Shown here: positions 1 through 64,000 of the stretch, piece by piece
Position numbering within the stretch: position 1 is the stretch's first letter
How the letters are laid out: each line of letters begins with the position of its first letter
DNA from: Collinsella phocaeensis
GTDB taxonomy: Bacteria; Actinomycetota; Coriobacteriia; Coriobacteriales; Coriobacteriaceae
Assembly (NCBI RefSeq): GCF_900119895.1
Contig: NZ_FQLR01000004.1
Coordinates: 806,001-870,000, forward strand
Length of the DNA stretch: 64,000 nt
Direction of reading: 5' to 3'
Notes under the pieces: model-generated
The model's database searches: none
The model's input: the letters and a program-made list of their open reading frames with translations, nothing else
Told to the model about the DNA's origin: nothing
Made by a program: the position numbers and the translations under genes

Positions 1-645
1 GTCGTCGCGCTGGCGGCCCTGTCGGTGTTCCTGGTGCTGCTCGCGCGCATTCTCGCCGGCGACATCATGGCGCTCGACCGCGCCGCGTACGCGTTGATCG
101 TCGAGAACCTGCGCGCCGGTTGGCTGACGCCGATCATGGAGGGGTTCTCGGCGCTGGCGACCCCCGTCGTGCTCGTCACCCTGCTGCTCGTCATCGCTGC
201 GTTCGCCCCCGGTGCGCGGCCGGGCTGGTGCTGCGCGCTCAACCTCGCGCTCTCCACGGTGGTGAACCTTGTGCTCAAGGCGCTGGTCGCCCGTCCCCGT
301 CCCGAGGGGTTCCGGCTCGCGCAGGCCTCGGGCTTCAGCTTCCCCTCGGGCCACTCGATGGCCGCCATGGCGTTTTTCGGCCTCATCATCTGGTTCGTCT
401 GGCGCTACGAGCGCAATCCCCGGATGCGCGCCGGGCTCACGGCGGCGTTCTCCTTCATCATCCTCATGATCGGCGTGAGCCGCGTCTACCTGGGCGTGCA
501 CTACGCTTCCGACGTGGTGGGCGGGTTCTGCGCCGCGCTCATCTGGCTCGCGCTCTACACCCGCATGGCCGTCCCGCTGTTCATGGGCGCGGACGGGGCG
601 TCCCCGGATCTTTCGGAGGGCGGCGGGGAGAGCCGATCGTCGTAG
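1..645 (+). CDS. PAP2-family membrane phosphatase, 5' end cut by the window
   Basis: Membrane-bound type 2 phosphatidic acid phosphatase family protein, which would remove phosphate from a lipid phosphate such as undecaprenyl pyrophosphate or a phosphatidate at the membrane face. The frame is open from base 1, so the true start lies outside the window; the first GTG inside is at 25. All three family motifs are present: KALVARPRP (K-x6-RP), PSGH, and SRVYLGVHYASD (SR-x5-H-x3-D), including the catalytic histidines. Several hydrophobic segments surround them. The tail after the last helix is short and polar. The exact substrate cannot be told from sequence. The gene converges on trpS, with 341 bases between them. 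Confidence 0.88.
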   Translation, partial: VVALAALSVFLVLLARILAGDIMALDRAAYALIVENLRAGWLTPIMEGFSALATPVVLVTLLLVIAAFAPGARPGWCCALNLALSTVVNLVLKALVARPRPEGFRLAQASGFSFPSGHSMAAMAFFGLIIWFVWRYERNPRMRAGLTAAFSFIILMIGVSRVYLGVHYASDVVGGFCAALIWLALYTRMAVPLFMGADGASPDLSEGGGESRSS

Positions 646-766
646 GGCGCTGCGCACCTCGGCCCGTTTCTGCCCAGACCTTAAAGTAATCCCAGGATAA
701 CTTATGGAGTATCCATGGATGGGGCGGGACGGAGGGACCGGTCGGCAATAGTTCGCTATAGTTAAC

Positions 767-795
767 TTATCAACGGACGGGGCAGGCGATATATA
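767..795 (+). promoter_or_regulatory. Candidate sigma-70 promoter of the small RNA
   Basis: TTATCA at 767-772, a 17-base spacer and TATATA at 790-795. The spacing is ideal and the -10 resembles the TATATT that precedes the tRNA gene at 63276. Transcription would start near 802. Neither flanking protein gene could use it as a normal promoter, because trpS lies on the other strand. Confidence 0.4.
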
Positions 796-801
796 AGAAC
801 C

Positions 802-900
802 CTCCGGTGCGAACAGGACCGCATCCTCCCCTCTGTGCGGTCGAACGTATGGCATGAGAGGCCCGCTGGCGGATGAACCGAGCCAGCGGGCCTCTCGTTG
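802..900 (+). ncRNA. Candidate small RNA, about 100 nt
   Basis: Inferred transcript between the promoter at 767-795 and a terminator-like hairpin. It has two stems. The first pairs GACCGCA (817-823) with TGCGGTC (836-842) and exposes the loop TCCTCCCCTCTG, which is complementary to Shine-Dalgarno sequences; C-rich loops of this kind are typical of Gram-positive regulatory RNAs. The second stem pairs 856-870 with 882-896 perfectly over 15 bases. It matches no RNA family that I can recall (not 6S, SRP, tmRNA or RNase P). Expression is not shown by sequence, and the distal T-tract is weak (GTTGTGT). Confidence 0.33.
856..896. terminator. Perfect 15-bp hairpin, possibly a bidirectional terminator
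   Basis: GAGAGGCCCGCTGGC pairs with its exact complement across an 11-base loop. It lies between convergent genes, about 90 bases past the trpS stop and 210 past the PAP2 stop. T-richness is poor on both sides, as is common for terminators in this GC-rich window. Confidence 0.6.
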
Positions 901-986
901 TGTCGGGGGCCGATCCGGCCGCCCCGTTATGTTCTTCGGCGCCGCGTGCAGGCGAATGGCCTGGGCGCGCGAGCGGGCGGGGGCCC

Positions 987-2036
987 TTAGTAGACCATGC
1001 CCATCGCCTCGCGAACCTCGGCGAGCGTGGCCTCGGCCACCTCGTTGGCGCGGCGGTTGCCCTCGCGTAGCACGTCCTTGACGTAACCCATGTCCTGGAC
1101 GAGCTCCTCGCGGCGGGCGCGGATGGGGGCGAAGTACTCGTTCACGCTCTCGGTGACGTACTTCTTGAGCGCGCCGGAGCCGCCCATGCCGATCTCCTCG
1201 GCGATCTCGACCTCGGAGCGGCCGGTGCAGATGGCGGCGGTGGAGAGCAGGCCGGACACGCCGGGGCGCGCCTCGGGGTCGAATGTGATCATGCGCTCGC
1301 CGTCCGTCTGGCTCTTCTTGATGCGCTTCGCGGTCTCCTCGGCGGTCATCGAGATGTTGATGGCGTTGCCGTAGGACTTGCTCATCTTGCGGCCGTCGAG
1401 GCCCGGCAGCAGCGGCGTGTCGGACAGCAGCGCGTCGACCTCGGGGAACACCTGGCCGTAGCGGTTGTTGAACTTGCGCGCGATCGTGCGGGTGAGCTCG
1501 ATGTGGGGGAGCTGGTCACGGCCGACGGGGACCACGTTGCCCTTGCAGAACAGGATGTCGCAGGCCTGGTGCACGGGATAGGTGAGGAGCAGGCCGGTGA
1601 GCTCGTGGCCGGAAGCCTCCATCTCGGCCTTCACCGTGGGGTTGCGCTGCAGCAGCGCCTCGGAGACGAGCGAGAGGAAGGGCAGCATGAGCTGGTTGCA
1701 TGCGGGAACCGCGGAATGCGCGTAGATCATGGTCTTGTCGGGGTCGAGGCCGCAGGCCAGGTAGTCGATGACCATGTTGTAGACGTTGTCCTGGATGTTG
1801 TCCGTGCTGTCGCGGTCGGTGATGACCTGGTAGTCGGCGATGAGCACGTTGGTGTGCACGCCCAGCTCCTGCAGCTCGACGCGGCTCTTGAGCGTGCCGA
1901 AGTAGTGCCCGAGGTGCAGGCGGCCGGTGGGGCGGTCGCCGGTGAGCATGGTGTACTTCTCGGGGTGCAGCGGGAGGTCGGCGCGGATCTGGTTGCTGCG
2001 CTCCAGGCTGACTTCGTAGCTGAGCTCGTTGGGCAT
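987..2036 (-). CDS. trpS: Tryptophanyl-tRNA synthetase
   Basis: Class I aminoacyl-tRNA synthetase that charges tRNA-Trp in the cytosol; 349 residues, the usual family length. The HIGH-type signature is HLGH at residues 41-44 inside GDRPTGRLHLGHYFG, an arrangement typical of TrpRS rather than TyrRS, and the KMSKS loop is intact near residue 217 (GRKMSKSYGN). I start at the ATG at 2036 because AAAGGAG lies just upstream and recognisable homology begins there; an in-frame extension to 2240 would run into the next gene. It lies 76 bases downstream of the WecA-like gene and is probably cotranscribed with it. No T-box leader is visible. Confidence 0.95.
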   Translation of the reverse strand: MPNELSYEVSLERSNQIRADLPLHPEKYTMLTGDRPTGRLHLGHYFGTLKSRVELQELGVHTNVLIADYQVITDRDSTDNIQDNVYNMVIDYLACGLDPDKTMIYAHSAVPACNQLMLPFLSLVSEALLQRNPTVKAEMEASGHELTGLLLTYPVHQACDILFCKGNVVPVGRDQLPHIELTRTIARKFNNRYGQVFPEVDALLSDTPLLPGLDGRKMSKSYGNAINISMTAEETAKRIKKSQTDGERMITFDPEARPGVSGLLSTAAICTGRSEVEIAEEIGMGGSGALKKYVTESVNEYFAPIRARREELVQDMGYVKDVLREGNRRANEVAEATLAEVREAMGMVY

Positions 2037-2112
2037 GATGGCTCCTTTGTGGGTCGTCGGGTTCGAGATGGGGTGCGCGCAGGGGCTGCGCGGTCGGGTG
2101 CCGGTTGCCGGG

Positions 2113-3342
2113 TCAGCCCTTGCGGCCGTCTCCGGAATCGCGGTGGTGCAGGCGGTCCAGGAGCTCCTCGCGGTGTTCGTGCTGCGTCCTGGCCTCCTCC
2201 TCGAATGCGGGGTTGTCGGGCCCCACGAGTTCGTCTCCATGGGTCTTGGGGTTGTAGTGGTGTCGCAGGACCGGCTCGAACAGGTGCAGCCGAGCCGCGA
2301 AGAACGCGGAGCAGGCGAGCAGCGCGACGAAGATGACGACGCGCGTGATGACGTCCACCTGGTTGATGGCGGCGGCGCCCACGGAAAGCAGGATGCACCA
2401 GGCGTAGATGAGCAGGACGGCCTGACGCTGGTCGTAGCCCTCCTGGATCAGGCGATGGTGGATATGCCCCTTGTCGGCCTGCCCGATGCTCACGTGCGCG
2501 CGCATGCGGCGCACGATGGCGGAGAGCGTGTCGATGATCGGCACGCCGGCGACGATGAGCGGGATGATGAGCGAGGTGAGGGCGGCGGTGCGCTGGACGC
2601 TGAGTAGCGAGATGGCGCCGAGGCAGAAGCCGAGCAGCAGCGAGCCGGAGTCGCCGAGGAAGATGCTCGCGGGATGGAAGTTGTAGCGAAGGAACGCCAG
2701 GCAGGCCCCAACGAGCGCGATGGCGAGCGCTGCGGCGTCGGGGCGGTGCGCCAGCACGGCGAAGGAGAACATCGAGACGGCGGCGATGCCGGTGATGCCG
2801 CAGGCGAGCCCGTCGAGCCCGTCGATGAGGTTGATGATGTTGGTGAAGGCGACCAAGTAGACGATCGTGATGGGGTAGGCGAGCCATCCGAGCTCGATGT
2901 CGGGCCCGCCGAGCGGGTTGGAGATGGCGTGGATGACGAGGCCGCCCGACACCGCGACGACGGCCGCGAGGCCCTGCCCCGCGAGCTTGGTGCGCGGCTT
3001 GAGCTGCCAGATGTCGTCGACGGTGCCCACGGCCGTGACGATGGCGAGCGCCACGGCGAGGATCGGGTACTCGACGTCGAGGCTGGGGTGCGGCACGAGG
3101 ACCGGGGGCCAGCCCCAGAACCAGGTGCCGATGAGCTGGACGGTGATGCCGACAGTGATGCCGAAGGCCACGGCGAGCCCGCCCAGGCGGGGCACCGGGC
3201 GCGTGTTGATGCGGCGCTTGGAGGGGTAGTCGACGGCGTCGAGGCGCACGGCGAGCCGGCGCACGAGCGGCGTCGTGATGAGCGTGGCGACAAAAGCCGC
3301 GAGCGCCACGCAGATGTCAGGCAGGAACAGGCCCATATGCAC
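2113..3342 (-). CDS. WecA/TagO-type undecaprenyl-phosphate sugar-1-phosphate transferase
   Basis: Polytopic membrane enzyme of the MraY/WecA superfamily that moves a HexNAc-1-phosphate from a UDP-sugar to undecaprenyl phosphate, the first step of a wall polymer or surface glycan. About ten hydrophobic segments are visible. Family motifs include SKRRINTRPVPRLGG near the N-terminus, NLIDGLDGLACG with the catalytic aspartates, GDSGSLLLGF, and GHIHHRLI, the last being characteristic of WecA/TagO rather than MraY. A charged cytosolic tail of about 60 residues follows. The start is uncertain: GTG at 3342 or ATG at 3336, neither with a strong ribosome binding site. A true mraY sits at 41638, so this is the separate glycan branch enzyme. 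Confidence 0.9.
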   Translation of the reverse strand: MHMGLFLPDICVALAAFVATLITTPLVRRLAVRLDAVDYPSKRRINTRPVPRLGGLAVAFGITVGITVQLIGTWFWGWPPVLVPHPSLDVEYPILAVALAIVTAVGTVDDIWQLKPRTKLAGQGLAAVVAVSGGLVIHAISNPLGGPDIELGWLAYPITIVYLVAFTNIINLIDGLDGLACGITGIAAVSMFSFAVLAHRPDAAALAIALVGACLAFLRYNFHPASIFLGDSGSLLLGFCLGAISLLSVQRTAALTSLIIPLIVAGVPIIDTLSAIVRRMRAHVSIGQADKGHIHHRLIQEGYDQRQAVLLIYAWCILLSVGAAAINQVDVITRVVIFVALLACSAFFAARLHLFEPVLRHHYNPKTHGDELVGPDNPAFEEEARTQHEHREELLDRLHHRDSGDGRKG

Positions 3343-3668
3343 GAGATACCGCCGTATCTGCTGGAAGGTTCACAATCTCATCCATGATACCGGAGTTGAG
3401 GCGAAAGGGGACACACCCGCTCCTCCACCACGACGATACCAAACTCGCGCCGGCCGCCCCGGAGGGCGCCGTGCCAAAAGGGACGCACCCTTTCGGCACG
3501 CGGGCGCCGCGCAGGCGGCCCCGGAGCGCCGGGCCGCGCGCCCCTTCGGCACGGCGCCCTCCGACCGGCGCGGCGCCGGATTCCGCGGCCGCCCGTGCCG
3601 CGAGGGCCTATCATGGAACGGACGGTACCGCGCCGCGCCGCCCGCGGCGGACAAAGGGAGTGATGCTC
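3343..3668. other. Divergent intergenic stretch with a palindromic repeat copy
   Basis: Lies between the divergent WecA-like and PARG genes, so promoters for both are expected, but I cannot place them convincingly. Most of the middle is a degenerate copy of the dispersed GTGCCAAAAGGGAC palindrome. Short open frames here have no ribosome binding sites and look like by-products of the repeat. Confidence 0.55.
3461..3562. repeat. Dispersed palindromic repeat, degenerate copy
   Basis: GGAGGGCGCCGTGCC at 3461-3475 is the exact complement of 3548-3562, and the match runs on imperfectly for a few more bases. The left arm contains GTGCCAAAAGGGAC and ends in CGGCAC, the same core found at 35719-35789 and 60273-60333. 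Here the interior has diverged and the two arms lie further apart. Confidence 0.65.
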
Positions 3669-4574
3669 ATGGCAGACCGCAAGGACAATCCGAGGAAGGC
3701 CGCCCGCGCCCGCGAGGCGGCGGCCCACACCGAGCAGATGGCCGCCCGCTACGGCCGCGAGATCGAGGCGTGCGCCGCCGCGGCGCGCCGCGTCGAGGGC
3801 GCGCCCGCGGTCGAGGTGGAGGGCCGCGTGCCGAGCGTGCGCGTCCTCGACTCCGACGCGGTCTCCGCGATTCTGGAGAACGGCCGCGGCCGCGCCCAGT
3901 TCTGCGATCTCGCGGTCCTGGACTTCGCCTCGTTCGTCAACCCGGGCGGTGGATACGTCCGCGGCTCGATGGCCCAGGAGGAGGCGCTCTGCGCCGAGTC
4001 CTACCTCTACAACGTGCTCGAGGGCATGGGGGACTGGTACGCCGAGAACCGCCGCCGCAACCTCAACTGCGAGCTCTACCGCAACCGCGCGCTCGTGGTT
4101 CCCGCGGTGCGCTTCGCCCGCGACCGCGTGCACGCCTACGCCGACGTGATCGTCGCGGCGGCCCCCAACCTGCGCCGCGCCCGCGCCGATTACGGCGTCG
4201 CCGACGAGGTCGCCGCCGACGCGATGCGCGACCGCATCCGCTTCGCCCTTTCGCTCATAGACGCCCAGGGCCGCGAGAAGGCCGTCCTCGGCGCGTTCGG
4301 CTGCGGCGTGTTCGGGTGGGACGCGAGCGTCGTCGCCGAGATGTTCCGCGAGGAGCTCGCCGGCGGTACCCATGGGCTTTCCGAGGTCGTCTTCGCCATC
4401 CCGCACGCCCGCTACGATGACAACCTCGCCCGCTTCGAGCACGCCTTCGCAGCGTTCCCCGAGGTGAATCCCGCTTCCTACGACGACGTGGCGGCGCGGC
4501 GCGCCGAGGCCCGCGCCGCCGAGGAGGCCGCGCGCGAGGCCGAGCGGGACGACGACTGGCGGCAGTACCTGTAG
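3669..4574 (+). CDS. Bacterial-type poly(ADP-ribose) glycohydrolase (TIGR02452/DUF2263 family)
   Basis: 301-residue macrodomain-fold protein of the microbial PARG-like family, which hydrolyses ADP-ribose linkages. The signature loop is visible as GGGYVRGSMAQEE (GGG-x7-QEE, residues 96-108 approximately), carrying the catalytic glutamates, and GAFGCGVFGWD later in the chain is the conserved glycine-rich phosphate loop. The N-terminal 30 residues and C-terminal 35 are charged and helical. I choose ATG 3669 because AAAGGGAG ends 8 bases before it; ATG 3663 is too close. No ADP-ribosyltransferase or NAD-consuming gene lies nearby, so its partner in this organism is unknown. A terminator follows at 4622. 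Confidence 0.85.
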   Translation: MADRKDNPRKAARAREAAAHTEQMAARYGREIEACAAAARRVEGAPAVEVEGRVPSVRVLDSDAVSAILENGRGRAQFCDLAVLDFASFVNPGGGYVRGSMAQEEALCAESYLYNVLEGMGDWYAENRRRNLNCELYRNRALVVPAVRFARDRVHAYADVIVAAAPNLRRARADYGVADEVAADAMRDRIRFALSLIDAQGREKAVLGAFGCGVFGWDASVVAEMFREELAGGTHGLSEVVFAIPHARYDDNLARFEHAFAAFPEVNPASYDDVAARRAEARAAEEAAREAERDDDWRQYL

Positions 4575-4621
4575 CGCCCGGACGCGGGCCGTCTCGCATC
4601 CACGGGCCGTCCGATATGCGC

Positions 4622-4678
4622 GAGGCCCCTGGCCTTCGTGAGCCGTTCGGGCTCGCGGCGGTCAGGGGCCTCTTTGTT
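4622..4678 (+). terminator. Rho-independent terminator after the PARG gene
   Basis: GAGGCCCCTG (4622-4631) pairs with CAGGGGCCTC (4663-4672), with an internal secondary hairpin, and is followed by TTTGTTT. It ends the PARG transcript and separates it from the hydrogenase genes. Confidence 0.8.
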
Positions 4679-4778
4679 TGCCCCGGCGGCTTCCGCGCGG
4701 CCCCGTGCGCCGACGTCGCGCGAACCCTCGTCGCTTCGGGATGGTCCATCCGCGAACGATTCATTGCCGTCCACCGTC

Positions 4779-4792
4779 TTTAATGCAATCAA
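4779..4792. promoter_or_regulatory. Possible FNR/CRP-family operator upstream of the hydrogenase genes
   Basis: TTTAA-TGCA-ATCAA resembles the FNR/CRP dyad TTGAT-N4-ATCAA with a perfect right half. It sits 55 bases before the first hydrogenase gene, in an A/T-rich patch where a promoter is expected. No clear -10/-35 pair can be fixed, so this is only suggestive. Confidence 0.25.
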
Positions 4793-4846
4793 GTTTATGT
4801 GTTTTGCTACAAACGAGAAACCCGCTGCTGAAAGGAGAGACCCTTC

Positions 4847-6676
4847 ATGGCACGACTTCACGTTATGGAGCGCACGCAGGCGGAAGCGGTTATGTCCGAC
4901 CTGCATGACGCGTTGGGCCGGCGCCTCGCCGCGCGCTCGCTGGCCCCTTGTCCCGTCGAGTTTACCGCCGCCCTTGTCAACATGTGCGCGACGCAGAGTT
5001 GCGGCAAGTGCACGCCCTGCCGAATCGGCCTCGGCGTGCTCTCCGACCTTCTCGAGGACGTCTTGTCCAATCGCGCCGACGAGCTCACGTTGCACCATAT
5101 CGAGCAGGCGGCGGAGACCATCTACCTGTCGAGCGACTGCGCCATCGGGTACGAGGCGGGATCCATGGCGCTCGCCGCCATCCGCGGGTTCCGCGACGAC
5201 TTCGAGCACCACGTCCGCACCGGGTCATGCGGCTTCGGGCAGAACGACCGCGTGCCGTGCGTCGCCGGCTGCCCGGCGAACGTCGACATTCCCGGCTACA
5301 TCTCGCTCGTCGAGGCGGGGCGCTTCACCGACGCCGTCCGCCTGATCCGCAAGGACAACCCGATGCCCATCGTGTGCGGCCTCGTCTGCGAGCATCCGTG
5401 CGAGATGCACTGCCGCCGCGGTATCGTGGACGACCCGCTCAACATCCTCGCCCTCAAGCGCTACGCGTGCGAGCACATGGAGCGCGACTACCGTCCCAAG
5501 ATCGCCGACGCCACGGGCAGGCGCGTCGCCGTCGTGGGCGGCGGGCCCGCCGGCATCTCGTGTGCGTACTACCTTGCGCTCATGGGCCATGCGGTCACCA
5601 TCTACGAGCAGCGCGCCCACTTGGGCGGCATGCTCCGCTACGGCATTCCCGACTACCGCCTGCCGCGCACCGAGCTCGATGCCGAGATCCAGTGGATCTT
5701 GGATTGCGGCATCGACGTCAAGCTCAACGCATCCGTGGACGGCGACGGGCTGCGCGCCCTGCGCGACGAGTACGATGCCGTCTACCTCGCCATCGGGGCC
5801 CATCTCGACAAGAAGCTCGGGCTCCCCGGGGAGGACGCGCGGGGAGTCGAGAGCGCGGTGGGCATGCTGCGCGCCATCGGCGACGGCGAGCTGCCCGATT
5901 TCTCCGGCGAGCGCGTCATGGTCGTGGGCGGCGGCAACGTCGCCATGGACGTCGCCCGCTCCTCGGTGCGCCTCGGCGCCAGCAAGGTCATGGTGGCGTA
6001 CCGCCGCCGCATCTGCGACATGACGGCGCAGGACGCCGAGATCGCCGGCGCCCAGGCGGAAGGGTGCGAGATCTTGGAGCTCAACGCCCCGGTCCGCGTC
6101 GAATGCGATGCGGACGGCCGCGTCGCCGGGCTCGTCGTGCAGCCCCAGATCATCGGCGAGCCCCGGTGGGGGAGGCCCGCCCCGCGCGCCGCGGCGGCTC
6201 CCGAGCGCCTCGTCGCCTGCGACCGCATCGTCGTCGCGATCGGGCAGGACATCGACTCCGCGCCGTTCGAGGCGCTGGGCATCCCTTGCTCGCGCGGGAA
6301 GGTCGAGGCGGCCGAGGACGGATCCATCGAGGGCTTCGACGGACTCTATGCCGGCGGCGACTGCCAAAGCGGCCCTGCGACCGTCATCCGCGCCATCAAC
6401 GCGGGCAAGGTCGCCGCTGCCAACATCGACCGCTACCTGGGCTTCGACCACAAGGTCTCGCTCGATGTCGAGCTTCCGCCCGTGCAGTTCAAGGGCAAGC
6501 GCCTCTGCGGGCGCTGCGAGCTGTCCGAGCGCGAGGCGGCCGAGCGCGTCGGCGACTTCGAGATGGTCGAGATCGGGCTCACCGAGGAGGAGGCGATGCA
6601 GGAGGCGTCCCGCTGCCTGCGCTGCGATCACTTCGGCTTCGGCGCCTATCGAGGGGGAAGGACCTTCCAATGGTAA
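4847..6676 (+). CDS. GltD-like FAD/NAD(P) oxidoreductase fused to a NuoF-type iron-sulfur domain, hydrogenase partner
   Basis: 609-residue electron-transfer flavoprotein, probably exchanging electrons between NAD(P)H and the adjacent HydA. In order: a NuoF C-terminal-type [4Fe-4S] domain with SCGKCTPCR near residue 50; a GltD N-terminal double-cluster domain (about 125-198) with VPCVAGCPANVDIPGY and GLVCEHPCEMHCRR; an FAD Rossmann motif VVGGGPAGISCAYY near 227; an NAD(P) motif VVGGGNVAMD near 359; a second FAD motif YAGGDCQSG near 505; and a short cysteine-rich tail (LCGRCELS, SRCLRCDHFG). The FMN/NADH-binding part of NuoF is absent. AAAGGAG precedes ATG 4847. It overlaps hydA by 7 bases, so translation is probably coupled. 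The preferred cofactor, NADH or NADPH, is not certain. Confidence 0.85.
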   Translation: MARLHVMERTQAEAVMSDLHDALGRRLAARSLAPCPVEFTAALVNMCATQSCGKCTPCRIGLGVLSDLLEDVLSNRADELTLHHIEQAAETIYLSSDCAIGYEAGSMALAAIRGFRDDFEHHVRTGSCGFGQNDRVPCVAGCPANVDIPGYISLVEAGRFTDAVRLIRKDNPMPIVCGLVCEHPCEMHCRRGIVDDPLNILALKRYACEHMERDYRPKIADATGRRVAVVGGGPAGISCAYYLALMGHAVTIYEQRAHLGGMLRYGIPDYRLPRTELDAEIQWILDCGIDVKLNASVDGDGLRALRDEYDAVYLAIGAHLDKKLGLPGEDARGVESAVGMLRAIGDGELPDFSGERVMVVGGGNVAMDVARSSVRLGASKVMVAYRRRICDMTAQDAEIAGAQAEGCEILELNAPVRVECDADGRVAGLVVQPQIIGEPRWGRPAPRAAAAPERLVACDRIVVAIGQDIDSAPFEALGIPCSRGKVEAAEDGSIEGFDGLYAGGDCQSGPATVIRAINAGKVAAANIDRYLGFDHKVSLDVELPPVQFKGKRLCGRCELSEREAAERVGDFEMVEIGLTEEEAMQEASRCLRCDHFGFGAYRGGRTFQW

Positions 6677-8406
6677 AGCTCACGATCGACTCCCGCGAGG
6701 TCGAGGTCGCGGAACACACCACCATCCTCGACGCCGCCCGCGCGGCGGGCATCGAGATCCCGACGCTCTGCTACCTGAAGGACTTGAACGAGGTGGGCGC
6801 GTGCCGCGTGTGCGTCGTCGAGGTGGAGGGCATCGACCAGCTCGTCGCCGCGTGCAACAACTGCGTGCTCGACGGCATGGTGGTGCGCACCAACAGCCCC
6901 AAGGTGCGCATGGCGCGCAAGGTCAACGTCGAGTTCCTGCTCTCGCGGCACGACTCGGAGTGCACGAGCTGCGTGCGCTCCGGCAACTGCTCGCTGCAGT
7001 CGCTCGCCAACGACCTGGGCATCCCGCGCCTGCCGTACGCCAAGCACCTCACGCACGAGCACAGCGGCTACTCCTATCCGCTGATCCGCAACAACGACAA
7101 GTGCATCGGCTGCCTGCGCTGCATCCAGGTGTGCGAGAAGGTCCAGGCGACCGGCGTGTGGGACCTCACGAGCCGCGCCGCGCACACCGCGGTGAACGTC
7201 GCCGGCGGCATTCCGCTGCCGCAGACCGACTGCGCGCTGTGCGGGCAGTGCGTGACGCATTGCCCCACCGGCGCCCTGCGCGCCCGCGACGACACGTATC
7301 GGGTCTTCGACGCCCTCGGCGACCCGGACAAGGTCTGCGTCGTGCAGATCGCCCCCGCCGTTCGCACCGCATGGGGCGAGGCCTTCGGCCTTGCGCCCGA
7401 GGAGGCGACGGTCGAGCGCCTGGGGGCCGCGATGCGGCAGCTCGGCTTCGACTACGTGTTCGACACGAACTTCAGCGCGGACCTCACGATCATGGAGGAG
7501 GGCTCGGAGCTGCTCGAGCGTCTCGCGCACGCCGACGAGGACGGGGTGCGGTTCCCCATGTTCACCTCGTGCTGCCCGGGCTGGGTGCGCTTCGTCAAGT
7601 CGCATTACCCCGATATGGTCGATCAGGTCTCCACGTCCAAGTCTCCGCAGCAGATGTTCGGCGCCGTGGTCAAGACCGCGTTCGCCGAGCGCATCGGCGT
7701 CGAGGCGGATCGCATCTTCAGCGTCTCGATCATGCCCTGCATCGCCAAGAAGGCGGAAGCCGCGCTGCCCACGATGACGGGGGAGGGCGGCGCGCCCGAC
7801 GTCGACGTCGCGCTGACGGTGCGCGAAGCGGTGCGCATGGTCAAGGCCTCGCACCTCGATGTGCGCGGGCTGCCCGAGGACCCCTTGGACGACCCGCTCG
7901 GCTACGGCACGGGCGCCGCGGTGGTGTTCGGCGCCACGGGCGGCGTCATGGACGCGGCCCTGCGCAGCGCCTATTTCCTGGCGACGGGCGAGAATCCCGA
8001 CCCGGACGCCTTCCGAGACGTCCGCGGCCTGCGCGGATGGAAGGAGGCGACCTTCGATTTGGGCGGCACGCCGCTCAACGTCGCCGTGGTGCACGGCCTG
8101 GGCAACGCGCGCGACCTCATCGAGGCCCTGCGCTCAGGGGAGGCCTCATACGATTTCGTCGAGGTCATGGCCTGCCCCGGCGGCTGCGTGGGCGGGGGCG
8201 GCCAGCCCATATGCGACGGGGTCGAGCCGGCGGGCGAGCGCGGCGAGGTGCTCTGGGGCCTGGATGCCGCCTCCGAGGTGCGCTTCTCCCATGAGAACGC
8301 GCATGTCGCCGAGCTCTACGATGCGTACCTGGAGCACCCGCTCTCCGATCGCGCCGAGCGGCTGCTGCATACCGATCATCATGGCTGGAGCATGCCGATC
8401 GGATAG
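6670..8406 (+). CDS. hydA: [FeFe] hydrogenase catalytic subunit
   Basis: 578-residue iron-only hydrogenase that reversibly makes H2 from protons. N-terminal 2Fe-2S domain with Cys34, 45, 48 and 62; a His-Cys3 cluster HDSECTSCVRSGNC; two ferredoxin clusters CIGCLRCIQVC and CALCGQCVTHC; then the H-cluster motifs TSCCPGWV (about 300), MPCIAKKAE (about 356) and ACPGGCVGGGGQP (about 501). All expected ligands are present, so the enzyme should be active given maturases HydEFG, which are not in this window. I start at ATG 6670, with GGGGGAAGG upstream, overlapping the previous stop; the frame remains open far upstream but only as antisense-free coding by-product. Likely acts with the preceding flavoprotein as a cytosolic NAD(P)-linked hydrogenase that disposes of fermentation electrons. 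Confidence 0.95.
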   Translation: MVKLTIDSREVEVAEHTTILDAARAAGIEIPTLCYLKDLNEVGACRVCVVEVEGIDQLVAACNNCVLDGMVVRTNSPKVRMARKVNVEFLLSRHDSECTSCVRSGNCSLQSLANDLGIPRLPYAKHLTHEHSGYSYPLIRNNDKCIGCLRCIQVCEKVQATGVWDLTSRAAHTAVNVAGGIPLPQTDCALCGQCVTHCPTGALRARDDTYRVFDALGDPDKVCVVQIAPAVRTAWGEAFGLAPEEATVERLGAAMRQLGFDYVFDTNFSADLTIMEEGSELLERLAHADEDGVRFPMFTSCCPGWVRFVKSHYPDMVDQVSTSKSPQQMFGAVVKTAFAERIGVEADRIFSVSIMPCIAKKAEAALPTMTGEGGAPDVDVALTVREAVRMVKASHLDVRGLPEDPLDDPLGYGTGAAVVFGATGGVMDAALRSAYFLATGENPDPDAFRDVRGLRGWKEATFDLGGTPLNVAVVHGLGNARDLIEALRSGEASYDFVEVMACPGGCVGGGGQPICDGVEPAGERGEVLWGLDAASEVRFSHENAHVAELYDAYLEHPLSDRAERLLHTDHHGWSMPIG

Positions 8407-8712
8407 TCGGCGGGCGCGTGAGCGCTCCATCCGTCCGCGCGGCGGGGATGCGCGCCGCGCGGACGCGATCGGACTCGTGCGGACCTCGCGCGCCGCCTGC
8501 GGCCGTCTCGGCCTTGCGGCCCCGATCGGCTAATGTTGCCAAGGTGATCTACTTTATTGCATAAAAGAATATCTCGCGGTATGGGGTTGAGGGTGCCTTC
8601 GGGCACCCTCAACCCCATACATAGGAGCAGATTATTGCAAACCCTCGAGGACATGCGTGAATAAAAGTACTACGATTATGCATGATGTATCCGACGAGAG
8701 AAACAGGTTCCC
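8407..8712. other. Intergenic stretch between hydA and the YfcC carrier
   Basis: Begins GC-rich, then from about 8550 turns A/T-rich with the repeated word TATTGCA on both sides of a perfect hairpin (8579-8620). The A/T-rich part before 8713 probably holds the carrier's promoter, but no convincing -35/-10 pair can be assigned. Confidence 0.5.
8579..8620. terminator. Perfect 19-bp hairpin with a TTCG loop
   Basis: GTATGGGGTTGAGGGTGCC pairs with its exact complement across the stable tetraloop TTCG. There is no T-tract on either side. Its place after the hydrogenase operon suggests a terminator, but at 170 bases beyond the stop it could instead be a leader structure of the next gene. Confidence 0.45.
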
Positions 8713-10227
8713 ATGTCATCAGAGCAAACGGAAGCGGCTTCGAAGCCGTCCGCGGCAGGCGCCCCGCCCGCCACGGAGAAGGTCATGATCTCCTCCTACA
8801 CCATCCTGATCGTCATCACGGTCCTCGTGGGGCTGGCGACCATCGTGCTCGCCCAGTTCATGCCCGACGTCACCGCCGCGTCGGTCTCCGACATCCTCGT
8901 GTCACCCATCTCGGGCTTCCTCGACGGCATCGAGGTCTCGCTCTTCCTGCTCATCCTGGGCGGCTGCCTGGGCATCGTCAACAAGCTCGGCGCGCTCGAT
9001 GCGGGCATCGCTGCGCTCGTGAAGCGCCTGCACGGGCGCGAGACCGTGCTCATCGCCGTCATCATGGCGGTGTTCGCGCTGCTCGGCTCCACGTACGGCT
9101 TCTGCGAGGAGACGATCCCGTTCTACGGCCTGCTCGCCGCGACCATGTACGCCGCGGGATTCGACACCATGGTCGCCGCCGCGACCGTGCTGCTCGGTGC
9201 CGGCGTCGGCTGCCTGGGCTCCACGGTCAACCCCTTCGCGTGCGGCGTGGCCATCGACTCGCTCGCCAGCGTGGGGCTGGAGGTCAACCAGGGGGTGGTC
9301 ATCGTCCTGGGCGTCATCCTCACCGTGGTGAGCTACCTCATCTCGCTGTTCTTCATCCTGCGCTACGCCAACCGCGTGCGTCGCGACAAGGGCTCGACCA
9401 TCCTGTCCCTGCAGGAGCAGCAGGCGTCCGAGGAGGCCTACGGCGAGAACGCCGAGGCCGCCGACGGCCCCGCCGTGCTCGAGTTCACCGGCAAGCGCAA
9501 GGTGGCGCTGGCCCTGTTCGGCTTCTCCTTCGCGATCATGATCTGCGGCTTCATCCCGTGGGAGGACTTCGGCGTCGACATCTTCGTCGCCGGCGGCGTA
9601 TACGACGAGGCCGCCGAGACGTGGGCGACCATGCCGTGGAGCGGCCTGCTCACGGGCAACCCGCTCGGCGAGTGGTACTTCAACGACGCCTCCGTGTGGT
9701 TCTTCATCATGGCCATCGTCATCGGCATCCTGGGCGGTCTGCGCGAGAACGAGATCGTCGACGGCTTTTTGGACGGTGCCGCGGACATGATCGGCGTCGC
9801 CCTCATGGTCGGCCTGTCGCGCGCCATCTCCATTCTCATGGGCGAGACCGGGCTGGACATGGTCATCCTGAACAACGCCTCCGCCGCGCTCGAGGGCACC
9901 TCGGCCCTCGCGTTCGGCCCCATCAGCTACCTCGTGTACCTCGGCCTGTCCGTCGTCATCACCTCGACGTCGGCGCTCGCCACGATCTCGATGCCCATCC
10001 TGGGGCCGCTCGCGGCGAACCTCGGCTTCCCGCCCGAGGTCATCATCACGATCTTCTGCGCGGCCAACGGCCTGGCGAACCTCTTCTCGCCGACGGCGGT
10101 CTTCCTGCCCGGCCTGCTCCTTGCGCGCGTCCAGTACCCCACGTGGCTCAAGTGGGCGCTCGCGCCCATCGTCGCGATCGCGGTCGCGAGCGTGGTCATC
10201 TGCACCGGCGCCCTCATGGTGCTGTAG
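8713..10227 (+). CDS. YfcC/ArcD-family membrane carrier
   Basis: 504-residue inner-membrane transporter of the YfcC (DcuC-like, basic amino acid antiporter) family, with roughly 12 hydrophobic segments. A 25-residue Ala/Glu-rich N-terminus precedes the first helix. Family patterns shared with the paralogue at 27358 include GSTYGFCEETIPFYGLLA, GCLGSTVNPFA, DKGSTILS and WFFIMAIVIGILGG. The arc-cluster paralogue suggests amino acid or dicarboxylate exchange, but this copy stands alone after the hydrogenase operon and its substrate cannot be assigned. ATG 8713 has only a weak ribosome binding site (CAGG). A pair of hairpins ends the transcript. Confidence 0.85.
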   Translation: MSSEQTEAASKPSAAGAPPATEKVMISSYTILIVITVLVGLATIVLAQFMPDVTAASVSDILVSPISGFLDGIEVSLFLLILGGCLGIVNKLGALDAGIAALVKRLHGRETVLIAVIMAVFALLGSTYGFCEETIPFYGLLAATMYAAGFDTMVAAATVLLGAGVGCLGSTVNPFACGVAIDSLASVGLEVNQGVVIVLGVILTVVSYLISLFFILRYANRVRRDKGSTILSLQEQQASEEAYGENAEAADGPAVLEFTGKRKVALALFGFSFAIMICGFIPWEDFGVDIFVAGGVYDEAAETWATMPWSGLLTGNPLGEWYFNDASVWFFIMAIVIGILGGLRENEIVDGFLDGAADMIGVALMVGLSRAISILMGETGLDMVILNNASAALEGTSALAFGPISYLVYLGLSVVITSTSALATISMPILGPLAANLGFPPEVIITIFCAANGLANLFSPTAVFLPGLLLARVQYPTWLKWALAPIVAIAVASVVICTGALMVL

Positions 10228-10306
10228 GCGCGCCCGGCCCTGCCGCCGGGCGACGAGAGGCCGTCCGGCGTCCGTCCGCCCCGCCGGTCCCCGGCATCGG
10301 TCTGCG

Positions 10307-10387
10307 CCCCTCGCGCGAACCCCTCGTCGCGCGAGGGGCGCCTGACCCTCCGGCCGTGCGCCTTCGCGGCTGGAGGGTACTTTTTCT
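10307..10387 (+). terminator. Tandem terminator hairpins after the YfcC carrier
   Basis: First hairpin: CCCCTCGCGCG (10307-10317) with CGCGCGAGGGG (10328-10338). Second: CCCTCCGGCC (10346-10355) with GGCTGGAGGG (10368-10377), followed by TACTTTTTCTAT, a proper T-tract. Confidence 0.8.
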
Positions 10388-10501
10388 ATAGAAGCGGCGG
10401 GCATCGCTGCGACTCGACGCCGGCCGGCTTCACCCTGACGTAAGATTTAGCAACGAATGGACTATGTGGGCGTCGCTTGGGCGCTGAGGGATGGGGGCGC
10501 A

Positions 10502-11515
10502 ATGGGACGTCTTGGCTATATCTTCCGATGCATCGCGCATATGGACTACGCGGCGCTGTTCGACACGGTGGGCGCGGTGCACGAGCGCAGCGGCAAGAAC
10601 CGCGCGGGCCTCTTTGTCGACATCGTGAAGTGCGGCTTCAAGTTCGGAGCCGGCTACAAGGACTACCTGCTGCTCGAGTTCGAGACGATGACCGACGCCC
10701 AGCGAGCGACCTTCGTCACCCGCGGCGTCAACAACTCGATCGTGAAGATGCTGAACGATCCTGCGTACTACCACATCTTCGACAACAAGAACGAGTTCTA
10801 CACCGCGTTCGCGAAGTACCTCCACCGCGCGTGGCTCGATTTCGGCCGTGCGTCCAAGGACGAGGCCTGCGCGTTTCTGGAGGGCCGCGAGCAGATCATC
10901 GCGAAGCCGCGCGACGCGGCATGCGGCGTGGGCGTGGAGAAGCTCGTCCGCGCGGACTTCGACTCGGTCGACGCTATGTACGACTACCTCGTGCGCGCTG
11001 AGGCCGACCTGATCGAGGACGTGGTCATCCAGCATCCCGACATGGCCCGCATCAATCCGGGCTCGGTGAACACCGTCCGCGTCTACACCGTGCTCTCCGA
11101 CGGCGAGGCCAACGCGGTGTACGCCTGCATCCGCATGGGCAACAGCGACCGCCCCGTGGACAACATCAACGCGGGCGGCATGTACTCGCCCATCGATATG
11201 GAGACGGGCAAGATCGCCGGCCTCGCGTGCGACAAGCAGTTCAGGGTGTACGAGGCCCATCCGCGCACCGGCACCGTGCTCACGGGCTATCAGATCCCGA
11301 TGTGGGACGAGGTGATCGCGATGTGCTGCGAGGCGGCGCACGTGGTGCCCCAGATGGGCTACCTGGGATGGGACGTCGCCATCACCGGGGACGGCCCGCT
11401 GTTCATCGAGGCCAACAACATGCCCGGCCACGATGCGTTCCCGCAGATGCCCACGCATGCTCCCGATAAGATCGGTTTCAAGCCGCAGCTGCAGCGTTAC
11501 ATCAAGGGGCTTTAG
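10502..11515 (+). CDS. Sugar-transfer-associated ATP-grasp protein (PF14397 family)
   Basis: 337-residue ATP-grasp enzyme; the family joins a carboxylate to an amine or similar group with ATP and is often found with glycan-transfer genes. Recognisable patterns are the ATP-binding AKPRDAACGVGVEKL, the family hallmark QHPDMARINPGSVNTVRVYT, and the metal-binding end GYLGWDVAITGDGPLFIEANNMPG. I prefer ATG 10502, preceded by GAGGGATGGGGG; an alternative ATG at 10457 would add 15 unremarkable residues. It stands alone between terminators with no glycosyltransferase nearby, so its substrate is unknown. Confidence 0.8.
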   Translation: MGRLGYIFRCIAHMDYAALFDTVGAVHERSGKNRAGLFVDIVKCGFKFGAGYKDYLLLEFETMTDAQRATFVTRGVNNSIVKMLNDPAYYHIFDNKNEFYTAFAKYLHRAWLDFGRASKDEACAFLEGREQIIAKPRDAACGVGVEKLVRADFDSVDAMYDYLVRAEADLIEDVVIQHPDMARINPGSVNTVRVYTVLSDGEANAVYACIRMGNSDRPVDNINAGGMYSPIDMETGKIAGLACDKQFRVYEAHPRTGTVLTGYQIPMWDEVIAMCCEAAHVVPQMGYLGWDVAITGDGPLFIEANNMPGHDAFPQMPTHAPDKIGFKPQLQRYIKGL

Positions 11516-11553
11516 CAAAACGGGAAGCAGGCCTTCGTTTTCAGACCTACGTT

Positions 11554-11594
11554 GAGCGCGCCGCCATCCAAGTCGATTGGGTGACGGCGCGCTC
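11554..11594 (+). terminator. Terminator hairpin after the ATP-grasp gene
   Basis: GAGCGCGCCG (11554-11563) pairs with CGGCGCGCTC (11585-11594). The following bases are GCGTCTTCC, so the T-tract is weak. Confidence 0.6.
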
Positions 11595-11744
11595 GCGTCT
11601 TCCAAAGGGGCGAGGGCATTTTGAGGACCCGTAGCGGACCGCGCATCGAAATGCGGCCCGTGACCTCGGGTGGGGCTGCGCGCCGGAGGCGCTCAATACG
11701 GGGGCGGACGATGCAAATCCAGACGAAGCCGCGGGTTGCGCCCG

Positions 11745-11774
11745 CTCAATTTGGTGCCTGTCCCCATTTTGAGA
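11745..11774. repeat. Short repeat, copy A (CTCAATTTGGTGCC type)
   Basis: CTCAATTTGGTGCCTG followed by TCCCCATTTTGAG. The ends CTCAA and TTGAG are inverted, so the unit is a small imperfect palindrome. The same start occurs again 119 bases to the right. Confidence 0.5.
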
Positions 11775-11863
11775 GCCCTGCGTGCGGGGATGGCGCGCCT
11801 TCATGAGACCGACTTGTGCTACCGTTTTCCGCCAACGATTGCGCGCGGGCCACAGCCCCACCT

Positions 11864-11898
11864 CTCAATTTGGTGCCCGCCCTCTTTTTGAGGGCGGG
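11864..11898 (-). terminator. Repeat copy B, also the likely terminator of the thiamin operon
   Basis: Begins CTCAATTTGGTGCCCG like copy A. Within it CCCGCCCTC (11876-11884) pairs with GAGGGCGGG (11890-11898) around a five-base loop, directly after the thiED stop on the minus strand. Confidence 0.55.
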
Positions 11899-11902
11899 GT
11901 GC

Positions 11903-13444
11903 CTAAACGGACACCTTCTGGTGCGGGCGGTAGGCCCACATGTGGTCGATGGGGCCGGAGCCGGCACCCAGGTTGAGCCCGGCCTCGAGCGCGCCCATGA
12001 GGTACGACTTCGCTGCCGCCACCGATTCTTCAAGCCCGAGACCTCTGGCGAGACCGCAGGCAATGGCCGACGAGAGCGTGCAGCCGGTGCCGTGGGTGTT
12101 TTCGGTATCGACGCGGGGGCTGCGAAGCCACGTCGTGCGAACGCCCGCACCGACGTCTGCGGTTTCAGTCGGTGGCAGGGCCAGCACGTCGTTGGCATCG
12201 TGGACGCCGTGGCCCCCTTTGACGAGCACGGCGCAGCCGAAGCAGTCGGCCAGCGCGACGGCCGCCCGCTCCTGGTCCTTCTCGTCGCGCACCTCGAAGC
12301 CTGCGAGGACCTCGGCTTCCGGCATGTTGGGCGTGATGAGGCGCGCGAGCGGCATGAGTCGATCTTCGAGTGCATGGACCGCGTCCTCGGCGATGAGGCG
12401 GGCGCCGGATGTGGCGACCATCACGGGATCCAGCACGATGTTGGCGGCGCTCCAGCGCGTGAGCGCGTCGGCGACGGCTTTGATGGCGGGCGCCGACGGG
12501 CACATGCCGATCTTTATCGCCGCGGGCGGGATGTCCTCGAATATCGCATCGATCTGTTCGGCTATGAACGTCGGCGTCGCCTCGAGCACGTTGCGGACGC
12601 CCATGGTGTTCTGCGCGGTGAGCGCGGTCACGGCCGTCTCGGCGAACAGCCCGTGGGCCGCGACGGTCTTGATATCCGCCTGGATGCCCGCACCGCCGCT
12701 CGAGTCGGAGCCGGCGATGGCGAGTACGGCGGGCAGTGCGGCGCATGCCGGGGGCAACGCCGGAAAGGCGGATTCGCCGTCGCCGAGTACCTCGTCCAGA
12801 CGGGCGCGCAGCTTGCGTGCGGCGGCTTGGGCATCATCGGCCGCGAAGAGGGCCGAGACCACGGCCGCGCCGTCTACACCTGAGTTCGCGAGCACGTCGA
12901 GCGTCTCGACGCGCAGCCCGCCGATGCCCACCACGGGGATGTCCACCGCTCGGCAGATGCGCGCGAGCTCTTCGGGGGTGACATCGACGGCATCGGGCTT
13001 GGTGGGGGTGGGGATAAGCGCGCCCACGCCCAGGTAGTCGGCTCCCGCCGCCTGGGCAGCGCGCGCCTCCTCGACGGTCTGGACCGAAACGCCGATGATG
13101 GCGCCGTCACCCAGCAGCCGGCGCGCATCGGCGCAGGCGGTATCGCTTTGGCCCACGTGGACGCCGTCGGCACCCACCTCGCGTGCGATCTCGACCTCGT
13201 CGTCGATCACGAAGGGCACGCCTGCGGCATGGCAGATGGGCATGAGCTCGCGAGCGAGCGCTACGATCTCATCGTGCGTGGCGTGCTTCTCGCGCAGCTG
13301 GATGAAGGTGGCGCCGCCGGCTATGGCGTCGGCTACGAGCTCGGGCAGGGTGCGTCCGTTGAGCCAGGCCCGATCGGTCACGGCATATAGGCGCATATGC
13401 GTACGGATGTCCTGGGCGCTCCAGCGCCCGCGGCGAGGTGCCAT
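11903..13444 (-). CDS. thiED: Bifunctional thiamin-phosphate synthase / hydroxymethylpyrimidine kinase
   Basis: 513-residue fusion of two thiamin enzymes. Residues about 15-215 are ThiE, which joins HMP pyrophosphate to the thiazole phosphate: IQLREKHATHDE, DDEVEIAREVGADGVHVGQ and VGIGGL are typical. After a linker, residues about 238-505 are ThiD, which phosphorylates HMP twice: AIAGSDSSGGAGIQADIKT, DPVMVATSGARL, TPNMPEAE and HGTGCTLSSAIA with the catalytic region. ATG 13444 has GAGAGGAG upstream. It is the last gene of the riboswitch-controlled thiC-thiM-thiED operon, 149 bases after thiM. Together these give pyrimidine synthesis, salvage of the thiazole and coupling; thiazole biosynthesis genes are not in the window. 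Confidence 0.95.
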   Translation of the reverse strand: MAPRRGRWSAQDIRTHMRLYAVTDRAWLNGRTLPELVADAIAGGATFIQLREKHATHDEIVALARELMPICHAAGVPFVIDDEVEIAREVGADGVHVGQSDTACADARRLLGDGAIIGVSVQTVEEARAAQAAGADYLGVGALIPTPTKPDAVDVTPEELARICRAVDIPVVGIGGLRVETLDVLANSGVDGAAVVSALFAADDAQAAARKLRARLDEVLGDGESAFPALPPACAALPAVLAIAGSDSSGGAGIQADIKTVAAHGLFAETAVTALTAQNTMGVRNVLEATPTFIAEQIDAIFEDIPPAAIKIGMCPSAPAIKAVADALTRWSAANIVLDPVMVATSGARLIAEDAVHALEDRLMPLARLITPNMPEAEVLAGFEVRDEKDQERAAVALADCFGCAVLVKGGHGVHDANDVLALPPTETADVGAGVRTTWLRSPRVDTENTHGTGCTLSSAIACGLARGLGLEESVAAAKSYLMGALEAGLNLGAGSGPIDHMWAYRPHQKVSV

Positions 13445-13593
13445 GTACGAATCTCCTCTCGATTGCGATGCCCTCCGCGTCGGAGGGCTGCCCGAAGGGC
13501 CGTGTGGCGAGGGGGCGCCGGCACTGCCTATCGGGGACGGCAGGGCGGGCGGGTGCGTGTCCGCCCTGCCTCGGCTGCAAGGGCGCGGCTCCC

Positions 13594-14433
13594 CTAGAGC
13601 TCCTCCACGAGCGCTCCGGCAGCGAGCTGCTCGGCGGTCATGTTGCAGATAGCGTCGAGCAGGTAGGTGCGGAAGCTGCCGTTTCCATCGAGCTCGCCCA
13701 TGCGCGAGGCCGCGATCTGGCCGGCCAGGCCCTCGCCTGCGATGGCGGCGACGACGGCCTCGAGCCTAGAGGCGGGGGTGGCCGTCACGTAGGCGCCCAC
13801 GAGGCACGAGAGCACGCAGCCGGCGCCCGTCATCTTGCCCATGAGGGCAACGCCGTTGCGGATGGCAACGGCGCGATCGGCGCTCGCCACGATGTCGATG
13901 GCGCCGGTGATGGCCACGATGGCATCGAGCTTTGCCGCGAGCTCGCGTGCGAAGGCGGCGCTCTCGGCGAGATTCTCGTCGGTCACCACGTCGTCGGGGT
14001 TCACGTCGACGCCGCGCGTGGAGGAGGCGGCACCCGCGACGGCCTTGACCTCGCTCATGTTGCCGCGGATGACGGTGATGGGCAGGGTGTCGATGAGCTC
14101 GGAGGCGGTGGCGGTGCGCAGCGCCGAGGCGCCGGCGCCCACCGGATCGAGCACGATGGCGTGCTCGAGCTCGGCCGCGCGCTTGCCGGCCACGCGCATG
14201 CCCTCGATGGAGTGCTGGTTGAGCGTGCCGATGTTGAGCACGAGACCGCCGCAGATGCTCGTGATGTCGGCCACGTCCTCGGGCTCGTCGCTCATGATGG
14301 GCGAGCCGCCGCACGCCAGCAGCGCGTTGGCGCAATCGTTGACCGTCACATAGTTGGTGATGCAATGCACCAGCGGCACCGTCTCGCGAACAGCAGTGAG
14401 GGCGTCCTTAAGATCAGCAGCGGAAATAGTCAT
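13594..14433 (-). CDS. thiM: Hydroxyethylthiazole kinase
   Basis: 279-residue kinase that phosphorylates the thiazole alcohol, a thiamin salvage step, in the cytosol. Family patterns: VHCITNYVTVNDCANALLACGGSPIMSDEPED near the N-terminus, LDPVGAGAS with the substrate loop, RGNMSE, and GKMTGAGCVLSCLVGA with the ATP/catalytic loop near residue 195. I start at ATG 14433, with GGAAGGAT upstream; the frame continues upstream without a better signal. It follows thiC after 254 bases containing a long hairpin, and precedes thiED. Confidence 0.95.
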   Translation of the reverse strand: MTISAADLKDALTAVRETVPLVHCITNYVTVNDCANALLACGGSPIMSDEPEDVADITSICGGLVLNIGTLNQHSIEGMRVAGKRAAELEHAIVLDPVGAGASALRTATASELIDTLPITVIRGNMSEVKAVAGAASSTRGVDVNPDDVVTDENLAESAAFARELAAKLDAIVAITGAIDIVASADRAVAIRNGVALMGKMTGAGCVLSCLVGAYVTATPASRLEAVVAAIAGEGLAGQIAASRMGELDGNGSFRTYLLDAICNMTAEQLAAGALVEEL

Positions 14434-14576
14434 AGTAAGCAATCCTTCCATAACGAATGAAACGCTTCTGCCAGGGCGGATGCAATGCCAAGGCAGAGCA
14501 TCAAGCAAGTTTTTTCTTTTAGGAACGTGGTGGCGCGTAGCCAGCCACCTCAGCCGTGGCAACGCAGGGTCGGGGA

Positions 14577-14650
14577 GGGGGCGGGGTGAACCCCTCGCGC
14601 GATTTCTGAGGCAAAGCCGAAGCTGAACGTGGGAGGTTCACCCCGCCCCC
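14577..14650 (-). terminator. Perfect 16-bp inverted repeat between thiC and thiM
   Basis: GGGGGCGGGGTGAACC at 14577-14592 is the exact complement of 14635-14650; the loop is 42 bases. It follows the thiC stop by about 40 bases. It may be a partial terminator or an RNA stabiliser inside the thi operon; no T-tract follows on the minus strand. Confidence 0.45.
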
Positions 14651-14687
14651 CCGATCCGGCCATTATCCTCAGCCACGTCGCCCGAGC

Positions 14688-16037
14688 CTAGTGCTCCGAG
14701 TCCAGATCGATCGTCGTCCCCTCGAGCACCTTGTTGACCGTGCGCACCGCACACATCTTGCCGCACATCGTGCAGGTGCCCTTGGTGGCCGCCGGCGATG
14801 CCTCGTAGCGCTCGCGAGCCGTCTGGGGATCGAGGGCGTACTTCCACATCTCTTCCCAGTCGAGCTTGCGCCGGGCCTGCGCCATGCGGTTATCCGCGTC
14901 GCGCGCGCCGGGGACGCCCTTGGCGATGTCGGCCGCGTGGGCCGCGATCTTGGTCGCCATGAGGCCTTCGAGCACGTCGTGGGCGTCGGGCAGGCACAGG
15001 TGCTCGGCGGGGGTCACGTAGCATAGGAAGTCCGCGCCGGCCGAGGCCGAGATGGCGCCGCCGATGGCCGCGGTGATGTGGTCGTAGCCCACGCCGATGT
15101 CGGTCACGAGCGGCCCCAGCACGTAGAAGGGGGCGTTGTGGCACAACCGCTTTTGCAGCTTGATGTTCGCTGCGATCTCGTCGATCGCCATGTGCCCGGG
15201 GCCCTCGACCATGACCTGCACGCCGGCGTCCCAGGCTCGTTTGGTGAGCTTGCCCAGCTCGATCATCTCGGCGGTCTCCATGGCGTCGTTGGCGTCGTAG
15301 AGGCAACCCGGGCGGCAGGAGTCGCCGAGCGAGATGGTCACGTCGTACTCGTGGCAGATTTTGAGGACCTCATCGTAGAACTCGTAGAAGGGGTTCTCGT
15401 TGCCGGTGACCTCCATCCAGCCAAAGAGCAGGCTGCCGCCGCGGCTCACGATGTTCATGAGGCGGCCGGTCTCCTTGAAGGTCTTCACCACCGAGCGGTT
15501 GATGCCCGCGTGCACGGTGACGAAGTCCACGCCGTCCTCGGCATGCACGCGCAGGACCTCGAGCAGGTCCTCGGCGGTGAGTTCGACCAGCGGTTTCTCC
15601 ATGTAGCCGATGGCGTCGTACATGGGCACGGTACCCACCATGAGCGGACACTCGTCGATCACCTGTTGGCGGAAGGCACGGGTCTTGCCGGAGTTGGAGA
15701 GGTCCATGATGGCATCGGCGCCGCGGTTGATGGCGATGCCGACCTTCTTCCACTCCTCGGCTGCGTCGGCCTTGTCGCCCGAGATGCCGAGGTTCACGTT
15801 GACTTTGGTGGAGAGGCCCTCGCCCACGCCGCGCGGGGTGAGGCCGCGATCGATATGGCGGATGTTGGCCGGGATGGCAATGGTCCCCCGGGCCACGCGT
15901 TCGCGGATGTACTCGGGGTCGCGCCCCTCGTGCTCGGCCACGGTGCGCATCTGCGGGGTGATCTTGCCCGCGCGGGCGAAGTCCATCTGCGTGATGGGCT
16001 CGTTCGGCGGATTGCCGGCGGTGTTGATGGTGCTCAT
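14688..16037 (-). CDS. thiC: Phosphomethylpyrimidine synthase
   Basis: 449-residue radical-SAM enzyme that rearranges aminoimidazole ribotide into the HMP phosphate of thiamin. The chain matches ThiC throughout (IPANIRHIDRGLTPRGVGEGL, GDSCRPGC, VMVEGPGHMAIDEI, DIGVGYDHITAAIGGA) and ends with the noncanonical cluster motif CTMCGKMC, cysteines intact. It lacks the long N-terminal extension of plant and many proteobacterial forms. ATG 16037 has AAGGGAG 8 bases upstream, which lies in the 3' edge of the TPP riboswitch, so ligand binding can block initiation. First gene of the thi operon. Confidence 0.97.
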   Translation of the reverse strand: MSTINTAGNPPNEPITQMDFARAGKITPQMRTVAEHEGRDPEYIRERVARGTIAIPANIRHIDRGLTPRGVGEGLSTKVNVNLGISGDKADAAEEWKKVGIAINRGADAIMDLSNSGKTRAFRQQVIDECPLMVGTVPMYDAIGYMEKPLVELTAEDLLEVLRVHAEDGVDFVTVHAGINRSVVKTFKETGRLMNIVSRGGSLLFGWMEVTGNENPFYEFYDEVLKICHEYDVTISLGDSCRPGCLYDANDAMETAEMIELGKLTKRAWDAGVQVMVEGPGHMAIDEIAANIKLQKRLCHNAPFYVLGPLVTDIGVGYDHITAAIGGAISASAGADFLCYVTPAEHLCLPDAHDVLEGLMATKIAAHAADIAKGVPGARDADNRMAQARRKLDWEEMWKYALDPQTARERYEASPAATKGTCTMCGKMCAVRTVNKVLEGTTIDLDSEH

Positions 16038-16042
16038 GCACT

Positions 16043-16140
16043 CGCTCCCTTCGTTGGCATTATCCATATCAGGTTCTTCGGGTCGGGGCGGGCGCCGCCC
16101 CCTCTCAGCTTGCCGTCTCGTCCTGCAGGCTCCCCGTGAT
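16043..16140 (-). promoter_or_regulatory. TPP riboswitch (THI element)
   Basis: On the minus strand the leader of thiC reads CACGGGGAGCC, GCTGAGAGGGGGC, GACCCGAAGAACCTGAT, then GGATAATGCCAACGAAGGGAG, in the order and spacing of the THI element: P1 5' side, the CUGAGA pyrimidine-binding loop, the ACC(C)..AACCUGAU segment and the GGAUAAUGCCA..GAAGGGA pyrophosphate helix. The ribosome binding site of thiC (AAGGGAG) is part of the 3' strand of P1, which points to translational control, though premature termination at some other structure cannot be excluded. Confidence 0.93.
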
Positions 16141-16158
16141 ATGCAGTTGTCGGTTCCG

Positions 16159-16164
16159 ATTGTA
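16159..16164 (-). promoter_or_regulatory. Likely -10 element of the thi operon
   Basis: On the minus strand TACAAT, placed so that transcription would begin near 16152, a dozen bases before the riboswitch. The -35 region is GC-rich and not recognisable. Confidence 0.45.
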
Positions 16165-16206
16165 AGCCCTATCCGCGCACGCGGCGCCGTCTTTCGCGCT
16201 TTTTAC

Positions 16207-17097
16207 CTAGCGTTTCATGAAGACGAAGGTCTGACGCGGTCCGCTCTCGTTCGAAAGCTCGGGCGCGAAGCGGAACCCCATATCGAAGCGTTTGAGGTCG
16301 TCGGGGCCCTCGGCTCCCATCTCGGCCATCCAGCGCACCATCGTGCCCCGGGCCGCCTTGCTCTCGGTCGACTTCTGGACCGGCTTACCGTTGCGCAGGC
16401 TGCTTGAGAACACGCAGGTCACAATGGGTATATGATCGGCAAGATGGGGGAGTACCGCCTTGGCGTACTCGACGCTGGCGAGGTTCACGATGCAGGCGCT
16501 TCCGCGGTCGGGATCGCCTGCAGGCGGGACCTCGGGCCTCGTCGCGTCGCCAGCTTCGCGGTGGGCTGAGGGGCGGACGGCGCACGGATCGCCGCAGACG
16601 GCGCACGCCAATGCGTCGCCCCAGAAGGCGTAGAGGTTCTTGGCATCGCCCACGGCGAGCTTGGCTCCCATCTCGAGTCGATAGGGCTGCACGGCGTCGA
16701 AGGGACGCGCGCAGCCGTAGAGCCCGGACAGGATCCAGAGGTGCTCCTGCAGCCAAGCGAGCGCGCGCTCGTCCAGGACCCCGGGGGCCATGTTCTGATA
16801 CTGGATTCCCACGTAGGAGAAGATCGCGGGCGCAACGAGGCGGGCGAGGGCGGGATCGTCGAGGCCCCTGGCATCCATGATGGGCGCGAAGGCGTGCAGG
16901 CGCTCGATGTTCTCGGCGAGCAGCTTGACGCTTACGCCCCAGAGCGCTTGGAGCCCCTGAGGGCCCTGGTCGCGCTCGATCGCGCGGAGCGCGCGCAGGA
17001 TCTGGTCCGTCTTATCGGGGAACGGCGGGATGTCGCGCGGCGCGAACGCATCGGAGTCGGCGCGCATCTGCTTGGCAGGGGAGATGATGACTTGCAT
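16207..17097 (-). CDS. yaaA: YaaA-family peroxide stress protein
   Basis: 296-residue member of the YaaA/DUF328 (UPF0246) family, DNA-binding proteins linked in Escherichia coli to lowering free iron damage under peroxide. Typical patterns: MQVIISPAKQM at the start, FSYVGIQYQNM, LWILSGLYGCARPFDAVQPYRLEMG, NLASVEYAKAV, and KAARGTMVRWM near the end. A Cys/Pro-rich stretch around residues 165-200 (CAVCGDPCAVRPSAHREAG) is not usual for the family and looks like an insertion. ATG 17097 has AAGGGA upstream. It lies just upstream of the thi riboswitch but is probably a separate unit. Confidence 0.88.
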   Translation of the reverse strand: MQVIISPAKQMRADSDAFAPRDIPPFPDKTDQILRALRAIERDQGPQGLQALWGVSVKLLAENIERLHAFAPIMDARGLDDPALARLVAPAIFSYVGIQYQNMAPGVLDERALAWLQEHLWILSGLYGCARPFDAVQPYRLEMGAKLAVGDAKNLYAFWGDALACAVCGDPCAVRPSAHREAGDATRPEVPPAGDPDRGSACIVNLASVEYAKAVLPHLADHIPIVTCVFSSSLRNGKPVQKSTESKAARGTMVRWMAEMGAEGPDDLKRFDMGFRFAPELSNESGPRQTFVFMKR

Positions 17098-17286
17098 GGG
17101 GACGTCCCTTGATGGTTGCGGGGCCCTTCGGTTTCAGCTTGCGCTGCCCGGATCGCGGGCTTGATGGCTTGACGGCAATTGTATCGGTTTCCGCTGCGTT
17201 AGATCGCGCGACCGATTTCGTTAGGGCGGCGCGCGGAACTTGATGTCTTCGCCCCGCAGCTTCGAGCCTACAGGTATCGTGATGGC

Positions 17287-18342
17287 ATGGATGTTGTGCT
17301 TTGGGGCATATCCGCATTGCGGCTGTATAGGATTCCTCCGTGGCTGAGGAGGGGCCTTGCCGCACGCTTCGCACGTGCGTACCTGCTGCATCGTCCTTCA
17401 GCCGTTGACCAGCTCGCGGTCGATCTGATCGGGCGCCCCGTCCATGTCATGGTTCGCGAACGCGCCGCCCGGTGGAGTCTTAAGCACGCGAAGTGCCATC
17501 TGTGGAGCGCCGACCTCCCTGCTGGCGCCGTGGAGGAATGCGGTCCTTATGTGTCCTGCGCCGCGCCGGAGTTCGCCCTGCTTCAGCTCGCGCCTTTCGT
17601 TCCCTATATTCATCTGTGCATGCTGCTCCATGAAGTGTGCGGCGGCTTCGCAGTCTGCGAGCTGCCCGACGCCGTTCGCGATGAGCTCCAGGCGCTCGTG
17701 GGGAAGGGCTGGCACGGCAGCGAGGGCTGGTGCCCGGTACTGGATGGTGCGGGCCGGTTAACCGACCTTTGGCAGCGGCCCGCGTGCGTTGAGGTGGGGA
17801 GCGTTGCGCGATTCGCCGAGCGCAACGCGAGCGCTCGAGGAGGTGCGCGGCTCCTGCGCGCGACGCAGGATTGCTTCGGGTGCGCCCGATCGCCTTTTGA
17901 GGTGCGCGCGGCGCTGCAGTACGGCCTTTCGCGCATGCGAGGAGGCGAGGGGAGGCACGTGCGCCTGGATGGGCGGATCGACCTATCGCGATCGGGAAGG
18001 ATTCTGGCGGACCAGTCGGTATGCTACGCGGATCTGCTGGCCGAGAGCCGAGATGGCTCCAAGCAGCTGGTGATCGAATGCCAGAGCAGGCTGATTCATT
18101 CAACGGCCGAGCGGCAGCTGCTGGACTTCGATCGCCAGGTGGCGTTGCAGGCGATGGGATACGAGTATATTCCGCTTACCTATGCGCAGTTGAAGAGCGA
18201 TGAGAGGCATAGGGAGATGGCGGAGCTCGTGGGCATGAAGCTTGAGGGCCGTTATCTCGAGAAGTCCGCTCTGTTGAAAGAGCGGGAGCGCTCGTTGCGC
18301 CGAGAGCTGTTTTGCGACTGGCGCCGCCTGGGCGAAGTATGA
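17287..18342 (+). CDS. Unknown protein resembling AbiEi antitoxin / DUF559 nuclease-fold proteins
   Basis: 351 residues; I do not recognise an assigned function. The N-terminal two thirds (WGISALRLYRIPP, GRPVHVMV, CHLWSADLPAGAVEECGPYVSCAAPEF, LHEVCGGFAV) follow the layout of type IV antitoxin AbiEi-like proteins: a conserved SAL start, a wall of short strands, then a segment on a start-of-helix pattern. The C-terminal third (about 235-320) resembles DUF559/Vsr-like endonuclease folds: YADLLAE with Asp249, LVIECQS with Glu264 and Gln266 where a Lys or Asp is expected, then ER..LDFDRQVALQAMGYEYIPLTYAQL. No AbiEii toxin is adjacent. Base composition is lower in GC than its neighbours. ATG 17287 has a weak ribosome binding site. 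A 154-base inverted-repeat element follows closely. Confidence 0.6.
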   Translation: MDVVLWGISALRLYRIPPWLRRGLAARFARAYLLHRPSAVDQLAVDLIGRPVHVMVRERAARWSLKHAKCHLWSADLPAGAVEECGPYVSCAAPEFALLQLAPFVPYIHLCMLLHEVCGGFAVCELPDAVRDELQALVGKGWHGSEGWCPVLDGAGRLTDLWQRPACVEVGSVARFAERNASARGGARLLRATQDCFGCARSPFEVRAALQYGLSRMRGGEGRHVRLDGRIDLSRSGRILADQSVCYADLLAESRDGSKQLVIECQSRLIHSTAERQLLDFDRQVALQAMGYEYIPLTYAQLKSDERHREMAELVGMKLEGRYLEKSALLKERERSLRRELFCDWRRLGEV

Positions 18343-18406
18343 GCGGAGAAGGCGGTGCGGCATCGGTTTGATTACTTGAAACGAGGGGACGCGCGCGGAT
18401 GTCCGT

Positions 18407-18560
18407 GCTCTCCCCCTCGAAGTGAGTGGAAAAATCGGATTCGCCCGAGTATGCGCGTCTCGCCACGGCCGTTATCTGGGGTTTTGCGAGCGAATTCAAC
18501 CTAAAACCTGCGGTCTACTTTAGGGGTCCGGAAAAATCCACTCACTTCGAGGGGGAGAGC
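18407..18560. mobile_element. MITE-like element with 24-bp perfect terminal inverted repeats
   Basis: The arms 18407-18430 (GCTCTCCCCCTCGAAGTGAG + TGGA) and 18537-18560 are exact complements over 24 bases. The 106-base interior is clearly more A/T-rich than its surroundings, with runs such as AAAATC, AATTCAACC and CTAAAACC. It encodes nothing. No target duplication is obvious. It could also be a large regulatory stem or a remnant of a larger element. Confidence 0.45.
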
Positions 18561-18744
18561 TGCGCGGCGTGCGCCCACGGGAACTCGGGAGGGCCGAATG
18601 GACGACAATCGTTCGCGTCAAACGAGGGTTCAACGGTGCGGATGCGGATATCGGCGTGTTTTGGGCGCAACCCTGCGGGTGCCTCGTCGGGATTCACGGT
18701 CGCTCGGCGGTCGTGCCGCTGTTCGCACGGCGGTCGACATACAG

Positions 18745-18788
18745 AAGCGGCGCCGGCCCCCGTATGGTTACGGGAGCCGGCGCCGCTT
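18745..18788 (-). terminator. Terminator hairpin after the aminopeptidase
   Basis: AAGCGGCGCCGGC (18745-18757) pairs exactly with GCCGGCGCCGCTT (18776-18788), and the loop has a further small stem (CCCGTA/TACGGG). It lies 45 bases past the aminopeptidase stop. No T-tract. Confidence 0.65.
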
Positions 18789-18833
18789 GGGTGTATCGGT
18801 GAGCGGAGCGAGCGTCGAATACGTGCGATCACG

Positions 18834-20225
18834 CTACGGACGGCTGATGAACGCCTTGTAGCCGCGGTAGGCCTCGTAGATGTCGGCCTTGTTGGTGGCC
18901 TCCCACAGCGCGTGCATGGAGATGACGGCCACGCCGGAGTCGATGACGTCCATGCCGTACTCGGCGAGGATGTAGGCGATCGTGCCGCCGCCGCCCGCGC
19001 CGATGCGGCCGAGCTCGCAGGTCTGGTAATCCACGCCGGCCTCGTCCATGATGTCGCGAATCAGCGCGAAGTACTCGGCGTCGGCGTCGTTGGAGCCGCC
19101 CTTGCCGCGGGAGCCGGTGTACTTGTTGAAGCACAGGCCATGGCCCATGACGGCGGCGTTCTTCTTCTCGAAGCGGTCGGCGTAGAGGTGGTCGAAGCCG
19201 GCCGACACGTCGGAGCTGAGCATGCGGGAGTTGGCGAGCGCGCGGCGGAGCGCCAGCGGGGAGTCCTCGCCGGCGAGCGCCATGATCTCGGCCACGGTGT
19301 TCTCGAAGAAGCGGCTGGTCATGCCGGAGGCGCCCACGGAGCCGATCTCCTCCTTGTCGACGAGCAGCGTGACGCTCGTGGTCTCGACCTGCTCGACGTC
19401 GAGCTGCGCCATGAGCGAGGTGTAGGCGCAGACGCGGTCGTCCTGGCCGTGGCCCAAGATCATGGAGCGGTCGAGGCCCATGTCGCGGGCGGGGCCGGCG
19501 GGCACGACCTCGATCTCGGCGGAGAGGAAGTCCTCCTCCTCGACGTCGTACTTCTCCTTGATGAGGTCGAGGAACATCTGCTTGACGGGCTCCTTGACCT
19601 CCTCGTCGCCCTCTATGACGACGGGGCGCCCGGCCACGATCACGTCGAGGTTCTCATGGTCGACGGCCTTGCCGGCGGGCTTCTCCATCTGCTCGCTCGC
19701 GAGGTGGATGAGCAGGTCGGAGATGCAGAAGACCGGATCGGCCGGGTCCTCGCCCACGGCGATGTCCACGCAGGTGCCGTCCTTCTTGCAGATGACGCCG
19801 TGGAGCGCCAGCGGGGTGGCGACCCAGTGGTAGGCCTTCACGCCGCCGTAGTAGTGCGTGTCGAGGTAGGCCATGTCGCCCGCCTCGTACAGCGGGTTCT
19901 GCTTGAGGTCCAGGCGCGGGGAGTCGATGTGGGCGCCCAGGATGTTCATGCCCTGCTCGATGGGGCGGGAGCCGAGGTTCACGAGCATGAGGGTCTTGTT
20001 GTGGCTGGCGGCGTAGACCTTGTCGCCGGCCTTGAGCTCGCGGCCCTCGGCGATCGCCGTCTCGAGGCTCACATAGCCGGCGGCCTCCGCGAGCTTGATG
20101 CTGGAGGTCACGCATTCGCGCTCGGTCTTGTTCTCGCTGATGTAGCGGCGATAGCTCTCGCAGAGCTCGTCGAGCTCGGCCAGGGCCTCGTCGTCGTATT
20201 TCTTCCAAGCGTTGGGTCGCTCCAT
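18834..20225 (-). CDS. M18-family aspartyl aminopeptidase-like protease
   Basis: 463-residue zinc aminopeptidase of the M18 family (ApeB/aminopeptidase I), which removes N-terminal acidic or neutral residues from peptides in the cytosol and usually forms a dodecamer. Metal and catalytic motifs are clear: GAHIDSPRLDLK near residue 97, GHGQDDRVCAYTSL near 255, DKEEIGSVGASG near 280 and ISMHALWEATN close to the C-terminus. ATG 20225 (MERPNAWKKYDD) is preceded by AAAGGAC. Single gene, flanked by hairpins on both sides. Confidence 0.92.
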   Translation of the reverse strand: MERPNAWKKYDDEALAELDELCESYRRYISENKTERECVTSSIKLAEAAGYVSLETAIAEGRELKAGDKVYAASHNKTLMLVNLGSRPIEQGMNILGAHIDSPRLDLKQNPLYEAGDMAYLDTHYYGGVKAYHWVATPLALHGVICKKDGTCVDIAVGEDPADPVFCISDLLIHLASEQMEKPAGKAVDHENLDVIVAGRPVVIEGDEEVKEPVKQMFLDLIKEKYDVEEEDFLSAEIEVVPAGPARDMGLDRSMILGHGQDDRVCAYTSLMAQLDVEQVETTSVTLLVDKEEIGSVGASGMTSRFFENTVAEIMALAGEDSPLALRRALANSRMLSSDVSAGFDHLYADRFEKKNAAVMGHGLCFNKYTGSRGKGGSNDADAEYFALIRDIMDEAGVDYQTCELGRIGAGGGGTIAYILAEYGMDVIDSGVAVISMHALWEATNKADIYEAYRGYKAFISRP

Positions 20226-20271
20226 GGGACGCGTCCTTTCTGTTGGTATGTATATGCTGCCGATATGGTAG

Positions 20272-20308
20272 CACGGGCAGGCGGCGCCGTAGAGGCCGCC
20301 TGCCCGTG
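20272..20308 (-). terminator. Terminator hairpin after the RNA methyltransferase
   Basis: CACGGGCAGGCGGC (20272-20285) pairs exactly with GCCGCCTGCCCGTG (20295-20308). It begins within a few bases of the methyltransferase stop on the minus strand. Confidence 0.65.
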
Positions 20309-20311
20309 GCC

Positions 20312-21625
20312 TTAGGCTCGGGTGAGGTGGGCGACGGTCTCGCAGTGGAACGTCTGCGGGAAGAGGTCCACGGGCGTGGCGGAGACCGCGCGGAAGGTGC
20401 CCTCATCGGTGAAGCGCCGGAGGTCGCGCGCGAGGGTCGCCGGATCGCAGGAGACGTACGCCACGTCGCGCGCCCCGCTGTCGGCGATGAGCTCGATAGC
20501 CCCTTCGCCCAAGCCGGATCGGGGCGGGTCCACCACGAGAACGTCGGCGCCCTCCTCGGGGAACTCGCGCACCGCGTCGCCGCCGATGACGTCGACGTTG
20601 TCCAGGCGGGCGATCTCGAGGTTGCGCCTCAGGTCGCGCACGGCGGGCCCGTAGGCCTCGACGGCGGAGACGAAGGCGCAGCGGCGCGCGAGGGGGAGGG
20701 TGAAGGTGCCCGCCCCGGAATACAGGTCGCAGGCGACCTCGTTCTCGGTGGGCGCGAGCGCCTCCATCACCAGGTCGATCAGGATCTCCGCCGCCGCCGT
20801 GTTCACCTGGAAGAACGACGGGGCGGAAAGGCGCATCTCCTCGTCGCCGATGCGCTCGGTCCACGATCCCTCGCCGCCGAGCGCTTCCACGCCGGCGACC
20901 TTGCGCGCCCGCCGGTCGCCGCGGCTCATCACGCGCACGACGCTCGTGGGCTTGAGGGCGTCGCCGAGCACGCGGGCGACCTGGGACCTCGGAAAGGATC
21001 CGGTGGGGGTCCAAAGGGCCACCTCGATAGCGCGGGTCCGACGGCTCGCGCGGATGCCGACGCGCTCGATCCCCAGGTCGCGCGAGTTGCCCATGTAGGA
21101 CAGGGCCCCCGCGACCGCCTTGATCGCGCGGGGGAACTTCTTCTCGAACAGCGGGCACGCGTCGACGCGCACGATGGTCTCGGGGTCCCGTCCGTGCATG
21201 CCGAGGAAGAAGCGGTTCCCGTCATGCGACGGCGCGAGCTCGACCTTGTTGCGGTAGCCCCAGGCGTCCTTGGCGGCGCGGATGGGGCGCATCATGGACG
21301 CGAGCGACTCCTCGTCGAAGCGCCCGATGCGCGCAAGCGCGCTCCTGAGGTTCTCCTCTTTCGCCGCGCGCTGCGCTTCGGTCAAGAGGACGCCCCAGGG
21401 GCATCCGCCGCAGACCCCGATGAAGGGGCACGGCGCGTCCCCGCGCAAGGGGGAGGGCTCGAGCAGCTCGGCTACTTCGGCGCGGGCGAACGACGCCCCG
21501 TCGGACACGATGCACGCCTCGACGGTGTCGCCGGTGACGGCGCCCGACACGAAGACGGCTTTTCCGTCCTCGGCGCGGGCCAGCCCGTCCGGTCCGTACG
21601 TCATGCAGTCGATCGTGAGTTTCAT
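20312..21625 (-). CDS. 23S rRNA (uracil-5-)-methyltransferase, RumA/TrmA family
   Basis: 437-residue SAM-dependent enzyme that makes 5-methyluridine in RNA, most likely 23S rRNA. It has a TRAM-like N-terminal domain, an iron-sulfur site with CPFIGVCGGCPW and a later CPLF cysteine, the SAM motif DLYSGAGTFTLPLA, VVDPPRSGLGEGA, and the catalytic cysteine in SCDPATLARDL. The cluster cysteines place it with RlmC/RlmD rather than TrmA; which uridine is modified cannot be told. I start at ATG 21625 (MKLTIDCM) with AAAGGC upstream; an extension to 21706 looks noncoding. Confidence 0.9.
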   Translation of the reverse strand: MKLTIDCMTYGPDGLARAEDGKAVFVSGAVTGDTVEACIVSDGASFARAEVAELLEPSPLRGDAPCPFIGVCGGCPWGVLLTEAQRAAKEENLRSALARIGRFDEESLASMMRPIRAAKDAWGYRNKVELAPSHDGNRFFLGMHGRDPETIVRVDACPLFEKKFPRAIKAVAGALSYMGNSRDLGIERVGIRASRRTRAIEVALWTPTGSFPRSQVARVLGDALKPTSVVRVMSRGDRRARKVAGVEALGGEGSWTERIGDEEMRLSAPSFFQVNTAAAEILIDLVMEALAPTENEVACDLYSGAGTFTLPLARRCAFVSAVEAYGPAVRDLRRNLEIARLDNVDVIGGDAVREFPEEGADVLVVDPPRSGLGEGAIELIADSGARDVAYVSCDPATLARDLRRFTDEGTFRAVSATPVDLFPQTFHCETVAHLTRA

Positions 21626-21718
21626 GCGGCGCCTTTCTGCTCGATATCCGTCTGACCAGTGTAGCGCCCGTCCCGCGCCGGGCGAGGGGTCGCGGGCGGA
21701 ACCCATGCGAAGCGCAGA

Positions 21719-21751
21719 GCGCCCCGGCCGCGACGGTGCGGTCCGGGGCGC
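21719..21751 (-). terminator. Terminator hairpin after ppk
   Basis: GCGCCCCGGCCGC (21719-21731) pairs with GCGGTCCGGGGCGC (21738-21751), with a small bulge. It lies 25 bases past the ppk stop on the minus strand. Confidence 0.6.
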
Positions 21752-21775
21752 CTGGGTCGTCGATGGGAGGGCGCG

Positions 21776-24307
21776 CTAGCGTTCGGTGCGCCCGCTGCCG
21801 AACAGCAGCGTCTTGAGGCCGAGGCCGATCAGGGCGAGGCCGCGCACCATGCGGCCGCCGCCGCGCGCGGCGAGCTCGCCGGCGGGCGCCGGGCGCGCGG
21901 TCTCGTCTTCGGGTTCGATGAGCTCGGCCCGCACCGGAGTCGCCGCAGCGGGATCGCCCGCGGCGGGTGCCGGGGCGTCGCGGGGCTCGGAAGCGGTCGA
22001 GGCGGCCTCTGCCCCCATGGGCTCTGATGCCCCCGTGCCGGCATCCTCGGCCGCCGGCACGGGGGTGGGGACGGCGGCCGTCGTGAGGGCGGCCACGGGC
22101 TCGGGCTCGGGTTCGGGTTCGGGGGCGGCCGCCGAGGATGCGGATGCGGCCGAGCCCGAGCGCGTCCGCGCGGGCGCGCCGGCGTCCTCGGCCGCCATGG
22201 CCGCCCTGCGGTACGCCATGGTGAGCAGGGTCTCCTGCGCGTTGAAATCGGGCTCGCCCTCGCGGCGAGGAACCGGTCGCCACATGCCGTCGCGGTCGAG
22301 CTCGCGCGCCTTGACGTTGTCGGAGAGCTGGATCCGCATGTACTCGATCACGCGAGAGCGCAGCTCCGCATCGAGTACGGGATAGGCGATCTCCACGCGG
22401 TGCTCGGTGTTGCGGGTCATCATGTCGGCGCTCGAGAGGTATACGGTGTCGACGTCCTCGCCGAACGCGTACACGCGCGCGTGCTCGAGGAATCTGCCGA
22501 CGATGGACCGGATGCGCACGTTCTCGGTCTTGCCGGGGATGCCGGGGAGGAGGCAGGAGATGCTGCGGATCACCATCTCGACGCGGACGCCCGCGCGGCT
22601 CGCCTCGGAGATCTTGTCGATGACCTCGCGGTCGGTGAGGGAGTTGAGCTTGAAGAAGACGCGCGCCGGCACGCCCGAGCGGGCGCGGTCGATCTCGCGG
22701 TTGAGGCCGTTCATGATGAGGGGCTTGAGGCCTGCGGGGGCGACGCCGAGGTAGCGGTAGTCGCCGCGCAGGTTGCCCAGGGTGAGGTTGCGGAAGAACT
22801 GGTTCGCGTCCTCGCCGATGCCCGGGTGCGCGGTCATCAGCATGAAATCCGAGTACAGCTTCGCGGTCTTCTCGTTGAAGTTGCCGGTGCCGAGCAGCGT
22901 GATGCGCGTGAGCGCCATGCCGGTCCTATAGGTGATCTGGCAGATCTTGGAGTGGCATTTGAAGCCCTCGGAGCCGTAGATGACGGTGCAGCCCGCCTCC
23001 TCGAGCCGCTCGGCCCATTCGATGTTGTTCGCCTCGTCGAAACGGGCGCGCAGCTCCATCAGGACGGTGACCTCGCGGCCCATCTCGGCGGCGGCGATGA
23101 GCGACTCGCACAGGCGCGACTGCTTCGCCACGCGGTACAGCGTGATGCGGATCGAGAGGCATTCGTCGTCGTAGGCCGCCTCGTGCACGAGGTCGAGCAG
23201 GGTCGACATGGACTCATACGGGTAGAAGAGCAGCTTGTCGCCCTCGATGACCTGCTCGCGCATCGAGCGGCCCTCGCGGAACTCGGGGCACGGCTGCGGC
23301 GAGAAGGGGCCGAACAGCAGGCTCGCGCGCTCGTCCTCGGGGATATGGGACTCGAGGGAGAACACGTAGCCGAGGCTGAGCGGGCGCTCGACGTTCAGGC
23401 ACGACCTTCCGGCAAGGCCGAGGGCGCGGCGGATGTGCTTGAGGGTCTTCCGCGCGAGGCTGCCGCGGTAGGTGAGCAGGACGGGCTGCAGGCGCAGGCG
23501 CTTCTTGAGGATGCGCTTCATGTGCTGACGGTAGTCCTCGTCCTCTTCCACGCCCTCGCCGTCCGGATCGATGTCGGCGTTGCGGGTGACGCGGATCACG
23601 GCGCTGTCCTGGGGCGCGTAGATGCCGAAGCACCCGGGCAGGCAGGCGAGGATGACGTCTTCGAGCAGGATGTAGCGCATCCCTGCGCCGGAACCGGGGA
23701 CGGTGACGCAGCGGGGGAGGGAGCTCGGGACCTCGATGAGGCCGATGAGGCCCTCCTCGTCGTGCCCGGACAGCCCGCAGGCGATGTAGAGGGCTCCGTT
23801 GCGCAGGTTGGGGAAGGGGTGGCGCGGATCGATCACGAGGGGTGAGATGATGGGCGAGATATATGCCTTGAAATAGGACTCGACGAAGGTGCGGTCCTCG
23901 CCCACGAGCGCGTCGGCCTCGAGGCGCTCGAGCCCGTGCTCGGCGAGACGGGACTCGATGAGGCCGAACGCCTCGACGGACCGGCGGCAGGGCTCCACGA
24001 TGGCGTTGAGAATGGCGTCGACCTGTTCCGCGGGCGTGAGGTCGCTCTTGTTGTCCCGCGGCTGGCGCTTGAGGGTGGCGAGGTCGGAGAGGCCGCCTAC
24101 GCGGACCATGAAGAACTCGTCCAGGTTGGACTCGAAGATCGAGACGAACTTCAGGCGCTCGAAGAGCGGGACGGTCTCGTCGAACGCTTCGTCGAGCACG
24201 CGCTCGTCAAATCGTATCCAGGAGAGCTCGCGGTTCTGGGTGAAGCTGAAATCGTATCTCGGCGCGCCTTTCGCGCGCTGTGTCTCGTCGTGTCGCTTCG
24301 CTGCCAT
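21776..24307 (-). CDS. ppk1: Polyphosphate kinase 1 with a long low-complexity C-terminal tail
   Basis: 843-residue enzyme that makes polyphosphate from ATP (reversible). N-terminal domain FTQNRELSWIRFDERVLDEA; phosphorylation domain with ARFDEANNIEW and GFKCHSKI, whose His matches the phospho-histidine of E. coli Ppk (His435); GTGNFNEKTAKLYSDF; and RFLEHARVYAF matching His592. The His454 equivalent is Leu (RITLLGTGNF against RYAHIGTGNF). After about residue 690 comes a tail of roughly 150 residues of Ala/Pro/Glu repeats (EPEPEPEP) that ends with a hydrophobic stretch VRGLALIGLGLKTLLFG, perhaps a membrane anchor. I start at ATG 24307 (MAAKRHDE), with GGGAGAACGGGGA upstream. Single-gene unit. 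Confidence 0.93.
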   Translation of the reverse strand: MAAKRHDETQRAKGAPRYDFSFTQNRELSWIRFDERVLDEAFDETVPLFERLKFVSIFESNLDEFFMVRVGGLSDLATLKRQPRDNKSDLTPAEQVDAILNAIVEPCRRSVEAFGLIESRLAEHGLERLEADALVGEDRTFVESYFKAYISPIISPLVIDPRHPFPNLRNGALYIACGLSGHDEEGLIGLIEVPSSLPRCVTVPGSGAGMRYILLEDVILACLPGCFGIYAPQDSAVIRVTRNADIDPDGEGVEEDEDYRQHMKRILKKRLRLQPVLLTYRGSLARKTLKHIRRALGLAGRSCLNVERPLSLGYVFSLESHIPEDERASLLFGPFSPQPCPEFREGRSMREQVIEGDKLLFYPYESMSTLLDLVHEAAYDDECLSIRITLYRVAKQSRLCESLIAAAEMGREVTVLMELRARFDEANNIEWAERLEEAGCTVIYGSEGFKCHSKICQITYRTGMALTRITLLGTGNFNEKTAKLYSDFMLMTAHPGIGEDANQFFRNLTLGNLRGDYRYLGVAPAGLKPLIMNGLNREIDRARSGVPARVFFKLNSLTDREVIDKISEASRAGVRVEMVIRSISCLLPGIPGKTENVRIRSIVGRFLEHARVYAFGEDVDTVYLSSADMMTRNTEHRVEIAYPVLDAELRSRVIEYMRIQLSDNVKARELDRDGMWRPVPRREGEPDFNAQETLLTMAYRRAAMAAEDAGAPARTRSGSAASASSAAAPEPEPEPEPVAALTTAAVPTPVPAAEDAGTGASEPMGAEAASTASEPRDAPAPAAGDPAAATPVRAELIEPEDETARPAPAGELAARGGGRMVRGLALIGLGLKTLLFGSGRTER

Positions 24308-24880
24308 GCGGTCCCCGTTCTCCCTGATTCCTTTACTGTGCCCGCAGCGTGTCCGGGCGCGTCGCATTCCCATCAAATATATGCTTGCCGCCGCGCGGGC
24401 TCTTCGGTGCCGGAGGATTCTTGACCGTATGTTTACGTGCGGGCGTTCGTCGCGGATTTTGAAGTGTGAATGGTAGCATTACGCCCGCGGACGGTAGGGA
24501 GGAGGTAAGTTCTGAATATATTTCTGTGAATCCTGAATCGCGTCCTGAAGCTAATCAAGCTCGTCGAGATTCAAAACAATATACGTATATAGTATAAAAA
24601 TATGCATCAATTGGAGTATGTCGAGCTGAAGCTTGCAGTTTAGACAAGACATAGTTTCAAAGTTTTCCCACGTCAAAGCGCTTTATCGTATAGAAGTACT
24701 TCATGCGGACTCTTTGACTCTATACCGTTTGCGCCCCCATTGATACCGCTCGGGGTTGCTGGTTTCACAGATACGCGATTTGGATAAAACTATGACTGTC
24801 CGTAACCGACGTCCCGTCCGCGGGGCGTAGAAATCCGGGCCGCTGTGCGGCGGCCCGCAAAAGAAAGGTAGGAGGCTATG
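24308..24880. other. Long A/T-rich regulatory stretch upstream of arcA
   Basis: 573 bases between divergent ppk and arcA, far richer in A/T than the rest of the window. Features seen: TGAAT words at 24513, 24527 and 24534 that could be ArgR half-sites; a candidate promoter TTCAAA-17-TATAAA at 24570-24598; TATGCATCAATTG at 24601, half of an FNR/CRP-type dyad on the reverse strand; TTGACT at 24714 without a matching -10. A leader of about 270 bases is possible. No protein gene is convincing. Confidence 0.5.
24570..24598 (+). promoter_or_regulatory. Candidate arcA promoter
   Basis: TTCAAA (24570-24575), 17 bases, TATAAA (24593-24598). It is the best-spaced pair in the A/T-rich upstream stretch, but the -35 is weak and other TATA-like words overlap it. 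Confidence 0.3.
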
Positions 24881-26119
24881 ATGAAAGGCCTGCACGTCCC
24901 GAGCGAAATTGGCCAGCTCAAAAAGGTGTGCCTGCATCGCCCCGGCGAGGAGCTCCTGAACCTGCCGCCCTTCGAGCTCGAGCGTCTTCTGTTTGACGAC
25001 GTTCCGTTCCTGGAGGTCGCCCAGGAGGAGCACGACACGTTCGCTCAGATCCTTCGCGACCAGGGTGTCGAGGTCCTGTACCTCGAGAAGCTCGTCGCCG
25101 AGGTCTTCGACGCCGTCCCCGAGGCGCGCCAGGAGTTCTTGGACCAGTACATCGCCGAGGCCGGAATCAAGGGCCAGGAGATGCCCCGCGTCGTCCGCGA
25201 GAAGCTCGATTCCATCAAGGACAACCTCGAGTTCGTCCAGAAGACCATGGCCGGTCTCACCAAGGCCGAGATCGAGATGCCGCTCACCGCGTCCACCACG
25301 CTCGACTCCCTGGTGAACACGGATTCCGAGTCCGACCTCATCATCGACCCGATGCCGAACCTCTACTTCACCCGCGACCCCTTCGCGGTCATCGGCAACG
25401 GCGTCAACCTCAACCGCATGTACTCCGTCACCCGCAACCGCGAGACCCTGTACGGCAAGTACATCTTCAAGTATCACCCCGACTACAAGGACGTCTCGCT
25501 GTACTTCCGTCGCGACGCGGCCTTCCACACCGAGGGCGGCGACGTCCTCAACATCAACGAGCACACCCTGGCCGTGGGCATCTCCCAGCGCACCCAGGCT
25601 GCCGCCATCGACGTCATGGCCCAGAACATCTTCTGGAACAGCGATTCCAAGGTCGACCGCATCCTCGCCTTCGACATTCCGAACAACCGCGCCATGATGC
25701 ACCTCGACACCGTCTTCACCCAGATCGACGTGGATAAGTTCACCATCCACCCGGCGATCATGGGCACCCTCAAGGTGTACGAGCTCACCCCGGGCGCCAA
25801 CCCCGGCGATGTCAAGATCAAGGAGATCTCCGACACGCTCGAGCACATCCTCGAGGACGCGACCGGCGTCGATCAGGTCAAGCTGATCCCCTGCGGCGGC
25901 GGCGATCCCATCGCGGCTGCTCGCGAGCAGTGGAACGACGGCTCCAACACGCTGGCCATCGCCCCGGGCAAGATCTGCGTCTACGCCCGCAACACCGTCA
26001 CCAACGATGTCCTCTACAAGGAGGGCATGGAGCTCCTGGTCGTTCCGTCCGCCGAGCTCTCCCGTGGCCGTGGCGGCCCGCGCTGCATGAGCATGCCCTT
26101 CTGGCGCGAGGACCTCTAA
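24881..26119 (+). CDS. arcA: Arginine deiminase
   Basis: 412-residue cytosolic enzyme that turns arginine into citrulline and ammonia, the first step of the arginine deiminase pathway. Active-site patterns are complete: NLYFTRDPFAVIGNGV, HTEGGDVLNI, MMHLDTVFTQID and the catalytic Cys in GGPRCMSMPFWRE at the C-terminus. AGGAGG at 24870-24875 favours ATG 24881; ATG 24878 directly before it is the alternative. It is followed by arcB after 93 bases that contain a hairpin, and by an ArcD-family exchanger. Codon use is strongly biased to C-ending codons, as expected for a highly expressed gene. Confidence 0.97.
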   Translation: MKGLHVPSEIGQLKKVCLHRPGEELLNLPPFELERLLFDDVPFLEVAQEEHDTFAQILRDQGVEVLYLEKLVAEVFDAVPEARQEFLDQYIAEAGIKGQEMPRVVREKLDSIKDNLEFVQKTMAGLTKAEIEMPLTASTTLDSLVNTDSESDLIIDPMPNLYFTRDPFAVIGNGVNLNRMYSVTRNRETLYGKYIFKYHPDYKDVSLYFRRDAAFHTEGGDVLNINEHTLAVGISQRTQAAAIDVMAQNIFWNSDSKVDRILAFDIPNNRAMMHLDTVFTQIDVDKFTIHPAIMGTLKVYELTPGANPGDVKIKEISDTLEHILEDATGVDQVKLIPCGGGDPIAAAREQWNDGSNTLAIAPGKICVYARNTVTNDVLYKEGMELLVVPSAELSRGRGGPRCMSMPFWREDL

Positions 26120-26133
26120 GCTCTAGATTATTC

Positions 26134-26161
26134 GGCGGCGCATCGGTCGTGATGCGCCGCC
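26134..26161 (+). terminator. Hairpin between arcA and arcB
   Basis: GGCGGCGCATC (26134-26144) pairs exactly with GATGCGCCGCC (26151-26161). It has no T-tract and sits inside the cluster, so it may trim or stabilise messenger ends and set different arcA and arcB levels. Confidence 0.45.
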
Positions 26162-26212
26162 CTACTTACCGCATGTCGCATACGCGGCATCCCTCTAACG
26201 AAAGGAACCCAC

Positions 26213-27208
26213 ATGGGCGTTAACCTCTCCGGCCGCAGCTTCCTGCGTCTCCTTGACTTCACCACCGAGGAGATCGAGTACATGCTCGCTCTCGCCAAGA
26301 ACTTCAAGGACCTCAAGCGCACGGGCACGCCGCACAAGTACCTCGAGGGCAAGAACATCGTCCTGCTCTTCCAGAAGACCTCCACGCGCACCCGCTGCGC
26401 CTTCGAGGTCGGCGGCATGGACCTCGGCATGGGCGTGACCTACCTCGATCCCGGCTCGTCGCAGATGGGCAAGAAGGAGTCCATCGAGGACACCGCCCGC
26501 GTTCTCGGCCGCATGTACGATGGCATCGAGTTCCGCGGCTTCGACCAGGAGGACGTCGAGGAGCTCGCCGCCAAGGCCGGCGTTCCCGTGTGGAACGGCC
26601 TCACCGACCTGTGGCACCCCACCCAGATGCTCGCCGACATCCTGACCGTCCAGGAGAACTTCAACTATGACATCAAGGGCAAGACCCTCGTCTTCATGGG
26701 CGATTGCAAGAACAACGTCGCCCGCTCCCTGATGGTCGTCTGCGCCAAGCTCGGCATGAACTTCGTGGCCTGCGGCCCCGAGGAGTGCATGCCCGCTTCC
26801 GACGTGATCGAGGCCTGCGAGCCGATCGCCGCCGAGAACGGCTGCACCATCAAGCTCACCACCGACACCAAGGAAGCCTGCACCGGCGCTCACGTCATCT
26901 ACACCGACGTCTGGGTCTCCATGGGCGAGCCCGACGAGGTCTGGACCGAGCGCATCAAGCAGCTCGAGCCCTATCGCGTCACCACCGAGCTCATGGCCAT
27001 GGCCGATCCTTCCGCCATCTTCCTGCACTGCCTGCCGGCGTTCCACGACACCAACACCACCACCGGTGCCGAGATCGCCGAGAAGTTCGGCGTCACCGAG
27101 ATGGAGGTCGAGGACGCGGTCTTCGAGTCCAAGCAGTCCAAGGTCTTCGATGAGGCGGAGAACCGCATGCACACCATCAAGGCCATCATGTACGCGACCC
27201 TGAAGTAG
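26213..27208 (+). CDS. arcB: Catabolic ornithine carbamoyltransferase
   Basis: 331-residue enzyme that splits citrulline with phosphate into ornithine and carbamoyl phosphate in the deiminase pathway. The carbamoyl phosphate site STRTRCAFE (about 56), the DLWHPTQMLAD motif (about 128), the ornithine loop DVWVSMGE and HCLPAFHDTNT (about 271) are all intact. GAAAGGA precedes ATG 26213. It lies between arcA and the exchanger, which argues for the catabolic rather than the biosynthetic role. The carbamate kinase needed to make ATP from carbamoyl phosphate is not in the window. Confidence 0.96.
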   Translation: MGVNLSGRSFLRLLDFTTEEIEYMLALAKNFKDLKRTGTPHKYLEGKNIVLLFQKTSTRTRCAFEVGGMDLGMGVTYLDPGSSQMGKKESIEDTARVLGRMYDGIEFRGFDQEDVEELAAKAGVPVWNGLTDLWHPTQMLADILTVQENFNYDIKGKTLVFMGDCKNNVARSLMVVCAKLGMNFVACGPEECMPASDVIEACEPIAAENGCTIKLTTDTKEACTGAHVIYTDVWVSMGEPDEVWTERIKQLEPYRVTTELMAMADPSAIFLHCLPAFHDTNTTTGAEIAEKFGVTEMEVEDAVFESKQSKVFDEAENRMHTIKAIMYATLK

Positions 27209-27225
27209 CACGTCCTTCACGCCGC

Positions 27226-27255
27226 GGGCGGGTATCGGACTCGGGATGCCCGCCC
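27226..27255 (+). terminator. Hairpin between arcB and the exchanger gene
   Basis: GGGCGGG (27226-27232) pairs with CCCGCCC (27249-27255) around a 16-base loop, just after the arcB stop. No T-tract, so read-through is likely. Confidence 0.35.
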
Positions 27256-27357
27256 CGGTCTGCTTCGGTGTGTCTCGCCTCTTCCCGGTGCACATCGCAC
27301 GGCACGGAAGCCGGGTAGGGCGGATTTCGAGTTAAGAAAGAAAGGGGGATGAGAACC

Positions 27358-28938
27358 ATGACCGAGACCGCGAAGAAAAAGCGTGGTATGCCTTCATCGT
27401 TCACCATTCTTCTAATCCTGCTGGCAGTCGTAGCGCTCATCACCGTCGCTGTTGCCGGCATCACGCCAGAGGTCACCGCTGCCCGCTTGGATGACTTCTT
27501 CATGGCACCCGTCCGCGGATTCGCAGACGCGCTCCCCGTATGCCTGTTCGTTATGATCCTCGGTGGCTTCCTTGGCATGATGACCGAGACCGGTGCCCTC
27601 GATAACGGCATCGCCGTCCTGGTCAAGAAGCTCAAGGGCAACGAGCTCATGATCATTCCCGTCCTGATGTTCATCTTCTCCCTCGGCGGTACCAGCTATG
27701 GTATGTGCGAGGAGACGGTGCCCTTCTACGCCCTGCTCGCCGCCACGATGATGGCCGCAGGCTTCGACCCCATGGTCGGTGCCGCGACCGTCCTGCTGGG
27801 CGCCGGCTGCGGCTGCCTGGGCTCCACGGTCAACCCCTTTGCCGTCGGCGCTGCCGTCGACGCCCTCCGCGGCGTCGGCATCGAGGTTAACCAGACCATC
27901 ATCATCGGTTTGGGCGCCGTCCTCTGGCTCGTGACCACCGCGATCTCCATCGTCTTCGTGATGAGCTATGCCAAGAAGGTCAAGGCTGACAAGGGCTCGA
28001 CCATCCTCTCCATGCAGGAGCTCAAGGACGCCGAGGAGGCTCACGGCGCAGCTGCCGCCGAGGTCACCAAGGACGTCAAGCTCACCGGCCGCCAGAAGGG
28101 CGTTCTGATCGCGTTCGCCTTTACCTTCGTCGTCATGATCGTCGGCTTCATCCCGCTGGCCGACCTCAACGAGGGCGTCGCTAACTTCTTCGACGCCGGC
28201 GCCGCCTCCCATGAGGAAGTCGTCGAGGTCACCGGTGACGATCTGGTCGCTGCCTACGACGATGCCAACGGCACCACCACCGTTCTCGCCGGGGACATCA
28301 CCGGCGAGTCCACCGTGACCGTGACCGATTCCCTCGGCTGGTCCGCTGTGGTCACCGGCGTGCCCATCGGCGGCTGGTACTTCGATGAGGCCTCCACGTG
28401 GTTCTTCATCATGGCCATCGTGATCGGCATCATCGGCGGTCTGTCCGAGAAGCAGATCGTGAACACGTTCATCTCCGGCGCCGCCGACATGATGTCCGTC
28501 GTTCTCATCATCGCGCTCGCTCGCGGCATCTCCGTCCTCATGGCCTCCACCGGTCTGGACGTCTACGTTCTCGACATGGCTGCGAACGCGCTTGCCGGCC
28601 TTTCCGGCATCATCTTCGCCCCCATGGCGTACCTGGTGTACTTCGGCCTGTCCTTCCTGATCCCCTCGACCTCCGGTATGGCCACCGTCTCCATGCCCAT
28701 CATGGGCCCTCTGGCCGCCGAGCTCGGCTTCTCGCCTGAGGTCATGGTCATGATCTTCTCCGCCGCCATCGGTGTCGTGAACCTGTTCACCCCGACCTCC
28801 GGCGCGATCATGGGCGGCCTCGCGCTCGCCAAGATCGAGTGGACCACCTGGCTCAAGTTCGCTATGAAGCTCATCGTGGTCCTCACGCTCGTCTGCATGG
28901 TCATCCTCACGATCGCCTGCGTGGTCATCGTTCCGTAG
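27358..28938 (+). CDS. arcD: ArcD/YfcC-family arginine-ornithine exchanger
   Basis: 526-residue membrane carrier of the ArcD/YfcC family, placed to exchange external arginine for internal ornithine. It has about 12 hydrophobic segments and shares GTSYGMCEETVPFYALLAA, GCLGSTVNPFA, ADKGSTILSMQEL and TWFFIMAIVIGIIGG with the paralogue at 8713. A loop of about 60 residues rich in Thr, Val and Asp (around 275-335) is absent from that paralogue. AAGGGGG ends 9 bases before ATG 27358; ATG 27349 would touch it. The substrate is inferred from position after arcA-arcB. Confidence 0.85.
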   Translation: MTETAKKKRGMPSSFTILLILLAVVALITVAVAGITPEVTAARLDDFFMAPVRGFADALPVCLFVMILGGFLGMMTETGALDNGIAVLVKKLKGNELMIIPVLMFIFSLGGTSYGMCEETVPFYALLAATMMAAGFDPMVGAATVLLGAGCGCLGSTVNPFAVGAAVDALRGVGIEVNQTIIIGLGAVLWLVTTAISIVFVMSYAKKVKADKGSTILSMQELKDAEEAHGAAAAEVTKDVKLTGRQKGVLIAFAFTFVVMIVGFIPLADLNEGVANFFDAGAASHEEVVEVTGDDLVAAYDDANGTTTVLAGDITGESTVTVTDSLGWSAVVTGVPIGGWYFDEASTWFFIMAIVIGIIGGLSEKQIVNTFISGAADMMSVVLIIALARGISVLMASTGLDVYVLDMAANALAGLSGIIFAPMAYLVYFGLSFLIPSTSGMATVSMPIMGPLAAELGFSPEVMVMIFSAAIGVVNLFTPTSGAIMGGLALAKIEWTTWLKFAMKLIVVLTLVCMVILTIACVVIVP

Positions 28939-29009
28939 GGCCTTGCTGACTCCAGAGTCGTCTAGCCGGCCGAGTTTCAACGCGACGTTGGCTTAGACCT
29001 ACCTTTCTG

Positions 29010-29043
29010 CCCCCTCCCGTTCCGTGCGCGGGAGGGGGTGCTT
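29010..29043 (+). terminator. Terminator of the arc cluster
   Basis: CCCCCTCCCG (29010-29019) pairs with CGGGAGGGGG (29029-29038), followed by TGCTTTC. Confidence 0.75.
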
Positions 29044-29098
29044 TCGTTCCATCGCGGGCGCATCGCGCGCGCTGTCGTTTCGGACGTTGGGAGTCGGT

Positions 29099-30214
29099 AT
29101 GGATATCCCGGTTATCGGAGTCGAGGAATGGCTCAACGCGCACGAGCGCGATGCCGTATGGGACCTCGCCCAGTCGACCATAGCCTCGCTCACGATGGAG
29201 GAGCTCGCCGCCCTCGGCGGGGACGGAGACGGCCTGTTCGAGGCGCTCGGCTCCCGGGTCATGAATTACGGTTGGATCGAGGGCTCGCCTGATTTCAAGG
29301 ATGCGGTCGCCTCGCTCTATGAACGCGAGATCCCACACGGGAACATCTTGCAGACCAATGGCTGCACGGGCGCGAACCTCAACGCTCTCATGGCCGTCGT
29401 GCGCCCTGAAGACCATGTCGTCGCCGAGTGGCCCACATATGCACCCCTCTACGAGATTCCGCGCGCCCTCGGTGCCGAGGTGGACTATTGGCCGATCCAT
29501 GAGCATCTCGGCTGGATGCCCGATTTGAACGAACTTGAGCGCCTCGTGCGTCCCGACACGCGCCTCATCTGCCTCAACAACGCTTCGAACCCGGTCGGTG
29601 CGGTCTTGGACGGGGAGATGCTCGAGGCCGTCGCCGACATCGCTTCCCGCTCAGGCGCCTACGTCCTGTGCGACGAGGTGTACCTTCCGCTCGAGGGCGA
29701 CGGGGCGTACCGGTCGATGGCCGATGTGTACGAACGGGCCATCGTGACCAACTCCGTCTCTAAGACCTATTCGGTCCCCGCCGCCCGATGCGGCTGGGTC
29801 ATCGCTGACGACGACGTCTCGGATGCCATCCGTACGATGCGCGACTACACGATGATCAGCGGCGGCGTGTTCAGCGACCTGCTCGGAACGTACGTCCTGC
29901 GCCATCGCGAGCAGATCTGGGAACGAAACCGCGCCATCGTCCGGCGAAACCGCTTGCTGGTCCAAAGTTGGATCGACGGTCAGCCCCGCGTCTCGTGGAT
30001 TCCGCCGCGGGGCGTCTCGACCTCCTACATCCGCCTGGACATACCTGAGGACGATGAGGCGTTCTGCCTGGGTCTTCTTGAGCGCCGCGGCGTGCTGCTG
30101 GTGCCGGGAAGCCGATTCGGCCTGCCGTGCGGGGCGCGCCTCGGGTACTGCACCCGACCGGAGGTGCTCCTTCGCGGGCTGGAGCTGCTGGGCGAGGCGC
30201 TCGCTGAGTTCTAG
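29099..30214 (+). CDS. PLP-dependent aminotransferase, class I/II
   Basis: 371-residue fold-type I aminotransferase. Visible landmarks: the GSPDFKDAVASLYE substrate loop, TNGCTGANLNAL, NNASNPVGAVLDGEML, CDEVYLP with the PLP-ring Asp, and the lysine of SVSKTYSVPAARCGWV near residue 222. ATG 29099 is preceded by GGGAG; an extension to 29024 would cross the terminator. Substrate is unknown. It follows the arc cluster but is separated from it by a terminator, so a role in arginine or ornithine use is possible but not supported. Confidence 0.85.
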   Translation: MDIPVIGVEEWLNAHERDAVWDLAQSTIASLTMEELAALGGDGDGLFEALGSRVMNYGWIEGSPDFKDAVASLYEREIPHGNILQTNGCTGANLNALMAVVRPEDHVVAEWPTYAPLYEIPRALGAEVDYWPIHEHLGWMPDLNELERLVRPDTRLICLNNASNPVGAVLDGEMLEAVADIASRSGAYVLCDEVYLPLEGDGAYRSMADVYERAIVTNSVSKTYSVPAARCGWVIADDDVSDAIRTMRDYTMISGGVFSDLLGTYVLRHREQIWERNRAIVRRNRLLVQSWIDGQPRVSWIPPRGVSTSYIRLDIPEDDEAFCLGLLERRGVLLVPGSRFGLPCGARLGYCTRPEVLLRGLELLGEALAEF

Positions 30215-30404
30215 CCCGGGCCATGTATGCGCGGCGCCGCCCGCGGAGTCCGCCTGCGCCGCGCCGCCCCGTATTTCCGCTTGCGAACCCGCGGCATCAC
30301 TTTCGCGCCGCAAGGGATGCGACCCGGATCGTCCCGAACCCTGCGGACCGGGCGGGGCGGCAGGGGAGGGCGGCGTCCGGACGGACCTGCCCCTTCATGG
30401 CGAC

Positions 30405-30439
30405 GGGGCGGCCCTGCACGCGATGTGCGGGGCCGCCCC
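30405..30439 (-). terminator. Terminator hairpin after the DUF1846 gene
   Basis: GGGGCGGCCC (30405-30414) pairs exactly with GGGCCGCCCC (30430-30439), about 40 bases past the stop on the minus strand. No T-tract. Confidence 0.55.
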
Positions 30440-30477
30440 GTGGATGGTGCCGAATGGCCGCGGTGCCGCGCGGCGCG

Positions 30478-31959
30478 CTACTTGTGGTAGTACCCCGTGC
30501 GCTCGAACTTGGGCTCGCAGCACACGTTGATGCCGAGCTTCTTGAGCAGCGCCTCGTCGCTTGCCGAGATGATGACGGAGAAGAAGGCGTCGCACCCGCG
30601 GAGCTTGTCCAGACCGGAGAGCACGCGCCCCGCCACCTCGCTCGACGCGGACGTGATGGACAGCGCGATGAGCGTCTCGTCCGGGTGCAGGCGCGGGTTG
30701 TTCGAGCCGAGCTGGCGGATCTTGAGCTTGCTGATGGGCTCGATCGCGTCGTCGGAGATGACCTCGAGCTCCATGTCGACATCGGTGACGGCCTTGAGCG
30801 CGTTCATGATGAGGGAGCTTGCGGCGCCCAGGCGCGTCGAGGTCTTGCCGGTGACCACGCGGCCGTCGGAGAGCACCATGGCGCCCGCGGGCGAGCCGGT
30901 GGTCTCCTCCTTGAGCAGGGCGGCGGAGCGGGCGGGGGAGAGGTCCTTGTCCACGCCGGCCTTCTTCATGATGCTCTTGAGCTTGTCGACGAACTCCTGG
31001 CCGCAGCCGGTGCGCTTGACGTTCACGGCGGCGTCGAAGTAGCGGCGCACGATCTCCATCTTGCTGGCGTCGCGGCAGGCGTCGTCGTCGCTGATCGCGA
31101 AGCCGACCATGTTCACGCCCATGTCGGTCGGGCTCTGGTAGGGGCTCGCGCCCAAGATCTTCTCCATGAGCGCCTCGACGACGGGGAAGGCCTCGACGTC
31201 GCGGTTGTAGTTGACCGTGGTGGCGCCGTGGGCCTCGAGGTGGAACGGATCGATGATGTTGGCGTCGTCGAGATCGACGGTGGCCGCCTCGTAGGCGATG
31301 TTGACGGGATGGTTGAGCGGGAGGTTCCACACGGGGAACGTTTCGAACTTGGCGTAGCCCGCGGCGACGCCGCGCTTGTGCTCATGGTAGAGTTGGGACA
31401 GGCACGTGGCGAGCTTGCCCGATCCGGGGCCGGGCGCGGTTACGACGACCAGGGGGCGCTCCGTCTCCACGAACTCGTTCTTGCCGTAGCCCTCCTCGGA
31501 GACGATCAGGTCGATGTCGTGCGGATAGCCCTCGATGGGGTAGTGCAGCTTGCAGGCGATGCCGAGCATGGAGAGGCGGCGGCGGAACGCGTCGGCGGCG
31601 GGCTGCCCGGCGTACTGGGTGAGGACCACGCACGAGACGAGCAGGCCGTTGGAGCGGAAGATGTCGGCGAGGCGCAGGACGTCCTCGTCGTAGGTGATGC
31701 CCAGGTCGCCGCGCGCCTTGTTCTTCTCGATGTGGTTCGCGTTGATGGAGATGATGATCTCGACGTCGTCGGCGAGGCTCTTGAGCATGCGGAACTTGGT
31801 GTCGGGCTCGAAGCCGGGGAGCACGCGGCTTGCGTGGTAGTCGTCGAAGAGCTTGCCGCCGAACTCCAAGTAGAGCTTGCCGCCGAACTGGGCGATGCGC
31901 TCCTTGATGTGCTGAGCCTGAAGCTCGATGTACTTCTCGTTGTCGAAACCCTGGCGCAT
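30478..31959 (-). CDS. DUF1846 (UPF0371) family protein
   Basis: 493-residue member of a well-conserved family of unknown function (PF08903), found mainly in Gram-positive anaerobes and lactic bacteria. The start MRQGFDNEKYIELQAQHI and the segments LYLEFGGKLFDDYHASRVLPGF, EIIISINANHIEKNKAR and VVTAPGPGSGKLATCLSQLYHE are characteristic; the last contains a P-loop-like GPGSGK, which suggests nucleotide binding, but no activity is established to my knowledge. I start at ATG 31959, with AAGGAG 8 bases upstream; an in-frame extension to 32052 has no signal. Single-gene unit, divergent from ridA. Confidence 0.9.
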   Translation of the reverse strand: MRQGFDNEKYIELQAQHIKERIAQFGGKLYLEFGGKLFDDYHASRVLPGFEPDTKFRMLKSLADDVEIIISINANHIEKNKARGDLGITYDEDVLRLADIFRSNGLLVSCVVLTQYAGQPAADAFRRRLSMLGIACKLHYPIEGYPHDIDLIVSEEGYGKNEFVETERPLVVVTAPGPGSGKLATCLSQLYHEHKRGVAAGYAKFETFPVWNLPLNHPVNIAYEAATVDLDDANIIDPFHLEAHGATTVNYNRDVEAFPVVEALMEKILGASPYQSPTDMGVNMVGFAISDDDACRDASKMEIVRRYFDAAVNVKRTGCGQEFVDKLKSIMKKAGVDKDLSPARSAALLKEETTGSPAGAMVLSDGRVVTGKTSTRLGAASSLIMNALKAVTDVDMELEVISDDAIEPISKLKIRQLGSNNPRLHPDETLIALSITSASSEVAGRVLSGLDKLRGCDAFFSVIISASDEALLKKLGINVCCEPKFERTGYYHK

Positions 31960-32242
31960 GGGCCGCTCCTTCGTTCGCGTGGTTCTCTCTCGCGTACATA
32001 CTTCGAACGCGTAGATTGTGCCACACGCGAAGGCCCGCAGCGTCAGGTGCATAGAAACGGCTGATTTGAAGGGGCTCGGAAGATGGTGTCCTGTCGGGCG
32101 GGTGCTTCAGGCGGTGCGCGGCGTCCCCGTTGCGGGCTCGCTCCGGTGCCGCTTGAGATACCATCGAGTCGGGCGCATGCCGCCCTCTTCCCAACACGGC
32201 GATGCGGCCATCGCGCCGCGTCGGATACCCAAGGAGGTTGCC

Positions 32243-32632
32243 ATGGACAAGAAGGCCGTCGCATCATCTCTCGCCCCCTCCGCCATCGGTCCGTATTCCC
32301 CTGGAGTGGTGGCGGGCGGCATGATCTTCCTGTCTGGCCAGATCGGCCTTGATCCGCAGGGTGAAGGCCTCGCGGTCGGCGTCGTCGCGCAGGCGGAGCA
32401 AGCCCTGTCCAATATAGGGGCATTGCTTGCCGAAGCCGGGGCGGGCTTCGAGGACGTCGTGAAGTGCACCGTCTTCCTGACCGACATCGATGATTTCTCC
32501 GCGGTCAACGATGTGTACGCATCGAGGTTTCCCAAGCCGTACCCTGCGCGCAGCGCCGTTCAGGTTGCAGCCCTGCCCGCCGGTGCCTTGGTGGAGATAG
32601 AGGTCATCGCCCGCGTGCCCTCCGCAGGGTAG
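32243..32632 (+). CDS. ridA: RidA family reactive enamine/imine deaminase
   Basis: 129-residue protein of the RidA (YjgF/TdcF) family, which hydrolyses reactive 2-aminoacrylate made by PLP enzymes; it normally forms a trimer in the cytosol. Patterns: APSAIGPYSPGVVAGGMIFLSGQIG, KCTVFLTDIDDF, and PARSAVQVAALPAGALVEIEVIA, containing the catalytic Arg and the Glu of the active site. AAGGAGG at 32231-32237 fixes ATG 32243. It may protect against products of the aminotransferase upstream, but the spacing and the opposing DUF1846 gene argue for its own promoter. Confidence 0.93.
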   Translation: MDKKAVASSLAPSAIGPYSPGVVAGGMIFLSGQIGLDPQGEGLAVGVVAQAEQALSNIGALLAEAGAGFEDVVKCTVFLTDIDDFSAVNDVYASRFPKPYPARSAVQVAALPAGALVEIEVIARVPSAG

Positions 32633-32744
32633 TCGAGCGTTCTCGAGCGGTGGGAACCGGGGTCCGAAGCGAGGGGTCTCGTGACCATGCCCTCGATCCG
32701 GGGTGTGGCCGCGGGCTCACCTGCGGGCGCATGGAACAGCAAGA

Positions 32745-32781
32745 CGGACGGCCGCCGTGCTCGTGCATCGGCGGCCGTCCG
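32745..32781. terminator. Bidirectional terminator between ridA and pckA
   Basis: CGGACGGCCGCCG (32745-32757) pairs exactly with CGGCGGCCGTCCG (32769-32781). It lies between the convergent ridA and pckA genes and can serve both. Confidence 0.65.
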
Positions 32782-32812
32782 CGTCCACGGGGTTTTGTCG
32801 TCCTCGCGTGCC

Positions 32813-34402
32813 CTAGCGCTTCGTGGCGGTCAGGTCGTCAAGCGAGGTGTCGGGGTAGCGCTTCTCGAAGTTCTCCTGGAACATCCGGGCGAGTTTCGCG
32901 GCGGCCTCGTCGTAGGCCTCGGGGTCGTCCCAGGTGCGGCGCGGCTCGAGGAGCTCCGAGGGGACGCCCAGGCACTCGCGCGGGACGTCGACGTCGAAGA
33001 CGTCGTCGTGGCGGTAGCCGGCGTAGTCGAGCGAGCCGTCCATGGCGGCGCGGACGAGCGCGCGGGTGTGGGACAGCGCGATGCGGTGGCCGACTCCGTA
33101 CGGGCCGCCGGTCCAGCCGGTGTTGACCAGGTAGACGCGCGTGTTGTGGCGGGCGACCTTATCGCCCAGCAGGTAGGCGTACACCATGTGGTCGAGCGGC
33201 ATGAACGGTTCGCCGAACAGCGCGGAGAACGTGGGCTGCGGCTCGACGATACCCACCTCGGTGCCGGCGACCTTGGAGGTGTAGCCGGTGAGGAAGTGGA
33301 ACATGGCGCCCGTGCGGTCGAGGCGGGAGATCGGCGGGAGGACGCCGTAGGCGTCGGCCGTCAGGAAAAGGATGACGGAGGGCGTCTCGCCCACGCTGGG
33401 CTCGACGGCGTTGTCGATATGCGACAGCGGGTAGCCGGCGCGGGTGTTCTCGGTGATGGAGCCGTCCTCGTAGTTCGGGGCGTGCGTCTTGGGATCGAGC
33501 ACCAGGTTCTCGGTGACCGACCCGAAGCGGATGGCGTCGTAGATGTCCGGCTCGCGCTCGCGGGTGAGGTCGATGCACTTCGCGTAGCAGCCGCCCTCGA
33601 TGTTGAAGATGCCGCTGGGGCTCCAGCCGTGCTCGTCGTCGCCGATGAGCTTGCGACCGGGGTCGGCGGACAGCGTCGTCTTGCCGGTGCCGGACAGGCC
33701 GAAGAGCACGGCGGTCTTGCCGGTGACGGGGTCCACGTTGGCGGAGCAGTGCATGGGCAGGACGCCGTCCTCGACGGGGAGCAGGTAGCTCATCGTGGTG
33801 AAGACGCCCTTCTTGATCTCGCCGGAGTAGCCGGTGCCGGCGACGACGATGCCGCGGGTCTCGAAGTTGAGCATGACGGCGGCGTCGCCCTCGACGCCGT
33901 CGGCCTCGGGCGAGGTGGTGTAGTCGGGCGCGGCGAGCACGGTGATGTCGGGGCGCCCGAAGTTCTCGAGCTCCTCGGCGGTGGGGGTCACGAGCAGGTC
34001 GCCGATGAACAGGGCCTGGCTGGCGCGCTCGCAGACGACCATGACCTTGCGGGCGTAGGCGCGGTCGGCCCCGGCGAAGGCGCGCACGATGAACAGCTCG
34101 CGCTCGGAGAGATGTGCGGCGACGTTGGCGTAGAGGCGGTCGTAGGTCGCGACGTCGCAGGGGCGGTTCTGGGGACTCGCCCAGTTGACGTTGGCGTGCA
34201 CGCTCGGGGCGTCCACGATGTAGCGGTTCTTGGGGGAGCGCCCCGTGTACTTGCCCGTCTCGACCATGAGGGAACCGGTGTCGGTGAGGACGCCCTCACC
34301 GTGGCTCACGGCGTATTCGACGAGCCGCGCGGCGCACCAGTCGACGTGCAGGCGCTCGGGGGCGCAGGCGATGCCCGCGTCTTTCAAGATGGTCTCGATC
34401 AC
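32813..34402 (-). CDS. pckA: ATP-type phosphoenolpyruvate carboxykinase
   Basis: 529-residue ATP-dependent PEP carboxykinase, interconverting oxaloacetate plus ATP and PEP plus CO2. In fermentative gut anaerobes it often runs in the carboxylating direction. Signature elements: TGKYTGRSPKNRYIV, the oxyanion region IKKGVFTTMSYLLP, the P-loop GLSGTGKTTLSADP near residue 236, IGDDEHGWS and GGCYAKCIDL, HIDNAVEPSVGE, and NTGWTGGPYGVGHRI. The start is GTG 34402, preceded by GAGGAGG. A LacI/CcpA-like palindrome lies about 110 bases upstream. Confidence 0.95.
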   Translation of the reverse strand: MIETILKDAGIACAPERLHVDWCAARLVEYAVSHGEGVLTDTGSLMVETGKYTGRSPKNRYIVDAPSVHANVNWASPQNRPCDVATYDRLYANVAAHLSERELFIVRAFAGADRAYARKVMVVCERASQALFIGDLLVTPTAEELENFGRPDITVLAAPDYTTSPEADGVEGDAAVMLNFETRGIVVAGTGYSGEIKKGVFTTMSYLLPVEDGVLPMHCSANVDPVTGKTAVLFGLSGTGKTTLSADPGRKLIGDDEHGWSPSGIFNIEGGCYAKCIDLTREREPDIYDAIRFGSVTENLVLDPKTHAPNYEDGSITENTRAGYPLSHIDNAVEPSVGETPSVILFLTADAYGVLPPISRLDRTGAMFHFLTGYTSKVAGTEVGIVEPQPTFSALFGEPFMPLDHMVYAYLLGDKVARHNTRVYLVNTGWTGGPYGVGHRIALSHTRALVRAAMDGSLDYAGYRHDDVFDVDVPRECLGVPSELLEPRRTWDDPEAYDEAAAKLARMFQENFEKRYPDTSLDDLTATKR

Positions 34403-34743
34403 AGCTGCCTCCTCAGGCGATGGACCGCTCGGGACGTCTGCCCCGGGCGGACGCGTTTACACGGTGCTCACTATGACATGAGGCGGGAAGCGCCGCCCCG
34501 ACGATTCGGTTAAACGTTTGAGCATCTTCCGTGGGCGTATAAAAGGGCAGGTGAGGCGGCTGTCCGGGTGCCGGGGCGACCATGACGATCGGGAATCGAT
34601 CGCGATGCTCCGCCCCACGGTCCCGAAGGTCTCGGCTGCCGACGATTGCGGACGCCGCCGTCCGCCCGGTGGGCTACCATGGGGCGAGACCCGATGGCGC
34701 GCCCACATGCAGCATCGGGTGCGGCGCGGATCGGAGGTGCGGT
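34403..34743. other. Divergent intergenic stretch between pckA and xerD
   Basis: Contains the operator-like palindrome at 34508-34523, a TATAAAAG word at 34538 and, on the minus strand, CATAGT near 34470 that could be the pckA -10. The rest is GC-rich with nothing I recognise. An upstream extension of xerD through this stretch lacks start signals. Confidence 0.5.
34508..34523. promoter_or_regulatory. Possible LacI/CcpA-type operator upstream of pckA
   Basis: GGTTAAACGTTTGAGC has a perfect core AAACGTTT with a central CG, like catabolite (cre) or LacI-family sites. A carbon-regulated operator would suit pckA. One occurrence only, so it may be chance. Confidence 0.3.
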
Positions 34744-35673
34744 GTGTCGGAAGAGCGAAGCGCGGTGAGCCCGGCACTGGCCCGACCGGCCGAGGAGTAC
34801 CTGGGGCACCTCGCCGTCGAGCGGGGGCTCGCCCCCAACACCCTCGCGGCGTACCGCCGAGACCTGGATGCGTACCTCGTGCACCTCGCCGCCCGCGGCG
34901 TTCTCGAACCGGACGGGGTGACGCGCGCCGATATCGAGGCGTTCATCATGGCCCGCACGGCGGCCGGTTACGCGGAGTCCTCCACGAATCGGGCGCTCTC
35001 GGCGGTGAAGGGCTTTCACCGTTTCATGCAGCGCGAGCAGATCTCCACGACCTCGCCGACGGCGGCGGTGCGCGTCCTGCGCACTGAGGACCGCCTGCCC
35101 GACTGCCTGTCCGTCGACGCCGTCGGGCGCCTGCTCGACCAGCCCTTTCCCGATACGCCGGCGGGCGCGCGCGACCGCATGATGCTCGAGGTCCTGTACG
35201 GGTGCGGCCTGCGGGCGAGCGAGCTCGTCGGCCTCGACCTGGATGACCTTGCGCTCGCGGACGAGTTCCTGCGCGTGCGGGGGAAGGGGTCGAAGGAGCG
35301 CCTCGTTCCCATCGTGGGGCAGGCCAAGGCATGCCTGGGGGACTATCTCGCCTCGGCGCGTCCGAGCCTGGCCGCCCATGGCCGCGGGGGCGCGTCGCCG
35401 GCAGTCGTGCTCAACTGCCGCGGGGGGAGGATCTCCCGTCAGACGGTCCACGCCGTCTGCGAGCGCGCGGGCCGCGCCGTGGGCATCGACGGGCTCCACC
35501 CCCATACGCTTCGGCACTCCTTCGCCACGCACATGCTCTCCGGCGGCGCGGACCTGCGCACGATCCAGGAGATCTTGGGGCACGCGGACATCGCGACCAC
35601 GCAGGTCTACACGCACCTCGACCGCACGCAGGTGCGGGAGGTCTACCTTTCGTCCCACCCGCGCGCGCGTTAG
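34744..35673 (+). CDS. xerD: XerD-like tyrosine recombinase
   Basis: 309-residue site-specific recombinase of the XerC/XerD type, which resolves chromosome dimers at dif. The N-terminal SAM-like core-binding domain contains YLGHLAVERGLAPNTLAAYRRDL. The catalytic set is complete: Arg in GLRASELVGL, Lys in GKGSKERLVP, HTLRHSFATH (His-x-x-Arg), the His of LGHADIATTQVYTH and its Tyr. The start is GTG 34744 with GGAGG 6 bases upstream. Length and lack of flanking mobile genes favour the housekeeping role over an integron or prophage integrase. No dif site was recognised nearby. Confidence 0.9.
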   Translation: MSEERSAVSPALARPAEEYLGHLAVERGLAPNTLAAYRRDLDAYLVHLAARGVLEPDGVTRADIEAFIMARTAAGYAESSTNRALSAVKGFHRFMQREQISTTSPTAAVRVLRTEDRLPDCLSVDAVGRLLDQPFPDTPAGARDRMMLEVLYGCGLRASELVGLDLDDLALADEFLRVRGKGSKERLVPIVGQAKACLGDYLASARPSLAAHGRGGASPAVVLNCRGGRISRQTVHAVCERAGRAVGIDGLHPHTLRHSFATHMLSGGADLRTIQEILGHADIATTQVYTHLDRTQVREVYLSSHPRAR

Positions 35674-35718
35674 TCGTCATCGGGCGGGCCCCGTCCGCGC
35701 CAAAAGGGACAGGCTCTC

Positions 35719-35789
35719 GCCAAGAGGGACGTACCCTAACGGCACGCCGAGCGTTCAGCCGTGCCATTAGGGTACGTCCCCTTTGGCAC
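35719..35789. repeat. Dispersed palindromic repeat, second copy
   Basis: Left arm 35719-35745 contains GAGGGACGTACCCTAACGGC; right arm 35761-35789 is its near-exact complement (CCATTAGGGTACGTCC). The unit is the same as at 60273-60333. A further half copy (CAAAAGGGACAGG) precedes it at 35701 and GGTACGCCCCCTTCGGC follows it. Confidence 0.8.
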
Positions 35790-36042
35790 GGGGGTACGCC
35801 CCCTTCGGCGCGACCGTTGGCATGGGCGGGGCCGCCGGAAGCCGTCTCGCTTCCGGCCATGGCGCGCCGTTCGTGTCCGCGCGGGGGCGTAGCATCCGCT
35901 TGCACAACAAAATATGGTGGTTGCGCCATGCGCGGACCGGGGCCGTCCCACGGCGTCCCACCGGGAGGCCCGGGCGGTCCCCGCGCGTCGCCTCCCGGTG
36001 CCGCCATGCCGTCTACCTGCCCGTTCACGCCGACGTCACAAG

Positions 36043-36056
36043 CGAACGTAAATTCG
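36043..36056. promoter_or_regulatory. Possible LexA (SOS) box
   Basis: CGAACGTAAATTCG differs by one base from the Gram-positive SOS dyad CGAAC-N4-GTTCG. It lies before the hairpin that precedes mraZ. Single site, weak evidence. Confidence 0.2.
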
Positions 36057-36117
36057 CATCAACCTCAAGTTTAGGTTGAATCTTTGCACAGCCGTTTCGA
36101 TGGGTGGTACGTTCCGG

Positions 36118-36149
36118 CCGCATCGACACAACATCTTGTGTCGATGCGG
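36118..36149 (+). terminator. Strong 14-bp hairpin with T-rich tail upstream of mraZ
   Basis: CCGCATCGACACAA (36118-36131) pairs exactly with TTGTGTCGATGCGG (36136-36149) around CATC, followed by TTCTCTCGTTCTCT. It has the form of an intrinsic terminator, yet the nearest upstream plus-strand gene, xerD, ends 450 bases away. It may end a short leader or small RNA, or attenuate the division operon. Confidence 0.6.
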
Positions 36150-36168
36150 TTCTCTCGTTCTCTGGCGA

Positions 36169-36226
36169 GTGGTGGCATGGGTGTCCCGGTGGGGGGAAGT
36201 GGGGGAGCGTGTGGGGAAAAGTGTTG
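36169..36226 (+). promoter_or_regulatory. Array of GTGGGG boxes, probable MraZ operator
   Basis: GTG-beginning, G-rich words occur at 36169, 36181, 36189, 36199, 36211 and 36221, that is every 8 to 12 bases, the last four being GTGGGGGGAA, GTGGGGGAGC, GTGGGGAAAA and GTGTTGAAAA. MraZ is known to bind direct repeats of this type, one turn apart, upstream of its own gene. They lie about 100 bases before the mraZ start. Confidence 0.55.
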
Positions 36227-36323
36227 AAAAAGGTCGCTCGTCCCCATAAGATTGAATGCGTCGACACACGGGGCGGTTCCCCGCAAGCAATGCCAGCCGA
36301 GCAACCGAGGGGAGGGCGCAGCA

Positions 36324-36755
36324 GTGATACTGACCGGTACGTACGAGCGAAATCTCGACGCCAAAGGTCGCCTGTCCCTGCCTGCTGTCCTTCGCGACGA
36401 GATCGGCGAGCACGTCTGCGTGGTCCCCGCACCGGATGTCGATGCCCTGTACGTCTTCTCCAACGCGAACTACGAGAAGTGGGTCAAGGGCCTTTTCGAG
36501 GACCGCGGCGGCTTCAACGCCCGCGATCGTCGCGACCAGGCGCTCATGAGGTGGCTCAACGCCAGGACCGTGTCCGTGGACATGGACTCCGCGTTCCGCA
36601 TCGGCCTCGCCGAGCAGCTCCGCGCTTCGAAGCATCTCGAGCGCGAGGTCACCGTGGTGGGCAACTACGACCACCTGGAGATCTGGGACCGCGCGACGTG
36701 GGAGGCCCAGTCCGCCGGATCCGACGACGACCTGGCCGAGCTCTTCTTCTCCTAG
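36324..36755 (+). CDS. mraZ: Transcriptional regulator MraZ
   Basis: 143-residue DNA-binding protein with two SpoVT/AbrB-like repeats that forms a ring and represses the division operon it heads. Each repeat shows its DxxxR core: DAKGR in the first (GTYERNLDAKGRLSLPA) and DSAFR in the second. The start is GTG 36324, with GGAGGG 7 bases upstream; the frame extends to 36252 without a signal. First gene of the dcw cluster, 23 bases before rsmH. Confidence 0.95.
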   Translation: MILTGTYERNLDAKGRLSLPAVLRDEIGEHVCVVPAPDVDALYVFSNANYEKWVKGLFEDRGGFNARDRRDQALMRWLNARTVSVDMDSAFRIGLAEQLRASKHLEREVTVVGNYDHLEIWDRATWEAQSAGSDDDLAELFFS

Positions 36756-36778
36756 GGCGGACCGACGAAAGGACGCGC

Positions 36779-37744
36779 ATGGCAGCGGGAACGTTGAAAC
36801 CTGAATATCGGCATGAACCTGTCATGCTCAACGAGGTGCTCGATCAGCTGAAGCTCAAGCCGGGATCCTGCGTGTGCGACTGCACGCTCGGGGGCGCCGG
36901 GCACTCCCTGCGCATGGCGCGGGAGGTGGGCGACAGCGGCCTCCTCATCGGCATCGACCAGGACGACATGGCGCTCGAGGCGGCGTCGGCGCGGCTCGAC
37001 GAGCACGCTCCCGACACCCCCCGCAAGCTGCTGAAAGGCAACTTCGGGGATCTGGACGAGCTCCTCGTCTCCGCCCAGGTTCCGGGCGTGGACGGCTTCC
37101 TGTTCGACCTGGGGGTCTCGAGCCCGCAACTCGATATTCCCGGAAGGGGCTTCTCGTACAACGAGGACGCCCCACTCGATATGCGCATGGATCCGGGGAA
37201 CAACACCCTAAACGCAGCAGAGGTCATCAACACCTACACCGAAGCCGACCTCACCCGGATTCTTCGCGTCTACGGCGAGGAGAAGTTCGCACGGCAGATC
37301 GCGCGCGAGGTCGTGCGGCGCCGTGAGACGGCTCCCCTGCGCACTACTGGGGACTTCGTGGAGGCCATCAAGGCGGGCATACCCGCCGCGGCGCGCCGCC
37401 ACGGAGGACACCCTGCGAAGCGCAGCTTCCAAGCCGTTCGCATCGAGGTCAACCACGAGCTCGACGTGCTGGAGCGCGGTCTTGAGGCCGCGGTGCGCTG
37501 GCTCAACCCGGGCGGGCGCATCTGCGTCATCTCCTACCACTCGCTGGAGGACCGCATCGTCAAGCATCTGTTCGCTGAGCTGAGCCAGGGCTGCACCTGC
37601 CCGCCGGAGATCCCGGTGTGCGTGTGCGGGCACGTGCCGACACTCAAGGTTGAAACGAGAAAACCGCTGGTCGCCACAGCCGATGAGGTTGCGGCGAACC
37701 CTCGGGCGCGATCTGCCAAGATCCGCGCGGCGCGAAGGCTCTAG
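36779..37744 (+). CDS. rsmH: 16S rRNA (cytosine-1402-N4)-methyltransferase
   Basis: 321-residue SAM enzyme that methylates C1402 of 16S rRNA. It begins MAAGTLKPEYRHEPVMLNEV, with the SAM loop DCTLGGAGHS, FDLGVSSPQLD with the family signature, and RICVISYHSLEDRIVKHLF near the C-terminus. AAAGGA lies 7 bases before ATG 36779. In its usual place after mraZ. A cysteine-rich segment CTCPPEIPVCVCG near residue 280 is a common variant in Gram-positive homologues. Confidence 0.97.
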   Translation: MAAGTLKPEYRHEPVMLNEVLDQLKLKPGSCVCDCTLGGAGHSLRMAREVGDSGLLIGIDQDDMALEAASARLDEHAPDTPRKLLKGNFGDLDELLVSAQVPGVDGFLFDLGVSSPQLDIPGRGFSYNEDAPLDMRMDPGNNTLNAAEVINTYTEADLTRILRVYGEEKFARQIAREVVRRRETAPLRTTGDFVEAIKAGIPAAARRHGGHPAKRSFQAVRIEVNHELDVLERGLEAAVRWLNPGGRICVISYHSLEDRIVKHLFAELSQGCTCPPEIPVCVCGHVPTLKVETRKPLVATADEVAANPRARSAKIRAARRL

Positions 37745-37835
37745 CGAGCCCGCGTATCCGCCGGAGCGCGCCCCCGACTCCTTGGCATGAAACGCACTCT
37801 ATTCGCACCACTTCTCTTGACGGGGGTTGCACATC

Positions 37836-38294
37836 GTGGCCTATTACACTTCCAACGCAGCTCGTGCATACGATATGCAGCCCTCCGCGGCTCCCGACCT
37901 CGGTTACACCGAGTCCCCGGAGCTGCTCGAGCGCCCGCGCTTCGACGTCGTGACCGGTGCCGGTCGCGAGTCCGACCAGGCCGTGAGCCCCGTCTTCACC
38001 CATGTCGTCAAGGTGTTCGTCGTCCTGGCGACGCTGTTTTGCGCCCTCGGGGCGGCGCGGGTGGGGATCGCCTCGGCGACCGCCGCCACCCTGAACGCCA
38101 ACGCCGCGCTCACCTCGACGCTTGAGTCCGCCCGCGCGGAGAGCTCCGACCTCGAGGTCATGCGCTCCGTCTACGGCTCCAAGACCCGTATCCGCGAGCT
38201 CGCCGTCGAGCAGCTCGGGATGGTGGAGTCCGCCGATACCGTCACCATCGACCTCTCCGAGGCTTCCGCCGCCGCGCAGGCCTCTGCAGAGTAG
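37836..38294 (+). CDS. ftsL: FtsL-like septum protein
   Basis: 152-residue bitopic membrane protein. A cytosolic start of about 60 residues, one membrane segment (VVKVFVVLATLFCALGAARV) and an external coiled-coil region with a short C-terminal helix ending KTRIRELAVEQLGMV, the FtsL pattern. FtsL bridges FtsB/FtsQ and the FtsI-FtsW synthase. Sequence similarity in this family is low, so the call rests on topology and on position between rsmH and ftsI. I take GTG 37836, with GGGGG upstream; TTG 37827 is an alternative. Confidence 0.8.
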   Translation: MAYYTSNAARAYDMQPSAAPDLGYTESPELLERPRFDVVTGAGRESDQAVSPVFTHVVKVFVVLATLFCALGAARVGIASATAATLNANAALTSTLESARAESSDLEVMRSVYGSKTRIRELAVEQLGMVESADTVTIDLSEASAAAQASAE

Positions 38295-38304
38295 GAAGGC
38301 GCAC

Positions 38305-40116
38305 ATGCCTTACGATAGCCGCGACTACGGCGGCCGCGACCGCACCGGTCGTGGCCGCGCATCCGGGCCGGGCCGCCGAACCAGGGCGTCCGGTCCTTCT
38401 TCGTTCGACGGCGCCCGCACGCGCCGCGAGCGCGACAACGGGGCGCCGCGCACCGACGACGGCAAGCTCGCCTCGAGGCGCACGATCGTGAAGGGCGGGC
38501 TCGGCGTGCTCGTGGGCGCGGGCGTCCTCAAGCTCGCGGGCCACCAGATCTTCTATCACGACGAGAACATGGCTCGCGTGGACGCGCGCCGTCTCGCCGC
38601 GCAGACCCTCTACGCCAAGCGCGGCACCCTGTACGATCGCAACGGCAACGTCCTCGCGTCGAGCGTCGAGTGCGCCAACGTGGCGGTGAATCCGCAGATC
38701 GTGAAGGACAGCGAGAAGGTCGTCGCCGCGCTCGTCGACGTCCTCGGGGTCGATGAGGACCAGACGCGCAGGGACGTGGCAGGCGACGGCACCTGGGTGT
38801 ACATCAAGCGCCGCGTCGACGCCGACGACGTGGAGGCCTTGGAGAAGAAGGGGCTGTCGGGCATCGAGTTCGATCCGACCATCAAGCGCGTCTACCCGTA
38901 CGGCACCCTGGCGAGCCAGGTCCTCGGAGTCGTGAACATCGACAACGAGGGCATCACGGGCCTCGAGCTGCAATACGACGAGGTCCTGACGGGCGTGAAC
39001 GGTCAGATCGTGCGCGAGCGCGCCGCCGACGGCAGCTACATCGCGGGCGGGGCCTACTCGAAGGTCGCGGCCCAGGACGGATGCGACCTCGTGCTCACGC
39101 TGGACGCCAACATCCAGCGTGCGGCCGAGGACGCGCTCGCCGAGGCCGTCGAGAAGAGCGGGGCCCACTACGGCTCGGTCATCGTGACCGACCCGACGAC
39201 GGGAGAGATCCTCGCCGCCTGCTCCAACCCCACGTACGACCCGACGGACCTGTCCTCCGCGCGCACCGAGGACATGAACCTGCGCGTCGTGACCGACGCG
39301 TACGAGCCCGGAAGCGTCTTCAAGGCGCTCGTGTGCGGCATGGGCATCGACCTCGGCCTCATGGACGTCGACACCACCTTCGAAGTGCCGGCGTCGGTGA
39401 AGGCGGGCGACGACGACGTGACCGACGTCGACGACCGCGACTACGGCATGACCATGACGCTGCGCGAGATCATGCGCCGCTCCTCCAACACGGGCATGGT
39501 GCTCGTCGGGCGGGAGATCGGGGCGGACAGCTTCGCCAGCTACATCGACAGCTACGGCATCGGCGCCCTGTCCGGGGTCGATTTTCCCGGTGAGAACCGC
39601 GGCATCGTCAAGGCGCGCGACGAGTACGACGGCGCGTCGGTCGCCGCCATGTCGTTCGGCCAGTCCCTTGCCGTCTCGCCCATCGAGGTGATGCGCGCGA
39701 TGTCGGCCATCTCCAACGGGGGCGTCATGACCTGCCCGCATTTCCTCAAGGCGAGTCGCGGCGAGGAGGTCGACTGGTCGGAGCACGATGCGCGCGCCAT
39801 CTCGAAGAACGCCGCCGCGCAGGTCGCCGACATGATGCGCACCGTCGTGGACGAGGGCACCGGCTCGGGAGGCCAGGTCGAGGGCTATGACGTGAGCGGC
39901 AAGACGGGCACCGCCCAGCGCGCGAGCGAGGAGGGCGGCTACCAGGAGGGCAGCTTCATGGCGTCGTTCATGGGGTTTGCCCCCACCGATGACCCCAAGG
40001 TCCAGGTCTACGTGACGCTCGACGGCACGTCGTACACCTCCGCCGCCGCCGCGGGGCCCTTCGCCAAGGTCATGGCCGCATCGCTCTCGGCGCTGGGCGT
40101 CTCGCCCACGCGCTAG
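38305..40116 (+). CDS. ftsI: Septal peptidoglycan transpeptidase (penicillin-binding protein 3 type)
   Basis: 603-residue class B penicillin-binding protein that cross-links septal peptidoglycan. A basic, Gly/Arg-rich cytosolic tail of about 50 residues precedes the membrane anchor (VKGGLGVLVGAGVLKLAG). The pedestal domain contains RGTLYDRNGNVLASS. The transpeptidase motifs are intact: EPGSVFK (SxxK) near residue 335, SSN near 395 and KTG in SGKTGTAQ near 535. No PASTA domains follow. AGGAAGG precedes ATG 38305, 10 bases after ftsL. In most clusters murE follows; here murF does. Confidence 0.95.
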   Translation: MPYDSRDYGGRDRTGRGRASGPGRRTRASGPSSFDGARTRRERDNGAPRTDDGKLASRRTIVKGGLGVLVGAGVLKLAGHQIFYHDENMARVDARRLAAQTLYAKRGTLYDRNGNVLASSVECANVAVNPQIVKDSEKVVAALVDVLGVDEDQTRRDVAGDGTWVYIKRRVDADDVEALEKKGLSGIEFDPTIKRVYPYGTLASQVLGVVNIDNEGITGLELQYDEVLTGVNGQIVRERAADGSYIAGGAYSKVAAQDGCDLVLTLDANIQRAAEDALAEAVEKSGAHYGSVIVTDPTTGEILAACSNPTYDPTDLSSARTEDMNLRVVTDAYEPGSVFKALVCGMGIDLGLMDVDTTFEVPASVKAGDDDVTDVDDRDYGMTMTLREIMRRSSNTGMVLVGREIGADSFASYIDSYGIGALSGVDFPGENRGIVKARDEYDGASVAAMSFGQSLAVSPIEVMRAMSAISNGGVMTCPHFLKASRGEEVDWSEHDARAISKNAAAQVADMMRTVVDEGTGSGGQVEGYDVSGKTGTAQRASEEGGYQEGSFMASFMGFAPTDDPKVQVYVTLDGTSYTSAAAAGPFAKVMAASLSALGVSPTR

Positions 40117-40224
40117 CCGGGCGCGTCTGGAGCGGGCACACATGACCTGCACCAACGGGCGTTCGCCCCGCGCTAGAATGTACCGTTGGCATATTGCATG
40201 GAAGCGCTCAGCGAGGAGCATCGC

Positions 40225-41637
40225 ATGATTGAGATAACCGTATCGGACATCGTCGAGGCGACGGCATCGCGCCTGGTCTGCGGAGACCCGGCGCGCACGT
40301 GTCGCGGCTGCACCATCGATTCCAGGAAGGTTGGGCGCGACGCGATCTTCGTCGCGTTCCCGGGGGAGCGAGTGGACGGCAACGCGTTCGCGGCGTCTGC
40401 CCTCGAGGCCGGCGCCGGCTGCGTCGTCATGACCGTTGACGCCCCCGAGGGGGTTCGCGCCGCCGCGGAGGAGCGGGGCGCGGCGATCGTGCGGACCGAC
40501 GACCCCACCGCGTTCATGCTCGACCTCGCCTCCTGGTGGCGCGACCGCCTCGGCGCGCGCGTGGTGGGCATCACCGGATCCATCGGCAAGACGACCACCA
40601 AGGACGTGCTCACCGCCCTGCTGGCGCGGCGCTACCGCGTCCACGCGACGTCCGGAAACTTCAACAACCTCATCGGCCTGCCCCTCACCGTGCTCTCGGC
40701 GCCTCGGGACACCGAGGCCCTCGTCGTGGAGATGGGCATGGACGGCCGTGGCCAGATCGAGCGCCTGTCGCGCTGCGCGCGTCCGGACATCGCGGTCATC
40801 ACGAAGGTCGGAACCTCGCATATCGGCATGCTCGGCAGCCGCGAGAACATCGCTCGCGCCAAGGCCGAGATCGTCTGCGGCATGCGCCCCGGCGGAGCGC
40901 TCGTCATGGGGGCTTCCGACGACTACTTCGCCTTTATCCGCGACGGCATCGCGGTCCCGGCGGGCATCGAGGTCGTTTCGTGCGGCTCGGGTGACGGCTG
41001 CGACGTCATGGTCTCCGCCATCGAGCTGGGCGAGGACGGCTGCCCGAGCTTCGATGTGACCTTCTCCGACGGCGCGCGCATCTCCACGCGCCTCTCCGTG
41101 CCCGGGGCCCAGGCGGTCATCAACGCCGCCTACGCCGCCGCCGTCGCGCGCCGGATGGGTATCGACCCGTCCGAGATCGACGCCGCCTTCGGTGCGCTCG
41201 AGCTCACCGCACGCCGCGTGGACGTCCGCCGCGCGGTCTCCGGCGCCCGCATCATCGACGACTCCTACAACGCCGCGCCCGAGTCGGTCGCGGCCGGGCT
41301 CGACCTGCTCTGCAGCCTCCCTTGCACGGGGTCCCGCATCGCGGTGCTCGGCGAGATGGGCGAGCTGGGGGAGGAGTCCGCGCGCCTGCACGCCCTGACG
41401 GGCGCCTACGCTGCGGCCAAGAAGCTCTCGCTTCTGGTCTGCGTGGGCGGCGAGGCCGCGCGCGCCATGGCGGGGGCCGCCCGCATGCTCGGCATGTCCG
41501 ACGACGCCGTGCAGGTCATGGACGACACCGATGCGGCCATCGCCGCGCTTTCCGACGCCTTCGGGCCCGAGGACCTGGTCCTGGTCAAGGGGTCGCGCTT
41601 CGTCGGGCTCGATCGACTCGTGGAAGAGGTGTGCTAG
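40225..41637 (+). CDS. murF: UDP-MurNAc-tripeptide:D-Ala-D-Ala ligase
   Basis: 470-residue ATP-dependent ligase that adds D-Ala-D-Ala to UDP-MurNAc-tripeptide in the cytosol. Key parts: TIDSRKVGRDAIFVAFPG in the N-terminal domain, the P-loop GITGSIGKTTTKD near residue 113, EMGMDGRGQIERL with HIGMLGS, and DDSYNAAPESV in the C-terminal domain, all characteristic of MurF rather than MurE. GAGGAG lies 7 bases before ATG 40225. Its stop touches the mraY start. A TAGAAT word at 40174 may be an internal -10. Confidence 0.95.
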   Translation: MIEITVSDIVEATASRLVCGDPARTCRGCTIDSRKVGRDAIFVAFPGERVDGNAFAASALEAGAGCVVMTVDAPEGVRAAAEERGAAIVRTDDPTAFMLDLASWWRDRLGARVVGITGSIGKTTTKDVLTALLARRYRVHATSGNFNNLIGLPLTVLSAPRDTEALVVEMGMDGRGQIERLSRCARPDIAVITKVGTSHIGMLGSRENIARAKAEIVCGMRPGGALVMGASDDYFAFIRDGIAVPAGIEVVSCGSGDGCDVMVSAIELGEDGCPSFDVTFSDGARISTRLSVPGAQAVINAAYAAAVARRMGIDPSEIDAAFGALELTARRVDVRRAVSGARIIDDSYNAAPESVAAGLDLLCSLPCTGSRIAVLGEMGELGEESARLHALTGAYAAAKKLSLLVCVGGEAARAMAGAARMLGMSDDAVQVMDDTDAAIAALSDAFGPEDLVLVKGSRFVGLDRLVEEVC

Positions 41638-42672
41638 ATGATTCTCGGCAACCCGCTGTACCCCACCTATCAGGCGTTTGTCGCCGCCGGCATCTCTGCG
41701 GCCATCGCCGCGGCGCTCATGCCCCTCTGGATCCGCATCCTCAAGTACGAGGGGATCGGCCAGCAGGTCCGCGCCGACGGTCCCCAGCGCCATCTCGTCA
41801 AGCAGGGCACGCCCACCATGGGCGGCGTCGTGATCCTCGTCGCGGTCGTGCTCACCTGCGCGCTCATGGCAAAATGGACCCTGGCGCTCGTCCTCGTCGT
41901 GGGAGCGACCCTCGCCACGGGGCTGCTCGGTCTCATCGATGACGTCACGAGCGTGACCCACGGACGCTCGCTCGGCCTCACGCCCGCGGCGAAGATGGTC
42001 GGCCTCACCCTCATCTGCGTCGCCTTCTGCCTGCTCGCGGTCAACTTCTGCGACGTGCCCGCGGAGGTCCGCTTCCCGGGCGGCTTCTCGATCGACCTCT
42101 CCGTCCTCTCCACGACGTTCGAGGTCGGCGGGCGCCCCTTCACGATCCCCTGGCTGTACCTCGCGTTCACCTGGCTCCTCATCGCCGGTCTCTCCAATGC
42201 GGTCAACCTCACCGACGGCCTGGACGGCCTGGCGGGAGGCACGTCGATGATCGCCATGCTCATCATGGCCGGGATCGCGTTCATCTGCGGCGAGGCCAAC
42301 CTGGCCGTGTTCTCCGCGTCCTGCGCGGGCGCCTGCCTCGGCTTCCTGTGGTTCAACTGCTATCCGGCGAGCATCTTCATGGGCGATACCGGGTCGCTTG
42401 CCCTCGGAACCGCGTTCGCCTGCATGGCGATCGTCACCAACACCGAGGTGTCGTCGCTCATCATCGGCGCGCTGTTCATCATCGAGGCCCTGTCCGTCAT
42501 GATCCAGGTCGTGAGCTTCAAGCTCACCCGCAAGCGTGTCTTCCTCATGGCACCCATCCATCATCATTTCGAGAAGAAGGGCTGGGCGGAGACGAAGGTC
42601 GTCATCCGCTTCTGGATCGTTGCCGCCGCGTTCGGCGCCCTCGGCCTCGCCCTGTTCTTCCAGTTGGGATAG
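41638..42672 (+). CDS. mraY: Phospho-MurNAc-pentapeptide transferase
   Basis: 344-residue polytopic membrane enzyme that makes lipid I from UDP-MurNAc-pentapeptide and undecaprenyl phosphate. About ten membrane segments. Signature motifs: GTPTMGG near residue 60, GLIDDVTSV, NLTDGLDGLAGG with catalytic Asp residues, YPASIFMGDTGSLALG and APIHHHFEKKGW. The ATG follows the murF stop directly and the ribosome binding site (GAAGAGG) lies inside murF, so translation is coupled. Confidence 0.97.
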   Translation: MILGNPLYPTYQAFVAAGISAAIAAALMPLWIRILKYEGIGQQVRADGPQRHLVKQGTPTMGGVVILVAVVLTCALMAKWTLALVLVVGATLATGLLGLIDDVTSVTHGRSLGLTPAAKMVGLTLICVAFCLLAVNFCDVPAEVRFPGGFSIDLSVLSTTFEVGGRPFTIPWLYLAFTWLLIAGLSNAVNLTDGLDGLAGGTSMIAMLIMAGIAFICGEANLAVFSASCAGACLGFLWFNCYPASIFMGDTGSLALGTAFACMAIVTNTEVSSLIIGALFIIEALSVMIQVVSFKLTRKRVFLMAPIHHHFEKKGWAETKVVIRFWIVAAAFGALGLALFFQLG

Positions 42673-42681
42673 TGATTCCGC

Positions 42682-44091
42682 ATGCCCTTGCCGCATAGCT
42701 TCAGCCTGCTCGTCCTCGGCCTCGGCTCGACCGGGGCCGATGTTGCCGCATGGGGGCTCTCCCATCCCGAGCGCGTGACCTCGGTCACGGTGCTCGGCGG
42801 TGCGGGCAGCGCTCCCTCCGACGTGTCCCGCTCCCTGGAGGATCGCGGGGCGACGGTGGTCTTGGGGACCGAGGAGGTCCACGGCTCCTACGATGTCTGC
42901 GTCTCGAGCCCCGGGATCTCCGAGTTCTCCTCGTTCTTCGCGTCGGCGGCCGCGGCTTCCGGCGAGATCATGGGGGAGCCCGAGTTCGCCTGGCGGCTCT
43001 CGAGCGCCCGTTGGTGCGCCGTCACGGGCACCAACGGCAAGACGACCACGACGTCCCTCATCGACCATCTGCTGCGCGGCGCCGGCCTGGGCGTCCGCGC
43101 GGTGGGGAATATCGGCACGCCGTGCATCCGCGCGGTGGATGATGCGCCGGAAGGCTCCTGGCTCGCCGCCGAGCTCTCGAGCTATCAGCTCGCGTGCACC
43201 TCCGAGCTGCATCCTCGCGTCGCGGTGCTGCTCAACATCACGCCGGACCATCTCGCCTGGCACCGTTCGCACGAGGCCTACGTCGAAGCGAAGCTTCGCG
43301 TCTTCGCCAATATGGGCGCGGACGACCTCGCGATCGTCGATGTGGAGGACCCCGGGGTCGCCGCGCACGCCGCAGATATCTTCACGTCCGGCCGCCGCGT
43401 TCTCTCGCTTGGCCTCTCGGACCCCGGCACCCCCGATGCGGCGTTTTTGCGCGACGGCGTGCTCACCGTTCGCCTCGCGGGGAAGGAGACCGCTCTGGTG
43501 CCCGCGGACGACCTGGCGATCCGGGGGTCGCACAACGTCGTGAACGCGCTCGCCGCCTCCGCCGCCGCGCTCGCCTGCGGGGCCGATGCGCCCGCGGTCC
43601 GCACGGGCCTCGCGAGCTTCAGCCCCCTCGAGCACCGAGTCGAGCCCTGCGGCGAGATCGACGGCGTGCTGTACGTGAACGATTCCAAGGCGACCAACAC
43701 CGACGCGGTCGAGAAGGCGCTCACCGCCTTCCCCGGTCGCGATATGATCGTTCTTCTGGGAGGCCATGACAAGGGCACGCCCCTCGAGGGGTTCTCGGAG
43801 CGGGTCTGCGAGAGGGTCCGCGCCGCCGTGTGCTTCGGCGAGGCGGGGGAGCGCTTCCGGTGCGCCCTCGAGGAGGCCGACCGCACGGGCGACGTCGACA
43901 TCGCGCTCGCCGATGACCTGCGGGACGCCGTCGACGTGGCGCGCTCGCTGGCGTGCCGTGGCGACGTCGTGCTTCTTTCCCCCGCTTGCTCGTCGTTCGA
44001 CGAGTTCTCGGGGTTCGAGGAGCGCGGTCGGGCGTTTAAAGCCTATATCGAGCAGCTTCGCTGCGCTCTCGGGCGCGGCGGCGAGGCGTAG
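42682..44091 (+). CDS. murD: UDP-MurNAc-L-alanine:D-glutamate ligase
   Basis: 469-residue Mur ligase adding D-Glu to UDP-MurNAc-L-Ala. N-terminal Rossmann LVLGLGSTGADVAAWG, P-loop GTNGKTTTTSLIDHLL near residue 116, LNITPDHLAWH, NDSKATNTDA in the third domain and LLGGHDKGTPL. The N-terminal and C-terminal patterns separate it from MurC. Nine bases after mraY and six before ftsW. Confidence 0.96.
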   Translation: MPLPHSFSLLVLGLGSTGADVAAWGLSHPERVTSVTVLGGAGSAPSDVSRSLEDRGATVVLGTEEVHGSYDVCVSSPGISEFSSFFASAAAASGEIMGEPEFAWRLSSARWCAVTGTNGKTTTTSLIDHLLRGAGLGVRAVGNIGTPCIRAVDDAPEGSWLAAELSSYQLACTSELHPRVAVLLNITPDHLAWHRSHEAYVEAKLRVFANMGADDLAIVDVEDPGVAAHAADIFTSGRRVLSLGLSDPGTPDAAFLRDGVLTVRLAGKETALVPADDLAIRGSHNVVNALAASAAALACGADAPAVRTGLASFSPLEHRVEPCGEIDGVLYVNDSKATNTDAVEKALTAFPGRDMIVLLGGHDKGTPLEGFSERVCERVRAAVCFGEAGERFRCALEEADRTGDVDIALADDLRDAVDVARSLACRGDVVLLSPACSSFDEFSGFEERGRAFKAYIEQLRCALGRGGEA

Positions 44092-44097
44092 GTCCGC

Positions 44098-45675
44098 ATG
44101 GATGCCAACGCGCGCGGCAGGCGCGCCGGCGATGCGGCCGGGTCCGGCACGCCCGTACGCGAGGCCGGCCGGGTGGCGAGGGACCACTCCGGCCTCGCCG
44201 AGAAATACATAGCGGGCGTGCCCGCGCGCATCATGCGGCCCCGACTCGTCTTCCTGGCGTGCCTCGTGGCGCTGGTCGGCTTCGGCGTGATCATGGTCTA
44301 TTCCGCGAGTTCCGTCGAGGCGCTCAAGGAGGGCAACCCTTCGACGTATTACCTGTTCAGGCAGGCCCTGTTCGCCGCCGTGGGCGGCATCATCCTGATC
44401 ATCACGACCAGGAGATGGTTCCCTTGGCCCCTGATCGAGGGCGATGCGCTGCGCATCGTCATCGCTGCGTTCTCCGCGCTGCTCATCTTCGTGCGCTTCT
44501 TCGGCCAGGGGGCGGGCGGCGCTACGCGCTGGGTGACGATCGCGGGTTTCACGCTGCAGCCCTCCGAGCTGCTCAAGCCCTTCCTCATCATGCGCACGGC
44601 GCAGCTGCTCGACGGCTACTACCTCGAGCGCACCCTGCCGCGCGAGACGTTCATCAGGTGCGTCGCCACCGACATCGTGATCCCGCTCGCGCTCGTGTTC
44701 TTCCAGCCGGACATGGGCTCCACCCTCATCATCTTTGGCGCCTTGTTCCTCATGGCGGTCTTCGCGGGGCTCGAGGGGCGCGTGATCGCGGCCCTCGGCG
44801 TCTTCGTGGTCCTCGCCGGGGCCCTCGCCATCTTCATCGAGCCGTACCGCCTCGAGCGCCTGAAGGTCGTGATGGATCCGTGGAGCGACCCGTATAACTC
44901 CGGGTACCAGGCGACGCTCGCCATCATGGCGTTCGCGTCGGGCGGCCTGACGGGGCGCGGCATCGGCAACTCGACGATGAAGTACAACTACCTGCCCGAG
45001 GCGCACAACGATTACATCCTCGCCATCATCGGCGAGGAGCTCGGCTTCATCGGCACGGTCCTGTTCTTCGCGCTGTTCTGCGGGCTCATCTGGTCCGCGT
45101 TCAAGATCGCCGAGCGCGCCTCGTCCAACGCGCATCGCCTCATGGCCGAGGGCGCAGCGCTCATCCTCATCCTTCAGTTCCTGGTCAACGCGCTCGGCAT
45201 CATCGGCGTGATCCCGATGACGGGAAAGACGATGCCGTTCATCTCGTACGGCGGCTCCTCGCTCATCGCCTCGTTCATGCTCGCCGCGCTCGTCATGCGC
45301 GTATCCCTCGAAAGCGGCAGGTCCGCCCCGTACCGAGAGCGCCGAGACCGCCTCACCGTCATGTCCAAGGCCGATGCGGTCTCGAGCCACCTGGGGCGCT
45401 CGAGCGCCGGCGCGCCCCGCCGCCGATCCGACCGCGATCCTGCGCCTTCGGGCCGCCCCGGGTTCTCCGTGCTGGATGGGACCACCGGCGCGCCGAGCCC
45501 CGCATCGGAGCGCCCGGCCGCTCATCCGCGTGCCCGGGCGTCGTCCGTACCGCTCGCGGGGCCGCCTTCCCGTTCGGGTTACGATCGCGTGGACCTGGGC
45601 GCCGACCCCGCTGAACGGCTCAGGCCCCGAGGGCAGACGACGTCGCGCCGCGGGCGCGGCGACACACGTAGATAG
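44098..45675 (+). CDS. ftsW: Septal peptidoglycan glycosyltransferase FtsW
   Basis: 525-residue SEDS-family membrane enzyme that polymerises lipid II at the septum together with FtsI. Ten hydrophobic segments are visible with VYSASSVEA at the first, RWVTIAGFTLQPSELLKP, LIIGALF-like FFQPDMGSTLIIFGALFL, YLPEAHNDYILAIIGEELGFIG and MPFISYGGSSLIASF, all family hallmarks including the catalytic Asp region. A basic, proline-rich tail of about 120 residues after the last helix is unusually long and has no recognised domain. Named FtsW rather than RodA from its place in the dcw cluster. Confidence 0.93.
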   Translation: MDANARGRRAGDAAGSGTPVREAGRVARDHSGLAEKYIAGVPARIMRPRLVFLACLVALVGFGVIMVYSASSVEALKEGNPSTYYLFRQALFAAVGGIILIITTRRWFPWPLIEGDALRIVIAAFSALLIFVRFFGQGAGGATRWVTIAGFTLQPSELLKPFLIMRTAQLLDGYYLERTLPRETFIRCVATDIVIPLALVFFQPDMGSTLIIFGALFLMAVFAGLEGRVIAALGVFVVLAGALAIFIEPYRLERLKVVMDPWSDPYNSGYQATLAIMAFASGGLTGRGIGNSTMKYNYLPEAHNDYILAIIGEELGFIGTVLFFALFCGLIWSAFKIAERASSNAHRLMAEGAALILILQFLVNALGIIGVIPMTGKTMPFISYGGSSLIASFMLAALVMRVSLESGRSAPYRERRDRLTVMSKADAVSSHLGRSSAGAPRRRSDRDPAPSGRPGFSVLDGTTGAPSPASERPAAHPRARASSVPLAGPPSRSGYDRVDLGADPAERLRPRGQTTSRRGRGDTRR

Positions 45676-45686
45676 GAAGTGGAACC

Positions 45687-46814
45687 ATGACCGACAGGCT
45701 TTCCGTAGCCATCGCCGCCGGCGGCACCGCGGGGCACGTCAACCCTGCCCTCGCTCTCGCCGAAGAGCTTTCCGACCGCGGCCACGCCGTGCGCTTCTTC
45801 GGCCAGACGCGCCGCCTCGAGGGCACGCTCGTCCCCAAGGCGGGCTTCCCGTTCTTCCCGGTTGAGGTCACGGGTTTCGACCGGGAGAGGCCCTGGTCCA
45901 TCGTGCCCGCGCTGCTCCACCTCGCCCGCGAGGAGCGTCGCCTCGTCTCGTCGTTCCGCGCCGATCCCTCCCTGCGGCCCGACGTCGTCGTCGGGTTCGG
46001 GGCCTATGTGGAGCTCCCGCTCGTCCGCGCCGCGACGCGTCTCGGGATCCCGGTGGTGCTTCATGAGCAGAACTCCGTCTCGGGGCTCGCCAACCGCAAG
46101 AGCGCCTCGTCCGCCGCGCTGGTCGCGATCTCGCAGCCGGGCGTCCGCGAGACGTTCGAGCGCGCGGGGGCGAAGCGGATCGAGTTCACCGGAAACCCCG
46201 TGCTGCGCTCCGTCCTTTCCGGCGACCGTGCCCGCGGCCGAGCGGCTCTCGGCATCCCCGAGGACGCCGTCTTGCTGCTTGCGTTCGGCGGGTCGCTCGG
46301 CGCCCAGCACATCAATCGGTTCATGGTCTCGATCAAGGATGAGCTGCTGTCCCGGTCGGGCGTCTACGTGCTGCACTCCTGCGGTGCTGAGGATTTCGAC
46401 GCGACGCGCGACGCGCTCGCGCTCACCGCGGACGAGGCGGAGCGGTACCGCGTGCAGCCCTATATCGATGATATGGGAGACATGCTCGCCGCCTCCGACC
46501 TCGTCCTGTCGCGCGCCGGCGCCTCGTCGGTCGCCGAGATCGCCGCGCTCGCGGTCCCCTCGGTCCTCGTGCCCTATCCGCATGCGACGGCAGACCACCA
46601 GACCACGAACGCGCGCTTCCTCGTGGACTCCGGCGCCGCCGTGATGTGCGCCGACGCCGACATCGATGGCGACGGGTTCGCGCGCACCCTGCTCGGCCTG
46701 GTCGACGACGGCGCCGCCCGCGACGAGATGCGCGCGGCCGCGCGCGGACTCGCCGCATCCCGGGCTGCGTGCGCCCTCGCCGACGGCGTGGAGTCCGTTT
46801 GCGCGGGCGCCTGA
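45687..46814 (+). CDS. murG: Lipid II-forming GlcNAc transferase
   Basis: 375-residue GT28 glycosyltransferase at the inner membrane face; transfers GlcNAc onto lipid I. N-terminal loop AAGGTAGHVNPALALAEEL, then VVVGFGAYVELPLVRAAT, HEQNSVSGLANR, AFGGSLGAQHINR and the UDP-GlcNAc pocket SRAGASSVAEIAALAVPSVL near residue 270. AGGAAGTGG precedes ATG 45687, 11 bases after ftsW. Confidence 0.97.
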   Translation: MTDRLSVAIAAGGTAGHVNPALALAEELSDRGHAVRFFGQTRRLEGTLVPKAGFPFFPVEVTGFDRERPWSIVPALLHLAREERRLVSSFRADPSLRPDVVVGFGAYVELPLVRAATRLGIPVVLHEQNSVSGLANRKSASSAALVAISQPGVRETFERAGAKRIEFTGNPVLRSVLSGDRARGRAALGIPEDAVLLLAFGGSLGAQHINRFMVSIKDELLSRSGVYVLHSCGAEDFDATRDALALTADEAERYRVQPYIDDMGDMLAASDLVLSRAGASSVAEIAALAVPSVLVPYPHATADHQTTNARFLVDSGAAVMCADADIDGDGFARTLLGLVDDGAARDEMRAAARGLAASRAACALADGVESVCAGA

Positions 46815-46834
46815 GTCCGCGCGCGACGGCCCGT

Positions 46835-46863
46835 ATTTCTCAAGCCGCTGCTCCGGTGCTACA
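46835..46863 (+). promoter_or_regulatory. Candidate internal promoter before murC
   Basis: TTCTCA (46835-46840), 17 bases, TACACT (46858-46863). It lies in the 95-base murG-murC gap, the widest between mraY and ftsQ. The -35 is weak. Confidence 0.35.
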
Positions 46864-46909
46864 CTGGTCCATCGGCTACACGCAAATCAACTGAGCACAG
46901 GAGAGAGCC

Positions 46910-48340
46910 ATGGCAGCACCCGAGAGCACATCGACCGCCCCCGCCTTCAAGAGCGCGCACTTCATCGGCATCGGGGGCGCCGGCATGAGCGGCATCGCGC
47001 TCGTCCTCCATGAGCGCGGCTATGCCGTAACGGGCTCAGACCTCAAGTCATCGCGCTATATCCGCCAGCTCACGCGCGCCGGCGTGGAGATCCACATCGG
47101 CCATGAGTCCCAGACCATCGACGCGATCTCGCCCGACGTCGTCGTGGTCTCCACCGCGATTCCCGAGTCCAATCCCGAGCTCATGCGCGCTCGGGAGCTC
47201 GGAATCCCCGTATGGCCGCGCGCCAAGATGCTCTCGGCGCTCGGCCAGGGCTACACGACGGTCGCCGTCGCCGGCACGCACGGCAAGACGACCACGTCCT
47301 CCATGTGCGCCACCATGCTCGACCGCATGGGGCTCGATCCGAGCTTCCTCATCGGCGGCGTCGTCGAGGGGTACGGCACCAACGGCCGCAACGGCTCCGG
47401 GGAGTTCTTCGTCGCCGAGGCCGACGAGTCCGACAGCTCCTTTCTGTTCCTCGACCCCGACGTCGTCGTCGTCACGAACGTCGAGGCGGACCATCTCGAT
47501 CATTACTCGGGCATCGAGGAGATCGAGGAGACCTTCGTGAAGTTCATGTCGCTCGTCGGCGAGGACGGCACCGTGATCGTGTGCGGAGACGCGCCGCGCC
47601 TGCGCGAGCTCGCAGCCTCGTCGTCCCGTCGCGTTCTCACGTACGGGTTCGCCGAGGACAACGACGTGGTGTGCGCCCCGCGCCCCCATGTCCCCGGCAC
47701 GCTCGGCAGCTCGTTCGCCGTGTCGCTGCCCGACGGCTCCGTGCGCGACGTCACCATCAAGGCGAACCCCGGCCAGCACAACATGCTGAATGCATCCGCC
47801 GCGCTCACCGTCGCGTACGCGCTCGGCCAGGACACCGCGGCGGCCGCTGAGGCCCTGTCCACATTCCAGGGCGTTCGTCGTCGCTTCACGCACGTGGGCG
47901 AGGTCGATGGCGTCACCCTGGTGGACGATTACGGCCATCATCCCACCGAGGTCGCGGCGACGCTCGAGGCGGCCTCGGCGCTCTCCTTCGACCGCGTGGT
48001 CGTGGTGTTCCAGCCGCATCGCTACTCCCGCCTCCAGGCGCTCGCGTCCGAGTTCGCCGACGCGTTCGAGCGCGCCGACGTGCTCGCCTTGATCGATGTC
48101 TTCCCGGCGGGCGAGATGCCCATCCCCGGAGTGACCTCCAAGATGCTCGGTGACCTGGTCGCCGAGCGCCATCCTGGCAAGCGCGTGTTCTATGCGTCCA
48201 GCCGCGCCGCGCTCAACGAGTTCCTGGACGGCGAGCTCAAGGATGGCGACCTGCTCATCACCATGGGCGCCGGCGACGTCACCGCCGTCGGTCCCGAGTA
48301 CCTCGAGCACGTCGCCGAGCTCAAGCAGGGCGACCGGTAG
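46910..48340 (+). CDS. murC: UDP-MurNAc:L-alanine ligase
   Basis: 476-residue Mur ligase adding L-Ala to UDP-MurNAc, the first peptide step. IGIGGAGMSGIALVLHERG with the MurC-type glycine loop, VVSTAIPESNPEL, P-loop VAGTHGKTTTSSM near residue 122, NVEADHLDHYSG and DDYGHHPTEVAATLEAA with the MurC-specific HHP motif. ATG 46910 has AGGAGAGAG upstream. Four bases separate it from murB. Confidence 0.97.
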   Translation: MAAPESTSTAPAFKSAHFIGIGGAGMSGIALVLHERGYAVTGSDLKSSRYIRQLTRAGVEIHIGHESQTIDAISPDVVVVSTAIPESNPELMRARELGIPVWPRAKMLSALGQGYTTVAVAGTHGKTTTSSMCATMLDRMGLDPSFLIGGVVEGYGTNGRNGSGEFFVAEADESDSSFLFLDPDVVVVTNVEADHLDHYSGIEEIEETFVKFMSLVGEDGTVIVCGDAPRLRELAASSSRRVLTYGFAEDNDVVCAPRPHVPGTLGSSFAVSLPDGSVRDVTIKANPGQHNMLNASAALTVAYALGQDTAAAAEALSTFQGVRRRFTHVGEVDGVTLVDDYGHHPTEVAATLEAASALSFDRVVVVFQPHRYSRLQALASEFADAFERADVLALIDVFPAGEMPIPGVTSKMLGDLVAERHPGKRVFYASSRAALNEFLDGELKDGDLLITMGAGDVTAVGPEYLEHVAELKQGDR

Positions 48341-48343
48341 CCG

Positions 48344-49255
48344 ATGGGGCTGTTCAACGCGATCATGTCGCTGTCGGGCGCGATCGACACCGACGTCATC
48401 GAGGACGAGCGGATGGCGCGGCACACGAGCTATCGTATCGGCGGCCGTGCCGCGCTGTTCATCACCTGCCATAGCTATCACGCGCTGCGCAGGTGCGTGG
48501 ACGTGCTGACCCGCGAGCGGGTGCCCTGGGTCATCGTCGGCAAGGGGTCGAACCTCCTCGTCTCCGATTCCGGCTACTCGGGAGCCGTCATCACGCTCGG
48601 CCGCGAGTTCTCCCGCACGGTTCTCGCCGAAGACGGCGTCACCTTGACGGTGGGGGCTGGCGTCATCCTTGCGCGCCTCGTCAACGAGGCGCTTACGAAG
48701 GGGCTCTCCGGCCTGGAGTTTGCCGTGGGCATTCCCGGGACCGTGGGCGGTGCCGTCTCCATGAACGCGGGCCTTCGCGACGCGTGGGTGGGCTCGCTCA
48801 TCGAGGACGTGGTCACGTACAAGCCGGGGGAGGGTATCCGCCATTACGCGCACGACGACGTCGCATGGGGGTATCGCGAATGCGGGATCCCGGGCGACGA
48901 GATCATCCTCGAGGCGACCTTCCGTCTCGCTCCCGGAGAGAAGTCCGACATCCGCGCGACGATGGAGCGCCATCTGGCACGGCGCCGTCGGACCCAGCCG
49001 GTAGGGTCAGCGAGCTGCGGTTCGGTCTTTCGCAACCCGCCCGGTGGAAGTGTAGGGGCTATGGTCGAGGAATGCGGATTGAAGGGTTTTTCAGTCGGCG
49101 GCGCCGAGGTCTCGCCCGTCCACGCTAACTTTATTGTCAACAACGGCACCGCGACCGCTCGGGACGTGACCGCCGTGATCCAGCATGTGCGCAAACAGGT
49201 AAAGGAAACGTATGGCGTCGAGCTCAAACCGGAAGTCAAATTCCTCGGCTTCTAG
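48344..49255 (+). CDS. murB: UDP-N-acetylenolpyruvoylglucosamine reductase
   Basis: 303-residue FAD enzyme that makes UDP-MurNAc using NADPH. Type II layout: HTSYRIGGRAALF, IVGKGSNLLVSDSGY for FAD, GLEFAVGIPGTVGGAVSMNAG, then SCGSVFRNPPGGS with the catalytic Ser, and HANFIVNNGTAT. The last 44 bases overlap ftsQ in another frame, an unusually long overlap that suggests coupled translation. Confidence 0.96.
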   Translation: MGLFNAIMSLSGAIDTDVIEDERMARHTSYRIGGRAALFITCHSYHALRRCVDVLTRERVPWVIVGKGSNLLVSDSGYSGAVITLGREFSRTVLAEDGVTLTVGAGVILARLVNEALTKGLSGLEFAVGIPGTVGGAVSMNAGLRDAWVGSLIEDVVTYKPGEGIRHYAHDDVAWGYRECGIPGDEIILEATFRLAPGEKSDIRATMERHLARRRRTQPVGSASCGSVFRNPPGGSVGAMVEECGLKGFSVGGAEVSPVHANFIVNNGTATARDVTAVIQHVRKQVKETYGVELKPEVKFLGF

Positions 49256-50705
49256 CCAGAAGCCCACCTTCCGTCGCTCGAAGGGGGCCGCCTCCGCCGG
49301 ATGCGCCCCCGCCCCTCGAACCGCCGCGCGCCCCAAGCCCGCCGCGAGGCCCTCCGTCGCGGCCCAGCCGCCCAAGGCGACAAAGAGCTCCTACACCGTC
49401 GCCGCGAAGGCCGGTGCCGCCCCCAAGCAGGCCAAGCCGAAGCGCGTCGAGCCGAAGCCGACGGCCCGCAAGGCCTCGTCCCTTGCGCCCGCGGCGCGCG
49501 CGCAAGGACCGTCCGCCCGGCGTCGGCCCGTCGCTTCGTCGAGCGACCGCGCTTTCGCGAAGGCCAACGCGCGCGTCTCGGCCAAGCGCGCGGCGCGCCC
49601 CGCGCCTTCGGTGGCGTCCGTCCTGTCGCGTCCGTCTTCCTCCGCGCCCTCGCGTCCGCATGCCGCTCCGGCCGCTTCCCCGGCGGCTTCCGCGTCTGCG
49701 GCGGAGCGTCCGTCGGCGTCGCGCGCATCGCTCAAGGGTCGCCTCGGGCTCATCGTCGCCATCGCGGCCGCGCTCGCACTCGTCACAGGCATCGGCGGCG
49801 TGGTGGCGGTCAACTCCTCGCTGTTCGCCGCGACCGATATCGAGGTCAAGGGAAGCGAGCACGTGTCCGAGGAGGATATGAACCGGCTGCTGGACGTCCC
49901 CGAGGGATCGACGCTGTTCAATATCGACGCGGACGCGCTTGCCGGGTCCCTCAAGAGGAACCCCTGGGTCGATACGGTCGACGTGCAGCGCGAGTTCCCC
50001 CATAAGCTCATCATCACGCCCAAGGAGTACGAGGTCGCGGCAGTGGTCTACATCGCCGCGGACGACATCGCGTGGGCGGTGAGCGATACCGGAACCTGGA
50101 TCGCTCCCATGTCCCTGTCGGTGACGGTCGACGCCGACGGCTCGATCATCGAGTCGGCGGGGGAGGGCGCCGCGCTGCCCGCCTCGTCCGGCGGCGGCGC
50201 CGACACCGACGACGCGGATGCGGCGGATGCCGGCAGCGGAGAAGCCGACGGCACCGACGGTGCCGCGTCGGATGCGGACGCGGGCGCTGACGAGGAGGGC
50301 GCGGAAGATCCGGACGGTGAGGCGACCGGCAGCCTGACGGGGGTCGACGCCGCGCTCGCGCTCGCTCGCGATGCCGGCGCCTTGCTGCTCATCGACGTGA
50401 GCGCGGACGTGGCGCCTTCGAGCGGCGCCGAGGTGACCTCCGACGTCGTCAAGGCGGGCCTCGCCTACGCGAAGGGGTTCAGCCAGGAGTTCCTGGCGCA
50501 GATCAAGGACCTTTCCGTTCCCTCGGTCGAGGCGATCTCGGCGAACCTCGTCTCGGGCGTCGAGGTCTCGCTCGGCTCGCCCGAGGACATAGGGACGAAG
50601 GAGCAGGTCGTCACGAAGCTGCTCGCGGAGCGCTCCGGCGTAACCTACATCAACGTCCGCACGCCCGACGCCTACACGTTCAGGTCCGCCGACCTGGGCG
50701 CCTAA
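49212..50705 (+). CDS. ftsQ: FtsQ/DivIB-type division protein
   Basis: 497-residue bitopic division protein. The cytosolic part (about 1-170) is a very long Ala/Pro/Arg/Lys-rich disordered stretch; a membrane segment follows at 174-205 (GLIVAIAAALALVTGIGGVV), then a POTRA domain (about 207-275: DIEVKGSEHVSEEDMNRLLD, PWVDTVDVQREFPHKLII) and an FtsQ beta domain. An acidic insertion of about 60 residues (315-375, Asp/Glu/Ala/Gly only) splits the beta domain, which is atypical. AAAGGAAACGT precedes ATG 49212, which lies inside murB. The POTRA domain and place before ftsZ support the call. Confidence 0.88.
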   Translation: MASSSNRKSNSSASSQKPTFRRSKGAASAGCAPAPRTAARPKPAARPSVAAQPPKATKSSYTVAAKAGAAPKQAKPKRVEPKPTARKASSLAPAARAQGPSARRRPVASSSDRAFAKANARVSAKRAARPAPSVASVLSRPSSSAPSRPHAAPAASPAASASAAERPSASRASLKGRLGLIVAIAAALALVTGIGGVVAVNSSLFAATDIEVKGSEHVSEEDMNRLLDVPEGSTLFNIDADALAGSLKRNPWVDTVDVQREFPHKLIITPKEYEVAAVVYIAADDIAWAVSDTGTWIAPMSLSVTVDADGSIIESAGEGAALPASSGGGADTDDADAADAGSGEADGTDGAASDADAGADEEGAEDPDGEATGSLTGVDAALALARDAGALLLIDVSADVAPSSGAEVTSDVVKAGLAYAKGFSQEFLAQIKDLSVPSVEAISANLVSGVEVSLGSPEDIGTKEQVVTKLLAERSGVTYINVRTPDAYTFRSADLGA

Positions 50706-50743
50706 GCGCCGCGTCGACCGGAACGCCGTGAACGGTAGATGCG

Positions 50744-50842
50744 TTTACCTGCGGAATTCACAAAGTGCTTCACAACAAGTTGACTTCTACCTGCAGTTTG
50801 TGCAACCATAACGCGGTTTACCTCGACATTTAATCTTTACTT
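50744..50842 (+). promoter_or_regulatory. Four TTTACCT-type repeats upstream of ftsZ
   Basis: TTTACCT at 50744 and 50817, TCTACCT at 50786 and TTTACTT at 50836, at intervals of 42, 31 and 19 bases, roughly whole helical turns. They occupy the 209-base ftsQ-ftsZ gap, which is A/T-rich and must hold an ftsZ promoter (TTGACT at 50780 could be a -35). They may be binding sites for a regulator. Confidence 0.35.
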
Positions 50843-50914
50843 GAGGGTTAACCTTCGTGGGTTATTCGTCGTAAGGCCGCCCAGCGCATACATCGATGTT
50901 CGGAGGACCGACAT

Positions 50915-52051
50915 ATGCACGAGAACGAGATCAACAACTACCTTGCCGTCATCAAGGTTGTCGGCGTCGGCGGCGGCGGCACGAACGCCGTCAACCGCAT
51001 GATCGAAGAGGGCATCCGCGGCGTCGAGTTCGTCGCGATCAACACCGATGCGCAGGCCCTCGCCATCTCCGACGCGGACATCAAGGTGCACATCGGCACC
51101 GATCTCACGCGCGGTCTGGGCGCCGGCGCCAACCCCGAGGTCGGCCGCAAGGCTGCCGACGAGTCCCGTGACGACATCGCCGAGGCGCTCGCGGGCGCCG
51201 ACATGGTCTTCATCACCGCGGGCGAGGGCGGCGGCACCGGTACCGGAGCCGCTCCGATCGTCGCCGATATCGCGATGAACGACGTGGGTGCCCTGACGGT
51301 CGCCGTCGTCACCAAGCCCTTCACCTTCGAGGGCCGCAAGCGCAAGGCGTCCGCCGAGGAGGGCATCACGACCCTCTCCGAGTCCGTCGACACCATGATC
51401 GTCATCCCCAACGACAAGCTTCTCGACATCGCCGAGAAGAAGACCACCATGCTCGAGGCCTTCGCGATGGCCGACGCCGTCCTGTCCCAGGGCACCCAGG
51501 GCATCACGGACCTCATCACCGTCCCCGGCATCATCAACCTCGACTTCGCCGACGTGAAGACGATCATGAAGCAGGCCGGCACCGCCATGATGGGCATCGG
51601 TACCGCTTCGGGCGATACCCGCGCGGTCGACGCCGCCCAGCAGGCCATCTCCAGTCCGCTGCTCGAGAGCTCCATCGATGGCGCCACGCGCGTCCTGCTC
51701 TCCATCGCCGGCTCCAAGGATCTGGGTATCCAGGAGATCAACGACGCGGCCGACCTCGTTGCCAACGCCGTCGACCCCGAGGCCAACATCATCTTCGGTA
51801 CGGTCGTCGACGAGTCCCTGGGCGACCAGGTGCGCATCACCGTCATCGCGACTGGCTTCTCCGACGCGAACGTCAACCGCCAGGATCAGCTGTTCGGCCA
51901 GCCGGCTCGCAAGAGCGAGGAGCCCGCTTCCCGCGCGTCCGCTCCGTCCGGCAGCGCTTCAGCGACCCGTAACGTGGGCGGCACCGAGCTCCCCAACTTC
52001 GGTAACGACCAGTTCGAGCTCCCCGATTTCCTCAAGCGCGGCAACTTCTAG
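50915..52051 (+). CDS. ftsZ: Cell division GTPase FtsZ
   Basis: 378-residue tubulin homologue that forms the Z-ring. [17 protein letters not shown] near residue 14, the tubulin signature [10 protein letters not shown] near 108, the T7 loop [11 protein letters not shown] near 207 with the catalytic Asp, and the conserved C-terminal peptide [11 protein letters not shown] that binds partners such as SepF. GGAGG lies 9 bases before ATG 50915. There is no ftsA; SepF (58425) is the probable membrane anchor, as in other actinobacteria. Confidence 0.98.
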
Positions 52052-52065
52052 TCTCGGCTACGGTC

Positions 52066-52133
52066 GGAAGGCCCCGCGTTCCCGATGAAAAGCGCGCTTC
52101 GCGAAGCTTTTCCTCAGGAGCGCGGGGTCTTCC
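52066..52133 (+). terminator. Double-hairpin terminator after ftsZ
   Basis: Outer stem GGAAGGCCCCGCG (52066-52078) with CGCGGGGTCTTCC (52121-52133); inner stem GAAAAGC (52087-52093) with GCTTTTC (52106-52112); then TTGTGTA. Marks the end of the dcw cluster. Confidence 0.75.
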
Positions 52134-52325
52134 TTGTGTACGGCCCGGGGCGTGCGGAGTTTGCCGCCCCGCGCCCCTGGCGGGCCGAAGGCGCGAGGCG
52201 ATGTCCCTTTCGATGCGCGCGGCCCGTGCGCTGAGGTTCCGCCGCCGCGGGTTCCGCCTATCCGGCGTCTCGGTGCGGATCGCTGCGCTCATCGGCTTGT
52301 CGTGCATACATGAAGGGACGATCGC

Positions 52326-53108
52326 ATGGAACGACGCATATTCGGAAACGGGCTCGCGCTCAACGGGTGCTGGGACGGTCCGGTGCGGTTCGCGTTCACG
52401 GAGCGCACGGGCGGGGTCTCGCTTCCCCCGTACGCCTCGCTCAACCTCGGTTCCCATGTGGGAGATGATCCCGCTGCGGTGGCCGAGAACCGCCGGCGCG
52501 TCCTCGCCTCCTTGGGCGCCGACGCCCTTCAGGAGCGCCTTCTTGTCCCCAACCAGGTCCATGGCGATACGGTCGTTTGCGTGGCCCCGTCGGACGTCGA
52601 GGACCTTGCGCGCGTCCGCGAGCGCCTCGCCGCCGGCGCGGACGCGGTCGTGTGCACGGCTCGCGACGTTCCGGTGCTTCTGTGCTATGCGGATTGCACG
52701 CCGGTCGTCGTCTGCGCGCAAGGTGGCTTCGCGGTGGTCCATTCGGGCTGGAGGGGAACGTACGCCCGGATCGCGGGAAAGGCGGCCCGCGCGCTCGCCG
52801 AGATGACGGGGGAGGACCCGTCGACGTTTTCGGCGTACATCGGCCCGCATATCCTCGGTGACGAATACGAGGTCTCGCCTGAAGTTGTACAGATGTTCTC
52901 GTTACAATTTGATAACATTAACCCGTATGGCGCACGCCTTCTCGATATGTCACGCGCCATATGTCAGTCACTTGAGGAAGCAGGAGTCCCCCGTTGCGAG
53001 ATTCACGACCCTCGTCTCTCGACGACGCGCCTGAACGAGCGCTTTTTCTCCTACCGAAAGGAAAACGGAATATGCGGACGACACGCGGCTGTGGCGATGT
53101 TGCGCTGA
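52326..53108 (+). CDS. pgeF: Peptidoglycan editing factor PgeF (YfiH family)
   Basis: 260-residue copper/zinc-binding protein of the multicopper-like YfiH family, which prevents L-Ser being used in place of L-Ala in peptidoglycan precursors. The metal/active residues are in QVHGDTVV (His), LLCYADCTPVVV (Cys) and AVVHSGWRGT (His), in the usual order. AAGGGACG precedes ATG 52326. It follows ftsZ, the common actinobacterial order, but its 3' end overlaps pstS by 37 bases. Confidence 0.92.
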   Translation: MERRIFGNGLALNGCWDGPVRFAFTERTGGVSLPPYASLNLGSHVGDDPAAVAENRRRVLASLGADALQERLLVPNQVHGDTVVCVAPSDVEDLARVRERLAAGADAVVCTARDVPVLLCYADCTPVVVCAQGGFAVVHSGWRGTYARIAGKAARALAEMTGEDPSTFSAYIGPHILGDEYEVSPEVVQMFSLQFDNINPYGARLLDMSRAICQSLEEAGVPRCEIHDPRLSTTRLNERFFSYRKENGICGRHAAVAMLR

Positions 53109-53944
53109 CGCGTCGCGGCCTTCTGGCCGCGGTGCTCGCGTCGGCTTCGCTGACGCTGCTCCCCGGATGCTCGGCGGCGGAATCCTCCGAGCAGATCACG
53201 GTGGCGGGTTCCACGACCTGCCTTCCTATCGCCGAGATCGCGGCGGAAGGCTTCAAGGAGGAGACGGGCGTCTCGGTGCTCGTCAGCGGGCTCGGTTCCA
53301 GCGCGGGCATCGAGGCCGTCTCGAACGGGACGGCGCACATCGCGTCCTCGTCGCGCGGCCTCAACGTCGAGGAGCAGAAGCTCGGGCTCACCACGATCCC
53401 CATCGCCCACGACGGCATCGCCGTCATCGTCAACGAGGCGAACCCCGTAGACAACCTCTCCGTCGAGGACCTGTGCGCCATCTACACCGGCGAGATCTCG
53501 AACTGGTCGGAGGTCGGCGGCCCCGAGATGGACATCCAGCTCGTCAACCGTGACGAGGCGTCCGGCACCCGCGAGGCGTTCCGTACGATCGTCATGGGCG
53601 ACGCCCATTTCGACCGCCGCGCCGCGGTCCTTCCCGGTACCGGCCAGGTGCGCGACGTCGTCTCCCGTTCCGAGGGCGCGATCGGCTACATCTCGATGGG
53701 GTTCGTCGACTCCAAGTACGCGACCACGACGGTCAAGGCGCTGAGCGTCAACCATGTCGAACCGAGCGAGAAGACCATCGCGTCGGGCGGCTACCCGGTT
53801 TCACGCGACCTGTATTTCTTCGTGAAGGGCGAGCCGGCTCCCTCTGCGGCCGCCTATATCGACTACGTCCTGTCCGAGCGCATGGACGACATGATCCGCG
53901 AGGCGGGCTTCATTCCCGTCGCCCGGTCCGTATCCGAGAGCTAA
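53072..53944 (+). CDS. pstS: Phosphate-binding lipoprotein of the Pst system
   Basis: 290-residue extracytoplasmic substrate-binding protein that delivers phosphate to PstCAB. The signal peptide LTRRGLLAAVLASASLTLL is followed by the lipobox LLPGC (Cys33); the twin Arg before the hydrophobic stretch could also suit the Tat route. Phosphate-contact patterns: ITVAGSTTCLPIAE, SGLGSSAGIEAV, HIASSSRGL, RDEASGTREAF. I choose ATG 53072, with AAAGGA upstream, over earlier in-frame codons because the signal peptide then starts correctly. Overlaps the pgeF end by 37 bases, so it is probably translated from the same message. Confidence 0.94.
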   Translation: MRTTRGCGDVALTRRGLLAAVLASASLTLLPGCSAAESSEQITVAGSTTCLPIAEIAAEGFKEETGVSVLVSGLGSSAGIEAVSNGTAHIASSSRGLNVEEQKLGLTTIPIAHDGIAVIVNEANPVDNLSVEDLCAIYTGEISNWSEVGGPEMDIQLVNRDEASGTREAFRTIVMGDAHFDRRAAVLPGTGQVRDVVSRSEGAIGYISMGFVDSKYATTTVKALSVNHVEPSEKTIASGGYPVSRDLYFFVKGEPAPSAAAYIDYVLSERMDDMIREAGFIPVARSVSES

Positions 53945-53959
53945 GGGGCAGATCGAGCC

Positions 53960-54880
53960 ATGAATTCCACTGATACCCAGCGCCCCGAGACCGCCTCGCG
54001 TCCCAAGCGCGAGCTCGCGCTCGTCTCGCGCAGCACCTATCTCAAGGAGCGCGCGCTCCAGTACCTGTTCTTCGCGTGTGCCTTTCTCGCCGTCGTGACC
54101 GTCGTGCTCATCTTCGCGTTCACGATGCTGCAGGCCGCTCCCGTCTTCACCGATATCGGGCTCGCGAACTTCTTCAGTCTGGACTGGGCGCCCACCGAGG
54201 GCAGGTTCGGCATCCTGTCGCTTGCCGCCGGCTCCGCGCTCGTCACGGCCGGCGCGCTCGTGCTCGGCGTTCCCCTGGGCGTGGGCACCGCCGTCTACCT
54301 CACCGAGATCGCCTCCGCGCGCGTGCGCGCTATCATCAGCCCTGCGGTCGACCTGCTTGCGGGCATCCCCTCGATCATCTACGGATTCTTCGGCATGGTC
54401 ATCATCCGTCCCTTCGTGGCCGAGATCTCCGGCGGCCTCGGGTTCGGCGCCCTCACCGCGTGGCTCGTTCTCGCGATCATGATCGTGCCCACCATCACGA
54501 CGCTCACCATCGATGCGCTGCGCTCCATCCCCATGGGGATCCGCGAGGCGGGCTTCGCCATGGGCGCGACCAAGTGGCAGGTCATCTACAAGGTCGTCCT
54601 GCCTGCCGCGCGCTTCGGCATCGTCGACGCGATCGTGCTCGGCATGGGCCGTGCCATCGGCGAGACCATGGCGGTGCTCATGGTCGTCGGCAACGCGCCG
54701 GTGATCCCCGACTCCGTGGCGAGCCCTATCTCGACGCTCACGAGCCAGATCGCGCTCGACATGAGCTATTCGAGCGGCCTGCACCGCACTGCCCTGTTCG
54801 GCATGGGCGTGGTGCTGTTCATCATCTCCGCATCGCTCGTGGGCATCGTCCGCATGCTCTCCAAGAAGAGGAAGGGGTAG
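53960..54880 (+). CDS. pstC: Phosphate ABC transporter permease PstC
   Basis: 306-residue inner-membrane subunit with six hydrophobic segments. The cytoplasmic coupling loop EAGFAMGATKWQVIYKVVLPAARFGI is typical, as are GIPSIIYGFFGMVII and AIGETMAVLMVVGN. It begins with a charged N-terminal stretch (RPKRELALVSRSTYLKERALQ). Fifteen bases after pstS and three before pstA. Confidence 0.95.
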   Translation: MNSTDTQRPETASRPKRELALVSRSTYLKERALQYLFFACAFLAVVTVVLIFAFTMLQAAPVFTDIGLANFFSLDWAPTEGRFGILSLAAGSALVTAGALVLGVPLGVGTAVYLTEIASARVRAIISPAVDLLAGIPSIIYGFFGMVIIRPFVAEISGGLGFGALTAWLVLAIMIVPTITTLTIDALRSIPMGIREAGFAMGATKWQVIYKVVLPAARFGIVDAIVLGMGRAIGETMAVLMVVGNAPVIPDSVASPISTLTSQIALDMSYSSGLHRTALFGMGVVLFIISASLVGIVRMLSKKRKG

Positions 54881-54883
54881 GCC

Positions 54884-55789
54884 ATGGCAGGAACCGGGTC
54901 GGCTCCCGAAACCCAGCTCACGTCCCGTGAGCGCATCAAGCGCGCGCTCGCCAACGGCAAGACCGGCCGCATCTCCAAGGACGCTGCGAACGCCGTCATG
55001 CTCGGCGTCTTCCGGTGCGCTGCCTATATCACCACGCTCGTGCTCGTGGCGATCATCGCGTACGTGGTCATCAACGGCGCGCCGCACATCTCTCCCGACT
55101 TCATCTTCGGTTGGCCCCAGGGCGTGAACGCCGAGGGCGGCATCTGGCCCACGATCGTTTCGACGCTCTACGTGACGGCGCTCGCGATGCTCATCTGCAC
55201 GCCGATCGCCGTGCTCGCGGCGGTCTACCTCGCCGAGTACGCCAAGCAGGGCCGTCTCGTCGAGACCATCCGCTATGCCGCGGACACGCTGGCGAGCGTG
55301 CCCTCGATCGTCATGGGCCTGTTCGGGTACGCGCTGTTCGTCGAGGCGATGGGCCTCGGGCTCTCGATGGTGTCCGCCGCCTGCGCGCTCGCGCTGCTCA
55401 TGCTGCCGATCGTCATGCGCACGACGGAAGAGGCCATTCGTGCCGTCCCCCGCTACATCCGCTGGGGTGCGTACGGCCTGGGCGCCACGAAGTGGCAGGT
55501 CGTCAGCAAGATCGTCCTTCCCTCCGCCTTCGGCCGCATCGCGACGGGCATCGTGCTTGCCATCGGCCGCGCCATCGGCGAGACCGCGGTCGTGCTGTAC
55601 ACGATGGGCCAGGCCATCAACCTGCCCATCAGCCCGCTCGATTCGGGCCGCCCCATGACGGTGCACCTGTACCTGCTCGCCAACGACGGCATCAACATGA
55701 ACGCCGCCTACGGCACCGCGCTGCTGCTGATGCTCATCATCCTCGCCTTCAACCTGTTCGCGCGCTACCTCTCGCGCAAGAGCCGCTAG
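54884..55789 (+). CDS. pstA: Phosphate ABC transporter permease PstA
   Basis: 301-residue second permease of the Pst system. Six membrane segments, with AVYLAEYAKQGRL, SVPSIVMGLFGYALFV, WGAYGLGATKWQVVSKIVLPSAFGRI as coupling loop and RAIGETAVVLYTMGQ. Longer N-terminal tail (about 40 residues) than in E. coli. GTAGGCC precedes ATG 54884. Confidence 0.95.
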   Translation: MAGTGSAPETQLTSRERIKRALANGKTGRISKDAANAVMLGVFRCAAYITTLVLVAIIAYVVINGAPHISPDFIFGWPQGVNAEGGIWPTIVSTLYVTALAMLICTPIAVLAAVYLAEYAKQGRLVETIRYAADTLASVPSIVMGLFGYALFVEAMGLGLSMVSAACALALLMLPIVMRTTEEAIRAVPRYIRWGAYGLGATKWQVVSKIVLPSAFGRIATGIVLAIGRAIGETAVVLYTMGQAINLPISPLDSGRPMTVHLYLLANDGINMNAAYGTALLLMLIILAFNLFARYLSRKSR

Positions 55790-55804
55790 TCCCTAAGGAG
55801 TCTC

Positions 55805-56608
55805 ATGTCCGTCTATCAGAACGCGCCCGCCCCCGAGGTCTCCGCGATCACCGCCGCGAACTTCGACTTCTGGTACGGCGACTTCCACGCCCTCACCGAC
55901 GTGAACCTCAATATCGCCAAGAACAAGATCACCGCGTTCATCGGCCCCTCCGGCTGCGGCAAGTCCACCTTCCTGCGTTGCATGAACCGCATGAACGACC
56001 TGATCGAGGGGACCCGCTGCGAGGGCGTCATGACCCTCGACGGTGCCGATATCTACGCCGAGGGCGTCGACCCGGTCGATCTGCGCCGCCGCGTCGGCAT
56101 GATCTTCCAGCAGCCGAACCCTTTTCCCAAGTCCATCTACGAGAACGTCGCTTTTGGCCCCCGACTGCAGGGCGTGACTAGCAAAAGCGACCTCGATGAT
56201 ATCGTCGAAGAGTCCCTCAAGCGCGCCAACCTCTGGAAAGAGGTATCCAATCAGCTCTCGAAAGACGGCTTGGCGCTCTCCGGCGGTCAGCAGCAGCGAC
56301 TCTGCATCGCGCGCGTGCTGGCCGTGCAGCCGGACGTTCTCCTGATGGATGAGCCCTGCTCGGCCATCGATCCCACCTCCGTTCAGAAGGTCGAGGACCT
56401 GATGGCCGAGCTCGCGCCCGAGATGACCATCATCATCGTGACGCACAACATGCAGCAGGCCGCCCGCATCTCCGACTGCACCGCGTTCTTCTTGCAGGAG
56501 GTCGCCGGAGAGCCTGCTACACTAATCGAGTATGGTCAGACCGACGCTCTCTTCACTAGTCCGATAGACAAGCGCACGGAGGACTATATCACCGGCCGCT
56601 TCGGCTGA
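55805..56608 (+). CDS. pstB: Phosphate ABC transporter ATPase PstB
   Basis: 267-residue ATPase driving phosphate import. Walker [21 protein letters not shown] near residue 48, signature [35 protein letters not shown] split here as LSGGQQQR and [12 protein letters not shown], and the H-loop [15 protein letters not shown] precedes ATG 55805. Fourth gene of the operon. Confidence 0.97.
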
Positions 56609-56675
56609 TGCCCCGGCACCGGTGCAACGCAGGTTGCGGGTGCGGATCTGCCCCGTGCGACTGATTGGAGCTTGT

Positions 56676-57509
56676 ATGCGTAAACTGTTCTCTCGCCAGC
56701 TGGTGGAGGCGCGTCACGAGATGCTCTCCATCTTCGAGGCCGTCGACCTGACGCTGCACGACGCCGTGCGCGCCTACGTGACCGACGACCGCGATCTGGC
56801 CAAGAAGGCCAAGGAGAAGACGTTCCAGATCGACGCGCGCTGCGCGAACCTGGAGGCGGTCTGCTACAACCTGATCGCGACCCAGAGCCCGGTCGCGAGC
56901 GACTTCCGCCTGCTTCAGACCATCATCTACATCGATTTCAACCTCCAGCGCATGTGCGACAAGGTCCGTCGCATCGCACGCGCCGCGAATCGCAAGGTCA
57001 AGAGCGATTTCGAGGTGCCCGCCGTCCTCGTCGACCTCATCGAGACCGAGGCCGAGAGCGTCTATCGCGTCATGGGCGCGAGCGTCACCGCGCTCGTCAA
57101 CAACGACCTTTCCCTCGTGCTCTCCCTGTCCGATGAGGACGAGGTCGTGCACGACCTGTACCAGAAGTTCTTCCGCACGTTCAACCGCACCGAGGCGGTC
57201 GAGCTCGACGACGACGCCGCTATGGACGACTTCCGCCGCACGATCATGGTCTCCCGGTACCTCGACCGCATCGCGAACATCTCCATGGAATGCGCCTATC
57301 GCCTGGTCTTTCTGCTCACCGGCCAGCGCTGGACCGCCGCCGATCTCGCGGAGGCGGACGAGGGCGAGCTGGAAGGCATGCGCGTGCCTTCGGGTGAGGG
57401 CGTGATCCTCGATCCTGCCACCGATGCGCACTATGTTTCCTCCCTGCCGCTCGATGAGGTCGGCTCTGAGCTCAAGCGGCTCATCGAGGAGGGCCGCGAG
57501 GAAGCGTAA
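56676..57509 (+). CDS. phoU: Phosphate system regulator PhoU
   Basis: 277-residue protein with two PhoU helical bundles, which restrains the Pst transporter and phosphate signalling. First repeat near residues 5-95 (KLFSRQLVEARHEMLSIFEAVDLTLHDA), second from about 110 (AESVYRVMGASVTALVNNDLSLVLSLSDEDEVVHDLYQKFFRTF), each with the acidic E/D-x-x-x-D metal-binding pattern. The C-terminal 60 residues extend beyond the family core. TTGGAG precedes ATG 56676. It closes the pst operon; no PhoR/PhoB pair is in the window. Confidence 0.92.
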   Translation: MRKLFSRQLVEARHEMLSIFEAVDLTLHDAVRAYVTDDRDLAKKAKEKTFQIDARCANLEAVCYNLIATQSPVASDFRLLQTIIYIDFNLQRMCDKVRRIARAANRKVKSDFEVPAVLVDLIETEAESVYRVMGASVTALVNNDLSLVLSLSDEDEVVHDLYQKFFRTFNRTEAVELDDDAAMDDFRRTIMVSRYLDRIANISMECAYRLVFLLTGQRWTAADLAEADEGELEGMRVPSGEGVILDPATDAHYVSSLPLDEVGSELKRLIEEGREEA

Positions 57510-57540
57510 GGCGTCTTTCGCGTAATCGATTCGTTGCATG

Positions 57541-57570
57541 GGACGCGGCCGCATACGTGCGGCCGCGTCC
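57541..57570 (+). terminator. Terminator hairpin after phoU
   Basis: GGACGCGGCCGCA (57541-57553) pairs exactly with TGCGGCCGCGTCC (57558-57570) around TACG. No T-tract. It separates the pst operon from yggS. Confidence 0.6.
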
Positions 57571-57616
57571 TGCGTTACCATGGGCTCATGAGAGCGAAGT
57601 AAGGAGATGCCCCGCT

Positions 57617-58354
57617 ATGGATGAATACACCGAGTTCTTGCGCGCCCGCCGCGCCGAGATCATCGCGCGCATGGACGCCGCGCTGCGCCGGTCCGGCAGA
57701 GGGCGGGAGGGCGTCACGCTCGTCGCCGTCTCCAAGACCGTCGACGTTGACAGCGTCCGCGACGCGATTCGCTGCGGTTACCGGGTTTTCGGCGAGAATC
57801 GTCCTCAGGAACTGGCACGCAAGATGGGTGCGCTCGCCGAGTCCGGAGAGCTCGCGGGCGTCCGCTTCGACATGATCGGCAACCTGCAGACGAACAAGGT
57901 CAACGCGGTCCTCGGCCGCGCCGAGCTCATCCATTCCATCGGCAGCACCCATCTCGCGCGCGCGGTGTCCGACCGGGCGCGTCGTCGGATCGAGTCCGGT
58001 GAGCTCGCCGTACCGGCCGACGTGCTGCTGGAGGTCAACGTCAGCGGCGAGAGCACCAAGGCGGGCTACTCGCCGGACGAGCTCCATCGCGAGCTCGATG
58101 AGGTCATGGAGCTTTCGGGTATTCGCGTCCGGGGGCTTATGACGATGGCGCCGCGCGGGGATGAAGATGTCGCGCGCCGTACGTTCGCGGGGCTTCGCGC
58201 GCTCGCGGACGAGCTTGCGGGATCCTATCCGCCGGGGACGTTCCAAGAGCTCTCCTGCGGTATGAGCGAGGATTTCGAGGTCGCGCTCGAGGAGGGTTCC
58301 ACCCTCATTCGCCTAGGTCGTGTGGTGTTCGACCCGGCGTTTGCTCTACAATAA
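57617..58354 (+). CDS. yggS: YggS-type PLP homeostasis protein
   Basis: 245-residue PLP-binding protein of the YggS/PLPBP family, which balances pyridoxal phosphate and amino acid pools and is not known to be an enzyme. The PLP lysine is in VTLVAVSKTVDVD, with FGENRPQE, FDMIGNLQTNK, EVNVSGESTKAG and LSCGMSEDFEVALEEGSTLIRLGRVVF, all standard. AAGGAG lies 10 bases before ATG 57617. In actinobacteria it usually sits between ftsZ-pgeF and sepF. Confidence 0.95.
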   Translation: MDEYTEFLRARRAEIIARMDAALRRSGRGREGVTLVAVSKTVDVDSVRDAIRCGYRVFGENRPQELARKMGALAESGELAGVRFDMIGNLQTNKVNAVLGRAELIHSIGSTHLARAVSDRARRRIESGELAVPADVLLEVNVSGESTKAGYSPDELHRELDEVMELSGIRVRGLMTMAPRGDEDVARRTFAGLRALADELAGSYPPGTFQELSCGMSEDFEVALEEGSTLIRLGRVVFDPAFALQ

Positions 58355-58424
58355 GCGAAGTTTGGGCTGCGCCCAACCTGCGCCAACCACACATTAGATG
58401 CACCACGGGCAGAGAGGTACCATC

Positions 58425-59147
58425 GTGAGCTTCTTAGACGATATCAAGAGCAAGATCGCCGAGCGGACCGGCTACGGCCAGGATTCCTACGGTGCCGATG
58501 AGGCGTATGGAGACGACTACTACGGCGAGTCCGAGGACTACGGGGACTCCTACGGCCAGGATGCCGGCTACGGCGCGAGCGACCCGTACGGATACGCGCA
58601 GGAGGAGTCCGGCAACGGTGTCCTCGGGCAGACCCGCCGCGGCGAGGCGGAGTCCGTCGCGGTCTACACCCGCAGCGGTCAGCTCGTCGGCGATGCGGAC
58701 CGTCACGCGACCACGTACAACCCTCCCTCGCGTTCCGAATCCGGCTATCGTCCCGGCGCCTACGACACGCCTTCGAGCTATGCCCAGGCCCGCCACAGCG
58801 TGACCTCGGTGCCCTCGCCCGCGCCCGTCTCCGAGACGGCCAGCCGAGCTGCGGCCGTCATGAACGGGACCCCGCAGCTTCCTGCCTACATCCTGCGTCC
58901 CGAGAGCTACGATGACGTCGAGACCGTCGTGCGCCGCGTGCGCACCCGCCAACCGGTCGTTCTGATCTTCGCGGGCGTGCGCACCGAGGTCGCCAAACGC
59001 GTTCTCGATTTCTCGTACGGCTTCGCGTGCGGTCTCGGAGCCTCCGTGCGCGAGCTGGGCGACCGCGTGTTCATCGTCCTGCCTCAGGGTTGCGAGGTCA
59101 AGGATTCCGACCTCGACAAGCTGCGCACCGAGGGCTATCTCAAGTAA
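58425..59147 (+). CDS. sepF: Z-ring anchoring protein SepF
   Basis: 240-residue FtsZ partner that tethers the ring to the membrane. It starts with the amphipathic membrane helix MSFLDDIKSKIAERTG, then has a long linker rich in Tyr, Gly, Asp and Ser (about 16-60, repeats of YG and DSYG), a Ser/Pro-rich middle, and the SepF core from about residue 150 (AYILRPESYDDVETVVRRVRTRQPVVLIF, RVLDFSYGFACGLGASVRELGDRVFIVLP). The start is GTG 58425 with AGAGG upstream. The Tyr/Gly-rich linker is longer than in most SepF proteins. Replaces FtsA, which is absent here. Confidence 0.93.
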   Translation: MSFLDDIKSKIAERTGYGQDSYGADEAYGDDYYGESEDYGDSYGQDAGYGASDPYGYAQEESGNGVLGQTRRGEAESVAVYTRSGQLVGDADRHATTYNPPSRSESGYRPGAYDTPSSYAQARHSVTSVPSPAPVSETASRAAAVMNGTPQLPAYILRPESYDDVETVVRRVRTRQPVVLIFAGVRTEVAKRVLDFSYGFACGLGASVRELGDRVFIVLPQGCEVKDSDLDKLRTEGYLK

Positions 59148-59156
59148 TCGAGGAGT

Positions 59157-59429
59157 TTGATCGCTATCTACACCGTTATCCGCATTCTCTACCAGCTCGT
59201 AGACTTCTACCAGATCCTGATCCTCGTCTACTGCCTGCTCACATGGATTCCCATGCGCGCCGGCGGTTTGATGGCCGATATCGCCCAGGTTCTCGATCAG
59301 GTCTGCGGGCCCTATCTCAGCCTGTTTCGCAGGCTCATCCCGCCCATGGGCGGAATCGACTTCTCGCCGGTAATTGCAATTCTTGCGTTGAACCTCGGCA
59401 TGCGACTGCTAACAGGTATACTTTTATAG
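59157..59429 (+). CDS. yggT: YggT-family small membrane protein
   Basis: 90-residue protein with two membrane segments (ILYQLVDFYQILILVYCLLTW and FSPVIAILALNLGMRLLTGILL) and the family pattern LDQVCGPYLSLFRRLIPPMGGIDFSP between them. The function is unknown; the gene is conserved next to sepF and divIVA in Gram-positive bacteria. The start appears to be TTG 59157, but the GAGGAG just before it is only one base away, so the real start is uncertain by a few residues. Ten bases after sepF. Confidence 0.88.
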   Translation: MIAIYTVIRILYQLVDFYQILILVYCLLTWIPMRAGGLMADIAQVLDQVCGPYLSLFRRLIPPMGGIDFSPVIAILALNLGMRLLTGILL

Positions 59430-59486
59430 GAAATCGCAGGCAGGACCATATGGTTTCGCCTCGGCGTTGTAAAGGAGTACATACAT

Positions 59487-60167
59487 ATGGCTATCACCCC
59501 CGCTGACATCCAGGCCCAGACCTTCTCTGAGGCCAAGCGCGGTTACGATCCCGGTGAGGTGGATGTCTTCCTCGAGCAGCTTTCCGCCGAGGTCGATGCG
59601 ATGCTCAACAAGATCGTCGATCTCAAGAATCGCCTGACCGCCTCCGAGCAGCAGCTCGCCGAGGCTCAGGCGCAGCTCGCCCAGGCTGCCTCCGCGCCCG
59701 CTCCGGCCCCGGCTCCCGCCCCGGCCCCGGTGCCCGAGTACACCGCCAACGAGCGTCAGATCTCGGCTGCGCTCATTGCCGCTCAGCAGACGGCCGATAA
59801 CATCGTCGCCGAGGCCCGTGAGAACGCCGACCGCATCCGCAACGAGGCCGATGCCAAGGCGCGCGAGGTCATCCGTCAGGCCTTGGCCGAGAAGCAGACC
59901 GAGATCGAGGAGATCGATCGCCTGAAGGCTTCCCGCGAGGAGTTTAAGAACGAGTACCTGAAGCTCATCCAGCACTTCATGGACGATGCCCAGAATTCGT
60001 TCCCCTCCGAGCTGCTCGCGTCCGCGCCCAGCGGCTCTGCGGCAGCGCCCGCGTCCGCCGACCCTGCGCCGATGGTGACGGAGCCCATGCCCGTCGTCTC
60101 CGAGCCCGCAGCCGTCGCCGACCCGTTCGCGCCGCTCGACAACTTCGGTATGGACGATCTTGACTAG
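59487..60167 (+). CDS. divIVA: DivIVA/Wag31-type polar and septal scaffold protein
   Basis: 226-residue curved coiled-coil protein that marks poles and septa. The N-terminal lipid-binding region is typical: ITPADIQAQTFSEAKRGYDPGEVDVFLEQL. A first coiled coil, an Ala-Pro repeat linker (about 72-86), and a second long coiled coil (about 92-175, NERQISAALIAAQQTADNIVAEARENADRIR) follow, with a disordered Ala/Pro/Val-rich tail ending DNFGMDDLD. AAAGGAG precedes ATG 59487. Last gene of the division block. Confidence 0.95.
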   Translation: MAITPADIQAQTFSEAKRGYDPGEVDVFLEQLSAEVDAMLNKIVDLKNRLTASEQQLAEAQAQLAQAASAPAPAPAPAPAPVPEYTANERQISAALIAAQQTADNIVAEARENADRIRNEADAKAREVIRQALAEKQTEIEEIDRLKASREEFKNEYLKLIQHFMDDAQNSFPSELLASAPSGSAAAPASADPAPMVTEPMPVVSEPAAVADPFAPLDNFGMDDLD

Positions 60168-60194
60168 CGCCTGATTGACGTTTTGCTTAGCGAG

Positions 60195-60233
60195 CCCGCC
60201 GCCCCTGTATCGCGGGGTCGGCGGGTTTTCTAT
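60195..60233 (+). terminator. Terminator after divIVA
   Basis: CCCGCCGCCCC (60195-60205) pairs with GGGGTCGGCGGG (60214-60225), then TTTTCTAT. Confidence 0.8.
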
Positions 60234-60272
60234 CTTGCGCGGCCCTCTGCGTGTGCCAAGAGGGACGGGCCC

Positions 60273-60333
60273 GTGCCAAAAGGGACGTACCCTAACGGCA
60301 CGGCGCGCCGTTAGGGTACGTCCCTTTTGGCAC
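60273..60333. repeat. Dispersed palindromic repeat, best copy
   Basis: The arms 60273-60299 and 60307-60333 are perfect complements over 27 bases (arm begins GTGCCAAAAGGGACGTACCC), with a 7-base centre. The same unit occurs at 35719-35789 and, decayed, at 3461-3562. All three copies lie in intergenic regions. It encodes nothing. Confidence 0.85.
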
Positions 60334-60364
60334 GCCGCATCGCGCTCGAATCTCCCGGATGGAC

Positions 60365-60404
60365 AAAAACGGCCGCCGGCTCCCGTGTGGGACCGGCGGC
60401 CGTT
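60365..60404 (-). terminator. Terminator after the nitroreductase
   Basis: AACGGCCGCCGG (60368-60379) pairs exactly with CCGGCGGCCGTT (60393-60404); on the minus strand the stem is followed by TTTTTGTCC, a proper T-tract. Confidence 0.8.
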
Positions 60405-60493
60405 CCGTCGTGCGCCGTAGGGCTGTTCGAGACGTTTGTCTAAGGGGTAGGAGGGACTGCGCCGGATCGCGGGCGAAAGCGCGTATGCCGGCG

Positions 60494-61033
60494 CTAGGCT
60501 TGCGCGGGGATGACGAAGTCCTCGAGCGGGATGAGGCGCTCGGCACGCTTCTCGGGAGACGCGATGACGTCGGCGGGGTGGCCGACCGTCAGCATCGAGA
60601 TGGGATCTATGCCGGCGGGGAGACCGAACTCGTCGCGAGCGACCTGCGGATCGAAGAGGCATACCCAGCATGTGCCCAAGCCGAGGTCCGTGGCCTGCAT
60701 CATCATCTGGTCGCATGCGATGGAGGTGTCGATCAGGGCGGCGCTCATGTTGTCATAGCGTCGGACCCAGGCATCATCCGTGACCGCGCAGATGAGGATG
60801 ACGAGCGGAGCTCCGAACACGCTTCCGTCCTTCTCGAAGCGAAATGCGGCACGTGCCGCCTTCTCGCGAAGTTCCGACGTATCGCAAACGACGATGCGGG
60901 AGGGATGGTTGTTGTGCGCCGACGGCGCAATGCGGCCCGCCTCCACGATGGCATCAAGGTCTGCTTGGGACACAGGCTCATCGGTGTAGCGACGGCATGA
61001 GTAGCGCGCGCGAGCAAGTTCGCTGTAGGACAT
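60494..61033 (-). CDS. Nitroreductase-family FMN oxidoreductase
   Basis: 179-residue NAD(P)H-dependent flavoprotein, normally a dimer. FMN-contact patterns: ARYSCRRYTDEPVSQADLDAIVEAGRIAPSAHNNHPSRIVV at the N-terminus and a C-terminal MLTVGHPADVIASPEKRAERL. A middle region DTSIACDQMMMQATDLGLGTCWVCLFDP is also standard. The substrate is unknown; such enzymes reduce nitro compounds, quinones or act in other reductions. ATG 61033 has GGGAAG upstream; an extension to 61081 would run through a terminator hairpin. Confidence 0.88.
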   Translation of the reverse strand: MSYSELARARYSCRRYTDEPVSQADLDAIVEAGRIAPSAHNNHPSRIVVCDTSELREKAARAAFRFEKDGSVFGAPLVILICAVTDDAWVRRYDNMSAALIDTSIACDQMMMQATDLGLGTCWVCLFDPQVARDEFGLPAGIDPISMLTVGHPADVIASPEKRAERLIPLEDFVIPAQA

Positions 61034-61067
61034 GGAGGCTTCCCTTCGCTTTACGTGTGAACAGGGC

Positions 61068-61096
61068 AAGGGCGCGGACATGCTGCCCGCGCCCTT
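61068..61096 (-). terminator. Terminator hairpin after the DUF47-Pit pair
   Basis: AAGGGCGCGG (61068-61077) pairs with CCGCGCCCTT (61087-61096), within 70 bases of the DUF47 stop on the minus strand. No T-tract. Confidence 0.55.
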
Positions 61097-61134
61097 ACAC
61101 GATACCCGATACGGATCTGCGCGATGCGCAGGCG

Positions 61135-61758
61135 CTAGCTGTTCTTCATCACGATGTTCTCGACGGTGTCCGCGACGAACTCGCAGGAGTCGGCGCCGTA
61201 CTCGAGGAAGGAGTAGATGTCGCGCCAGGAGATGACCGTCAGCGGGTCGAGTTCGGCCGTGTGAATGTTGCGCATGGCGCGAATGAAGATGTCATCGCAT
61301 TCGCTCTCGATCGTGTTCACGGTGATGACGTGCTCACGGAGGCTCTTGGAGCGCTTGAATTGAGGCAGCTCAAGCACGAGATCGTGCATCTGCTCGGTCG
61401 CGCGGACAAGTTTGGCAGACATCTCGAGGGCGTCAGGGCGCATCTGCTGCACGTTGGTGAAGTAGATACGGTGCAGGACGCCCTCGATGCGGTCGATGAC
61501 GACGTCGATCGCGTTGGCGAGGGTGGCGATGTCCTCACGCTCAATGGGGGTGATGAATGCGGTGATGAGGGCGTCGTTGACCTCGTGGACGTTCTCGTCG
61601 GCCGCCTGCTCGATCTCGTGCATCTCCTCGACGGCCCGCTCGATGGTCTTGGGATCGAAGTTCCGCATGGTGTCGTCGAGCTTCTGCGCGGCCTTGCAGG
61701 CGAGCTCGGCGGACGAGGCGAAGTTGTCGTAGTAGAACGCGTCGTTCTTCTTTGCCAT
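61135..61758 (-). CDS. DUF47 (PhoU-like) phosphate transport accessory protein
   Basis: 207-residue all-helical protein of the DUF47/PhoU-like family (TIGR00153 type) that regulates or assists Pit transporters. ADENVHEVNDALITAFITPIEREDIATLANAIDVVIDRIEGVLHR is the family core, with the E/D-rich helix faces of PhoU relatives. It lies 49 bases downstream of pit, the standard partner. AAGGAGCC precedes ATG 61758. Not to be confused with the true phoU of the pst operon. Confidence 0.9.
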   Translation of the reverse strand: MAKKNDAFYYDNFASSAELACKAAQKLDDTMRNFDPKTIERAVEEMHEIEQAADENVHEVNDALITAFITPIEREDIATLANAIDVVIDRIEGVLHRIYFTNVQQMRPDALEMSAKLVRATEQMHDLVLELPQFKRSKSLREHVITVNTIESECDDIFIRAMRNIHTAELDPLTVISWRDIYSFLEYGADSCEFVADTVENIVMKNS

Positions 61759-61807
61759 GATGGCTCCTTAGTGGTCGTGTGCCGATCGTGTGCGCGGCGG
61801 GGGCGCG

Positions 61808-62857
61808 CTAGATGAAAAGCAGGAACAGCTTCGCCATGAGGAAGCTGATGAGGCCGCATCCGGGGAACGTGAAGACCCAGGTGAGCAGCATGTTCTTCAC
61901 GACGCCGAAATTGATGGCCGAAAGTCGCTTCACGGCGCCGACGCCCATGATGGCGCTGGTTTTCACGTGCGTAGTGGAGACGGGGATGCCGGTGAGGGTG
62001 GCGAGCAGCAAGCAGAGGGAGCTGGAGAGGTCGGCGGAGAATCCCTGGTACTTCTCGAGCTTCACCATGTCCATGCCGACGGACTTGATGATCTTCTCGC
62101 CGCCGACGCTGGTGCCCACGCCCATCACGACGGAGCACAGCAGCATGAGCCAGACGGGGATGAGCATGTTCTCCACGGATGGCTGGCCGTTGCAGAAGGC
62201 GACGCCCAGGAACAGGACGCCGATGAACTTCTGGCCGTCCTGCGCGCCGTGCATGAAGCTCATGCCGGCTGCGCCCGCGATCTGCGCATAGCGGAAGAAG
62301 GCGTTGGTGCGCCGCCGGTCGGCCCCGGAGAACAGGAGCGTGACGATCTTGCAGACGAGCCAGCCCATGCCGAATCCGAGGATGAGGGAGAGGAACAGAC
62401 CGTAGATGACCTTGATCCACTCGTTCATGTTGACGCCGTCGGCGCCGCCGAGCGCGATCGCCGCGCCGGTGAGACCGGCGATGAGGCTGTGGCTTTCGCT
62501 CGTGGGGATGCCGAAGACGCTCGCCCCCACGGAGTAGACCACGATGGAGAAGAGGGCCGCGCACAGCGCGATGAGAGCAATCTGGGTGTCCATGCCGAAG
62601 TCGACCATATTCGAGATCGTCGAGGCGACGCTGGCGTTGATATGCGTCATGATGAACACGCCGAGGAAGTTGAAGATGGCGCTCATGATGATCGCCGCAC
62701 GCGGAGGAAGGCAGCGCGTGGTGACGCAGGTGGCGATGGCGTTCGGCGCATCGGTCCAGCCGTTGACGAAGATGACGCCTAGCGTGAGGGCGACGGTCAT
62801 CGCAAGAATCGGATTTGAGAGAACTTGCGATACGAAATACGAAAACGAGACGTCCAC
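61808..62857 (-). CDS. pit: Low-affinity inorganic phosphate transporter Pit
   Basis: 349-residue ion-coupled phosphate transporter of the PiT family, about ten membrane segments. Both inverted family repeats are visible: GVIFVNGWTDAPNAIATCVTTRCLPPRAA near residue 27, and GIPVSTTHVKTSAIMGVG near 295; SFMHGAQDGQKFIGV is also characteristic. The start is GTG 62857 (VDVSFSYFV) with AAAGGA upstream; an extension to 62920 is not supported. Works with the DUF47 protein that follows. This gives a second phosphate route 5 kb from the Pst operon. Confidence 0.93.
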   Translation of the reverse strand: MDVSFSYFVSQVLSNPILAMTVALTLGVIFVNGWTDAPNAIATCVTTRCLPPRAAIIMSAIFNFLGVFIMTHINASVASTISNMVDFGMDTQIALIALCAALFSIVVYSVGASVFGIPTSESHSLIAGLTGAAIALGGADGVNMNEWIKVIYGLFLSLILGFGMGWLVCKIVTLLFSGADRRRTNAFFRYAQIAGAAGMSFMHGAQDGQKFIGVLFLGVAFCNGQPSVENMLIPVWLMLLCSVVMGVGTSVGGEKIIKSVGMDMVKLEKYQGFSADLSSSLCLLLATLTGIPVSTTHVKTSAIMGVGAVKRLSAINFGVVKNMLLTWVFTFPGCGLISFLMAKLFLLFI

Positions 62858-63252
62858 GAAACCTATCCTTTGCTCTTCGCGCGCGCACGCGATCGGTGCC
62901 CCTGCGGTCGGGAGGTGCACGTCGCACCGATATCATATGGTAGCACCTTACAGAATCGTTACCATGTCTTGATGCGCCTGCTCCCGGCTGCACGCGGCGC
63001 GCGTTCCGCGCGGAGCGCATGATCCAGTTGCGGCGAGGCGTGGCCTCGGGCAACGCGTGCGGCCCTCCGCTTGGCGATAGGCGCGCCGACCGGCTGGGAG
63101 CGAGCCGGACCCCGCGGTCTGCCGCGGGCGATCCAGGGGTTCCCGCGTGGCTGCTCGAGGGCGTCTCAGAAGAAATCCGCGTCCCTTTCAAGCTGCTGAG
63201 CTGGCACGATGATAAGAAACCGGATATGTCGCAAACTTTTTCAAAAAAGTGC
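62858..63252. other. Intergenic stretch between pit and tRNA-Val
   Basis: About 400 bases. Near 62930-62965 an A/T-rich patch (ATATCATATGG, ACAGAATCG) probably holds the pit promoter on the minus strand, with TATGAT as a possible -10. The middle is GC-rich with nothing recognised. Open frames that run on into the tRNA are rejected. Confidence 0.5.
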
Positions 63253-63281
63253 TTTACAGGGTGCATGGCCTTCGATATATT
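63253..63281 (+). promoter_or_regulatory. Promoter of tRNA-Val
   Basis: TTTACA (63253-63258), 17 bases, TATATT (63276-63281). Transcription would begin about 20 bases before the tRNA. The strongest promoter match in the window. Confidence 0.7.
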
Positions 63282-63310
63282 ATTCCTCGCGCCGAAGAGC
63301 GCAGCAGTTC

Positions 63311-63385
<75 letters not shown>

Positions 63386-63393
63386 CGAACAGT

Positions 63394-63427
63394 ACAGGTC
63401 ATCGGGAAGTCCCGGTGGCCTGTTTTG
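63394..63427 (+). terminator. Terminator of tRNA-Val
   Basis: ACAGGTCATCGGG (63394-63406) pairs with CCCGGTGGCCTGT (63411-63423) with two G-U pairs, then TTTGC. Confidence 0.85.
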
Positions 63428-64000
63428 CTATCTCGAGACGTTGCGAGGCTCAAGCTCTCGGTGGTCCCTTCTTGGGGATCCACACGAGCGGGGCGTCCGA
63501 TGCGATGCGTTCAGTGAGGTCGGATCGCGGGGCGCGGCGCCCCGATTCTTTCCTGGGGCCGGGAAGCGCGCCAGGGCTCTGCAGAAAGGGCGGCGCTGCG
63601 GGCGCCGGCGATCTTCGCGACGGCTCGGAGAGGGCCGGCGGCTCGCCGCCTTGTTTCGGAAACGGCTGACGCGCCGCGCTTCGATGCGCTGATCCCGATG
63701 CGGCACCGGCGAGGCGCCCGGTGCTGGATTCGGGCGACCGCGGGAAGACGGGCGCCGGCTCGATCGATGCCGGTCTGGCTTGAGCGCCCCGCCTGGAACC
63801 GCGGCCGCCTCAGGAGGTCGGCACGTTGTCGTTGAGTCCGGTCGCGGTACCTTGGGCTCGAATCGCCCGGACGCACCGGGAATCTGCGTCCCGGCCTTAG
63901 GGCCGGCTCCTCGCCGTCCGACCCGGCAGGGGTGCCGTGCGGCAGACATGGGGGAGGGGATTCGCGTTTGCGATTAAAAAACAGGGCACCCCGGAAGGGC
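63428..64000. other. Right-end stretch without a recognised gene
   Basis: About 570 bases. GC-rich, with open frames on both strands whose products are Arg/Pro-rich and unlike real proteins. A small palindrome CCGGCCTTAGGGCCGG lies at 63892-63907. The last 30 bases turn A/T-rich (GATTAAAAAACAGGG), which may be the upstream region of a gene beyond the window. Confidence 0.45.

Follow-up and report, generated by a model that had tools for sequence, protein, structure and literature searches.

A palindromic repeat and its adjoining Vsr/DUF559-like nuclease gene suggest a possible new type of miniature mobile DNA in gut Coriobacteriia

A 154-bp palindromic element of Collinsella phocaeensis, located at positions 18407-18560 of the window (the whole 64,000-nucleotide stretch of contig NZ_FQLR01000004.1 that was analysed), is probably a miniature palindromic repeat that belongs to the adjoining gene and is spread or maintained by its protein. 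The association of gene and palindrome is strongly supported. Copies of the element are dispersed, palindromes adjoin the genes of the family, and the arms are gene-specific and diverge together with the protein. Inner motifs are shared between arm families, the nuclease signature of the protein is conserved, and element positions differ between related genomes. The likeliest, still hypothetical mechanism is that the nuclease mobilises the elements.

The element consists of two 24-bp arms, complementary at 24 of 24 positions, with 106 bp in between. The left arm (GCTCTCCCCCTCGAAGTGAGTGGA; 18407-18430, + strand) contains the core GAAGTGAGTG, the part that the exact pattern search demanded of all 12 copies, and the right arm (18537-18560, - strand) is its exact reverse complement. 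Among inverted repeats of the 64-kb window with loops of 40-170 it scored best (24; runners-up 17, 16 and 16), and the maxima of five mononucleotide-shuffled windows were 12-14. The 154-bp element with perfect 24-bp terminal repeats reported by the initial annotation is thereby confirmed. Folded as single-stranded DNA, it reached -42.5 kcal/mol, compared with -21.8 (sd 3.1) for 200 shuffles, i.e. 6.7 sd below. No gene predicted by a simple gene finder (trained on nine window genes; it trims the window gene to its last 127 codons) overlapped the element, in agreement with the noncoding interior noted previously. The interior had also been called A/T-rich, which is correct in a relative sense only, because its G+C content is 52.8%, compared with 67.0% in the window and 66.2% in the remaining spacer; in absolute terms it is not. 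Sequence reading and motif enrichment located an inner left motif AGTATGC (18448-18454, + strand), which varies on the AGTAGAC that other arm families have near relative position 0.15, and an inner right motif that reads GTCTACT on the + and AGTAGAC on the - strand (18513-18519, relative position 0.78). The central motif found by alignment (18473-18479; TATCTGG on the +, CCAGATA on the - strand) is the likely counterpart of CCAGTTG or CGCAGGTA in other copies. Elsewhere in the window, a TPP riboswitch (Rfam match) is located at 16028-16146 (- strand) upstream of a thiC-like reading frame.

A DNA search of the own genome returned 25 matches, nearly all to the arms, in a dozen places. The pattern GAAGTGAGTG-N92..122-CACTCACTTC occurred 12 times, with 109-112 bp between the 10-bp arm cores, and the reversed-pattern control gave 0 occurrences. 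The 9-mer AGTGAGTGG was found 24 times genome-wide, 22 times inside the 12 elements. All 12 copies lie between predicted genes, with unrelated neighbours in mixed orientations. They were aligned almost without gaps over 154 columns, and their interiors are 44-85% identical (median 51.5%). The genome search thus revealed a multi-copy, nonautonomous-looking, intergenic element with shared terminal inverted repeats. The proposed MITE form stands as far as shortness, nonautonomous look and copy number are concerned, but not as an ordinary MITE: the interiors are strongly diverged, yet the length is almost fixed. Since the own copies are old, as judged by the median interior identity, recent movement was not demonstrated. 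Another palindrome of the own genome (L060:6921-7131; 33-bp arms ACCCCCTACAAATTTGGACAAATCTGCCAGATA, 145 bp in between) is unrelated.

Exact arm patterns were present in four of 43 genus genomes: the own genome (12 copies), G021 (4), G035 (7) and G041 (8). An outer CTCTCACCCCC-like tract is common to most arms in the own species and G021, and is not seen in G035 and G041. The A/T tract inside the arms is non-complementary in at least 4 of the 12 own copies; the data therefore do not require hairpin use. Matching of the two arms within own copies was compared with permuted arms, with p = 0.017 for the outer and 0.41 for the inner tract. For 19 mixed rows (G021, G035, G041; at least one locus entered twice) the same test yielded p = 0.003 and 0.002, respectively, values that species mixing alone could explain. 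Folding the 12 copies to a consensus returned the arms together with a small hairpin and a single isolated pair. That the element is a structured RNA (a UTR element or small RNA) instead of a DNA element is scarcely credible. Its strong predicted fold, which would suit an RNA, was computed as DNA, and no Rfam match fell on the element in a search of 12 loci at E up to 1 (two matches elsewhere were below cut-offs). Together with the non-complementary A/T tracts this led to the RNA reading being set aside; the mixed orientations of the genes around the 12 copies also speak against it.

In a named genome collection, 27 stretches matched the arm pattern, 21 of them titled Collinsella. Of the other six, three are from uncultured Coriobacteriaceae MAGs, one is from a Slackia MAG and two are from Melainabacteria-like MAGs. 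These last two (L062 and L072; Gastranaerophilales/Melainabacteria) were rejected as chance-like, judged by their interiors. A viral-contig element was likewise discarded (single arm-pattern match, interior apparently unrelated), and viral contigs contained no homologue of the two query proteins. Two distant loci found by the arms alone (Slackia L068 and Coriobacteriaceae MAG L082) have, approximately 100 bp upstream of the element, a gene homologous to that of the window, and these homologues led to the gene-plus-palindrome finding.

For the genus, a homologue search gave about 130 matches, from which 70 loci were taken further; L183, which gave no match on re-search, was left out. A palindrome with a score of at least 13 was found within 300 bp of 62 of the 69 family genes, compared with 10 of 845 background tiles. 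The suggestive position beside the window gene pointed out by the initial annotation has therefore proved relevant. The seven misses were L121 (first half of a split G021 gene), L137, L163, L172, L173, L184 and L188; for L163 (11) a palindrome appears with wider flanks. Outside the genus, palindromes were detected at 17 of 24 loci (17/23 genes) in six genera, three of the 17 being marginal (L267, L269 and L283, the last the sole positive of its genus, G054). With six G035/G041 loci added, the wider test was positive at 23 of 30 loci (28 genes). Short PF18741 proteins from relatives in other Actinomycetota were compared (13 of 30 loci taken, those with short reading frames), and a palindrome was present at none of the 13. 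Among the 62 genes, the palindrome is on both sides in 15, upstream only in 20 and downstream only in 27, the window gene included; where both sides are occupied, the palindromes have 8-26 bp of arm sequence in common. Arms are mostly 80-110 bp apart, with a common centre. No recognised transposase using the same ends was found among the examined family genes; the gene adjoins, or sits between, complete palindromes. The second paralogue of the own genome (L165, C1:936642-937682) has its own adjoining palindrome CGTTTTTCGTACGC, of which no dispersed copies were found in the examined part of that genome.

The cognate gene (17287-18342, + strand) encodes 351 aa, for which profiles indicate an N-terminal part distantly related to AbiEi and a Vsr/DUF559/MTES_1575-like nuclease domain (E205, D249, E264, H271). 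Its third-position G+C is 0.74, compared with 0.86-0.97 in five neighbours, so that the foreign or unusual composition noted before is a fair description. Contrary to what had been assumed, it is no orphan: 42 of the 43 genomes of the genus contain homologues (E up to 1e-6). Most genus genomes hold several matches, the family being multi-paralogue in Coriobacteriia, and a profile search found it in 9 of 11 genomes, seven of these from six other genera. Residues S202, E205, G219, D249, E264, H271, R283 and L287 are kept in 38 diverged members, and the signature S202, E205, D249, E264, H271 is invariant across them. The kept residues form the pattern of Vsr/DUF559-like PD-(D/E)XK nucleases.

Pfam matches at E up to 0.1 were weak (MTES_1575 in 22 and DUF559 in 11 of the 38 members, plus four single-member matches), and the Y1 transposase model was not among them. 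The window protein, at 17.1 bits, is below the curated MTES_1575 cut-off of 38.2. The best solved match of the family profile was the mobile intron protein 3r3p (E 0.0023), a Vsr-fold (EDxHD) homing endonuclease. Eight MTES_1575 plus DUF559 proteins from other Actinomycetota, six of them with AbiEi_4 (E up to 0.01), aligned with the family over 245 columns (hhalign E 1.9e-14). Profile comparison and a few weak PADLOC matches thus suggest a distant AbiEi relationship of the N-terminal part, and the C-terminal domain is by its profile matches a Vsr/EDxHD/DUF559-type nuclease relative and not a recognised transposase. A structure model predicted from three sequences was of poor quality (mean pLDDT 51). 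A defence or toxin-antitoxin-like function, with the nuclease checked by, or guarding, its own palindromes and the dispersed copies serving as decoys or self markers, is improbable. The AbiEi_4 domain that occurs together with MTES_1575/DUF559 in the Actinomycetota relatives (6/8) and the PADLOC matches (HEase 6/38, AbiEi 2/38 members) would fit it. At the window locus, however, no toxin partner and no AbiEii nucleotidyltransferase gene adjoins the window gene, whose neighbours are YaaA and M18 peptidase genes, and the relatives in other Actinomycetota are without palindromes (0/13).

Clustering by a shared 12-bp run assigned the arms of 61 genes to 33 families. Of the 1699 pairs of proteins less than 80% identical, 0 had an arm run of at least 12 bp in common, compared with 114 of the 131 pairs with 80% identity or more. 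As many of the genes are orthologues and the pairs are not independent, the number of arm families, 33, is the better guide. Across 35 arm-family representatives, the inner motifs AGTAGAC and GCAGGTA were present in 12 and 11, respectively, whereas the best 7-mer in 100 mononucleotide shuffles reached 6. Where found, AGTAKR mostly occupies a relative position of about 0.15 and its complement one of about 0.78. In 20 of the 35, a CAGGT/CAGTTG/CAGATA-like centre is located at 0.44-0.52; another 7 have it at other positions, and in the remaining 8 none was found. A conventional transposase whose gene lies elsewhere (e.g. a Y1/HUH RAYT) might instead move the element as an ordinary MITE or REPIN, the nuclease gene being a passenger or using the palindrome only as a terminator or stabiliser. 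This would fit the GTAG within AGTAGAC, GTAG being the tag of REP elements (PMC3733652, PMC8266576). We regard this reading as quite unlikely, as the GTAG motif is internal and not at the palindrome foot, the gene association is very regular (62/69 against 10/845 tiles) and the arms track the protein.

Copies away from the gene were found in two further arm families. The second family (GTGAGTAGACTT...AAGTCTACTCAC) is present in 22 of 43 genomes with 1-5 exact copies each (controls 0), both at the cognate gene and elsewhere. A third family was encountered in G019: the spacer next to its M18 peptidase gene (L097) contains a palindrome with arms TTATGAAGCCCGTTTTCAGCGTTTCT that resemble those at the G019 family gene L162, and a family gene is absent from the surrounding 1.5 kb. 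In G008 (L234, about 1396-1485), another short repeat with several copies per genome lies directly beside a GTGAGTAGACTT element. It often occurs as inverted pairs 40-85 bp apart and is possibly a further palindromic family.

Diversity of arms, interior and flanks was determined for three gene-adjacent orthologous sets. The values were 0.013, 0.047 and 0.14 in the first set, 0.092, 0.11 and 0.11 in the second, and 0.029, 0.041 and 0.057 in the third; conservation of the arms was clear in one set, slight in another and hardly detectable in the remaining one. In two of the sets the arms diverged more slowly than both the interior and the flanks, which would also fit regulatory sites. In that case an AbiEi-like transcription factor would autoregulate via the adjoining inverted repeats, the dispersed copies would form its regulon, and the nuclease fold would be only a dimerisation or ligand domain. 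AbiEi itself is described as binding two 23-bp inverted repeats in its own promoter (PMC7319586); the palindrome is upstream only in 20/62 family genes, and all own copies are intergenic. Nonetheless, regulation is an unlikely, if serious, explanation. The palindrome lies downstream only in 27/62 genes, including the window gene, and the arms are mostly 80-110 bp apart around a common centre, compared with a 3-bp spacing reported for AbiEi (PMC7319586). Own copies stand beside unrelated genes in mixed orientations, element positions differ between close relatives, and E205, D249, E264 and H271 are invariant.

None of the four exact-arm G021 copies is near any own copy, though the M18 peptidase gene adjoining the window element shows 94% identity. 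At the window's locus, G021 has a fifth copy, one arm of which is mutated. The window gene's orthologue there (L121/L090) is broken into two frames, beside which the element persists with its mutated arm, plus an extra half copy upstream. At least 3 of the 7 G035 copies are common to G041 and thus inherited, and one more G041 copy has a degenerate counterpart in G035 that was missed by the exact pattern. Element positions are therefore partly inherited and partly different. The 7 and 8 exact GAAGTGAGTG copies of G035 and G041 are at loci L039-L049 and L061-L087, and none of the five family genes whose flanks were examined in the two genomes together carries these arms; the elements may be an orphan population or have a diverged cognate gene. 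The window locus, marked by the M18 peptidase gene, was examined in 30 of 43 genomes. Gene and palindrome are present in three of these (own, G021, G016), and the family gene is absent in the remaining 27, one of which, G019, has the palindrome described above. The G016 orthologue encodes a protein 51% identical, with entirely different arms. One copy only, conserved in place throughout the relatives, had been named as evidence against a mobile element; there are instead 12 own copies and a window locus occupied by gene and palindrome in 3/30 genomes.

Comparable loci that lack the element were found, in line with the check proposed initially, but a clean junction was not. No clean empty site or target-site duplication was detected at the compared loci, because the spacers of element-free relatives are too diverged. 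In none of 8 relatives was the yebC-lgt spacer element detected; five of the eight spacers were compared and proved unalignable, and in G021, G038 and G039 the two genes are 2.9-4.9 kb apart. At one C. tanakaei site, G040 is without the element and its spacer is 158 bp shorter, with a junction that is not clean; G035 has a degenerate counterpart. At a second-family site searched in 10 genomes, the element was present in 7, the spacer is wholly different in G002 and G003, and the contigs of G004 break inside the site.

We infer the following way of action, in which the protein of the adjoining gene would recognise the arms and mobilise the element. The N-terminal part would read the gene-specific arms of about 20-25 bp. 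Two subunits might bring the arms together, or they might bind the hairpin of a single-stranded palindrome. The nuclease domain would then nick at or near the element, with the inner AGTAGAC...GTCTACT and the central GCAGGTA as possible common landmarks. Host repair or replication could then join the freed or copied element to intergenic DNA at another place. While the short elements disperse, the gene itself would mostly stay put, as in REPIN-RAYT but with an unrelated enzyme.

The well-known bacterial example of tiny palindromic elements kept as a population by a domesticated gene is that of REPINs with their RAYTs, and the present system works most like them, but its enzyme is not the one that defines REPIN-RAYT. 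REPINs are short extragenic palindromic doublets that are dispersed, form hairpins and are tied family by family to one gene, the single-copy, vertically inherited RAYT transposase gene (PMC3116915, PMC8049555). Here, too, two inverted repeats surround a spacer and have a predicted hairpin fold, the copies are dispersed and intergenic (12/12 own; second family in 22/43 genomes), and each repeat family is tied to one gene, except for the G035/G041 population without a cognate among the examined genes. In contrast, the gene is a Vsr/DUF559-like nuclease relative and not a Y1/HUH tyrosine transposase, and the arms differ with almost every kind of gene. Copy numbers are low, with at most 12 exact copies; about ten copies here compare with the 69-235 REPINs given for E. 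coli (PMC8049555). The GTAG-containing AGTAGAC is internal (near 0.15 and 0.78) and exact in 12/35 arm families, unlike the GTAG at the foot of REPs. Some RAYT genes are flanked by long TIRs (PMC3733652), which resembles the family genes flanked by repeats that are also found elsewhere. Those RAYTs differ in enzyme class, and each flank of the genes analysed here is a complete palindrome and not a single end.

Typical lengths of MITEs, Correia/NEMIS and ERIC elements are roughly 100-150 bp, and these are intergenic, multi-copy and bounded by terminal inverted repeats. As in MITEs, the terminal inverted repeats of the window element are short and it has no coding capacity. It differs from all of these elements in its dedicated adjoining gene with matching arms, and in that the own copies agree in their arms, their length and a small number of inner motifs and otherwise have little sequence in common. 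The Vsr-type enzyme fold is already used by mobile DNA, and the nearest solved relative by profile, 3r3p (E 0.0023), belongs to the Vsr-fold homing endonucleases. Unlike 3r3p-type enzymes, the family proteins are, as far as seen, not in introns, and they are associated with short palindromes. The AbiEi_4 plus MTES_1575/DUF559 proteins of other Actinomycetota are homologous over the 245 columns and have a matching nuclease motif, but no adjoining palindrome (0/13). Type IV toxin-antitoxin AbiE differs in that no AbiEii gene adjoins the window gene at its locus.

Searches of the open PMC literature, which largely leaves out subscription papers, found no title or abstract that describes these elements or their gene association. 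The pairing of gene and element across gut Coriobacteriia suggests that a type of miniature mobile DNA has so far gone unrecognised. Tentatively, and with the chances somewhat short of even, it may be a separate class in which a Vsr/DUF559-type nuclease with an AbiEi-like arm reader spreads and maintains its own palindromes of about 120-155 bp, i.e. an independently arisen counterpart of REPIN-RAYT derived from a DNA-repair or homing-type nuclease, with dozens of arm specificities in gut Coriobacteriia. If an unrelated enzyme does likewise, the REPIN type of life would have arisen more than a single time, and a function would be found for a nuclease family that is poorly understood. The family would also provide a natural set of protein-DNA specificity pairs, in which the matching of arms to proteins (33 families, 61 genes) would be a ready-made code for how these proteins read DNA.
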